NCBI RefSeq assembly: GCF_004348515.1
Contig: NZ_SMKH01000030.1
Span: forward strand, 1-41,856
DNA from: Actinomadura sp. KC345
GTDB lineage: Bacteria > Actinomycetota > Actinomycetes > Streptosporangiales > Streptosporangiaceae
Direction: 5' to 3'
Length of the DNA: 41,856 nucleotides
In this document: positions 1 to 41,856 of the stretch, one piece after another
How the letters are laid out: each line of letters begins with the position of its first letter
How positions within the stretch are numbered: position 1 is the first letter of the stretch
Position numbers and translations under genes: made by a program
Notes under the pieces: generated by a model
What the model was told of the DNA's origin: nothing
The model's input: the letters and a program-made list of their open reading frames with translations, nothing else
Database searches by the model: none

Positions 1-2
1 TC

Positions 3-1220
3 GTCACCGGCACCCTCTCCGCCGGGACGGTCGCCGTCGGGGACGAGCTGCTCCTCATGCCCGCCGGCGAGCGCGTCCGCGTCCGGACGATCGGCTGCGC
101 GGGCGAGCCGTGCGACGCGGTCGGCGGCGTCTCGCGGATCGTGCTCACCCTGCGCGACGCCGGGCGCGTGGACGGCGGCATGGCCCTCGTCACCGACGGC
201 GCCTGGACCCACACCACCTCCGTCGACGTCCGCACCCGCTTCGGCGAGGCGTCCGGCCGGCTGGCGCGGCGGCTGACCCTGCACATCGGGTCGGCGGCGG
301 TCCCGGTGCGGCTGCGGCCCCTCGGCCCCGACACCGCCCGCCTGACCCTCAACACCCGGCTCGCCCTGCACCTCGGCGACACCGGGGTCCTGCGCGACCC
401 GGAGCGCCGCTCGATCGCGGGCGTGAGCGTCCTGGACGTCCGGCCGCCGACGCTGGTGCGGCGCGACGCCGGCGCGGCCCGCGCGCGGGAGCTGGCCTCC
501 TGGCCCGACCGGCCGGACGGCACGTTCGTCCTGCGCCGCCACGGCGTGCTGCGCCGGTCGGAGCTGTCGGTCATGGGCTGCGCGGCGCCGCGGGACGCCG
601 TCACGCTGAACGGCGAGTGGGTCGCCGACCCCGCGCACTGGAACTCGCTGTTCGAGCGCCTCACCGAGGAGGCGTCGCGGCACGCCGCCGAGAACCCCAG
701 CGCCCCGGGGATCCCGCTGGAGACCGTCCGGCTGCGGCTGGGCCTCCCGGCCCGGCGGCTCGTCGCGGCCCTGGTCCGCCCGCCGCTGCGCGTCGAGGCC
801 GGGCGCGTCCACGGCCCGCCGCCCGCCCCGCGGGAGGCCGGGCACGCCCCGGGACCGGCCGCGGTGGCCACCGCCCCGCCGCCGCCCTGGGCGGACGCCG
901 TGGAGCGCCTCCGGGCCGCGCTGGCCGGCGCGCCGTTCTCCCCGCCGGGCGCCGACCGGCTCGCGGAGCTGGGCCTCACCGGCGGAGTGCTCGCCGAGGC
1001 CGAGCGCGCGGGCGCCGTCCTGCGGATCGAGGGCGAGGCAGACGACGACATCGTCCTGCTGCCGGGCGCCGACCGGGAGGCGCTGCGCATCCTGTCGGCC
1101 CTGCCGCAGCCGTTCACCCCCGGGCAGGCGGGCGAGGCCCTGTCGACCAGCCGCGGCGTCGCCGTCGCCCTCCTGCGCCACCTGGACGGGCTGGGCCTCA
1201 CCGAACGCCGCCCCTCATGA
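3..1220 (+). CDS. selB: Selenocysteine-specific elongation factor SelB, 3' part
   Basis: The frame is open from base 3 and enters from upstream, so the N-terminal GTPase domain lies outside the window. The visible part begins in an EF-Tu-like beta-barrel (text resembling G-T-L-S-A-G-T-V-A-V-G-D-E-L). It continues through a second barrel and ends in a long helical region rich in Arg, Leu and Ala that fits the SelB C-terminal winged helices, which bind the SECIS hairpin of the mRNA. SelB delivers Sec-tRNA to UGA codons. The last residues (about 340-405 of the visible part) form a final winged-helix-like unit. The ATG at 57 is internal and not the real start. The barrel plus winged-helix layout and the SelB-like text support the name; the missing GTPase domain keeps confidence below certain. 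Its presence implies selA, selD and a Sec tRNA in this genome, probably upstream. Confidence 0.8.
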   Translation, partial: VTGTLSAGTVAVGDELLLMPAGERVRVRTIGCAGEPCDAVGGVSRIVLTLRDAGRVDGGMALVTDGAWTHTTSVDVRTRFGEASGRLARRLTLHIGSAAVPVRLRPLGPDTARLTLNTRLALHLGDTGVLRDPERRSIAGVSVLDVRPPTLVRRDAGAARARELASWPDRPDGTFVLRRHGVLRRSELSVMGCAAPRDAVTLNGEWVADPAHWNSLFERLTEEASRHAAENPSAPGIPLETVRLRLGLPARRLVAALVRPPLRVEAGRVHGPPPAPREAGHAPGPAAVATAPPPPWADAVERLRAALAGAPFSPPGADRLAELGLTGGVLAEAERAGAVLRIEGEADDDIVLLPGADREALRILSALPQPFTPGQAGEALSTSRGVAVALLRHLDGLGLTERRPS

Positions 1221-1229
1221 AAACCTGTT

Positions 1230-1247
1230 GAACGGGAAGGCCCGTTC
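1230..1247 (+). terminator. Hairpin after selB
   Basis: A perfect 7-bp stem (GAACGGG / CCCGTTC) with the 4-nt loop AAGG lies 10 nt after the selB stop and 47 nt before rtcB. There is no clear T-run after it, so it may be a weak terminator or attenuator, or an mRNA-end stabiliser. Confidence 0.4.
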
Positions 1248-1293
1248 TGGCGTCATAGATCACGGTTCGGATCCCGTCGATCAAGGAGAAGGC

Positions 1294-2487
1294 ATGCCGT
1301 ACCAGACCATCAAGGGCGGCCGCGTTCCCATCCGGATGTGGACCGACCCGGCCACCGTCGAGGACCAGGCGCTCGACCAGCTCCGCAACGTCTCCGCCCT
1401 GCCGTGGGTGGAGGGCCTCGCGGTGATGCCCGACGTCCACTACGGCAAGGGCGCGACCGTCGGCTCGGTCATCGCGATGAAGGACGCGGTCTCCCCGGCG
1501 GCCGTCGGAGTCGACATCGGCTGCGGGATGACCGCCGCGAAGTCCACGCTCACCGTCGAGGACATGCCCGACGACCTGTCGGTCCTGCGCGGCCGCCTGG
1601 AGAAGGCGATCCCCGTCGGACGCGGCTCCCACCGCCAGGCCGTGGACCCGGACGGGCTCCCGAACCTAAGGGAGCGCGGCTGGTACGACTTCTGGAAGGC
1701 GTTCGACGAGCTGCACCCCGCCGTGCGGTCCCGGCTCGGCCGCGCCCGCACGCAGATGGGCACGCTCGGCGGCGGCAACCACTTCCTGGAGCTGTGCGCG
1801 GACGACGCGGGCGCGATCTGGCTCGTCCTGCACTCGGGGTCGCGCAACATCGGCAACGAGCTGGCCGAGCAGCACATCGAGGCCGCCCGCAAGCTCCCGC
1901 ACAACCAGGACCTGCCGGACAACGACCTCGCCGTGTTCCTCAGCGGCACCGTGAAGATGGACGCGTACCGCCACGACCTCTTCTGGGCCCAGGAGTACGC
2001 GCGACGCAACCGCGCCGTCATGATGGCGCTCGCCCAGAACGTCGTGACCAAGCGGTTCGGGGAGAAGCGCTGCCGCTGGAACCAGCCCATCTCCTGCCAC
2101 CACAACTACGTGGCGGAGGAGGAGTACGGCGGCACCGAACTCCTCGTCACCCGCAAGGGCGCGATCCGCGCGGGCGCCGGCGACCTCGGCATCATCCCGG
2201 GATCGATGGCGACCGGCACCTACATCGTGCGCGGCCTCGGCAACGAGACCGCCTACAACTCCGCCTCGCACGGCGCGGGCCGCAGGATGAGCCGCACCAA
2301 GGCACGCAAGAACTTCACCGTGGACGACCTCGTCGCGCAGACGCACGGCGTCGAGTGCCGCAAGGACAGCGGCGTCATCGACGAGATCCCCGGCGCCTAC
2401 AAGGACCTGGAGTCGGTGATCGAGGCCCAGTCCGACCTGGTCGAAGTGGTCGCCCACCTTCGCCAGCTCATCTGCGTCAAGGGCTGA
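1294..2487 (+). CDS. rtcB: RtcB family RNA-splicing ligase
   Basis: This 397-residue protein belongs to the GTP- and Mn-dependent RNA ligases that join 3'-phosphate or 2',3'-cyclic phosphate ends to 5'-OH ends in RNA repair. Family signatures follow one another as expected: MPDVHYGKGATVGSV, VGVDIGCGM (metal-binding Cys), GTLGGGNHF and HSGSRNIG (metal-binding His), and NSASHGAGRRMSR, whose His is the guanylylated residue. The ATG at 1294 is chosen because AAGGAG lies 7 nt before it and the protein starts MPYQTIKGG; an upstream GTG-type start at 1228 has no ribosome site and would lie inside the preceding hairpin. It follows selB on the same strand with a 73-nt gap. Length and motifs are complete, so it should be active. 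The RNA it repairs cannot be read from the sequence. Confidence 0.95.
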   Translation: MPYQTIKGGRVPIRMWTDPATVEDQALDQLRNVSALPWVEGLAVMPDVHYGKGATVGSVIAMKDAVSPAAVGVDIGCGMTAAKSTLTVEDMPDDLSVLRGRLEKAIPVGRGSHRQAVDPDGLPNLRERGWYDFWKAFDELHPAVRSRLGRARTQMGTLGGGNHFLELCADDAGAIWLVLHSGSRNIGNELAEQHIEAARKLPHNQDLPDNDLAVFLSGTVKMDAYRHDLFWAQEYARRNRAVMMALAQNVVTKRFGEKRCRWNQPISCHHNYVAEEEYGGTELLVTRKGAIRAGAGDLGIIPGSMATGTYIVRGLGNETAYNSASHGAGRRMSRTKARKNFTVDDLVAQTHGVECRKDSGVIDEIPGAYKDLESVIEAQSDLVEVVAHLRQLICVKG

Positions 2488-2574
2488 GTTGATTGCAGGC
2501 CCGGCCCACTGCGCTCGCCTGGCGGCTCGCTCCGTGACCTGGCCTGTGCGAGCGCGAATCGCTTCGCGATCCTC

Positions 2575-2608
2575 CCGGTGAGGCTCGCCTCCGGCGTCGC
2601 CTCACCGG
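2575..2608. terminator. Bidirectional terminator between convergent genes
   Basis: A perfect 10-bp inverted repeat (CCGGTGAGGC / GCCTCACCGG) with a 14-nt loop lies between the convergent rtcB and hydrolase genes. The surrounding 2490-2640 spacer also carries short palindromes (GCGAATCGC, a GCGCGC-CTCGC-type run) and no gene. Confidence 0.6.
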
Positions 2609-2639
2609 TCAGGTCGCGCGCTCGCGCGCGTGGCTGAGG

Positions 2640-3467
2640 TCATCGCCCGGGAGCCGGCGACTTCGGCAGGTGGTGTTCGATGAAGGTGGTGACATCGGTG
2701 AGGATCTCGTCGCGGTTCGTCTCGTTGAAGATCTCGTGGCGGGCGCCGGGGTAGAGGCGTTCGGTGAAGCGGCTGCCGCGGATCGCCTCGATGCCGGTGC
2801 GGGTGTCCTCGGGGCGGACGAGTCGGTCGGCCTCGCCGTGTGCGTAGAAGGTCGGGAGTTCGCCGAGGGGGCCGTGGGCGTCGATGGCGCGCAGGGCTGT
2901 GTCGAGGGCCCGCACGGTGGTCTTCTTGAAGGGGCCGTGCCAGATGAGCGGGTCTTCGGTGTAGGCCTTGCCGACGGCCGGGTCGCGCGAGAGCGTGGAC
3001 GTGTCGATCGACTCGTCCGGCATCTCGTCCAGCGGGAGCAGGCCGTCCACGACGTGCCAGCGGCCCAGCACCGGACCGGACAGCACCAGCGCGGCGAGGA
3101 GGCCGCCGTGCAGCTGGGCGTACCGGGTCGCGATCAGCCCGCCCATGGAGTGACCGATCATGACGACGGGCAGGCCGGGGTGGTCGCCGCGCGCCGACTC
3201 CACGACCGTGTGCAGGTCGGCCACGACGTCCTCGTAGTCCTCGATCAGCACGCGGTCGCCCGCCGAGCGGCCGTGGCCCATGTGGTCGGGCCCGCAGACG
3301 ACGGCGCCGTGCCCGACGAGGGCGTCGGCGACGTGGTCGTAGCGGCCGAGGTGCTCGCCGTAGCCGTGGACGAGGACCGCGACGTAGCGCGGCTCGCCGT
3401 CCGCCCAGATGCGGGCGGTGATCGCGCCCCGCGTCCCCGCGAACTCCCATTCCCGCGACGTGGTCAC
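2640..3467 (-). CDS. Alpha/beta hydrolase, monoacylglycerol lipase-like
   Basis: This 275-residue protein has the monoglyceride-lipase (Hydrolase_4) layout: a VLVHGYGEHLGRYDHVA oxyanion-hole segment, GPDHMGHGRSAG, the nucleophile elbow GHSMGG, an acid in YAHGEADRLV and a His in YPGARHEIFNE. It probably hydrolyses monoacylglycerols or other simple esters in the cytoplasm; no signal peptide is seen. The GTG at 3465-3467 is chosen as start because GGAGG lies about 8 nt upstream in the mRNA; the frame stays open further upstream to 3527 but without a ribosome site. It is convergent with rtcB and divergent from moaA (107-nt gap). The family is sure; the substrate is inferred. Confidence 0.88.
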   Translation of the reverse strand: MTTSREWEFAGTRGAITARIWADGEPRYVAVLVHGYGEHLGRYDHVADALVGHGAVVCGPDHMGHGRSAGDRVLIEDYEDVVADLHTVVESARGDHPGLPVVMIGHSMGGLIATRYAQLHGGLLAALVLSGPVLGRWHVVDGLLPLDEMPDESIDTSTLSRDPAVGKAYTEDPLIWHGPFKKTTVRALDTALRAIDAHGPLGELPTFYAHGEADRLVRPEDTRTGIEAIRGSRFTERLYPGARHEIFNETNRDEILTDVTTFIEHHLPKSPAPGR

Positions 3468-3574
3468 TCCGGCCTCCTTCGTGGTCGACGGAAAGTAACC
3501 GTCTCTCGCGATGCGACGGAACGTCAACCACCGGAATAGGGTGGAGTGTCCGACCGCAATAGGAAGGGGCGCCC

Positions 3575-4564
3575 GTGCTGGTCGACACCTTCGGCCGAAC
3601 CGCGACGGACCTGCGGGTCTCCCTCACCGACCGCTGCAACCTCCGATGCTCCTACTGCATGCCCCCCGAGGGCCTGGACTGGCTGCCCAAGCCTGAACTG
3701 CTCACCGACGACGAGGTGGCACGCCTGGTGGGGCTCGCCGTCCGGGAGCTGGGAGTGACCGAGGTCCGCTACACCGGCGGCGAGCCGCTGCTGCGGCGCG
3801 GCCTGCCCGGCATCGTGGCGCGGACGACGGAGCTGGCCCCGCGTCCCCAGGTGTCGCTGACCACCAACGGCATCGGACTGGACCGGCTGGCCGCGCCGCT
3901 GGCCGAGGCCGGGCTCGACCGGGTCAACGTCTCTCTCGACACCCTCGACCGCGGCACCTTCGAGCGGCTCGCGCACCGCGACCGCCTGGACGACGTCCTC
4001 AAGGGCCTGGCCGCCGCGCAGGCCGCGGGACTCGAACCGGTGAAGATCAACGCGGTGCTGATGCGCGGCGTGAACGACCACGAGGCCGTCCCGCTGCTGC
4101 GGTACTGCCTCGACCACGGCTACCGGCTGCGGTTCATCGAGCAGATGCCGCTGGACGCCCAGCACGGCTGGACCCGCAAGGACATGATCACCGCCGACGA
4201 GATCCTGGAGCGGCTGGCGGCGGAGTTCGACCTGGCCCCCGACGACGCGCACGACCGCGGCAGCGCGCCCGCCGAGTCGTTCGCGATCGGCGGCGGCCCG
4301 GAGACCGTCGGCGTCATCGGCTCGGTGACCCGGCCGTTCTGCGGCGTCTGCGACCGGGTGCGGCTCACCGCCGACGGGCAGGTCCGCAACTGCCTGTTCG
4401 CCACCGAGGAGTCCAACCTGCGCGACGCGATGCGCGGCGGAGCCGCCGACGACGAACTGGCCGACCGCTGGCGCACGGCCGTGCGGGCCAAGCGCGCCGG
4501 GCACGGCATCGACGACCCGTCCTTCCTGCAGCCCGCCCGGCCCATGTCGGCGATCGGCGGCTGA
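3575..4564 (+). CDS. moaA: GTP 3',8-cyclase MoaA (molybdenum cofactor step 1)
   Basis: This radical-SAM enzyme converts GTP to 3',8-cyclo-GTP, the first step of molybdopterin synthesis. The N-terminal [4Fe-4S] motif is C21-N-L-R-C25-S-Y-C28, the SAM-binding region is YTGGEPLLRRGL, and the second cluster is in CGVCDRVRLTADG followed by NCLF. The protein ends MSAIGG; the C-terminal Gly-Gly is needed for activity in the family. Length (329 residues) is normal. The GTG start at 3575 has AGGAAGGGG 5-13 nt upstream, and a TAGGGT -10-like hexamer sits at 3537-3542. The stop codon shares its A with the ATG of mobA, so the two are translationally coupled. Confidence 0.96.
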   Translation: MLVDTFGRTATDLRVSLTDRCNLRCSYCMPPEGLDWLPKPELLTDDEVARLVGLAVRELGVTEVRYTGGEPLLRRGLPGIVARTTELAPRPQVSLTTNGIGLDRLAAPLAEAGLDRVNVSLDTLDRGTFERLAHRDRLDDVLKGLAAAQAAGLEPVKINAVLMRGVNDHEAVPLLRYCLDHGYRLRFIEQMPLDAQHGWTRKDMITADEILERLAAEFDLAPDDAHDRGSAPAESFAIGGGPETVGVIGSVTRPFCGVCDRVRLTADGQVRNCLFATEESNLRDAMRGGAADDELADRWRTAVRAKRAGHGIDDPSFLQPARPMSAIGG

Positions 4565-5172
4565 TGGCCCGCGGCGCCGGGGCGTTCGACGCGGTCGTGC
4601 TCGCGGGCGGGCGCGCCCGGCGGTTCGGCGCCGACAAGCCCGCCGCGCCCGTCGGCGGCCGCGCGCTGATCGAGTGGGCGGCGGCAGCGGCGTCCGGGGC
4701 GTCCCGGCTGATCGTGGTGGGGCCGCCGCGGGACGTCCTGCCGGGGGCCGTGCTCGTCCGGGAGGACCCGCCGGGCGGCGGGCCGGTGCCCGCGCTGCGC
4801 GCCGGGCTCGCCGAGGTGCGGGCGCCGCGGCTGGCGCTGCTGGCGGCCGACCTGCCGTTCCTGCGTCCCGCCCACGTCTCCCGGCTGCTGGAGGCCCTGG
4901 GGGAGCGGCCCGGGGCGGTGCTGGTGGACGAGGAGGGCCGCGAGCAGTGGCTCGCGGGCTGCTGGGACGCCGGAGCGCTGCGGACGGCGCTGGACGCCTA
5001 CACGGGCGCGTCGCTGCGGGGGCTCCTCGGCCCCCTCGGACCCGTCACGGTCGGGTCGCCGGCGGGCGCCCGCCCCGCCTGGTACGACTGCGACACCCCC
5101 GAGGAGTTGGCCGCCGCCGACCGCCTGCTTCGACCGTGCGAGAGTGGGCAGGTTCGCCGAGACCACGCGTGA
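4564..5172 (+). CDS. mobA: Molybdenum cofactor guanylyltransferase MobA
   Basis: MobA attaches GMP to molybdopterin, making the MGD cofactor of the DMSO-reductase family, which includes formate dehydrogenase and nitrate reductase. The N-terminal nucleotidyltransferase signature VVLAGGRARRFGADKP (residues about 12-27) is intact, followed by LLAADLPFLRP and a C-terminal YDCDTPEEL. Length (202 residues) fits. The ATG overlaps the moaA stop by one base. Together with SelB at the left edge this fits a selenocysteine- and MGD-containing enzyme, which would be encoded outside the window. Confidence 0.92.
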   Translation: MARGAGAFDAVVLAGGRARRFGADKPAAPVGGRALIEWAAAAASGASRLIVVGPPRDVLPGAVLVREDPPGGGPVPALRAGLAEVRAPRLALLAADLPFLRPAHVSRLLEALGERPGAVLVDEEGREQWLAGCWDAGALRTALDAYTGASLRGLLGPLGPVTVGSPAGARPAWYDCDTPEELAAADRLLRPCESGQVRRDHA

Positions 5173-5182
5173 AGGGGGACCC

Positions 5183-5488
5183 GTGTCCGTACTGGAGGAC
5201 TGGATCAACGCGGCCTGTCACGAACTGGGCCTCGAACGCTGCGAGATCGACCGCGACCTGGTGCTGGACCTGGCCCGCGACGTCGCGCACGGGGTCGCGC
5301 GGCCCGGTGCGCCGCTGACGGCGTACCTGCTCGGCCTCGCGGTCGGCCGGGGCGCGCCCGCGCGGGACGCCGCCGCCCGGCTGACCGAGATGGCCGAGGG
5401 CTGGGACGCCGAGGCCCGCGAGCCCTCCGAGGTGCCGGGCCCGGCGGGCGAGGCCGTCCTCGACGACGCCCGGCCCCCGGGCGCCTAA
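5183..5488 (+). CDS. DUF6457 family small protein
   Basis: This 101-residue soluble, acidic and mainly helical protein begins MSVLEDWINAACHELGL when the GTG at 5183 is used, with GAAGGGGGA just upstream. It matches what I recall of the DUF6457 family, small actinobacterial proteins found beside mobA. No catalytic motif is seen. It starts 10 nt after mobA and probably belongs to the Mo-cofactor operon, perhaps as a partner of MobA; that role is inference. An upstream ATG at 5144 would add 13 residues overlapping mobA and is less likely. Its stop (TAA) overlaps the stop of the opposite gene by four bases. Confidence 0.75.
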   Translation: MSVLEDWINAACHELGLERCEIDRDLVLDLARDVAHGVARPGAPLTAYLLGLAVGRGAPARDAAARLTEMAEGWDAEAREPSEVPGPAGEAVLDDARPPGA

Positions 5489-5730
5489 CCTTCGCGCGGG
5501 GGTTCGCCGAGGTCGGTGACCGGCACCACGTCCTTCAGGAAGTCGCGGCGGCCGAGGAACGCCGACAGGCTCTCGCGGTGCTCGTCGCAGGCGAGCCAGA
5601 CCTTCCGCCGGTCCGGGGTGTGGATCTTCGGGTTGTTCCACCGCAGCGCCCACACGGCGTCGGCGCGGCAGCCCTTGGCCGAGCACTGGAGTTCCTCGTC
5701 GGGGCCGGGTCCCGGAGCGGAGTCGGTCAT
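5485..5730 (-). CDS. Small conserved actinobacterial protein with Cys/His pattern
   Basis: This 81-residue protein starts MTDSAPGPGPDEEL and carries a C-x4-C pair (CSAKGC), then a Cys and a His in WLACDEHRESL, a possible zinc-binding set. The text KIHTPDRRKVWLACDEH and FLGRRDFLKDVVPV is a pattern I recall from proteins conserved across actinomycetes and often mislabelled as acetone carboxylase; no enzymatic function is supported. The ATG at 5728-5730 is preferred over one seven codons upstream because the conserved part begins after it. It is convergent with the DUF6457 gene and shares its stop region. Confidence 0.7.
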   Translation of the reverse strand: MTDSAPGPGPDEELQCSAKGCRADAVWALRWNNPKIHTPDRRKVWLACDEHRESLSAFLGRRDFLKDVVPVTDLGEPPREG

Positions 5731-5810
5731 CGGGCAACTGTGGCACAGCACGCCGCGTGGAACGTGCCCGCCCCGCGTTTCGCGCGGTGGTCGGCGGATA
5801 GGACCGTGCA

Positions 5811-7229
5811 GTGCGCACGGAGACCGCGGACGCGGAGGGAGTCTGGGACGGGAGGCGCCGCTGGCAGGCGCTCTCGGTCTGCCTCGTCGCGGCGTTCATG
5901 ACACTGCTGGACGTCAGCATCGTCAACGTGGCGCTGCCGTCGATCCGCGACGGGCTGGACGCGTCCGAGGCGGGGCTGCAGTGGATCCTGTCCGGGTACG
6001 CGCTGACGTTCGGGCTCGTCCTGGTGCCGGCGGGCAGGCTCGGCGACGCGCGCAGCCGCCGCGCCGTCTTCATGACCGGGCTCTCCCTGTTCACGCTGGC
6101 GAGCGGGCTGGCCGGGCTCGCCCCGACGGTCCTGTTCCTCGTCCTGGCGCGCCTCCTGCAGGGCGTCGCGGGCGGCATCCTGAACCCGCAGGTCGCGGGC
6201 CTCATCCAGCAGTTGTTCCGCGGCGCCGAGCGGGGGCGGGCGTTCGGTGCGCTCGGCTCGGTCATCGGGATCGCGACGGCCGTCGGCCCGCTGCTCGGCG
6301 GCGCCCTGATCGCCGTCGCCGGGCCCGACGAGGGCTGGCGCTGGGTGTTCTACGTCAACGTCCCGGTCGGGGTGGCCGCCCTGGTGCTGGCGTGGCGTCT
6401 CCTGCCCGCCCCCGTCTACGGGGAGCGCCAGGGCCTCGACCCGGCCGGGGTCGTCCTGCTGGGCGCGGGGATCGTGTGCGTGCTGCTGCCGCTCGTCCAG
6501 GAGCAGCAGTGGCGGAGCGACCTGAAGTGGCTGCTGGTCCTCGCGGGCGTGGTGCTGATCGCCGTGTTCGCCGCGTGGGAGCGCCGGGCCCGGACCCCGA
6601 TGATGGACCTCGCCCTGTTCCGGCTCCGGTCCTACGCGCTCGGCTCGACGATCGCGCTGCTGTACTTCGCCGGATTCACCGCGGTCTTCTTCATCTTCGT
6701 CCTCTACCTGCAGAACGGGCTGGGCTACAGCGCCCTCGGCGCGGGTCTCGCGATCACCCCGTTCGCAGTCGGGTCGGGCACCGCGTCCGCCGTCGGGGGG
6801 CGGCTGGTGGCGCGGTACGGCCGCCCGCTCGTGGCCGCCGGGCTGGGGCTGGTGCTGGTGGGGCTCGGCGCGGCGTGGGTGGCGGTCGAACTGCACCCCG
6901 GGGGCGGCGTGGCGTGGGTGACCGCGGCGCCGCTGCTGGTCGCGGGAATCGGCAGCGGCCTCGTCATCGCGCCCAACCAGACGATCACGCTGTCGGAGGT
7001 GCCCCACACCGAGGGCGGCAGCGCGGCGGGCGTGCTGCAGACCGGCCAGCGCGTCGGCACCGCGATGGGCATCGCCGCCGTCGGGTCGGTGTTCTTCGCG
7101 TCCCTCTCCCGGACGGGCGGGGACTGGGCGGCCGCGTTCCGGTACGGGCTGGTCGTCATCATGGTGCTCGTCCTGGCGGCCCTGGCGGCGGCCGTCGCCG
7201 ACGTGGCGACCGGCCGCCGCTCCGGCTAG
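5811..7229 (+). CDS. MFS multidrug exporter, DHA2 (EmrB/QacA) type
   Basis: This 472-residue integral membrane protein has about 14 hydrophobic segments. The first (about residues 18-40) reads ALSVCLVAAFMTLLDVSIVN, and the family motif LDVSIVNVALPSI is followed by WILSGYALTFGLVLVPAGRLGD, the DHA2 cytoplasmic-loop signature. It probably exports drugs or lipophilic metabolites by proton antiport. The GTG at 5811 is the likely start; a TAGGAC element ends 6 nt before it and no strong ribosome site is visible. Its TAG stop lies in the palindrome CTAG shared with the opposite gene. No dedicated regulator is adjacent; the substrate is unknown. Confidence 0.88.
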   Translation: MRTETADAEGVWDGRRRWQALSVCLVAAFMTLLDVSIVNVALPSIRDGLDASEAGLQWILSGYALTFGLVLVPAGRLGDARSRRAVFMTGLSLFTLASGLAGLAPTVLFLVLARLLQGVAGGILNPQVAGLIQQLFRGAERGRAFGALGSVIGIATAVGPLLGGALIAVAGPDEGWRWVFYVNVPVGVAALVLAWRLLPAPVYGERQGLDPAGVVLLGAGIVCVLLPLVQEQQWRSDLKWLLVLAGVVLIAVFAAWERRARTPMMDLALFRLRSYALGSTIALLYFAGFTAVFFIFVLYLQNGLGYSALGAGLAITPFAVGSGTASAVGGRLVARYGRPLVAAGLGLVLVGLGAAWVAVELHPGGGVAWVTAAPLLVAGIGSGLVIAPNQTITLSEVPHTEGGSAAGVLQTGQRVGTAMGIAAVGSVFFASLSRTGGDWAAAFRYGLVVIMVLVLAALAAAVADVATGRRSG

Positions 7230-8572
7230 GGCCTGCGGCGCCGGGTGCGCACGGTCAAGGCGCGCACGGTCAGGGCCAGGACGGCCGCGGCGCCCGCCGC
7301 GGCGGCGGCGAGGATCCGGTTCTGGCGTCTGATCCGGGCGGGGATCTCCGCGTACGGCATCGTCGAGAACGACACCAGCTCGTAGCGCGACACGTACCGC
7401 CCCGCCAGGCAGCGCTCCAGTGCGTGCGTCGCGGCCTGCTTCGCCCGGTACACCGGCGACGCGACGCGGTCGCGCATCTCGATGAAGTTGTCCAGGGCCA
7501 TCTCGGCGATCGCGTCGGTGCTGGCCTTGCGGCGCTCCTGGTAGAGCGACAGCGCACCGGCCCAGTCGCCGCCGGTCTCGGTCAGGCACCGGTCGATCTC
7601 GATGCAGTCCTCGAACGCGCAGTTGGCGCCCTGCCCGAAGAACGGCACGATCGCGTGCGCGGCATCCCCCAGCAGCGCCACGGCGGCGCCGTCGCCCCGC
7701 CGCGTCCACGGCCACGCCCGGACGGTCACCAGCGACCCGACCGGGTTGTGCTCGTAGTCGTCGGCCAGGTCCGGCATCAGGCCCGCGACGTCGGGGTAGT
7801 GGCGCTCGAAGTAGGCCGCGACCTCCTCCGGCGTGCCGAGCGCGTCGAAGTCGTCCTTCGGCCAGAACAGCGTGCAGGTGAACGACCGGTCCAGGTTCGG
7901 CAGCGCGATCATCATCGAGGTGCCGCGCGGCCAGATGTGGAGCGCGTCCGGATCGAGCGCGAACTCGCCGTCCTTCGGCGGGACGGTCAGCTCCTTGTAG
8001 CCGTGCTCCAGGAAGTCGGCGTCGACGTCCAGCCCGAGGGACCCGCGGACCGCGCTGTAGGCGCCGTCCCCGGCCAGGACGACATCGGCGGGCTCGTCGT
8101 CGGCGTCCTCCAGGAGCAGCGTCCCGGCCGCGGTGTCCACGCCGGTGACGCGCTGGGAGAAACGGAGCGTGACGCCGGGCGTGGCGTCGGCGGTGTCGAG
8201 CAGCGAGCGGTTGAGCTCGGCCCGGCTGATGGAGTTGATGGCGCGCCCGCGGTCCGAGCCGTACGGCTGGAAGTTCGGCGCGCCGGACACCGGATGCACC
8301 ATCCGGCCGTGCATCGGCAGGGCCTGCTTGAGCGACCGCTCCCGCAGGCCCACCTGCTCCAGCGCGGCCAGGCCCCGCGCCGAGACCGCCAGGTTGATCG
8401 AACGTCCGCGCTCGGCGCCGGAGACGCGCGGGTCGGGGCGCCGCTCGTACACCGTCACGGGGACGCCGCGGCGTCCCAGCAGCACGGCGAGCAGGCAGCC
8501 CGCGAGGCCCGCGCCGACGATCGCGACGCGTTCCCCGCCCTCACCTGCCGCGGGGCCGCCGTCACCCGCCAT
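7226..8572 (-). CDS. kmo: Kynurenine 3-monooxygenase-like FAD enzyme
   Basis: This 448-residue group A flavoprotein hydroxylase is predicted to convert L-kynurenine to 3-hydroxykynurenine with NADPH and O2. The FAD dinucleotide fold is G20-A-G-L-A-G25, followed by RGRSINLAVSARG, a KMO hallmark, RAINSISRAELNRSLL, and GDAAHAIVPFFGQGANCAFED near residue 300 (FAD ribityl contact). The C-terminus carries a hydrophobic helix (about 417-440) and then an Arg-rich tail, like a membrane anchor. Its ATG lies inside the end of the tryptophan 2,3-dioxygenase gene (11-nt overlap), so the two form one transcript. No kynureninase is in the window. The assignment rests on the KMO-like motifs and the TDO neighbour. 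Confidence 0.87.
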   Translation of the reverse strand: MAGDGGPAAGEGGERVAIVGAGLAGCLLAVLLGRRGVPVTVYERRPDPRVSGAERGRSINLAVSARGLAALEQVGLRERSLKQALPMHGRMVHPVSGAPNFQPYGSDRGRAINSISRAELNRSLLDTADATPGVTLRFSQRVTGVDTAAGTLLLEDADDEPADVVLAGDGAYSAVRGSLGLDVDADFLEHGYKELTVPPKDGEFALDPDALHIWPRGTSMMIALPNLDRSFTCTLFWPKDDFDALGTPEEVAAYFERHYPDVAGLMPDLADDYEHNPVGSLVTVRAWPWTRRGDGAAVALLGDAAHAIVPFFGQGANCAFEDCIEIDRCLTETGGDWAGALSLYQERRKASTDAIAEMALDNFIEMRDRVASPVYRAKQAATHALERCLAGRYVSRYELVSFSTMPYAEIPARIRRQNRILAAAAAGAAAVLALTVRALTVRTRRRRP

Positions 8573-9377
8573 GGCCGGGCTCCTCCTCCGCGCCGGCCGC
8601 CTCGGTCTGCGAGCGGACCTCCCACAGGTCGGGGAACGAGGGGGTGAACAGCGTGCGGCGCAGGTAGTCCGCGCCGGCCGAGCCGCCCGTGCCGATCATG
8701 GCGCCGATCGTCCGCTCCACCATCTTCAGGTGCCGGTACCGCCACTCCTGGACGCCCTCGTCCACGTCGACGAGCGCCTCGCACACCTCGGCGGCGGGCC
8801 CGGACTCGTCGGCGTAGACGGCGAGGAGCGCCTTCTGCACGCCGGGGTCGGCCTCCCAGGGGCGGGAGGTGTCCCGGTCGAGCGCCTCGCGCGGGACGGC
8901 GTAGCCCTTGCCGTCCAGGTACCGCAGCAGGGAGTCGAAGACCGACGGGCGGGACACCGCCGCCCGGAGCCGCTCGTCGTCGCGCAGGTCCGAGGCGGGG
9001 AAGGCGCGCCGCCCGAGGACGGCCTCGATCTCGCGGAACTGCTCGCTCTGGAACCCGCTGGAGCTCCCGAGGACGTCCCGGAACGCGGCGAACTGCCGCG
9101 GCGTCATCGTCTCCAGCACGTCGAGCTGCCCGACCACCGTCTTGAGGATCTTGGCGATCCGGCGCGCGGTGTGCAGCGACCCCGCGCTGCCGCCCTCCTC
9201 CAGCCTGCGCTGGAGCAGCTCGGCCTCGTGCAGGATCTGCTTGAACCACAGCTCGTAGACCTGGTGAATGATCACGAAGAGCAGCTCGTCGTGGGCCCGT
9301 GTCTTCGGTTCCTGGCAGGCCAGGAGCTCGTCGAGCTTCAGGTACCCGCCGTACGTCATCGTCGGCGAATCCGCCAT
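8562..9377 (-). CDS. kynA: Tryptophan 2,3-dioxygenase
   Basis: This 271-residue heme enzyme opens the indole ring of L-tryptophan to N-formylkynurenine. Residues YGGYLKLDELLACQ and FVIIHQVYELWFKQILHE match the family, with active-site His38; the proximal heme ligand is the His of YRHLKMVERTIG near residue 215, followed by the GTGGSAG substrate loop. The ATG at 9375-9377 has AAGGAGG seven or so bases upstream in the mRNA. The frame stays open far upstream but only as high-GC shadow. It is the first gene of the kynA-kmo operon, divergent from the hydrolase at 9507. Confidence 0.95.
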   Translation of the reverse strand: MADSPTMTYGGYLKLDELLACQEPKTRAHDELLFVIIHQVYELWFKQILHEAELLQRRLEEGGSAGSLHTARRIAKILKTVVGQLDVLETMTPRQFAAFRDVLGSSSGFQSEQFREIEAVLGRRAFPASDLRDDERLRAAVSRPSVFDSLLRYLDGKGYAVPREALDRDTSRPWEADPGVQKALLAVYADESGPAAEVCEALVDVDEGVQEWRYRHLKMVERTIGAMIGTGGSAGADYLRRTLFTPSFPDLWEVRSQTEAAGAEEEPGHGG

Positions 9378-9506
9378 CACGCCTCCTTGCGACACAACGG
9401 ATGTGCCCGCAGCATATGGGATCGCTCCACGCGCCCCGGGGACGGCGCCGCGGCGGCGCCCCCTACGATCAGAACCGGATTCGGTGGCGCCTCGGGAAGG
9501 GTCCGG

Positions 9507-10610
9507 ATGAGCGGAATCGTCAAGGAGTTCGTGGGGCTGCCGTCGCCCCTGGCCGGCAGGGCGGGCGCGGGCGGCCACCCGTGCCAGGGCGTCTACCACC
9601 GGCCGGCGGGCGAGCCGCCGAAAACGGCGTTCATCGCGACCCACTACAACATCGACTTCTCCGAGCACTACCTCGCCGAGCACCTCGCGGCCCGCGGCTA
9701 CGGCTTCCTCGGCTGGAACACCCGCTTCCGCGGCAACGAGGCGCACTTCCTGCTCGACCACGCGCTCGCCGAGATCGGCGAGGGCGTCCGCTGGCTGCGC
9801 GAGCAGGCCGGGGCCGAGCGGATCGTCCTGCTCGGCAACTCCGGCGGCGGCTCGCTCATGGCCGCCTACCAGTCCCAGGCCGTCGAGCCCAACGTCACGC
9901 CGGTCGCCGGCATGCGGCCGGTCCCCGCCATCGAGGACCTGCCGCCCGGGGACCTGTTCATCGCCCTCGCCGCGCACTCGGGCCGGCCCGAGGTCCTCAC
10001 CGCGTGGATGGACCCGTCGGTCACCGACGAGACCGACCCGCTGTCCGCCGACCCCGCGCTCGACCCGTTCGACCCCGAGAACGGCCCGCCCTACGACCCC
10101 GCCTTCCAGGCCCGCTACCGCGCCGCCCAGCGCGCCCGCAACGAGCGCATCACCGACCGGGTCCTGGAACGCCTGGACGCCCTGAAGGGCTCCCGCGCCC
10201 GCGACACCCTGTTCACCGTGCACCGCACCTGGGCCGACCTGCGGATGATCGACCCGTCGATCGAGCCGTCCGACCGCGAGCCCAACCGCTGCTACCTGGG
10301 CGAGCCGGCCAGGGCGAACTACGGCGTGTTCGGCATCGGCTCCCTGTGCACGCTGCGGACCTGGCTGTCGATGTGGAGCCTGCGCACGTCCCAGTGCGCC
10401 GCCGCGCCGCACCTCGCCCGGATCACCGCGCCGTCGCTGGTCGTGCACGCGACGGCGGACGAGTGCGTCTACGACTCCGACGCCCGCGCGGTGTTCGACG
10501 CCCTCGCCTCGCCCGACAAGACGCTCGACTTCATCAAGGACACCCATTACCTGCCGCGGTCACGCCCCTGGGTCGCCGACCTCGTCGACGCCTGGGTCCG
10601 CGATCACTGA
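9507..10610 (+). CDS. Alpha/beta hydrolase family protein
   Basis: This 367-residue soluble protein has an alpha/beta-hydrolase core: an early strand AFIATHYNIDFSEHYLAEHLA, the nucleophile elbow GNSGGGS (Ser flanked by Gly), an insertion of about 150 residues acting as a lid, then a late strand APSLVVHATADECVY giving the acid and DTHYLPRS giving the His. The family is often annotated only as alpha/beta hydrolase, and no substrate can be assigned. The ATG at 9507 has GGGAAGG 6-12 nt before it; TACGAT at 9463-9468 is a good -10 element. Its location beside the kynurenine genes raises the idea of an N-formylkynurenine formamidase, but the fit is not specific. It overlaps the convergent MarR gene by 7 nt. 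Confidence 0.8.
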   Translation: MSGIVKEFVGLPSPLAGRAGAGGHPCQGVYHRPAGEPPKTAFIATHYNIDFSEHYLAEHLAARGYGFLGWNTRFRGNEAHFLLDHALAEIGEGVRWLREQAGAERIVLLGNSGGGSLMAAYQSQAVEPNVTPVAGMRPVPAIEDLPPGDLFIALAAHSGRPEVLTAWMDPSVTDETDPLSADPALDPFDPENGPPYDPAFQARYRAAQRARNERITDRVLERLDALKGSRARDTLFTVHRTWADLRMIDPSIEPSDREPNRCYLGEPARANYGVFGIGSLCTLRTWLSMWSLRTSQCAAAPHLARITAPSLVVHATADECVYDSDARAVFDALASPDKTLDFIKDTHYLPRSRPWVADLVDAWVRDH

Positions 10611-11119
10611 CCCTCACCGCCGGCCTCCGCGAGGTCGCCGGTGGCCAGGCGGACCTGGCGGAGCGCGGTGGTGATCTCGGCGGCGTGGGCGGCGGGCAGG
10701 CCGGCGACGCCGAAACCCGACTCGTTGAGGGCGCGGGTGGCCTCCTCGGCCAGGTCGCGCCCGGCGTCGGTGATCCGGGCCAGGACGACGCGGCGGTCGT
10801 CGGGGGAGGGGCCGCGGCCGACGAGGCCGCGCCGCTCCAGCCGGCCGATCACGTTGGTGACCGACGCGGGGTGGACCATCAGGCGGGTGCCCATCTTGCC
10901 CATCGGGAGCGTCCCCGTGCGGGTGAAGGCGAGCAGGCGCAGCGCCTCGTAGGCGGCGAACGTGAGGGCGTACGGTTTGAGGACGGCCTCGATCCGGCTC
11001 AGCAGGAGCTGCTGGGCCCGCATCACCGAGGTCACGGCCGCCATGTGGTCGGCGTGCTCGGGCCAGCGGAGGCTCCACTGGCGGTGGGCCTCGGAGATCG
11101 GGTCGGGGGTCTCGGGCAC
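10604..11119 (-). CDS. MarR family transcriptional regulator
   Basis: This 171-residue winged-helix repressor has the MarR core: LLLSRIEAVLKPYALTFAAYEALRLLAF, recognition helix MVHPASVTNVIGRLERRGLV, and wing SPDDRRVVLARITDAGRDLAE. The GTG at 11119 is chosen because GGTGGGG precedes it and because a well-formed promoter (-35 TTGGAC 11186-11191, -10 TAAAAT 11163-11168) places the transcript start near 11156. A TTG at 11191 in the same frame would lie on top of that promoter and is rejected. The gene is divergent from icmF and shares a compact control region with it, so it probably regulates both itself and icmF. The ligand is unknown; an acyl-CoA is a reasonable guess. Confidence 0.9.
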   Translation of the reverse strand: MPETPDPISEAHRQWSLRWPEHADHMAAVTSVMRAQQLLLSRIEAVLKPYALTFAAYEALRLLAFTRTGTLPMGKMGTRLMVHPASVTNVIGRLERRGLVGRGPSPDDRRVVLARITDAGRDLAEEATRALNESGFGVAGLPAAHAAEITTALRQVRLATGDLAEAGGEGQ

Positions 11120-11138
11120 CGCCCCACCGTATGTGGTC

Positions 11139-11191
11139 TTGACCGGGTCGCGCACGGAAACTATTTTAACTTCCAAATATTGGATGTCCAA
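11139..11191. promoter_or_regulatory. Overlapping divergent promoters and operator of marR/icmF
   Basis: On the plus strand TTGACC (11139-11144), 17 nt, and TATTTT (11162-11167) form a promoter for icmF. On the minus strand TTGGAC (11186-11191), 17 nt, and TAAAAT (11163-11168) form one for marR, so the two -10 elements occupy the same bases. The interlocking repeat TCCAA-ATA-TTGGA-TG-TCCAA (11172-11191) covers the icmF start site and the marR -35 and is the likely MarR operator. The block is strikingly AT-rich for this genome. Confidence 0.72.
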
Positions 11192-11199
11192 GGTTTGGG

Positions 11200-14100
11200 G
11201 TGGAGACGGTGACGGGGGAGCTGCACACGCCGGTGCACCCGGTGCGGTTCGTGACCGCGGCGGCGCTGTTCGACGGCCACGACGCCGCCATCAACATCAT
11301 GCGGCGCATCCTGCAGTCCCAGGGCGCCGAGGTGGTGCACCTCGGCCACGACCGCTCGGTCCGCGAGGTCGTCGACGCCGTCCTGGAGGAGGACGCGCAG
11401 GGCGTGGCGATCAGCTCCTACCAGGGCGGCCACGTCGAGTACTTCGAGTACCTGTCGCGCAGCCTCAAGGAGGCCGGCGCCGAGCACGTGAAGGTGTTCG
11501 GCGGGGGCGGCGGCGTGATCGTCCACGAGGAGATCGCGCGGCTGTCCGGGGCCGGCGTCCGAATCTTCTCGCCCGAGGACGGGCACCGGCTCGGCCTGCC
11601 CGGAATGATCAACGAGCTGGTGCGCGACTGCGACGCCGACCTCGCCGCCGAACCCGTCCCGGTGGAGGCGGTGCTGGCGGGGGAGCGGCGCGCCCTCGCC
11701 CGCGCCCTCACCTGCCTGCAGGCGGGCAGGCTCGCCGAGGGCGACCGCGCCGCGCTCGCCGAGGCGGCGGCAGGGCGGAACGTCCCCGTCCTGGGGATCA
11801 CCGGGACCGGCGGCTCCGGGAAGTCGTCGCTCACCGACGAGCTGGTGCGGCGGCTCCGCGTCGACCAGCGGGACCGGCTCCGCGTCGCGGTTCTGGCCGT
11901 CGACCCCACCCGGCGGCGCGGCGGCGGCGCGCTGCTCGGCGACCGGATCAGGATGAACGCCCTCGACGGCGACCGCGTGTTCTTCCGCTCGCTGGCGACG
12001 CGGGGCGCGCGCGAGCTGCCCGGCGGCGTCGAGGAGATGATCACCGCGTGCAAGGCCGCCGGGTTCGACCTGGTCGTCCTGGAGACGCCCGGCATCGGGC
12101 AGGGCGACGCCGCGATCGTGCCGCTGGTCGACGTCTCGCTGTACGTGATGACGCCCGAGTTCGGCGCGGCGTCCCAGCTGGAGAAGATCGACATGCTCGA
12201 CTTCGCGGACGTGGTGGCGATCAACAAGTTCGAGCGGCGCGGCGGCGCGGACGCGCTGCGGGACGTGTCCCGGCAGCTCGTCCGCAACCGTGAGGCGTTC
12301 GGGCGGCGGCCCGAGGACATGCCCGTGTTCGGCACCAGCGCGGCCACGTTCGACGACGACGGCGTCACCGCCCTCTACCAGCACCTTGGCGGGCTCCTCG
12401 GGGAGCACGGGCTGGAGCTGGAGGACGGCGCCCTACCCGAGATCTCCACGAAGGTCTCCACGGGCGCCGCGGCGGTCATCCCGACCGGCCGCGTGCGGTA
12501 CCTGTCCGACATCGCCGAGACGGTGCGCGGCTACCACGCCCGCACCGCCGAGCAGGTGGCGGCCGTCCGGCGCGTGCAAAGGCTGGACGAGGTGCGCGCC
12601 GAGCTGGCGGACGCGTCCGAGGTCGAAGGGCTCCTGGAGAAGGCGCGCCGCGACGTGGCCCCGGAGAACGCCGAGCTGATCGAGGGCTGGCCGGCGCTCG
12701 TGGAGTCGTACTCGGGCGACGAGCAGGTCGTCCGCGTCCGCGACCGGGAGCTCCGCACCCGGCTGACGCGCGAGTCCCTGTCGGGCAACCGGATCCCGCG
12801 CGTGGCGCTGCCGCGCTTCACCGACCACGGCGAGCTGCTGAGGTTCCTGAGGAACGAGAACCTGCCGGGGCGTTTCCCGTTCACCGGCGGCGTGTTCCCG
12901 TTCAAGCGCGACAACGAGGACCCCGCGCGCATGTTCGCGGGGGAGGGCGACCCGTTCCGGACCAACCGGCGCTTCAAGCTGCTGTCGGAGGGCCAGCCCG
13001 CGACCCGCCTGTCGACGGCGTTCGATTCGGTCACCCTGTACGGGCGCGACCCGGACGAGCGCCCCGACGTCTACGGCAAGGTCGGCACCTCCGGCGTGTC
13101 GATCGCCACGCTGGACGACATGAAGGCGCTGTACGACGGGTTCGACCTGTCGTCGCCGACGACGTCGGTGTCGATGACGATCAACGGCCCCGCGCCCACG
13201 ATCCTGGCGTTCTTCCTCAACACCGCCATCGACCAAGGGCTCGACGCCTTCTACGAGGAGCACGGGCGCGAGCCGTCCAAGGACGAGGCCGCCGAGATCC
13301 GCGCGCGTGTGCTGTCCACCGTGCGCGGCACCGTGCAGGCCGACATCCTCAAGGAGGACCAGGGGCAGAACACCTGCATCTTCTCCACCGAGTTCTCCCT
13401 GCGGATGATGGGCGACATCCAGGAATGGTTCATCGCCAACGGGGTCCGCAACTTCTACTCGGTGTCCATCTCCGGCTACCACATCGCCGAGGCCGGGGCG
13501 AACCCCATCAGCCAGCTCGCGTTCACGCTCGCCAACGGGTTCACCTACGTCGAGTCGTACCTGGCGCGCGGCATGGACGTCGACGACTTCGCGCCCAACC
13601 TGTCGTTCTTCTTCTCCAACGGCATGGACCCCGAGTACAGCGTCCTCGGACGCGTCGCCCGCCGCATCTGGGCCGTGGCCATGCGCGACCGGTACGGCGC
13701 CAACGAGCGCAGCCAGAAGCTCAAATACCACGTGCAGACGTCCGGCCGTTCCCTGCACGCGCAGGAGATGGACTTCAACGACATCCGCACGACGCTTCAG
13801 GCCCTCATCGCCATCTACGACAACTGCAACAGCCTCCACACCAACGCCTACGACGAGGCCGTCACCACGCCGACGGCGGAGTCGGTGCGGCGGGCGCTGG
13901 CGATCCAGCTCATCATCAACCGCGAGTGGGGCCTGGCGATGAACGAGAACCCGCTGCAGGGGTCGTTCGTCATCGACGACCTCACCGACCTGGTCGAAGA
14001 GGCGGTCCTGGCGGAGTTCGACCGCATCAGCGAGCGCGGCGGCGTCCTCGGCGCGATGGAGACCGGCTACCAGCGGGGCCGCATCCAGGACGAGTCGATG

Positions 14101-14427
14101 CTCTACGAGCAGCGCAAGCACGACGGCTCGCTGCCGATCGTCGGCGTCAACACGTTCCGCGCCCCGGGGGCCGACGACGGGACGCCGGAGACGATCGAGC
14201 TGGCCCGCGCGACCGAGGAGGAGAAGCGGTCCCAGCTCGACCGGGTCCACGCCTACCAGGACGCGCACCGCGACGAGGCGCGGGAGGCGCTGTCCGCGCT
14301 CCAGGACGCGGCGCGGTCGGGGGAGAACGTGTTCGCGGTGCTGATGGACGCGGCCCGCGTGTGCAGCCTGGAGCAGGTCACCGACGCGTTCTTCGAGGTC
14401 GGCGGGCAGTACCGCCGCAACGTCTGA
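11200..14427 (+). CDS. icmF: Fused isobutyryl-CoA mutase IcmF
   Basis: This 1075-residue adenosylcobalamin enzyme interconverts isobutyryl-CoA and n-butyryl-CoA and links valine and butyrate metabolism. Domain order is that of IcmF: an N-terminal B12-binding domain (about 12-145; D25-G-H27 supplies the lower Co ligand), a MeaB-type G-protein chaperone (P-loop GTGGSGKSS near 203-211, DPTRRRGGGALLGDR, NKFE), and a C-terminal acyl-CoA mutase TIM barrel from about 540 (FTGGVFPFKRDNEDPARMF, NRRF, GTSGVSIATLDD). GTG 11200 is the annotated start; GTG 11209 is a close alternative. Substrate range (isobutyryl- against pivalyl- or isovaleryl-CoA) cannot be decided here. It is controlled from the promoter shared with marR and is followed after 6 nt by a BtuF-like gene. 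Confidence 0.95.
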   Translation: METVTGELHTPVHPVRFVTAAALFDGHDAAINIMRRILQSQGAEVVHLGHDRSVREVVDAVLEEDAQGVAISSYQGGHVEYFEYLSRSLKEAGAEHVKVFGGGGGVIVHEEIARLSGAGVRIFSPEDGHRLGLPGMINELVRDCDADLAAEPVPVEAVLAGERRALARALTCLQAGRLAEGDRAALAEAAAGRNVPVLGITGTGGSGKSSLTDELVRRLRVDQRDRLRVAVLAVDPTRRRGGGALLGDRIRMNALDGDRVFFRSLATRGARELPGGVEEMITACKAAGFDLVVLETPGIGQGDAAIVPLVDVSLYVMTPEFGAASQLEKIDMLDFADVVAINKFERRGGADALRDVSRQLVRNREAFGRRPEDMPVFGTSAATFDDDGVTALYQHLGGLLGEHGLELEDGALPEISTKVSTGAAAVIPTGRVRYLSDIAETVRGYHARTAEQVAAVRRVQRLDEVRAELADASEVEGLLEKARRDVAPENAELIEGWPALVESYSGDEQVVRVRDRELRTRLTRESLSGNRIPRVALPRFTDHGELLRFLRNENLPGRFPFTGGVFPFKRDNEDPARMFAGEGDPFRTNRRFKLLSEGQPATRLSTAFDSVTLYGRDPDERPDVYGKVGTSGVSIATLDDMKALYDGFDLSSPTTSVSMTINGPAPTILAFFLNTAIDQGLDAFYEEHGREPSKDEAAEIRARVLSTVRGTVQADILKEDQGQNTCIFSTEFSLRMMGDIQEWFIANGVRNFYSVSISGYHIAEAGANPISQLAFTLANGFTYVESYLARGMDVDDFAPNLSFFFSNGMDPEYSVLGRVARRIWAVAMRDRYGANERSQKLKYHVQTSGRSLHAQEMDFNDIRTTLQALIAIYDNCNSLHTNAYDEAVTTPTAESVRRALAIQLIINREWGLAMNENPLQGSFVIDDLTDLVEEAVLAEFDRISERGGVLGAMETGYQRGRIQDESMLYEQRKHDGSLPIVGVNTFRAPGADDGTPETIELARATEEEKRSQLDRVHAYQDAHRDEAREALSALQDAARSGENVFAVLMDAARVCSLEQVTDAFFEVGGQYRRNV

Positions 14428-14433
14428 CGCCCG

Positions 14434-15204
14434 ATGAGCCCTCTCGACGACACCGGCGCCCCGGTCCCCGTCCCGGACCGGGTGCGCCGCGTCGTGTCGA
14501 TCGTCCCGTCCCTGACCGAGAGCGTCGCCGTCACCGCGCCGGGCCTGCTGGCGGGGGCCACGGACTGGTGCACCCACCCGGCGGGTCTGGACGTGCCGCG
14601 CGTCAGGGGGACCAAGAACCCCGACCTGGAGCGGATCGCGGAGCTGCGGCCCGACGTCGTCCTCGGCAACACCGAGGAGAACCGCCCCGCCGACGTCGGC
14701 GCGATGCGCGCCGCGGGGATCCCGGTGTGGATGACGGAGATCCGCACCGTGGACGAGGCCCTCTCGTCCCTGCGGCGCATGCTCACCGAGGCATGCCGGG
14801 TCCCGGTGCCGGGCTGGCTGGACGAGGCGTCCCGCGTCTGGGCGGGCGTCGCGCCGGGCGCCCCCCGCGCGGCCGTCATCCCGGTCTGGCGGCGGCCGTG
14901 GATGGTCGTCGGCCGCGACACCTTCACCGGCGACGTCCTGTCCCGCCTGGGCGTGTCCAACCTCTACGGCGGCCACCCCGAGCGCTACCCGAAGGTCCCC
15001 CTCGACGAGCTGAACGCGGCCGGCGCCGACCTGGTCGTCCTGCCGGACGAGCCCTACCGGTTCACCGAGGAGGACGGCCCCGAGTCGTTCCCCGGCATCG
15101 ACGCCGCGCTCGTCGACGGCCGGTACCTCACCTGGTACGGCCCGTCCCTCGCGGCCGCCCCGGGCGAGCTGGCGCGGGCGCTCGCCGCCGCCCGGACCTA
15201 CTGA
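14434..15204 (+). CDS. BtuF-like helical-backbone metal receptor, no signal peptide
   Basis: This 256-residue protein has the fold text of periplasmic B12/siderophore receptors: RRVVSIVPSLTESVAVTAPG, GATDWCTHPAG, GTKNPDLERIAELRPDVVLGNTEENR, and a second lobe AAVIPVWRRPWMVVGRDTFTGDVLSRLG. It lacks any signal peptide or lipobox, since charged residues and the first strand begin at once, so it is predicted to stay in the cytoplasm. The gene follows icmF by 6 nt with no own ribosome site and is probably coupled to it. Given that neighbour, intracellular cobalamin binding or handling is plausible, but this is inference from context. An exported protein with a mis-placed start is excluded because no upstream extension codes for a signal. 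Confidence 0.72.
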   Translation: MSPLDDTGAPVPVPDRVRRVVSIVPSLTESVAVTAPGLLAGATDWCTHPAGLDVPRVRGTKNPDLERIAELRPDVVLGNTEENRPADVGAMRAAGIPVWMTEIRTVDEALSSLRRMLTEACRVPVPGWLDEASRVWAGVAPGAPRAAVIPVWRRPWMVVGRDTFTGDVLSRLGVSNLYGGHPERYPKVPLDELNAAGADLVVLPDEPYRFTEEDGPESFPGIDAALVDGRYLTWYGPSLAAAPGELARALAAARTY

Positions 15205-15818
15205 TCTCCGCCCTGGCCGCCGCCGGCGGGCCCGCGCGCGAACATCGCCTCCACGCAGGCCGCCATGCGCTCGTCCAGCTCCTCCGGCGGCAGCTCGATC
15301 TCCCGCGCCAGGTGCTCGCGCAGCAGCGTGTACCCGTAGATCGTCGACGCGATCGCCGCCTGGACGGCCGCCACGTCCGGCACCGGCAGCTCGCCCCGCC
15401 CGGCTTCCGCGGCGAGGTCCTCCCGGCCCGCGCCCCGGTTGAGCAGGACCCGGGGCCGGTCGTCGCCGTCCAGCACCAGCAGCGACGCCAGGACGACCGG
15501 CTCCGGGTTGCGCAGGCTCGTCCAGAACAGCCGCGACAGCCGCCTGCGCAGCGGGAGCCCCGCCGCGTCCACCGCGTCCTCGGCGTTCGGCCGGGACCGG
15601 TGGAACAGCGCCGAGCGCAGCAGCGCCCGCCGCGACCCGAAGTACTGGTAGACCAGCCCGCGGTTGACCCCGGCCGCGTCGGCGACCTCCCGCAGGTTCA
15701 GCCCGGCGAGGACGCCGCCGCGCCGCAGCAGCGCGATCGCCGCCGCGCGCAGCGACTCCTCGGTCGCCTCCCGGTCGCGCGCCGGGCCGTCCCTGCGCGC
15801 CGTCCGCGGTGACGTCAC
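15198..15818 (-). CDS. TetR family transcriptional regulator
   Basis: This 206-residue protein has an N-terminal TetR helix-turn-helix: EESLRAAAIALLRRGG, LNLREVADAAGVNRGLVYQYFGSRRALL, then a variable helical ligand domain. The GTG at 15816-15818 overlaps the stop of the upstream SDR gene as GTGA, so it is the third gene of the acyl-CoA dehydrogenase-SDR-TetR operon and probably represses that operon. Its TAG stop lies against the stop of the convergent BtuF-like gene. The ligand is unknown; an acyl-CoA is likely from context. Confidence 0.9.
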   Translation of the reverse strand: MTSPRTARRDGPARDREATEESLRAAAIALLRRGGVLAGLNLREVADAAGVNRGLVYQYFGSRRALLRSALFHRSRPNAEDAVDAAGLPLRRRLSRLFWTSLRNPEPVVLASLLVLDGDDRPRVLLNRGAGREDLAAEAGRGELPVPDVAAVQAAIASTIYGYTLLREHLAREIELPPEELDERMAACVEAMFARGPAGGGQGGDQ

Positions 15819-16570
15819 GCCCGCGGGCCGCCGGCGACGTAGATGACCTGCCCGGACACGAACGAGGCGTCGTCGCCGACGAGGAACGCGACCGTCCCGG
15901 CGATGTCCTCCGGGGTGCCGACGCGCCGGACGGGGATCTCCTTGGCGGCGGCGGCCTTGAAGTCCTCGAACTCCACGCCCACGCGGGCGGCGGTCGCGGC
16001 CGTCATCTCCGTCGCGATGAACCCGGGCGCGATCGCGTTGGCGGTCACGCCGAACCTGCCCAGCTCGATCGCCAGGGTCTTGGTGAAGCCCTGGAGGCCC
16101 GCCTTGGCCGCCGAGTAGTTGACCTGCCCGCGGTTGCCGAGCGCCGACACCGACGACAGGTTGACGATGCGTCCCCACCCGGCCTTCGTCATGTGCTCCT
16201 GGGCGGCGCGGCTCATCAGGAACGAGCCGCGCAGGTGCACCGACATGACCGTGTCCCAGTCGTCGTCGGACATCTTGAACAGCAGGTTGTCCCGGGTGAC
16301 CCCGGCGTTGTTCACCAGCACGACCGGCGGGCCCAGCTCTGCCGCCACGCGCGCGACGGCGGCCGGGACCTGCCCGGAGTCGGAGACGTCCACGCCGACG
16401 GCGAGGGCCTCCCCGCCGTTCTCGCGGATCTCCGCCACGGTGCCGGCGCAGGCGGCCTCGTCGAGGTCGCAGACCGCGACGGCGAAGCCCTCCCGGGCGA
16501 GCCGGACGGCGGTGGCGGCGCCGATGCCGCGCGCCGCGCCCGTGACGATGGCGACGCGAGAGTCCGTCAT
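15815..16570 (-). CDS. SDR, 3-oxoacyl reductase (FabG) type
   Basis: This 251-residue short-chain dehydrogenase has the cofactor motif TGAARGIGAAT, NNAGV, and the catalytic Ser-Tyr-Lys in NLSSVSALGNRGQVNYSAAKAG. It should reduce or oxidise a 3-oxoacyl/3-hydroxyacyl group with NAD(P)H. D37-like acidic residues after beta-2 (VCDLDE) suggest NAD(H) rather than NADP(H). It lies 13 nt after an acyl-CoA dehydrogenase and is coupled to a TetR gene, so a beta-oxidation-like role is more likely than fatty-acid synthesis; the dedicated synthesis pair mabA-inhA lies at 24.2-25.7 kb. Confidence 0.88.
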   Translation of the reverse strand: MTDSRVAIVTGAARGIGAATAVRLAREGFAVAVCDLDEAACAGTVAEIRENGGEALAVGVDVSDSGQVPAAVARVAAELGPPVVLVNNAGVTRDNLLFKMSDDDWDTVMSVHLRGSFLMSRAAQEHMTKAGWGRIVNLSSVSALGNRGQVNYSAAKAGLQGFTKTLAIELGRFGVTANAIAPGFIATEMTAATAARVGVEFEDFKAAAAKEIPVRRVGTPEDIAGTVAFLVGDDASFVSGQVIYVAGGPRA

Positions 16571-16583
16571 CTCCCTGCCCCTC

Positions 16584-17735
16584 TCAGACCTGGATGTCCT
16601 TGGCGATGATGGTCTTGAGCACCTCGCTGGTGCCGCCGTAGATGCGGGCGACCCGGGCGTCGGCGTACAGCCGCGCGATCGGGTACTCCAGGATGTAGCC
16701 GTAGCCGCCGTGCAGCTGGAGGCACTTGTCGACGACGCGGCCCTGCACCTCGGTGCAGAACAGCTTGCACACGGCGGCGTCGGCGGGGGTGAGCTCCCCG
16801 GCGTCGAGGGCCTCGATGCAGCGGTCGACCAGCGAGCGGGCCGCCTCGACCTCGGTGGCGCACTCGGCGAGGACGAACTTGGTGTTCTGGAACGACGACA
16901 CGGTCTTGCCGAAGACCGTCCGGTCCTGGACGTACCTGCGCGCGAACTCCACGGCCGCGGCGGCGGACGCGTAGGAGCTGGTCGCGATGCCGAGCCGCTC
17001 CTCGGCGAGGTTGTGCGTCAGGTACTCGAACCCGCGGCCCTCCTCGCCGAGCAGGTCCTCGGCCGGGACGCGGACGTCGGTGAACGACAGCTCGGCGGTG
17101 TCGGAGCTGCGCAGCCCGATCTTCTCCAGCTTGCGGCCGACCGCGTAGCCCGCGCTGCTCGTGTCCACCGCCAGGATCGACAGGCCGGCCCGGCGGTTCT
17201 CCGGCGTGGCCGGCGACGTGCGCGCCACGACCAGGACCCGGTCGGCGAGGACCCCGCCGGTGATGAACGTCTTGGCGCCGTTCAGGACGTAGTGGTCGCC
17301 GTCGAGCCGGGCGGTGGTCTGCATGCCGGCGAGGTCGGAGCCGGTGCCGGGCTCGGTCATCGCGATGGCCGTCATCATCTCGCCGGAGACGAACGGCGGC
17401 AGCCAGCGCTTCTTCTGCTCCTCCGACCCGTACTTCAGCAGGTAGGGCAGGACGAGGTTGACGTGCACGCCGTAGCCGCCGAAGCTCACCCCGGCCCGGG
17501 CGCACTCCTCGGAGACCACTGCCTGGTACTTGAAGCTGGTCTCGCCCGCGCCGCCGTACTCCTCGGGCACCTGGACGCCGAACACGCCGAGCTCGCCGAG
17601 CTTGTTGTAGAAGCCGCGCGGCGGATGGCCGGCGTCCTCCCACTCGCCGTAGACGGGCGCGACCTCCGCCTCGATGAAGGCCCGGATCATCTCCCGGAAG
17701 GCCTCATGGTCCTCGTTGAACACGGTGCGCCGCAC
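16584..17735 (-). CDS. Acyl-CoA dehydrogenase
   Basis: This 383-residue flavoprotein oxidises an acyl-CoA to the 2-enoyl-CoA. It shows the complete three-domain text: N-terminal helices (FREMIRAFIEAEVAP), middle FAD region AMTEPGTGSDLAGMQT and FITGG, and C-terminal LQLHGGYGYILEYPIARLYADAR then IYGGTSEVLKTIIAKD. The position occupied by the catalytic Glu in medium-chain enzymes is Gly (YGGTSE), as in isovaleryl- and long-chain-type enzymes, whose base lies on another helix. The GTG at 17735 is chosen for AAAGGGG about 7 nt upstream. It is the first gene of an operon with an SDR and a TetR regulator. Confidence 0.92.
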   Translation of the reverse strand: MRRTVFNEDHEAFREMIRAFIEAEVAPVYGEWEDAGHPPRGFYNKLGELGVFGVQVPEEYGGAGETSFKYQAVVSEECARAGVSFGGYGVHVNLVLPYLLKYGSEEQKKRWLPPFVSGEMMTAIAMTEPGTGSDLAGMQTTARLDGDHYVLNGAKTFITGGVLADRVLVVARTSPATPENRRAGLSILAVDTSSAGYAVGRKLEKIGLRSSDTAELSFTDVRVPAEDLLGEEGRGFEYLTHNLAEERLGIATSSYASAAAAVEFARRYVQDRTVFGKTVSSFQNTKFVLAECATEVEAARSLVDRCIEALDAGELTPADAAVCKLFCTEVQGRVVDKCLQLHGGYGYILEYPIARLYADARVARIYGGTSEVLKTIIAKDIQV

Positions 17736-17760
17736 GCTCTGGCCCCTTTCGCCGCACAAC

Positions 17761-17802
17761 TAGCAGAACGCTAACTTAACTCGAATCGATTTCTAGAATC
17801 AA
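17761..17802 (-). promoter_or_regulatory. Candidate promoter and operator of the acyl-CoA dehydrogenase operon
   Basis: On the minus strand TTGATT (17797-17802), 17 nt, and TTAAGT (17774-17779) form a promoter-like pair. A palindrome TAGC-AGAAC-GCTA (17761-17773) lies over the expected transcript start and is a candidate TetR site. The arms are only 4 bp, so this is tentative. Confidence 0.4.
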
Positions 17803-17854
17803 ATACGAGCAGGGCGTTCCGCGGCCGCGCGGCGGCCGGACCGGGCGGCCGGGG

Positions 17855-19837
17855 TCAGCAGTCGGGCTCGCAGACCCGCTGGGACAGCGCCTTGAGGAAG
17901 AAGGACTGGACCTGCCCCGGCGTCTGCGCCACGTACGCGTCGCCCTTCGTCGCCCGCGCGATCCGCCGCAGCTCGTCGGCGTCCACGCCTTCGCCGATGC
18001 CGAACATGTTGATCTGGACGGGGCGTTCGGGGTCGTACGCGCGGCGTATGCGGTCCAGCGTCTCCGCCAGCGAGGGGCCTTCCCGGTCCTCGTTCTTCCC
18101 GTCCGTCCACAGCAGGACCGAGTTCACGTACTCCGGCTTGTAGGTCCGCTTCATGTGGTCGAACGCGGCGATGGCGGTCTCGTACAGGCCGGTGCCGCCG
18201 TGCTCCTTGACCCTGGTCCGGGCGAACGCGCTCAGCACGAGCTGGCGCCGGGTGGCCGAGCCGAGCCGCTCGGCCAGCGGCCCCACGCTCACGAGCTCCC
18301 GCCAGTCCCGCTCTCCCTCCAGCTCCGTGGAGAACACCCACTGGCCGAGTTCGCTGTCGTCCGGCAGCAGGGACAGACCGTTCTGCGCCGTGCGGATCGT
18401 GGACTGCAGGCGGGTGATACCGGGCCCGATCCTCCGGTCCATGGACCCGGAGATGTCGATGATGCTCAGCATCCGGATGCTCAGCGAGAGCTGCGCCCAC
18501 TGCTGCATGGTGCGCCCGACCTCCGCCGCGGACGCCGGGGGCAGCGCCTTCGGCGCGGTCCTGCTCAGCCCGGTCCGCCCGGAGAACGCCGCCGGCGCGG
18601 CGCCGTCGGGCGTGCGGAAGCCCAGCCCGTGCACGTCGTCGCGGGTGGCGTCGCCGGCCAGCTCCCTGCGCAGCAGCCGCGCCGCGTCCAGCTCGGCCGG
18701 GTCCCCGGACAGGACGGTGACCGGGTGGTCGAGGAAGATCGTGCCCTCGGCCGGGTAGACGGCGACGGCGTTCTCCGGGGAGCGTTTCGCGTTGTGGGCG
18801 AACACCGCCTGCTCCGGCGCCAGCGCGACCGGGTGGCGTTCTCCCGCGTCCTGGCCGAACTCGGCGAACCCCGCCTTGACGGACACCGCGACCCCCTCCC
18901 GGATCGTCCGCACCACGCCGGTGAACAACGCCTGGCCCTGCGGGTCCTCGGACAGCAGCGCGCTGGCCAGCATCAGCGTGGCCATGCCGGTCGCGGTGCC
19001 GTCGGGGTCGGGGACCCGCAGCCGGAACAGCCGCGGCGGGATCGCGCTCTCCGCGGGCGCGCCATCGGCCCCCTGCTCGGCGTTCGCCGCCGTCCCGGCC
19101 GCGGCCAGGAGCTCCTTCCAGGACGGCTGCGCGGGCGCGCCGAGGTCGCGCAGCCGTGCGGCGAGCCCGCTCGGCATCGCGGGCACGACCGGGGTCGAGG
19201 CCATCCCGCCGAGGCCGGTGAGGCCCGCGGCAGCCCCGGCCCGCCCGGATCCCTCGACGAGCCTGGTCCACAGGGACGAGTCGGGGATCCAGACGTCCGG
19301 CCGCTCGGTGACGCCGGCGACGCCCTTGCCCGACAGCAGCGTCGCGACCGCGGCCGGCTCGGCGGACCGCACGCGGGCCTGGGCGCACCTGCCGGCGACG
19401 CGGTTGCGGTCGTCGTTGAAGCGTTCCGCGGCCCGGGTCACCGCGGGGGCGATGTCCGGCGCCGCGGCCACGCTGATCGTGAGCGCGTCCTCGCCGGAGC
19501 AGTCGTCGCCCGCCCAGGTGATCGCGTACGCGCCGGCGCCCGTCAGCAGGACCAGCGCGACCGCGCCGGCCAGCGGGCCGAGCAGGACGCCGCCGATCCG
19601 CCTCGGCGGCCGGGGCCCTCGGCGGCCCGGCCCGGCGGCGGCGTGCGCCGGGCCGGTGGGACGGGACGGGCGGCCGACGGCCGCGCCGGGGGCCGGGGGA
19701 CCGCCCGGCGGCCCGGACGCGGAGGAGGGCACATGGCCCGGGTAGGAGGCGCCGAGGAAGGTGTAGGGGACGTCGGGGTCGCCGGTCTCCGGCGGGGTCC
19801 GGGGTGCCCACTCGGGCACGTCGTCGTGTCCGCTCAT
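17855..19837 (-). CDS. Membrane-anchored solute-binding/VWA fusion protein
   Basis: This 660-residue protein has a Pro/Gly-rich cytoplasmic N-terminus (1-80), one transmembrane helix (about 81-107), an extracellular region like a type 2 periplasmic solute-binding protein (about 115-420, starting DALTISVAAAPDIAPAVTRAAERF), and a C-terminal von Willebrand A domain. The VWA metal-site motif D-I-S-G-S is near residues 457-461 (IIDISGSMDRR). It ends CEPDC with two cysteines close to the terminus, and has few cysteines otherwise. The ATG at 19837 has GGAG about 9 nt upstream. Proteins with this combination are known in actinomycetes; their role is unknown. Adhesion or binding of an extracellular ligand is inference. 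Confidence 0.8.
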   Translation of the reverse strand: MSGHDDVPEWAPRTPPETGDPDVPYTFLGASYPGHVPSSASGPPGGPPAPGAAVGRPSRPTGPAHAAAGPGRRGPRPPRRIGGVLLGPLAGAVALVLLTGAGAYAITWAGDDCSGEDALTISVAAAPDIAPAVTRAAERFNDDRNRVAGRCAQARVRSAEPAAVATLLSGKGVAGVTERPDVWIPDSSLWTRLVEGSGRAGAAAGLTGLGGMASTPVVPAMPSGLAARLRDLGAPAQPSWKELLAAAGTAANAEQGADGAPAESAIPPRLFRLRVPDPDGTATGMATLMLASALLSEDPQGQALFTGVVRTIREGVAVSVKAGFAEFGQDAGERHPVALAPEQAVFAHNAKRSPENAVAVYPAEGTIFLDHPVTVLSGDPAELDAARLLRRELAGDATRDDVHGLGFRTPDGAAPAAFSGRTGLSRTAPKALPPASAAEVGRTMQQWAQLSLSIRMLSIIDISGSMDRRIGPGITRLQSTIRTAQNGLSLLPDDSELGQWVFSTELEGERDWRELVSVGPLAERLGSATRRQLVLSAFARTRVKEHGGTGLYETAIAAFDHMKRTYKPEYVNSVLLWTDGKNEDREGPSLAETLDRIRRAYDPERPVQINMFGIGEGVDADELRRIARATKGDAYVAQTPGQVQSFFLKALSQRVCEPDC

Positions 19838-20329
19838 CGCCGATCTCCGTTTCCCGGGCGGGGGCGCCGGGGCGTGGCGCGCCGCTTGGTGACAGCCGCC
19901 CTGTGAGACACATAGAGGAAGTGTTTCAGCAGGATCACGTGTGATGTTCGTCTCATCGGCGTCTTCCGTCAAGTGTTCCGGCGGCTCAGGTCCGGACGCG
20001 GGCCCGGCCGCGGCGGGGCCACCCTCCGGGCGCGGGGCCGGTGTCATCGCCGAGGAGGAGTAGGCGGCGCCGCTCAGGAGTACGCAGGGCGCCCGGGAAT
20101 GGATCGGACCCCGTCCAGGTCGTTCTGACGGACCGTGCGCGGCCGGAAACGCCGTGCTCTACACGGATTCGGGGGAGAAAGGTTCGGTCCGGTCGGGTTT
20201 CGGGTCGTGGCCGGAGCAGGCCACCGCCGGGGGTTGCTTTCCCGCGCGGATGTGCTTCGGGGCGGAGCCGGCCGTCAAGGGCGGTTCATCGGCGCCCCGG
20301 GGGAGTTCCAGGAGAAGACCCCGGACATG
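19838..20329. other. Intergenic stretch without a supported gene
   Basis: About 490 bases between the VWA protein gene and the sRNA. The part near 19900-19970 is less GC-rich, contains GTGAGACACATAG and GTGTTTCAGC, and probably holds the promoter of the VWA gene. The rest has only short, unsupported frames with no ribosome sites. Nothing else could be recognised. Confidence 0.5.
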
Positions 20330-20442
20330 AAAAGCGGCGCCGGGTGGATACGGGGGCAATCCACCCGGCGCCGCATCATCGGTGTTCCGACGGGGGCCCG
20401 GAACACCGGCACGGGCGCTCCGACGGGGGACCAGAGCGCCGG
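20330..20442 (-). ncRNA. 6C-like small RNA with three C5-loop hairpins
   Basis: Read on the minus strand, two hairpins are followed by an intrinsic terminator. Hairpin A pairs 20434-20440 with 20414-20420 (GGCGCTC stem). Hairpin B pairs 20400-20408 with 20380-20388 (CGGTGTTCC stem). The terminator pairs 16 bases, 20359-20374 with 20334-20349, and is followed by TTTT at 20330-20333. Every loop contains CCCCCGT; loops A and B both read CCCCCGTC. This matches the actinobacterial 6C RNA class (two hairpins with C-runs in their loops, then a terminator), whose C-rich loops are thought to pair with G-rich mRNA sites. Here the runs are five C rather than six. The 5' end near 20442 is inferred from the promoter. 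Confidence 0.78.
20334..20374 (-). terminator. Intrinsic terminator of the 6C-like RNA
   Basis: A perfect 16-bp GC-rich stem with a 9-nt loop followed on the minus strand by TTTT (20330-20333). It is the strongest hairpin seen in the window. Confidence 0.85.
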
Positions 20443-20447
20443 TACAA

Positions 20448-20479
20448 ATCGTACACCGAAACCCCCCGCGGTTAGTCAA
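20448..20479 (-). promoter_or_regulatory. Promoter of the 6C-like RNA
   Basis: Minus strand: -35 TTGACT (20474-20479) and -10 TACGAT (20448-20453), with a long 20-nt spacer; TGTACG two bases closer would give 18. The promoter starts 8 nt after the DUF3099 stop codon, so the RNA is transcribed independently. Confidence 0.6.
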
Positions 20480-20486
20480 GAGAATG

Positions 20487-20828
20487 TCACGACCCGATTT
20501 CCGGTCGCTGTCCGGAAACCGGCTTGTGTTCCCGGTCGCCGGGATCGTCCCTCCGGTCGCCGAAGGACGCGGGGGCGGTCGGCTCCCGTCCGCCGTTCGC
20601 GAAGACCACCGCGACGTACGGCAGGATGAGCGCCCCGGCCACGAGGACGATCGCCAGCCACGCCGGAGCCCCGGCCACGGCGGCGAGTATGGCGCCCACG
20701 AAGCACACCGTCCGGACCCCCATGGACACCAGGTAGCGCCGCTGGCGGTGGCCGATGTCCTCGGACATCGGGCGGGGAGCGTCGGTGACCGTGTAGACCT
20801 CCGGCTCCCGATCGTGATTGGGCTTCAC
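20487..20828 (-). CDS. DUF3099 family membrane protein
   Basis: This 113-residue protein has two transmembrane helices (VRTVCFVGAILAAVAG and WLAIVLVAGALILPYVAVVF) after a soluble N-terminus with RQRRYLVSMGVRT, the pattern of the actinobacterial DUF3099 family. The hydrophilic C-terminus (EPTAPASFGDRRDDPGDRE) is cytoplasmic by the positive-inside rule. The start is the GTG at 20826-20828 (VKPNHDREPEVYTVT); a short GGA lies 6 nt upstream. Function unknown. It is divergent from dodecin with a 69-nt gap. Confidence 0.8.
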   Translation of the reverse strand: MKPNHDREPEVYTVTDAPRPMSEDIGHRQRRYLVSMGVRTVCFVGAILAAVAGAPAWLAIVLVAGALILPYVAVVFANGGREPTAPASFGDRRDDPGDREHKPVSGQRPEIGS

Positions 20829-20897
20829 GATTCCAAGGTAAGCCCATGGGGTCCGGCTGGCGACAGCAGTACGGGTCAAGACATCGGAGGAAACGAG

Positions 20898-21110
20898 ATG
20901 ACCGATCGCACGTACCGGGTGACGGAGATCGTGGGGACCTCGCCGGAGTCGCTGGAGACGGCGATCCGCAACGGCGTCAGGCGCGCCTCGCAGACCCTGC
21001 GCCACCTGGACTGGTTCGAGGTGACCGAGGTCCGCGGCCAGATAGAGGACGGCGAGGTCGCCCACATGCAGGTCACCATGAAGGTCGGCTTCCGGCTGGA
21101 GGACGCCTGA
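20898..21110 (+). CDS. Dodecin family flavin-binding protein
   Basis: This 70-residue protein matches dodecins: MTDRTYRVTEIVGTSPESLETAIRNGV-type start, a central LDWFEVTEVRG where Trp stacks on flavin, and the C-terminal strand HMQVTMKVGFRL. Dodecins form 12-subunit hollow spheres that store or buffer FMN, riboflavin or lumichrome. The ATG has GGAGG 8 nt upstream. It stands alone between divergent DUF3099 and convergent tldE. Confidence 0.93.
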   Translation: MTDRTYRVTEIVGTSPESLETAIRNGVRRASQTLRHLDWFEVTEVRGQIEDGEVAHMQVTMKVGFRLEDA

Positions 21111-21117
21111 GCCCGGC

Positions 21118-21143
21118 GGGCCCGCCCCCGAGAGGGCGGGCCC
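21118..21143. terminator. Terminator between dodecin and tldE
   Basis: A perfect 10-bp stem GGGCCCGCCC / GGGCGGGCCC with the 6-nt loop CCGAGA starts 8 nt after the dodecin stop. It can act on both convergent transcripts. Confidence 0.7.
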
Positions 21144-21195
21144 CAGGCACGGCCACGGACGACGCCGAGCGAAGCTCGTCCTCGGGACGGTGGCC

Positions 21196-22577
21196 TCAGG
21201 ACGCCTGCGACACCGTCGACATGTTGAAGTCGGCGACGCGCAGCGGCGGCATGGCGGCGCGGGTGAAGTAGTCGGACCACTCGCGCGGCAGCGTCGGGCC
21301 GGTCTCGCCGACCTCGGTGAGGCGTGACAGCAGGTCGACGGGGCTCTCGTTGAACCTGAAGTTGTTCACCGCGCCGACGACCTCGCCGTCCTCGACGAGG
21401 TAGACGCCGTCGCGGGTGAGGCCCGTCAGCAGGAGGCTCTGCGAGTCGACCTCGCGGATGTACCACAGGCACGTCAGCAGCAGCCCGCGCTCGGTGCGGG
21501 CGACCATCTCCTCCAGCGTCGCGCCGCCGCCCGGCCCGGTCATCGCCAGGTTGTCGACCGGCGGGGTGAGCGGCAGCCCCGTGCGCTCGGCGGAGTGCCG
21601 CGTCTGGATGAGGGAGGCGAGGTCGCCGCCGCTGATCCAGTCGGTGGCGCCCAGCGCGAGGCCGTTGTCGAACACCGACGACTCGCGGCTGGAGGCGTGC
21701 GCGACGACGAACGGGGCGCACTCCATGCCCGCGGCGGCGGGGTCGCTGGACAGCGTGACGGGCAGGTTCGCGAGCCGCTCGCCGACGCGGGTGCCGCCGC
21801 CGGGGGCGCTGAACACCGTCCGGCCGTCCTGCGCGTCCTGGGAGCCCGCCGACCAGTACAGGTAGATCATCAGGTCGGCGACGGCGGACGGCGGCAGGAT
21901 CGTCTCGTACCGCCCGGCGGGCAGGTCCACGCGCCGCTCGCCCCACTCCAGCCGCCTGGCCAGGTCGCCGGTCAGCGCGGGGACGTCGACGTCGGTGAAG
22001 TCGCGGGTGCCGACGCCCGCCCACGCCGAGCCGCCGGCGCCCTTGGCGTTGAGCTCCAGCAGCCCGGTCGGCTGGTCGTGGCGCAGCCGCAGCCCCGCGG
22101 AGCTGCCCAGGAACGTCGAGGTGAGCATGTGGTTGGCGAACCCGTACAGGCGGCGGTCGCCGGCCTGCGCGGCGGCGAACGCCTCGCCCAGCGCCGGTGC
22201 GAACCCCTCGAACACGCCGATCCCCGTCTCGGCCGGGTCGTCGTCCCAGTCCGCCGAGGGCGGCCCCCCGGTGATCAGGGGCGCGGCGTCCTCGGCGGCC
22301 TCGGCGCCGGCGGCGTCGGCCTCGGCGGCGCGCACCAGGTCCTCGATGCCGTCCGCGGTGACGGCCGACCGCGACACCACCCCGGTGGCGACGCCGCCGG
22401 GGGTGTCGCGCAGCGCGATGACGGTGAGGCGGCTGGAGCGGGTCACGCCGTTGGTGGTGAGCGTGTTGCCCGCCCACCGCAGGTTCGCGGTGCTCGCCTC
22501 GTCGGCGATGACGATGCAGTCGTCCGAGCGCGACAGCGACAGCGCCCGCTCGACGGCCTCCTGCGGCCCGGTGGTCG

Positions 22578-22581
<4 letters not shown>
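21196..22581 (-). CDS. tldE: TldE/PmbA family subunit of the TldD/TldE protease
   Basis: This 461-residue protein is the non-catalytic partner of TldD in the heterodimeric zinc protease that degrades unfolded peptides and trims leader peptides of some RiPPs such as microcin B17. It has the PmbA text: an N-terminal SDDCIVIADEASTANLRWA, FNESPVDLLSRL near the C-terminus, and no HExxxH zinc site. The GTG at 22579-22581 overlaps the tldD stop as GTGA, so the two are coupled and made together. No RiPP precursor is seen nearby. Length is normal. Confidence 0.9.
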
Positions 22582-24927
<2,346 letters not shown>

Positions 24928-24932
24928 CGGGC

Positions 24933-25718
24933 ATGGGGATCCTCGAAGGCAAGCGCATCCTGGTCACCGGCGTCCTGACCGACGCCTCGATCGGCTTCCA
25001 CGTCGCGCGGGTCGCGCAGGAGGAGGGCGCCGAGGTGGTGCTGACCGCCTACCCGCGCCCGACGCTCACCGCCAGGACCGCCAAGCGGCTCCCGTCCGGC
25101 CCCGACTCCCCGCCTCCGGTGATCGAGCTGGACGTGATGAACACCGAGCAGCTCGACGCCCTCGCCGGGAACCTGCGCGACAGCGGGTTCGACCGCCTGG
25201 ACGGCGTCGTCCACGCGATCGGCTTCGCGCCGCAGACCGCCCTCGGCGGCAACTTCCTGGAGACGCCCTGGGAGGACGTGGCGACCGCCGTGCACGCCTC
25301 GACGTACTCGCTGAAGGCGCTGACGATGGCGTGCCTGCCGCTGATGGAGGACGGCGGCTCGGTCGTCGGCCTGGACTTCGACGCGACCAAGGCGTGGCCC
25401 GTGTACGACTGGATGGGCGTGGCCAAGGCCGGCCTGGAGTCGTGCTCCCGCTACCTGGCCAAGTACCTGGGCCCGCGCGGCATCCGGGTGAACCTGGTCG
25501 CCGCCGGCCCGCTGGCCACGATGGCGGCCAAGAGCATCCCCGGCTTCGAGGGCATGACCGACATGTGGCCGAAGGCGGCACCCCTCGGCTGGGACATCAA
25601 GGACAGCGACCCCACCGCCCGCGCCTGCGCCGCCCTCCTCTCCGACTGGTTCCCGGCCACCACCGGCGAGATAGTCCACGTGGACGGCGGCCTCCACGCC
25701 ATCGGCGGCGTCGATTGA
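24933..25718 (+). CDS. inhA: Enoyl-ACP reductase, InhA/FabI type
   Basis: This 261-residue NADH-dependent reductase completes each FAS-II elongation cycle. It starts MGILEGKRILVTGVLTDASIG, the divergent cofactor loop typical of FabI/InhA, and has HAIGFAPQTALGGNF and the catalytic Tyr/Lys in VYDWMGVAKAGLESCSRYLAK, where the Tyr-x6-Lys spacing separates enoyl reductases from ordinary SDRs. The closest family members are actinobacterial InhA proteins. It sits 5 nt after fabG in one operon. It would be the expected target of InhA/FabI inhibitors. Confidence 0.95.
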   Translation: MGILEGKRILVTGVLTDASIGFHVARVAQEEGAEVVLTAYPRPTLTARTAKRLPSGPDSPPPVIELDVMNTEQLDALAGNLRDSGFDRLDGVVHAIGFAPQTALGGNFLETPWEDVATAVHASTYSLKALTMACLPLMEDGGSVVGLDFDATKAWPVYDWMGVAKAGLESCSRYLAKYLGPRGIRVNLVAAGPLATMAAKSIPGFEGMTDMWPKAAPLGWDIKDSDPTARACAALLSDWFPATTGEIVHVDGGLHAIGGVD

Positions 25719-25757
25719 ACGGCCACCGCCTTGTCGGCCACCGCCTTCAGGTGGTGA

Positions 25758-26399
25758 TCAAGTACGCCGGTGCCGCAGGCCGCGGGACAGGACGCTGAGG
25801 TTGAGGGCGCCGACGGCGCCCGCGGCGCCTGCCGCGGCGGCGACCAGGAGCATGCGGCCGTCGTCCCGCTGCGAGGCGGCGACGGGGGAGACGAGGCGCG
25901 TCCGCGGTCCGGCGACGGTGCGGGCCTGGGGGTCCTGGTAGGCGTTCGGGTCCGCCGCGATCTCGGGGGTCGGCAGGACGCCGGGCAGGCCGGGCGTGGT
26001 GGCCGGCGCGTTCTCCGAGTACGGTTGCGGGACCCGCGAGCCGGTCATGGTGGCCGGCGGGGCGGGCGCGCCGCCGCCGCTCGGGGCGGAGGCCGGCGTG
26101 CGCGGCCGCCTTGCCGGGGCCTTGGACGTCCTCTTCCCCGTGTTCTTGCTCGCGGTGGTCTTCTTGGTGGTCTTGGACTGGGTCGGCTTCGGGGTGGGCG
26201 TCGGCGTCTTCGGTGTGAGCGCCTCGCGCATGTTCCCGAGGTTGCACTTCCAGTTCTCGATCGTGGTCTCCGGGTCGACGCCCTTCTTGCAGACCTCGGC
26301 CGCCGCGGCCTGGGACGCCGGGGCGGCCAGCAGAAGGACGAGCGCACCCGCCGAGACCGCCGCGGAAGCCGTACCGACCCGCCTGACCCGATGAGGCAT
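25758..26399 (-). CDS. Secreted, membrane-anchored Thr/Pro/Lys-rich protein
   Basis: This 213-residue protein begins MPHRVRRVGTASAAVSAGAL, a signal peptide ending near ASQAAAAE. It then has a short region with two Cys (VCKKGVDPETTIENWKCNLG), a long Thr/Pro/Lys/Ser linker with TPTPTPKPTQSK, and a C-terminal hydrophobic helix (MLLVAAAAGAAGAVGALNLS) followed by Arg/His, like a cell-surface anchor without an LPxTG signal. The ATG has GGAGGGG 6 nt upstream. I do not recognise a family. It could be a cell-wall spanning stalk protein. Convergent with inhA, 39 nt apart. Confidence 0.75.
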   Translation of the reverse strand: MPHRVRRVGTASAAVSAGALVLLLAAPASQAAAAEVCKKGVDPETTIENWKCNLGNMREALTPKTPTPTPKPTQSKTTKKTTASKNTGKRTSKAPARRPRTPASAPSGGGAPAPPATMTGSRVPQPYSENAPATTPGLPGVLPTPEIAADPNAYQDPQARTVAGPRTRLVSPVAASQRDDGRMLLVAAAAGAAGAVGALNLSVLSRGLRHRRT

Positions 26400-26508
26400 G
26401 TGGCCCCTCCCACCCCGTGATAAGCGTCTGCTGACTCTGCTGACATCGTGTCCCATACGGGCCTGCCGGTAAACCGCGACACGGGGGTTTCTTTACCTCG
26501 CCGTGGAC

Positions 26509-28419
26509 TCAGTGGGCCACCAGTTTCGCGAGCCTGGTCCGCCGCCCGGCCGTGCCGTTCTCGCGGACCGTCCTGGCCAGTGCCGGGCCGGCCGCCTGGA
26601 CGACCGACAGGTGCCGGAGGGCCAGCCCGAACGCGGTGGCCACCAGCGGCCGCGACAGGCCCTCCGGCGACATGACCGCGACCACGGCGGGCCTGCGGGT
26701 GCCGCGGGCCTGCGCGACCGTCACGGCCCAGCCGTGCCGCAGCCGGGACGTCTCCGCCGGGGCGACGACCGCCCGGCCGCCGGGGAACTCGACGTCCAGC
26801 CCGTGCGGGCCGCCGCCGGTCACCACACCGGTCTCGCCGGGCGCGGCCTGGGGGAGCGGCGCGGCGGCGACCACCCGGTCGCCGGGGTCCATCCCGCCGA
26901 ACCTGCCGGGCCCGGGGTTCAGCCGCTCCTTGAGCGCCGCGTTGAGCGCCCGCGTGCCCGCCTCGCCGCCCGCGGCCGGGGCGACGACCTGGACGTCCTC
27001 GGCCGCGATCCCGAGCGCGCGGGGGATCGAGTCGGTGACGAGCTGGACGGCCCGGTGCACCGCCTCCCCGGGACCGGCGGCGGGCACGATCACGACCTCG
27101 CGGTCCGGGGCGTCCACGGCGGCCAGGTCGCCGCCGCGGACCGCCTCGGCGAGCGCGCCGAGGGGGCCGGACGGCGGCGCGGCGTCCAGGGTGACGACGG
27201 GGACCGTCTCGGACGCCTCCAGGTCGTCCAGCGGGCGGCCCGGCCCGGCGGGCGGCGGGGCGTCCGGCTCGGCGCACAGCACGAGATGCGCGCCGTCGGG
27301 GCACGCCTCGGCCAGGACCGCGCACAGCTCGACGTCGAGCACCGAGGCGTCCGCCACGATGACCAGGTCGAGGTCGAGGGGGTGGTGCTCGCCGCGGCCG
27401 TAGACGACGGCTCCCGGCGCGGAGGGCGGTTCGTCCCGCGGCTCCAGCAGCCGGTGCAGGCCGGCGACCGCGACGTCCGCGGCGCCCTCGGGAAGCGCGG
27501 CGGCCAGATCGGCGGCGGCGCGGTCGGTGGGCGCGGCCACGGCCGTCCGCACGCCCCGGCCCGCCGCCGCGGCGGCGATGCCGGTGACGGCGCGGGCGAG
27601 GTCGTCCGGCGTGCCGCGCAGGATGCTCACCCCGGTGCGCAGCGCGGCGGTGAGCGCGAGGGAGCGGTCCTCGGGCAGGCCGTCGCGCAGTTCCCCGACG
27701 GCCGCGTCCTCCAGCAGCGGCGCGGCGGTGAGCGTCAGCCGCTGGAAGCCCTCGGCCGCCGCCTCCTCCGCGAGCGCCCACCGCGCCGGGCCGAGCGTCT
27801 CCTCGGGTTCGGGCGGCTCGGCATCCTCGTCGAGGAACTCCTCGCCGAACTCGGGCTCCTCGGTGAGCGCGACGACCTCGGCCTCGTCCAGCGCGGCCTC
27901 CACGGCGCCCTGCGGGTCGGGGACCTGCGCGCGCTCCAGCTCGGCGACGACGTCGGCGGCGGGCGTGACCGTGTGGCCGCCGCGCGCGGCCTCGGTCAGC
28001 AGGTGCAGGACGAGCGCGCGGCCCCGCCGGGGGTCGTCGGGGCGGGCGTCCGGCCCGAGGAGGGCGCGGGCGAAATGGTCGGCCTGCCCGAGCCGGACGC
28101 CCGGGACGCGCAGCAGCCGCCACGGATCGGCGCGCAGCCCGGCGGCGGCGTCCGGGCCGAGCCGCGCGGCGGCAGCGGCGGCGAGCGCCGCGGGGACGCC
28201 CGTCGCGGAGAACAGCTCGGTGAGTGCCCGCAGGCCCTCCCGCGCGGACGGCGGCGGTTCCGGCGGCGCGGCGGGAGCGGAAGGAGCGGCCGGTGCGGGC
28301 TCGCGGGGCTCCCCGGCGCGGCGGCCGTCGAGGGCCTCGGCGGCGGCCTCGGCGGCGCGCATCGCCTCCGCGGCGCGGGCCGCCCGCTCGGCGGGGGTGG
28401 GTTCAGGGGTGTCGGTCAC
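26509..28419 (-). CDS. RecD2-like helicase relative lacking ATPase motifs
   Basis: This 636-residue protein follows the RecD2 plan: an N-terminal Ala/Glu helix, helix-hairpin-helix text (GLRADPWRLLRVPGVRLGQ), then a helicase core. The core is degenerate. Where RecD2 has the Walker A GGPGTGKTT, this protein reads RGTPDDLAR (about 265-275), followed by the still recognisable RTAVAAPTDRAAADLA. Walker B is DLVIVADASVLD. The C-terminal SH3-like and 2B part reads GWAVTVAQARGTRRPAVV where active enzymes have HKSQGSE-like text. It should not hydrolyse ATP. It may bind DNA or a partner; that is inference. It follows an aldo/keto reductase gene by 51 nt. The frame is intact along its full length, so it is a real gene and not a pseudogene. 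Confidence 0.78.
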   Translation of the reverse strand: MTDTPEPTPAERAARAAEAMRAAEAAAEALDGRRAGEPREPAPAAPSAPAAPPEPPPSAREGLRALTELFSATGVPAALAAAAAARLGPDAAAGLRADPWRLLRVPGVRLGQADHFARALLGPDARPDDPRRGRALVLHLLTEAARGGHTVTPAADVVAELERAQVPDPQGAVEAALDEAEVVALTEEPEFGEEFLDEDAEPPEPEETLGPARWALAEEAAAEGFQRLTLTAAPLLEDAAVGELRDGLPEDRSLALTAALRTGVSILRGTPDDLARAVTGIAAAAAGRGVRTAVAAPTDRAAADLAAALPEGAADVAVAGLHRLLEPRDEPPSAPGAVVYGRGEHHPLDLDLVIVADASVLDVELCAVLAEACPDGAHLVLCAEPDAPPPAGPGRPLDDLEASETVPVVTLDAAPPSGPLGALAEAVRGGDLAAVDAPDREVVIVPAAGPGEAVHRAVQLVTDSIPRALGIAAEDVQVVAPAAGGEAGTRALNAALKERLNPGPGRFGGMDPGDRVVAAAPLPQAAPGETGVVTGGGPHGLDVEFPGGRAVVAPAETSRLRHGWAVTVAQARGTRRPAVVAVMSPEGLSRPLVATAFGLALRHLSVVQAAGPALARTVRENGTAGRRTRLAKLVAH

Positions 28420-28470
28420 GGGCTTCCCGTCGCGGCTGATCGGGGTCGGCGGTGGTTCGTCCCGAGCGTG

Positions 28471-29421
28471 TCACGGGCCGGACGCGGTGTCGGAGACGTC
28501 GTCCAGCGCGCCGCGGATCTCGTTCGGCAGCGTCAGGTCCTCGCTGTCCAGGATGGCGCCGAGCTGCGCGGCGGTCCGGGCGCCCACGACCGGCGCGGCG
28601 ACGCCCGCCCGGTCGCGGACCCAGGCGAGCGCGACGGCGAGGGGGGAGCGGCCGAGGCCCTCGGCGGCGGTCACCACCGACTCCACGATGCGGGCGCACT
28701 CCTCGTCGAGGTAGGGCTGGACGAACTCGGAGAAGTGCGGCGCGGCGGCGCGCGAGCCCGCGGGGATGCCGGTGCGGTACTTGCCGGTGAGCACCCCGCG
28801 GCCGAGCGGCGAGCACGGCAGCAGCCCCGCCCCCGCGTCGAGCGCGGCGGGCGCGACCTCGCGCTCGATGTCGCGGCGCAGCAGCGAGTACTCCAGCTGC
28901 GCGGACACGATCGGGGCGCGGCCCGGCCACGCCCGCTGCCAGGCGGCGGCCTTGGACACCTGCCAGCCCGCGTAGTTGGACACCCCGACGTAGCGGGCCC
29001 GGCCGGACGCGACCGCCTCGTCCAGCGCCGACAGCGTCTCCTCCAGCGGCGTGGCCGGGTCGTAGACGTGCAGCTGCCAGAGGTCGACGTGCTCCAGGTC
29101 CATCCGGTCCAGGGAGGCGTCCAGCGCGCGGAGCAGGTGGCGGCGGGAGCCGTCGTAGCGGCCGTTCGGCCGGATCGCCGCCTTCGTCGCGATGACGAGG
29201 CCGTCCCGGTCGACCGCCTCGCGGAGCAGGTGGCCGAGGATCCGCTCGCTGTCGCCGTCGTTGTAGACGTCGGCGGTGTCCACCAGCGTGCCCCCGGCCT
29301 CGACGAACGCGGCGAGCTGCGCGGCGGCCTCGTCCGGGTCGGTGTCCTGCCCCCAGGTCATGGTGCCGAGGCCCAGCCGGGACACCAGCAGCCCGCTCCG
29401 CCCGAGGTGACGCTCCTTCAT
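28471..29421 (-). CDS. Aldo/keto reductase
   Basis: This 316-residue NADPH-dependent oxidoreductase is a TIM barrel of the YajO/voltage-gated-channel-beta-like AKR group. Visible catalytic residues are D48 and Y53 in LVDTADVYNDGDSER, Lys in IATKAAIRPNG, and His in LWQLHVYD. Cofactor contacts are GVSNYAGWQ and SPLGRGVLTGKY. It reduces aldehydes or ketones; the substrate is unknown. The ATG at 29421 is the only sensible start, though the ribosome site is weak. It is divergent from the membrane protein at 29552. Confidence 0.92.
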   Translation of the reverse strand: MKERHLGRSGLLVSRLGLGTMTWGQDTDPDEAAAQLAAFVEAGGTLVDTADVYNDGDSERILGHLLREAVDRDGLVIATKAAIRPNGRYDGSRRHLLRALDASLDRMDLEHVDLWQLHVYDPATPLEETLSALDEAVASGRARYVGVSNYAGWQVSKAAAWQRAWPGRAPIVSAQLEYSLLRRDIEREVAPAALDAGAGLLPCSPLGRGVLTGKYRTGIPAGSRAAAPHFSEFVQPYLDEECARIVESVVTAAEGLGRSPLAVALAWVRDRAGVAAPVVGARTAAQLGAILDSEDLTLPNEIRGALDDVSDTASGP

Positions 29422-29551
29422 AGGCGGTCAATGTAGCGGTCCGCGGCGGGCGCGCGAGAAGCGGGCGATCACGCCGCGCGGATTCGCGCCCGGCGCAAAG
29501 ATCCTGGTGACATCTATTGCCGGGACCTCCGCACGGCTAAAGTCTGCGCCC

Positions 29552-30199
29552 ATGGCGCCACCCCCGTTCTCGATGTACTCACCGAAGACGCCGGACGGCG
29601 ACGGGCCGCACGTGGCGCCGGTGTTCGGCGCAGGTCCCGGCGACGACCCCGGTTACCTCGCCTCCCTGGGCCGCGGCACCGAGCTCGGCCGCATGCGGGT
29701 GATGATGGTCTTCCTGCTTGCCGCGCCCGTCCTGATCCTGGGGATCACGCCGCTGATCGTGCAGGGCGGCGAGAACGCCCCGCTCTGGTCCTACCTTCCG
29801 CTGGTGCCCGCGGCACTGGGCGCGCTGGCGGTCGGCCCGCGCACCCCGCGTGCGATGGCCCCGGGCGCCGACCCGGAGACGGCCGCGCGGACCGCGCTGA
29901 TGATGTTCCGGCAGGCGGTGCTGCTGCGGTTCGCGCTGGCCGAGGGCGTGATCCTGATGGGGCTGCCGCTGGCGATGGCCGGGCGGAGCGAGCTGGTCTT
30001 CGTCGCCGGGTTCGCCGCCGGCTACCCGCTGCTGGTCTGGCTCGCGCTGCCGACCCGCGGCGGCGTGGAGCGCCTGCGGCGCCGCCTGGAGTCGCGGGGC
30101 GCCGAGTCGCACCTGTGGGCGGTCCTGCTGGCCGCCCCTCCCTCCGCCGGCGACGCGTCCGCCGACGACGCGCCGCCGGGCGGCGGCACGCCCGGCTAG
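29552..30199 (+). CDS. Actinobacterial membrane protein of unknown function
   Basis: This 215-residue protein has a 50-residue hydrophilic N-terminus and about four transmembrane helices (MVFLLAAPVLILGITPLIV; WSYLPLVPAALGALAVG; FALAEGVILMGLPLAMAG; LVFVAGFAAGYPLLVWLAL). It ends in a Gly/Asp-rich tail. I do not recognise a named family. The ATG at 29552 follows a -10-like TAAAGT (29538-29543) by 8 nt, with no ribosome site, so a nearly leaderless transcript is likely. Its TAG stop is inside CTAG shared with the convergent CorA remnant. Confidence 0.75.
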   Translation: MAPPPFSMYSPKTPDGDGPHVAPVFGAGPGDDPGYLASLGRGTELGRMRVMMVFLLAAPVLILGITPLIVQGGENAPLWSYLPLVPAALGALAVGPRTPRAMAPGADPETAARTALMMFRQAVLLRFALAEGVILMGLPLAMAGRSELVFVAGFAAGYPLLVWLALPTRGGVERLRRRLESRGAESHLWAVLLAAPPSAGDASADDAPPGGGTPG

Positions 30200-31176
30200 A
30201 GCCAGCCGCTCTTGCGGAGCCTGCGGAACAGCAGCGTGCACACGACCGCCATCACGGCGAGGGCCAGCGGGTATCCGAAGGTCCAGTGCAGCTCGGGCAT
30301 GTGGTCGAAGTTCATGCCGTAGATCCCGGCCATCGCCGTCGGCACCGCGATGATCGCGGCCCACGCGGAGATCTTGCGCATGTCCTCGTTCTGCCGTTTG
30401 CCGAGCAGCGCCAGGTGCGCGGTGAGGACGCTGTTGAGCAGCTCGTTGTGCGCGTCGACCTGCCCGTCCACGCGCAGCAGGTGGTCCTGCACGTCGCGGA
30501 AGTACTCGCGGGTGGAGCCGCACTCGGGGACGCGGCCCCTCACGATCTCCTGCATCACGGGGACGAGCGGGTCCTCGGCGCTCCGGAACTCCAGGACCTC
30601 CCGCTTGAGGGAGTAGATGTCGGCGGTGACGTCCCGCGCGCCCGTGTCGAACACGGCGCGTTCGAGCCCGATGATGTCGACCTCGACCTCGTGGACGACG
30701 AGGCCGTACTGGTCGACGACCTCGTCGCACACCGCGTACAGCACGGCGGTGGCGCCGTGCTTGAGCAGCTAGGGCGCGTCCTCCAGCCGCTGGCGGACGG
30801 GGCCGAGCGGGTTCCCGCCGCCGTGCCGGACGGTGACGACGAAGTCGCGGCCGAGGAACAGCATGATCTCGCCGACCTCGATGTCGGACGTCGTGTCGAT
30901 GTAGGTGATCGTCTTCAGCACGATGAACAGCGTGTCGTCGTAGCGCTCCAGCTTGGGCCGCTGGTGGGCGGCGACGGCGTCCTCGGCGGCGAGCGGGTGC
31001 AGCCCCAGCTCCTCCTTGACGAGCTCGAACTCCTCCTCGTCGGGTTCGAACAGGCCGATCCACAGGAAGCACTCGCCGTTCTCCCGCGCGAGATCGAAGG
31101 CGTCGCTGATGTCGCCGTCGATGTCGTGGCGCTTCCCGCCCGCGTAGATGGCCTTGTCCACGATCACACGAGGCAT
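30196..31176 (-). pseudogene. corA: CorA-family Mg/Co transporter with in-frame amber codon
   Basis: The two halves of a CorA transporter lie in the same frame, parted only by TAG at 30769-30771. The first half (135 residues, MPRVIVDKAIYAGGKRHDID) ends RQRLEDAP; after the TAG the text continues LLKHGATAVLYAVCDEVVDQYG without loss. One base change (GAG to TAG) in a Glu codon explains it best. The second half keeps the long helix, the YGMNFDHMPEL selectivity loop (the GMN signature) and the last membrane helix. With a Glu there the protein would have 326 residues and be intact. Fresh loss of function, read-through or a sequencing error are all possible. The start is the ATG at 31174-31176. Confidence 0.85.
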
Positions 31177-31239
31177 TCTTCCGCATCGCGGCCGTGGTCG
31201 CCGCCGGTTGGGTGCCGGTCATCTCCTAGAGTGGCCGCT

Positions 31240-31953
31240 GTGACCACCCTTCTCCTGGTACGGCATGGCCTGACCGCGATGACCGGCCCCGTGCTGGCCG
31301 GCTGGACGCCCGGGGTCCGCCTCGACGAGCGCGGCCGCGCGCAGGTCGCCCGGCTCGCCGGCCGCCTGGCGCCGCTCCCGCTCGCCGCGATCGTGACCAG
31401 CCCCCTGGAGCGCTGCGCCGAGACCGCCGAGGCCGTCGCCGCCGGGCGCGGCGGCCCGGCCGGGAAGATCGAGACGGACGAGCGGTTCGGCGAGGTCCGC
31501 TACGGCGACTGGACGGGCCGCCCTCTCAAGGAACTCGCCGAGGAACCCCTCTGGCGGGTCGTGCAGGCCCATCCGAGCGCCGCGCGGTTCCCCGGCGAGG
31601 AGGGGGAGTCCCTCGCGGGCGCGCAGCACCGCGCCGTCACCGCCGTCCGCGACTGGAACGAGCGGATCGCCGCCGAGCACGGCCCGGACGCCCTCTACGC
31701 GGTGTGCAGCCACGGCGACATCATCAAGTCGGTCGTCGCCGACGCACTCGGCCTCCACCTGGACCAGTTCCAGCGGATCCAGGCCGACCCCGCGTCGCTG
31801 ACCGTCATCCGGTACACCGAAACGCGCCCGTTCGTCGCCCGCGTCAACGACACCGGCGGCGATGTGGCCGGTCTCGTTCCCGAGCCGCCGGAGGAAGGTT
31901 CCGGGAAAGACGGACTCGGCCCGGGTGACGCGCCCGTGGGCGGCGGCGCGTAG
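31240..31953 (+). CDS. Histidine phosphatase family protein (MSMEG_4193 type)
   Basis: This 237-residue protein has the phosphoglycerate-mutase-like core: LLVRHGLTA with catalytic His9, SPLERCAETAEA, ERFGEVRYGDWTG (proton donor Glu), and the second His in VCSHGDIIKSVVADALG. It is a phosphatase rather than a mutase by family; the substrate is unknown. The GTG at 31240 is 7 nt downstream of TAGAGT (31227-31232) and has no ribosome site, so it is probably leaderless; GTG 31231 in frame is an alternative inside that element. It heads the conserved trio with DUF3090 and the SCO1664-type gene. Confidence 0.88.
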   Translation: MTTLLLVRHGLTAMTGPVLAGWTPGVRLDERGRAQVARLAGRLAPLPLAAIVTSPLERCAETAEAVAAGRGGPAGKIETDERFGEVRYGDWTGRPLKELAEEPLWRVVQAHPSAARFPGEEGESLAGAQHRAVTAVRDWNERIAAEHGPDALYAVCSHGDIIKSVVADALGLHLDQFQRIQADPASLTVIRYTETRPFVARVNDTGGDVAGLVPEPPEEGSGKDGLGPGDAPVGGGA

Positions 31954-31963
31954 GGTCGGTGTC

Positions 31964-32512
31964 ATGCCCGTCATCTCCTACGACCCGCCGGAGCGTTTCG
32001 TCGCGGGCGCCGTCGGGCGGCCGGGCGACCGCGCCTTCTATCTGCAGGCGCGGTCCGGGCGCCGCGTCACCAGCGTCGGCCTGGAGAAGTTCCAGGTGAC
32101 GCTGCTGGCCGAGCGGCTGGAGGAGCTCCTGGACGAGGTCCTGCGGCGCAGCGGCGGGGAGGCGCCGGTGCCCGCCGCGACCCCGTCGGAGCTCGCGGAC
32201 GACGGCCCCCTCGACCAGCCGGTGGAGGAGGAGTTCAAGGTCGGCACGATGGCGCTGGCGTGGGACCCCGACGACGAGCAGGTCGTCATCGAGGCGCAGG
32301 AGGTCACCGAGTCCGAGGAGGACGCCGAGGTCGGCGAGGAGGATCCGGCCATCGCGGTGCTGCGGGTGCGGATCAGCGCCGCGCAGGCCCGCGCGTTCGC
32401 CGAGCGGGCCCTGAAGGTCGTGGCCGCCGGGCGCCCGCCCTGCCCGCTGTGCGGCCTGCCGCTCGACACCGAGGGGCACGTGTGCCCGCGCCAGAACGGA
32501 TACCTCGGCTGA
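31964..32512 (+). CDS. DUF3090 family protein
   Basis: This 182-residue acidic soluble protein (VISYDPPERFVAGAVGRPGDRAFYLQA start) has a C-terminal zinc-like knuckle, C-P-L-C-G ... H-V-C-P-R. DUF3090 occurs in actinobacteria between a histidine phosphatase and a SCO1664-type gene, as here. Function unknown. The ATG at 31964 is 7 nt after TAGGGT (31951-31956), which contains the TAG stop of the previous gene; with no ribosome site it may start its own leaderless mRNA, or may be translated by coupling. Confidence 0.9.
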   Translation: MPVISYDPPERFVAGAVGRPGDRAFYLQARSGRRVTSVGLEKFQVTLLAERLEELLDEVLRRSGGEAPVPAATPSELADDGPLDQPVEEEFKVGTMALAWDPDDEQVVIEAQEVTESEEDAEVGEEDPAIAVLRVRISAAQARAFAERALKVVAAGRPPCPLCGLPLDTEGHVCPRQNGYLG

Positions 32513-32541
32513 CATGGCGCCCTCGACACCGTTCCCCCGGG

Positions 32542-32579
32542 CCGTCCGCGCGGACGGGTCCCGCCGGTCCCGGCGGGAC
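32542..32579 (+). promoter_or_regulatory. Two adjacent hairpins before the SCO1664-type gene
   Basis: A perfect 16-nt palindrome CCGTCCGCGCGGACGG (32542-32557) is followed at once by the stem GTCCCGCC / GGCGGGAC (32558-32565 and 32572-32579, loop 6 nt). AGGAGGG starts right after (32581-32587). No T-run follows, so a regulatory or processing role is as likely as termination. Confidence 0.4.
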
Positions 32580-32632
32580 GAGGAGGGCCCGCCGTGCCGG
32601 ATCATGGACGGACCCGACGGGAGAATGAGCGC

Positions 32633-33421
32633 ATGACGCAGTCCTCCCGGGACCGGGTGCCCGCGGACGGCGCGGGGCGGGGCGGGCCCGGACGCCGGGT
32701 CTCCCCCCGCGACGTGGACGCCGCCGAGGGGCTGCTGGCGGCCGGGCGGCTCGCCGTGGAGGGCCGGCTCGTCCAGGCGTCCAACGCCACGCTCTACTGC
32801 TCCGTCGACCTCGACGGGCTCACCGGCGCCTGCGTCTACAAGCCCGTCGCCGGGGAACGGCCGCTGTGGGACTTCCCGGACGGCACCCTCGCCGAGCGCG
32901 AGGTCGCCGCCTACGAGGTGTCCAAGGCCATGGGCTGGGGGACCGTCCCGCCGACCGTCCACCGCGACGGCCCGTACGGGCCCGGCATGGTGCAGCTGTG
33001 GGTCGAGCCCGACCCCGACATCGACCTGGTGGCCCTGTCCCGCTCCGACGACGAGGCGATCCGCCGCATGGCGGTGTTCGACGCGGTCGTCAACAACGCC
33101 GACCGCAAGATCGGGCACCTGCTGCCGCCCGGCGACGGCCACGTCTACGGCTGCGACCACGGCGTGTGCTTCTCCGCCGACTACAAGCTCCGCACCGTCC
33201 TGTGGCAGTGGCGCGGCAAGCCGCTGACCTCCGAGGCCCTGGAGGCCCTGGCCCGTGTGGACGAGGGCATCCGCGACGGCGCCCTCGGCGCCCGCCTGGC
33301 CGAGCTCCTCACCGCCGACGAGGTCGACGCCACCCGCCGCCGGGTGGAGCTGATGCTGAAGCACCGGATCCACCCCTACCCGCCGGAGGACTGGCCCGCC
33401 ATCCCGTGGCCGCCCCTGTGA
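32633..33421 (+). CDS. SCO1664 family kinase-like protein
   Basis: This 262-residue protein (PI3/4-kinase-like fold) has NATLYCSVDLDG, CVYKPVAGERPLWDFPDGTLAEREVAAYEVS, where the Lys of VYKP would contact ATP, then VFDAVVNNADRKIGHLL, a catalytic-loop-like segment, and CDHGVCFSADYKLRTVLW. The family name comes from Streptomyces SCO1664; the substrate is unknown. ATG 32633 is used; GTG 32594 has a stronger ribosome site (AGGAGGG, 6 nt spacing) and would add 13 residues. In other actinomycetes this trio leads into mshC (mycothiol synthesis), but here the decayed region begins within 25 nt of its end. Confidence 0.85.
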   Translation: MTQSSRDRVPADGAGRGGPGRRVSPRDVDAAEGLLAAGRLAVEGRLVQASNATLYCSVDLDGLTGACVYKPVAGERPLWDFPDGTLAEREVAAYEVSKAMGWGTVPPTVHRDGPYGPGMVQLWVEPDPDIDLVALSRSDDEAIRRMAVFDAVVNNADRKIGHLLPPGDGHVYGCDHGVCFSADYKLRTVLWQWRGKPLTSEALEALARVDEGIRDGALGARLAELLTADEVDATRRRVELMLKHRIHPYPPEDWPAIPWPPL

Positions 33422-33443
33422 CCCTGTGATCCCGTGAGCGGGG

Positions 33444-34103
33444 TCAGTGGTCGCGCAGGAGCGAGCCGGCGCCTTCGACGCGGTCCTCGATGCCGTTGTC
33501 GCGGAGCGCCATCCATCAGGTCGCGGCGTTGATGGCGATGACGGGCAGGCCCAGCCACCGCTCGGCCTCGTCGGCGAGCCCGACCATCGACAGGTTCGTG
33601 CCGCACTGGACGAGCGCGTCCACCTCGCCCGAGGCGAGCTCCCGCAGCGCGGAGCGCAGTTCGTCCTCGGTGACGTGGGCGATCGACACCGCCGTCGGGC
33701 ATTTCAGGCCGACGATCCGGTCGACGGTGAAGCCGAGGTCGGTGACGACCATGCCGGGGGACAAGTGCGCGACCTTCACCGGTCCGCCCTCGACCTCCTT
33801 GGCCAGCCCGGTGGTGAGGTAGTCGGTGCCGCGCTTGGTCGCCCCGTATCCGATCAGCCCGGGGACGGTGCGGCCGTCGCCGAGGCCGGCCATGTTCCAG
33901 ACCGTCCCGCCGCCCTGCCGGGTCATGCCCGCCACCGCGACGGCGCTGCCGTGCAGCACGCCGAGGAGGTTGACGGCGACGGCCTTGTCGACCCTCTCGC
34001 GGGACCGGCCGCAGATCGCGACCCGCGCGTCCCTGGCGAGGAGCTTCCGTGCCAGGCCGAGGCCGATGCCCCGGGTCCCGCCGGTGATGACGACCGTGGT
34101 CAT
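33444..34103 (-). pseudogene. SDR/Asp-Glu racemase mosaic remnant
   Basis: The frame starts as an SDR (VVITGGTRGIGLGLARKL) with the RDARVAICGRSRERVDKAVAVNLLGVLHG part missing the central 50 or so residues, including the NNAG motif. The catalytic Tyr/Lys (YGATKRG) survives. It then runs without a join into the C-terminal third of an Asp/Glu-racemase family enzyme (maleate isomerase/arylmalonate decarboxylase type): VDALVQCGTNLSMVGLADE, with the second catalytic Cys. A TGA at 33516-33518 interrupts it; after that the frame still reads WMALRDNGIEDRVEGAG and stops at 33444. At least two deletions and a nonsense mutation are seen. Confidence 0.8.
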
Positions 34104-34444
34104 GCGGCCTCCCAGGTCAGGACGCCGTGCAGGACGCACGCCAGCACGTTGCCCTCGAACAGCTCGTACACGACGGCGAGGGTCTCGCCGGCCTTCATCC
34201 CCGGCTCGGCGTCGATCATGAACTCGCGCCCCTTGGCCTTCCACACGTCGCCGAAGTGCAGGCTGAGGTAGTTGGCCCGCCCGAAGGCGATCGCGTTGCC
34301 CCAGGCGTCCGGCCCCTCGTAGAAGTGCCGGAACCCGTCCCGCCTGGCCTCGACCGTGTACATGCGGTCGAGGGCGCCGGACCAGGTGACGTGCTGGCGG
34401 GTGCGCAGCAGGTCGACCGGCTCCAGCTCGACCGACACGGTCAC
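34100..34444 (-). CDS. Unrecognised 114-residue protein in the decayed operon
   Basis: The frame is intact from GTG 34444 (GTGA overlap with the monooxygenase stop) to the TGA that overlaps the next ATG as ATGA. The protein (start VTVSVELEPVDLLRTRQHVTW) looks globular, with WGNAIAFGRANYLSLHFGDVW and VLHGVLTWEAA. I do not recognise a family. The tight coupling on both sides suggests it was part of the pathway, perhaps a small enzyme or accessory subunit. It is the only structural gene of this operon without visible damage. Confidence 0.6.
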   Translation of the reverse strand: MTVSVELEPVDLLRTRQHVTWSGALDRMYTVEARRDGFRHFYEGPDAWGNAIAFGRANYLSLHFGDVWKAKGREFMIDAEPGMKAGETLAVVYELFEGNVLACVLHGVLTWEAA

Positions 34445-35129
34445 CTGCCGATGAGCTTCTGGTCGGCGCCCCACAGCCCGCCCGCGAGGACTCCGGCGAG
34501 GGCGCCGGCCATCAGCACCGCGTCGTGGACGCCGCTGTTCATGCCCATCCCGCCGAGCGGGTGTTGACGTGCGCGGCGTCGCCCGCCAGCAGGACACGGC
34601 CCGCCCGGAACCGGACGGCCGCCCTCTGGTGGACCCGGTACAGGCTCGCGTGCGCGATGTCCCACCCGGTCTCGGCGACGCCGCCGAGCCGCTCGGGCAG
34701 CCGGGCCAGCTCGTCCCCGTCCGGGGTGCCTTCGGGCGTGGGGAACAGCACGCGCCAGTGGTCGGGGGTGCGCAGCAGCACCAGCCATTCGTCGGGGTCG
34801 AACACGTAGTTCACGTCGGCGATGCCGGGGAGCAGCGACGCCACGTCGGTGCCGGTGGAGGCGACGAGGAAGCGCTCGGGGTAGGTGAGGCCGGCGAACT
34901 CCACGCCGGCGCACCGCCGGACGGCCGATCCGGCGCCGTCCGCGCCGATGAGCCAGCCGCCCCGGTGCCGCGTCCCGTCCCCGGCGGTCACCTGGACGCC
35001 GCCGGCGTGCGTGAGGACGTCGCGCACGCGCTCCCCGAACCGCACGTCGCCGCCCGCCCTGCGCAGGTGCTCCACCAGCGCCGCCGTCAGGCCGACGGGC
35101 CCCGCGCCCGCGACCAGGACCCGGGTCAC
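34441..35129 (-). pseudogene. FAD-dependent aromatic-type monooxygenase, broken
   Basis: It starts at GTG 35129 (GTGA overlap with the aldehyde dehydrogenase stop) with VLVAGAGPVGLTAAL, the FAD fold of group A hydroxylases. About 80-100 residues are then missing in frame and the text resumes at VEHLRRAGGDVRFGERV, followed by WLIGADGAGSAVRR. Near 34558-34561 one C is lost from a C-run: AHVNTP-LGGMGMNSG becomes NTRSAGWA and a stop. The last part, GMGMNSGVHDAVLMAGALAG, lies in another frame to 34441. The enzyme cannot be made. Confidence 0.85.
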
Positions 35130-36626
35130 GCGTCGTCCCCGGGCCGCAGGTCGTCCCCGGAGTGCAGGGCGTACGCGTTCTCCACGCCCACCACCTGCGG
35201 GTTGGTGAAGAACCGGAACGTCTCGGCGGTGCCCTCCTCGCCCAGTCCGGACGCGCCCCAGGCGGGACGGGGCGCGAACAGGTGCAGGCTCATGACGCTC
35301 GACCCGTTGACCTTGACCTCGCCGGCGCGGATCCGGCCGGCGACCGCCAGCGCCGCGTCCTCGTCGGTGCCGGCGACGTGGCCTTCGAGGCCGTAGCCGG
35401 TGCCGTTGGCCAGGTCCACCGCCTCGTCGAGCGTCCGGTAGGGGTGGACGGTCGCGACCGGGCCGAAGATCTCCTCGGTGACGCGGGCGGGGTCCACGCC
35501 GGTGACCAGCGCGGGCGCCAGGTAGTTGCCCTCGGCGGGGACCTTGGTGGGCGCGATGACCCGGCCGCCGAGCGCGTCGCGCCGCCCTTCGACGAGGGCG
35601 CGGTGCCGCGAGTGCACCAGCGGGCCGAGGCCGCTGTCGTCCAGCGGCGGCCCCGCGCGCAGGGCCTCTAGGCGCCCGGCGGCCTCGTCCAGCACGGCGT
35701 CCTGGATGTCCGCCGGCAGGATGAGGCGGCCGAGGCCCCGGCACCACTGGCCGTTGAGCGTGGTCAGCAGGTCGACGGCGGCGCGGGCGGCCCGTCCGGG
35801 GCCGGCGTCCGGCATCACGATCAGGGGGTTGTTGCCGCCCAGCCCCAGCTGGACGGGCTTGAGCCCGGCGGCGCAGGCGGCGGCGACCGACGCGCCGCCC
35901 GCGGCGCCTCCGGTGAACGACACCGCCCGGACGCGCGGGTCGCCGGTCAGGCGGGGCGCCGGCCGCCGCGTCCCCGTGGACGAGCTGGAACACCCCGCCG
36001 GGGACGCCGTGCGCGGCCAGCGCGCCGGCGACGGCCTCGGCGAGGACCTGGGTGCCGTGCGGCGCGTACTCGCTGGGCTTGAGGATCACCGGGCAGCCCG
36101 CGGCCAGCGCGCCGGCGGCCTTGTGCGCCGCCATCGGCGCGGGCGCGTTCCACGGGACCAGGCACAGCGCGGGCCCCCACGGCAGCCGCCGCACCTGCAC
36201 CGCGCGGCCGTCCTCGCGGCGCAGGACCGCGGTGGTGCCGTTCCGCAGCTGCGCGGCGGCCAGCCGGAAGGATCCGGTCACGATCATGCCGAGCGGGAGG
36301 GTCTGGCGGAGCGGGACGCCCGTCGCGGTGGCCTCCAGCCGGACGATGTCGCCGAGCACCGGTTCCAGCGCGTCCGCGATCTCGTCGAGCAGGCCGGCGC
36401 GGTCGCCGCGGGCGGCCCGGTCCCCGGCCGCCGCCTCGGCCGCGGCCAGGGCCCGCTCGGTCCGGTCCTCGCCCGTGGCGGCGGCGGGGCCGAGCGCCAG
36501 CCCGGTCGCCGGGTCCTCCAGGACGAGGTCCAGTTCGCCGGTGCAGCGGGCCCACTCGCCGTCGACGAGGTCGCGCTGCGGCCCGGTCGCTCCCGCGCCC
36601 CTGTTCGTCTCCGCGCGGTCGGCCAC
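35126..36626 (-). pseudogene. Aldehyde dehydrogenase with one-base frameshift
   Basis: An ALDH superfamily enzyme is split into two frames. The N-terminal part (from about GTG 36626, VADRAETNRGAGATG) runs through ALCLVPWNAPAPMAAHKAAGAL and PVILKPSEYAPHGTQ. Near 35953-35956 a run reads GGGG where GGG would keep the frame; after it the C-terminal part continues RAVSFTGGAAGG, QLGLGGNNPLIVMPDA, EEIFGPVATVHPY. The catalytic Cys region reads NGQWCRGLGR, so the residue is present. Family length is otherwise nearly full. It would oxidise an aldehyde made by the pathway. Confidence 0.85.
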
Positions 36627-37750
36627 TTCTGCACGCTCGCGAACAGGTCGTTCTCCCGGGCCTCGGTGACGACCTGCGCGGCCTCCAGCCTGCCGCGCTC
36701 GGCGGGGAACGTCATCACCAGTCCCATCGCCAGGTCGCGCATGCCCCGGCCGATGACGCCGTCGAGCGTCGCCGCCGACGTGCCGCACGCCTTGAACGCG
36801 CCCAGCGCGACCTGGTAGCACGACTCGGCGATGTCGCCCTTGGCGATCCGCCACTGCCGGTACACGTCCCGCTTGGGCAGCAGCGGCGGGTCGCTGGTCT
36901 CCAGCTGGAGTTGCCGGCGGATCCACAGGTAGGCGGTCTCCAGCCGCTCGGTCATCTCCCCGATGATCACCTGGTGCATGGGGGAGGAGGCGATCGGCCG
37001 CCCGGAGTCGGCGAACGTCGCCCGGGTGAGGCGGTCGAGGGCGAAGTCGTAGACGGACTGGGCCGTGCCGAGGTAGCACGCCGAGATCGCCAGCTGGTTG
37101 CCGACGAAGCTGCCCCGGCTCTCCTCGCTGGCGAAGTTGGCCATCCACGTCCCGGCGGCCATCCGCGTCAGGACCTTCCCGGCGGACGCCCGGACCGGTC
37201 CCGCCTCGTCGGCGGCGAAGCGGTGCAGCGCGGCGGCCAGGCCGGTGTCGGCGATGACGGCCGATTCGGGCAGCGGATCGGCGAGCTGGCCCCAGGCGCG
37301 GGAGTGGAACAGCAGCGGGGCGGTGCGGCGCGGGACGCGCGCGGCGGTGACCTCGCCGACGAAGATCGTGTGGTCGCCGCCGGGGTAGGCGTGCGCGACC
37401 CGGCAGTCCAGCCAGGCGAGCGCGGCGTCGAGCACGGGCGCCCCGGTGGGCGCGGCCGTCCAGTCCTGCCCGGCGAAGCGGTCGCCGGGCGCGTGGCCGG
37501 CGAAGCCGTGCCCGATCGCGGCCTGGTCCTCGCCGAGGATGCTGACCGCGAAGGCGCCGCTGCGCTCGACCAGCGCGTGGGTGTGGATGCCGCGGGCGAG
37601 GCAGACCAGCACCATCGGCGGGTCGAGGCTGACGCTGCTGAACGAGCTCGCGGTCATGCCGTGCCAGCCGTCCGCGGTGGTGGTGACGACCGCGACGCCC
37701 GTCGGCCACTGGCCCAGCACCGTCCGGAAGGTCTGCGCGTCGACCCCCAC
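36284..37750 (-). pseudogene. Flavin reductase fused to acyl-CoA-dehydrogenase C-terminal half
   Basis: From GTG 37750 (GAAAGG upstream) the first 155 or so residues are an HpaC/DIM6-type flavin reductase: FRTVLGQWPTGVAVVTT, MTASSFSSVSLDPPMVLVCLARG, GRHTIFVGEV-like text, ending PLLFHSRAWGQL. It then runs in frame into the C-terminal half of an acyl-CoA-dehydrogenase-fold protein (HRFAADEAGPVRASAGKVL to about 36640), lacking that enzyme's N-terminal and middle domains. The frame then overruns into the aldehyde dehydrogenase gene to 36284 with no meaningful text. A deletion joining two neighbouring genes is the simplest explanation. The reductase half might still fold. Confidence 0.75.
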
Positions 37751-37764
37751 GGCATCGGCCTTTC

Positions 37765-37823
37765 GTTTCGCGTATGGAAACATCGTATCGATCACGGTAA
37801 CGACGCTCGTCGGCTCATGTCAA
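37765..37823 (-). promoter_or_regulatory. Promoter and operator 1 of the decayed catabolic operon
   Basis: Minus strand: -35 TTGACA (37818-37823), 18 nt, -10 TACCGT (37794-37799). Operator 1, GTTTC-GCGTATG-GAAAC (37765-37781 as read on the plus strand), lies just downstream of the expected start near 37787, a position suited to repression. Confidence 0.7.
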
Positions 37824-37838
37824 CGGCCGTGTGCCGAT

Positions 37839-37870
37839 GTTTCGCTACGGGAAACGGATTGCCCTAAACT
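37839..37870 (+). promoter_or_regulatory. iclR promoter with operator 2
   Basis: Operator 2, GTTTC-GCTACGG-GAAAC (37839-37855), covers the -35 zone of a promoter whose -10 is TAAACT (37865-37870). This fits autoregulation of iclR. The same arms and spacing occur in operators 1 and 3. Confidence 0.68.
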
Positions 37871-37907
37871 GGCGCCGTCCGCCCCGACGTCCCGAGAAGG
37901 AGCCGCA

Positions 37908-38723
37908 GTGACGCGCAGTGCTACGAACCAGGGCGACCGCGCCGCCGAGGAGGGCGAGGGGCAGAGCCGGTCGATCGCGGCGGTGGAGCGGGCGATGGAC
38001 GTGCTGCTGCTGTTCGGCCGCAGCTCCCGCCCCGATCTCGGCGTCACCGAGATCGCCACCGAGCTGGGGCTGACCAAGGCGGCCGTGCACCGCATCCTGA
38101 CCGCGCTGCGCAGCCGCGAGCTGATCACGCTGGATCCGGGGACCCGCCGCTACGCCCTCGGGCACGCCGCGATCGCGCTCGGCCGGGCCTACCTGGCCCG
38201 GATGGACCTGCGCGCGCTGGCCGCGCCCGAGCTGCGGCGCCTGGCCCAGGAGGTGGGGGAGACCGCCACGCTGTCGATCCGGCGGGGCGACACCCGGCTG
38301 TACGTCGACCAGGTCGTGCTGCCGCACGAGCTGCGCGTCGAGGTCAGCCTCGGGATCCCCTACCCGCTGCACGCGGGCAGCTCGTCCAAGGCGATCCTGG
38401 CGTTCCTCGACGACGCCGAGGTGGAGGGCTACATGGAGCGTCATCCGCTGGAGGCGCTGACCGAGCGGACCATCGTGGAGGCGGAGCGGCTCCGCGAGGA
38501 GCTGGCGGCGGTGCGCGAGCGCGGGTACGCCGGCTCCACGGGCGAGCGCCAGGAGGGCACCGCCTCCGTCGCCGCCCCGATCTTCGACCACGACGGGCGG
38601 GTCATCGCGGCGCTGAGCGCGGCCGGGCCGCTGACCCGGTTCAAGCCCCGGATGGGCGAGTGCGCCCCGCTGGTCGTCGGGGCCGCGTCCCGGGTCTCCG
38701 CCCAGCTCGGCCACCGCGGCTAG
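37908..38723 (+). CDS. IclR family transcriptional regulator
   Basis: This 271-residue protein has the N-terminal winged HTH (SIAAVERAMDVLLLFG, LGVTEIATELGLTKAAVHRILTALRSRELI) and the C-terminal effector domain (PLHAGSSSKAILAFL, GYAGSTGERQEGTASVAAPIFD) of IclR proteins, all intact. IclR regulators commonly control aromatic or short-chain acid catabolism. The GTG at 37908 has GAAGGAG upstream. It is divergent from the decayed operon, and three identical-spacing palindromes mark its probable sites. It looks functional although most of its predicted targets are broken. Confidence 0.92.
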   Translation: MTRSATNQGDRAAEEGEGQSRSIAAVERAMDVLLLFGRSSRPDLGVTEIATELGLTKAAVHRILTALRSRELITLDPGTRRYALGHAAIALGRAYLARMDLRALAAPELRRLAQEVGETATLSIRRGDTRLYVDQVVLPHELRVEVSLGIPYPLHAGSSSKAILAFLDDAEVEGYMERHPLEALTERTIVEAERLREELAAVRERGYAGSTGERQEGTASVAAPIFDHDGRVIAALSAAGPLTRFKPRMGECAPLVVGAASRVSAQLGHRG

Positions 38724-38730
38724 CGCCGCG

Positions 38731-38871
38731 TCACAGATCGGCGCCCGGCTTGAGGATGCCGAGGGCGCCGGCGCTCAGGACCGCGGCCCAGATTCCGAAC
38801 ACGTACGGCAGGCAGCCGTCCACCGACCGCTTGAGCGCTCGCTCGACCTCGGGGGTGGAGCCGCCGCCCAT
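38731..38871 (-). pseudogene. Short C-terminal remnant, unrecognised
   Basis: A 46-codon stretch reads STPEVERALKRSVDG then a hydrophobic helix PYVFGIWAAVLSAGALGIL and ends at TGA, like the C-terminus of a membrane protein. There is no convincing ribosome site before the ATG at 38869-38871. It abuts, on the opposite strand, the truncated start of the ABC gene, so the join is probably another deletion point. Confidence 0.4.
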
Positions 38872-39994
38872 CCCCGCACGGCATCTGGCCTGGGGGCTGA
38901 CCGCCGCCGTCGCGCTGGTCGCGGTGCTGCGGCGGACGGCCCGCTCGGTGCGCACCGTGCCGTTCCTGCTGCTGGCCGCGGCCGCCGCGCCGCCGCTGAT
39001 GGCGACCGCGCCGGGGCCGGTGCGGCTGGCGGCGGGCTTCGCGGTGGCGACCGCCGCCGGCTGCCTCGCCGCCGCCCTCGACCGGGCGGTCCTGCGGCCG
39101 CTGCCCGACGACCGGCGCCCGGCGGCGGCGGGACTCACCGCCGTGGCCGCCGTGCTCGGCGGCCTGGCCGGGTTCGGCTGCGCCACCCTGCTCCGCGGCG
39201 TGGCCGCCGAAGGTTCGGCGCTGACGCTGACGGCCGTCCCGGTGGCGCTGGGCGCCGTGCTCGCGGCCCGCGTGCGGGGGCCGGTCACCGAGCCGGGGTT
39301 CCTGGACGTGCGGGCCCTGTCGGTCCGGCGCGGCCCCGTGCCGCTGCGCGGCGTCGCGCTGCGCGCGGACGCCGGCGAGTGCATCGCGGTGTTCGGCGCC
39401 GGGTCGCGGACGCTGCTCGCCGCGCTGGGCGGGACCGTCCCCGCGCGGGGACGGATCCGGCTCGGCGGCGCCGACCTCGCGGCGGTCCCGGCGGGGCGGC
39501 GGATGCGGCTCGGGCTGTGCCCTCTGGCGGCGCCGGTGCCGGGCGCGGCGGACGGGCGCACCGTCGCCGGCCGCCTCGCCGACCACGCCCGCGCCCTGGG
39601 CCACACCGACCCGCCCGCGGCCGCCGCCGCGGTCCTGGAGGTCTTCCCGCCGCTGCGCCGGTGCGGCGGCGAACCCGCGGGCGCCCTCGGCGAGGCCGAA
39701 CGCGAGCTGCTCGGCGTCGCCGAGGCGCTGCTGACCCGTCCCAAGCTGCTGCTGGCCGACGGCGTCGTCGCCGGTCCCTACGGCGAGGCGGCGCGGACCG
39801 TGCTGCGCCGGCTCGCCGCCTCCGGCACGGTGATCGTCCTTACCGGGCCTCCCGTCCCGGCGGCCCTCGACCTCGCCTCCCGGGCCTACGTCCTCGACCG
39901 GGGGCGCGTCGCCGCCGAACTCGCCCGGCCCAGGCCCGACCAGGTCCTCCGGCTGCTGCCGGGGAACCCCGACGCAGGAGATGCCGCCTCGTGA
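38855..39994 (+). pseudogene. Degenerate Liv-type ABC permease/ATPase fusion
   Basis: The frame is open for about 380 codons. The first 150 residues are hydrophobic, with AAALDRAVLRPLPDDRRPA resembling the LivH permease pattern E-R-x3-RPL. From about residue 155 an ATPase-like domain follows (FLDVRALSVRRG; GAGSRTLLAALGG in place of Walker A; AEALLTRPKLLLADGVVAG where active enzymes have RALxxxPKLLLLDEPxxG). Walker A Lys, the signature and the Walker B Glu are all lost. The true 5' end is missing. GTG 38855 is the first in-frame start with conserved text after it. It may be a decayed transporter or an inactive but kept subunit; I favour decay from the context. Confidence 0.6.
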
Positions 39995-40572
39995 TCGTGC
40001 CAGCGCTCGCCGCCCTCGCGTTCGCCTCGCCCGCCGCGGCCCCCGGCGGGGACGCGCCCGCCATCGAGGTCAGCAAGTTCGCCGACCTGTCCGAGGGCGA
40101 GCGGATCACCGTGTCCGGGACGGGTTTCCGCCCCGGTCTGAAGTCGGTGGCCGTCGGGCTGTGCAGGGAGGGCTACACCAACGGCCTCAAGGACTGCGAC
40201 CTCGGCGGAGGCGCGACGTTCGTCAACATCGACGGCAAGGGCGCCTTCACCGGGGTCACGCTCAAGGCCCGTCCGAAGTTCAACGCCATCGACTGCATGA
40301 CGCGCCAGTGCGTGATCGGCGCCGCGCCGCTGCCCACCACCAACCCGCCCGCCGTCGTCAAGGCCAACACCGCGATCGTCCGGGTCGGCTTCACGGGGTC
40401 CTCGTTCAAGGGCGGCGCCGTCTTCGCCGCCCCGGGGCCCGGCACCGGCGGCCCCTCGGCCCCGCTGTGGGCCGCCACGGCCGTCCTCATCGCCGGCGCC
40501 GGCGCCGGGGCCGCCGCCGTCGTCGTCCAGCGCCGTGACACCCCCGCCACCGATGTAAGGAGCACACCATGA
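39991..40572 (+). CDS. Neocarzinostatin-domain secreted/anchored protein
   Basis: This 193-residue protein starts at GTG 39991 (GTGA overlap with the ABC gene, AGGAG upstream) with a short signal peptide ending near SPAAAPGG. It has an immunoglobulin-like neocarzinostatin-apoprotein domain: EGERITVSGTGFRPG, a Cys pair 11 apart (CREGYTNGLKDC) and a second pair 5 apart (CMTRQC), the same disulfide spacing type as neocarzinostatin. A C-terminal membrane helix (LWAATAVLIAGAGAGAAAVVV) anchors it. In this setting it more likely binds a hydrophobic substrate for the transporter than an enediyne, but that is inference. Confidence 0.8.
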   Translation: MIVPALAALAFASPAAAPGGDAPAIEVSKFADLSEGERITVSGTGFRPGLKSVAVGLCREGYTNGLKDCDLGGGATFVNIDGKGAFTGVTLKARPKFNAIDCMTRQCVIGAAPLPTTNPPAVVKANTAIVRVGFTGSSFKGGAVFAAPGPGTGGPSAPLWAATAVLIAGAGAGAAAVVVQRRDTPATDVRSTP

Positions 40573-40740
40573 ACCGAGTCCGGCGCCATCGCCGCGATAG
40601 CGGGCGCGTGCGTGCTGGCGCTCGCGCAGCCCGCCCTCGCCGCGCCGAAGATCAACGCGAGCAAGACCACCGGACTGAAGGCCGGCGAGACCATCACCGT
40701 CCAGACCTCCGGCTTGGCCGCGACGAACGCCTCCATCGTC
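40569..40740 (+). pseudogene. Second neocarzinostatin-like gene, 5' fragment with frameshift
   Basis: ATG 40569 has AAGGAG upstream and overlaps the previous stop as ATGA, so this was the next gene of the operon. After five codons the frame must shift by one base (near 40584) to read AIAAIAGACVLALAQPALAA, a signal peptide, then PKINASKTTGLKAGETITVQ, the start of a neocarzinostatin-like domain. The homology stops near 40710-40740, where an opposite-strand gene fragment begins. Confidence 0.75.
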
Positions 40741-40964
40741 GGATGGACGACGTTGTCGATGGGCAGGTACGGGCGCTCCGGACCCCACGGGCCGAGTCCC
40801 GTGGTGGCGATCTGCCCGTACGCGCACACCCGCGCCAATGACCCGCCGGCCTCCGCGGGCGCGGAGGCGGGCACGGAGGCGGGCACGGAGGCGGTGCCCG
40901 CGGAGAGCAGGAGGCAGGTTCCCAGTGCCGAGGCCAGGACCGGCCCCCGTGATCTCGTCGGCAT
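40700..40964 (-). pseudogene. Secreted protein, 5' fragment only
   Basis: ATG 40964 has GAGGGGA 6 nt upstream and starts a signal peptide (RSRGPVLASALGTCLLLSAG) followed by ARVCAYGQIATTGLGPWG and LPIDNVVHPTMEAFVAAKP. From about 40700 the reading merges with the antisense of the neocarzinostatin-like fragment, so the rest of the gene is gone. The family is not recognised; the N-terminus fits a secreted or periplasmic binding protein. Operator 3 lies 26 nt upstream of its start. Confidence 0.6.
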
Positions 40965-40989
40965 GACCGTCCCCTCAGACCGGGCCAGT

Positions 40990-41006
40990 GTTTCGCTTAA
41001 GGAAAC
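40990..41006. promoter_or_regulatory. IclR operator copy 3
   Basis: GTTTC-GCTTAAG-GAAAC has the same arms, spacing and internal GC...G as operators 1 and 2. It lies between the divergent secreted-protein fragment and the NRDE gene. A further GTTTC half-site follows at 41010-41014. Confidence 0.65.
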
Positions 41007-41089
41007 AGTGTTTCACTCACATTTTCAAGGGGACCCGCCGCGGCACCCCCGCGGTTCCGGCGTTTCACGCCAAGTGCTCCAATTGGGGC

Positions 41090-41854
41090 ATGTGCACGGC
41101 GATCATCAGTATCGACCCCGCCTCCCCGGTCCCCGTTCTGCTGGTCGGCGTGCGGGACGAGTTCGTCGCCCGCGACTGGGAGCCGCCCGGGCGGCACTGG
41201 CCGGACCGGCCGGGGCTGCTCGGCGGGCGCGACCTGCGCGCCGGCGGCACCTGGCTCGCCGTGGACCCGGACGCGCCCCGCGCCGGGCTGGTACTGAACG
41301 GCCGCGGCCGGATGGCGCCGGAGGAGGGGCGCGTGTCCCGCGGCGGGCTGCCGCTGCGGGTCGCCGCCGACGGCAAGCTCGGCCGCCCGGACCTGGCGGC
41401 GCACGACCCGTTCCACCTCGTCGCCGCCGAGCCCGGCCGCGTGCGGCTGTGGGGCTGGGACGGCGCCGCGCTCACCGAACGCGACCTCGGCCCCGGCCTG
41501 CACATGATCGTCAACAGCGGGCTGGAGGGCGAGGGGCAGCTGGAGGGCGAGACCGAGGACGCCTACATGGCGGCGCGGCTCGCGCACTTCCGGCCGCGGC
41601 TGGCCGCCGCGCCGCGCCCCGTGCCCGGCCGGGACGAGCCGGTGGACCGCGCGTGGGGCGACTGGCTGGCGCTCGTGAACGGAGACGGCCTGCCCCGCGC
41701 CGACCACCGGGCCCTGCTGCCGCTGCTCGACCTCGGCGACGGCCGGGTGTGGGGTACCACGTCCGTCAGCCTCGTCGCGCTCGCCGGGACCGGCGTCCGC
41801 TACGACTTCTCCGCCGTCCCCGGCGACCCCGCCGCCTGGACCCGGGTCCTGTGA
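41090..41854 (+). CDS. NRDE (TANGO2) family protein
   Basis: This 254-residue protein starts MCTAIISIDP, with Cys2 next to the start as in the NRDE/TANGO2 family, and has VGVRDEFVARDWEPPGRHWP, the RDE motif that names the family. WLAVDPDAPRAGLVLNG and HMIVNSGLEG continue the usual text, and the protein is complete just before the window ends. Eukaryotic TANGO2 is linked to heme and lipid handling; the bacterial role is not known. The ATG at 41090 has only a weak GGGG upstream. It is probably not part of the IclR island. Confidence 0.87.
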   Translation: MCTAIISIDPASPVPVLLVGVRDEFVARDWEPPGRHWPDRPGLLGGRDLRAGGTWLAVDPDAPRAGLVLNGRGRMAPEEGRVSRGGLPLRVAADGKLGRPDLAAHDPFHLVAAEPGRVRLWGWDGAALTERDLGPGLHMIVNSGLEGEGQLEGETEDAYMAARLAHFRPRLAAAPRPVPGRDEPVDRAWGDWLALVNGDGLPRADHRALLPLLDLGDGRVWGTTSVSLVALAGTGVRYDFSAVPGDPAAWTRVL

Positions 41855-41856
41855 CC

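Follow-up and report, generated by a model that had tools for sequence, protein, structure and literature searches.

A putative small RNA with C-rich hairpin loops beside the DUF3099 gene of Actinomadura and its distinction from the 6C RNA

The locus and its predicted RNA

The window, the whole stretch of 41,856 nucleotides of Actinomadura sp. KC345 that was analysed, contains a predicted small RNA (sRNA) on the minus strand, directly downstream of a DUF3099 gene and flanked further out by a dodecin gene and a VWA protein gene (Table 1). These neighbours had been named in an earlier note made from the sequence alone, and Pfam confirmed all three; in the product of the VWA gene an SBP_bac_11 solute-binding domain precedes the VWA domain. 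The inferred start of the sRNA lies 46 nt past the DUF3099 stop codon, and the distance from the sRNA to the VWA gene, on the same strand, is 283 nt when the longest open reading frame is taken and 493 nt with the start used here.

Table 1. Coordinates of the sRNA, its parts and its neighbours in the window
Feature	Position	Strand	Basis
sRNA, ~112 nt	20330..20441	minus	fold (z -8.24), covariation, conservation; transcript ends inferred
Hairpin 1, loop CCCCCGU(C) at 20423-20429	20414..20440	minus	sequence, fold, covariation
Hairpin 2, loop CCCCCGU(C) at 20390-20396	20380..20408	minus	sequence, fold, covariation
Hairpin 3, terminator-like, loop CCCCCGU at 20350-20356	20330..20374	minus	sequence, fold, covariation
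-35-like TTGACT of putative sRNA promoter	20474..20479	minus	sequence; alignment
-10-like TACGAT, preceded by GGTG	20448..20453	minus	sequence; alignment
DUF3099 gene, directly upstream of the sRNA	20487..20828	minus	PF11298, E 3.8e-27 (Pfam)
Dodecin gene, frequent neighbour of the sRNA	20898..21110	plus	PF07311, E 5.3e-29 (Pfam)
SBP_bac_11/VWA protein gene, downstream of the sRNA	17855..19837	minus	Pfam; longest ORF starts at 20047

Three consecutive hairpins are predicted on the minus strand, with a minimum free energy of -81.7 kcal/mol, compared to a mean of -50.9 for shuffled sequences, of which none in 200 folded equally well; the fold of the plus strand is weaker (z -5.56). As the earlier note had proposed, CCCCCGT (ACGGGGG on the plus strand) sits in each of the three loops and the last hairpin is terminator-like. 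The minimum free energy structure does close one or two base pairs within loops 1 and 3. The motif is followed by C in loops 1 and 2 and by A in loop 3, so that two of the three exposed motifs read CCCCCGUC, again as noted before. The stem of hairpin 3, the most widely conserved element of the sRNA, runs from 20374 to 20334 and is followed by UUUU at 20333-20330. The 5' end was placed from the -10 box and the 3' end from the U run, and the resulting length fits the RNA of about 110 nt that had been anticipated.

Upstream of the hairpins, CTTGAC is invariant across 79 aligned sequences and the sixth base of the -35-like box varies; GGTGTA is likewise invariant and the CGAT that completes the -10-like box is variable. 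The gap of 20 nt between TTGACT and TACGAT is long for a sigma-70 promoter. Since a consensus scan of the sRNA stretch, where the U run counts only four, flagged neither a sigma-70 promoter nor a terminator, the calls of both elements rest on comparison and fold.

Conservation, covariation and spread across the class Actinomycetes

A 181-nt probe matched all 65 Actinomadura genomes, 11 of which (the own genome included) are 100% identical over the 181 nt, and the stretch is therefore not a product of chance. All 200 genomes of the host's bacterial family match at E<=10; for 195 of them E is at most 3.1e-17, and the weakest five have E 0.04-0.54. Among 37 sequences of the genus, taken from the better-matching loci of the 65 genomes, mean pairwise identity is 99.0% in the RNA, 97.4% in the promoter, 91.6% in the DUF3099 tail and 51.7% in the 29 nt past the terminator; for all 79 sequences the corresponding values are 93.6, 81.5, 70.8 and 34.9%. 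One contig (G050:C1) holds two copies near its ends, at 34661-34842 and 9517810-9517991, probably the overlapping ends of an unclosed assembly.

Covariation was followed in alignment A1 (48 sequences; one of the 49 distinct sequences, L055, was excluded from it and from the model R1 described below), in which 12 of 40 stem pairs have changed on both sides. Across families (29 sequences) 98.1% of the cells pair and 13 of 26 pairs have changed on both sides, with a covariation score of 0.313 compared to 0.164 for shuffled alignments; none of 500 shuffles reached it and slid controls stayed at or below 0.122. The loops are near-fixed, CCCCCG occurring three times in all 48 rows of A1 and CCCCCGU three times in 47. 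Exceptions within the family are L102, two of whose loops contain only four C, and L080, L093 and L098, each without one of the three U after CCCCCG. Judged from these alignments, the putative C-loop sRNA near DUF3099 is conserved as an RNA.

Covariance model R1, built from 48 sequences (the host family and one Streptosporangiales MAG), matched 36 of 246 genomes of the class at E<=0.01, 22 in the host family and 14 outside it. In eight of the outside loci (L103-L110) the surroundings were examined: DUF3099 lies upstream on the same strand in seven, and the eighth (L104) has dodecin and TldE and no DUF3099. Model R2 comprises hairpin 2 and the terminator and was built from 29 sequences, among them the window RNA and five of L103-L110; in L104, L105 and L108 the terminator follows no C-loop hairpin, and these three were left out of alignment A2 and of R2 for that reason. 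At E<=0.05, R2 matches were obtained in 107 of the 246 class genomes; at E<=0.01 the number falls to 98. Outside the host family, 48 of the 85 R2-matching genomes were examined (8 + 40 loci, spanning the whole score range), and the 37 left out include eight weak matches (E 0.019-0.044). DUF3099 is present on the same strand in 40 of the 48 loci, ending -9 to 111 nt before the R2 match; gene context formed no part of the R2 search. Dodecin is found in seven of the eight loci without DUF3099; neither gene accompanies the remaining match, L180 (33 bits), which is probably spurious. A search of 159 genomes from the wider phylum, a set that itself includes members of the class, gave five matches at E<=0.01, every one in the own genome or in another genome of the class Actinomycetes. 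The window RNA itself shows the features of the R2 family, namely DUF3099 upstream, a terminator-like C-loop hairpin and a promoter motif.

By reading of the translations, the gene order at L142 and L145 (family f18) is tyrS, DUF3099, the RNA and then a convergent moaA, which is the gene order of S. coelicolor, and these loci presumably belong to Streptomyces. SCO1821 is moaA according to the accessible part of PMC4021200.

Across loci the terminator hairpin is near-constant; its loop carries five or six C, except for four in L157 and seven in L107, and continues with GUG or GUA. It is preceded by one further C-loop hairpin, by two (host family) or by hairpins without C. When the last 115 nt of the 48 outside-family loci were folded, 24 showed two C5 loops, 23 a single one and 1 no such loop. 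The three C loops that had been regarded as special are usual in the host family, where 55 of 56 distinct loci outside the genus have CCCCCG three times. The constant part of the RNA is the terminator hairpin with its C loop, and the further C-loop hairpins vary.

A promoter signature accompanies the RNA in both groups. TTGAC-N17..22-TGTA lies upstream of it in all 56 distinct host-family loci outside the genus (drawn from 60 loci), compared to 14 of 8674 background windows, among which true sites are possible. Outside the family, TGNNAT[AG][AC]T is found in 36 of the 48 loci, 30-61 nt upstream of the point where the terminator hairpin approximately begins, compared to 3 of 2423 background windows. 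Because the same loci had prompted the choice of both patterns, the evidence lies in the contrast with the background and not in the choice. By this signature, the putative start of the sRNA would be expected near the TGNNATACT or TGTACGAT box.

Relation to 6C and other C-loop RNAs

The locus had been described as a 6C-like sRNA. The likeness holds, in that 6C/B11 (RF01066) too is a short actinobacterial RNA with C-rich-loop hairpins of which the last is a terminator, and action via C-loop pairing might be expected of both, by analogy with what the accessible parts of PMC12395582 and PMC10470900 report for B11. Membership of 6C does not hold: when the 6C covariance model was run as had been suggested, RF01066 was unmatched in the window at its gathering score (47 bits) and was not among the 33 Rfam matches at E up to 10. 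Compared to the 6C consensus, the window RNA has CCCCCGU loops instead of C6, other stems, a DUF3099 locus and up to three C loops. We rejected 6C identity both on this layout, three C5-loop hairpins and not two with six or more C (the relative L110 has C5 and C6), and on the unmatched model together with the occurrence of 6C at separate loci of the same genomes. A C-rich terminator loop, which had been put forward as distinguishing, turned out to be shared, for that of M. marinum B11 is also C-rich and serves as seed, according to the part of PMC12395582 available.

The reading of the sRNA as a 6C that has relocated, its loops having drifted from C6 to C5 on the way, draws on the common layout with a terminator-like last C-loop hairpin and on weak R2 matches to 3 of 30 true 6C loci (30.0, 25.1 and 21.9 bits). 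Against it stand the absence of any RF01066 match in the window at E up to 10, stems and loop flanks that are unlike, and above all the distribution of the two RNAs. 6C is found over its cut-off at another place in 60 of the 65 Actinomadura congeners (e.g. in G015, with 6C at 6426650 and the sRNA at 3437642). The own genome has only a 26-bit 6C match, elsewhere than the sRNA, and the five genomes without 6C over the cut-off (the own genome, G004, G045, G046 and G048) are draft assemblies that run to 420-670 contigs. Of the 246 genomes in the class sample, 134 have 6C, 98 of them over its cut-off. Both RNAs are present in 80 (R2 at E<=0.05, 6C at E<=0.01; 74 with R2 at 0.01), 6C alone in 54, the C-loop sRNA alone in 27 and neither in 85, and in all 80 shared genomes the two lie at different places, as judged by comparing the lists by eye. 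This co-occurrence at separate loci refutes the identity, and we regard a relocated 6C as highly improbable; a distant common descent of the two families is possible. On the sequence evidence, the putative sRNA resembles 6C in style and is a different RNA, with a family of its own, which also explains why its locus differs from the 6C locus, as the earlier note had observed. At L111 (family f4), 6C and the Ms1 RNA lie about 1.1 kb apart (1501-1576 and 2708-3013).

The window, L103-L110 and 20 further loci were all without a match to any Rfam 15 family at its gathering score. The highest-scoring sub-threshold match was Scr3202 (RF02833), which aligned with hairpin 2 and the terminator and shares the C-rich loops (29.4 bits, E 0.012). 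It differs in a shorter first loop and some broken pairs and, as it missed its gathering score of 52 bits, membership was rejected. BjrC80 and ncS035, with lower E-values than Scr3202, stayed far under their cut-offs and were likewise discarded. Conserved Streptomyces sRNAs with a C-rich loop, scr5583 and scr1434, have been seen by northern blot according to the accessible part of PMC3765725; they are named after other flanking genes, and are set apart here by name and not by sequence. C-loop sRNAs are thus already known as a kind, and the DUF3099-associated one is a separate family matched by no Rfam 15 entry.

We found no description of it in the open-access literature, although supplementary tables may already list it. 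The names scr1820, scr1821, SCO1820 and DUF3099 are unmentioned there, scr1819 and SCO1821 occur in unrelated uses only, and an sRNA with moaA or tyrS yielded nothing that looked relevant; for sRNAs of Actinomadura or Streptosporangium, the Ms1 RNA is covered and the C-loop sRNA was not found. The accessible parts of the sRNA papers on S. lividans, S. clavuligerus and S. ambofaciens do not name the DUF3099-associated locus. In the part available of the S. clavuligerus paper, only two of its core conserved intergenic regions are given as previously known, and the C-loop sRNA locus may therefore be among the others.

Proposed mode of action and alternative readings

The reading that we favour, as probable though well short of certain, is that of an independently transcribed, trans-acting sRNA of the class Actinomycetes, of a family beside 6C, which would use its C loops to pair with G-rich sequences close to ribosome-binding sites. 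The comparisons establish RNA-level structure, conservation, the promoter signature, synteny and the distinction from 6C; transcription, pairing and repression are expected by analogy. Transcription would begin at a promoter of the sRNA itself, immediately 3' of DUF3099, and stop at the terminator hairpin, giving about 112 nt with three hairpins in the host family and usually a shorter RNA with one or two C-loop hairpins elsewhere. Its loops would expose CCCCCGU as seeds for ACGGGGG-type mRNA sites, most likely at or near ribosome-binding sites, where pairing would block translation and lay the mRNA open to decay, as for mycobacterial B11/6C. In M. marinum, B11 uses its C-rich terminator loop to pair with G tracks next to ribosome-binding sites, lowering both translation and mRNA (PMC12395582), and in M. 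abscessus either of two C loops of B11 suffices for repression (PMC10470900), as far as the accessible parts of these papers go. The constant terminator loop of the sRNA family would fit such a use as seed.

The search for sites near start codons that had been proposed was carried out in samples and gave none that is conserved. In 400-kb samples of three genomes, with crude gene starts and each sample a small part of its genome, no conserved ACGGGGG was found in the leaders of 116, 86 and 83 ortholog pairs, and single leaders held no excess (8, 3 and 3, compared to means of 6.7, 3.7 and 3.3 over all 42 letter orders). In four whole genomes ACGGGGGCA-N0-12-ATG occurred at 28 sites, compared to 16 for the reversed pattern, and the reading frames of at least 60 aa behind these sites included no related pair. 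The window has 9 matches to ACGGGGG, three of them the RNA itself, where 18.6 are expected. Avoidance of ACGGGGG was considered and rejected, because other letter orders with an unbroken G5 are equally rare in the three 400-kb samples.

These searches bear on a fair if unlikely rival to the trans-acting reading, a protein-binding or sponge RNA in which the repeated loops dock an RNA-binding protein, comparable to CsrB, whose GGA loops bind CsrA. Such a role would suit the near-fixed motif in all three loops of A1 as well as the lack of conserved mRNA targets in the searches. Outside the family, where 24 of the 48 loci fold with two C5 loops, 23 with a single one and 1 without any, such loops are nevertheless few for a sponge, and the C-loop RNAs that have been studied pair with mRNA, by the available parts of PMC10470900 and PMC12395582. 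The sRNA could also be no more than the tail of the DUF3099 transcript, serving as terminator and barrier to decay without acting in trans, as its same-strand position behind DUF3099 at 40 of the 48 loci would allow. This we consider improbable, for the promoter signature precedes the first hairpin, and the loops are near-fixed while the stems covary, which is needless for a plain terminator; furthermore, a similar terminator-like hairpin lies beside dodecin in seven loci without DUF3099, although the promoter motif is absent from all seven. Least credible of all is a role as leader or attenuator for the gene downstream. The VWA protein gene, next in line in the window, does follow on the same strand; in 20 host-family loci outside the genus (L061-L080), however, no VWA match was present within about 4 kb on either side, and at L142 and L145 the RNA is followed by the convergent moaA instead. 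The VWA gene is thus no fixed neighbour of the sRNA outside Actinomadura.

More tentatively, and with slightly less than even confidence, the trans-acting sRNA may be a core regulator of the class, vertically inherited beside DUF3099, that together with 6C would form two parallel C-loop regulators with different seeds (for ACGGGGG- and G6-type targets, respectively). The seed would then have originated in the terminator loop, and the hairpins upstream of it would be copies gained later. To our knowledge, post-transcriptional regulators of antibiotic-producing actinomycetes are poorly known. A candidate sRNA at a fixed locus, one amenable to deletion in laboratory Streptomyces, matched in 107 of the 246 sampled class genomes and identical over 181 nt in 11 Actinomadura, offers a handle on C-loop regulation, bears on why many actinomycete genomes keep two C-loop RNAs and exposes a gap in Rfam.

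Finally, four DUF3099-less loci of family f14 (L104:1501-1616, L169:1977-2056, L173:2019-2099 and L176:1990-2055) have the terminator hairpin beside dodecin, with CUGCCCCCGUGG in its loop, and carry upstream of it ACGGGGG or ACGGGGGG, the complement of the C loop, which L170 of the same family does not. This complement could possibly act as a self-pairing switch or as a built-in decoy.
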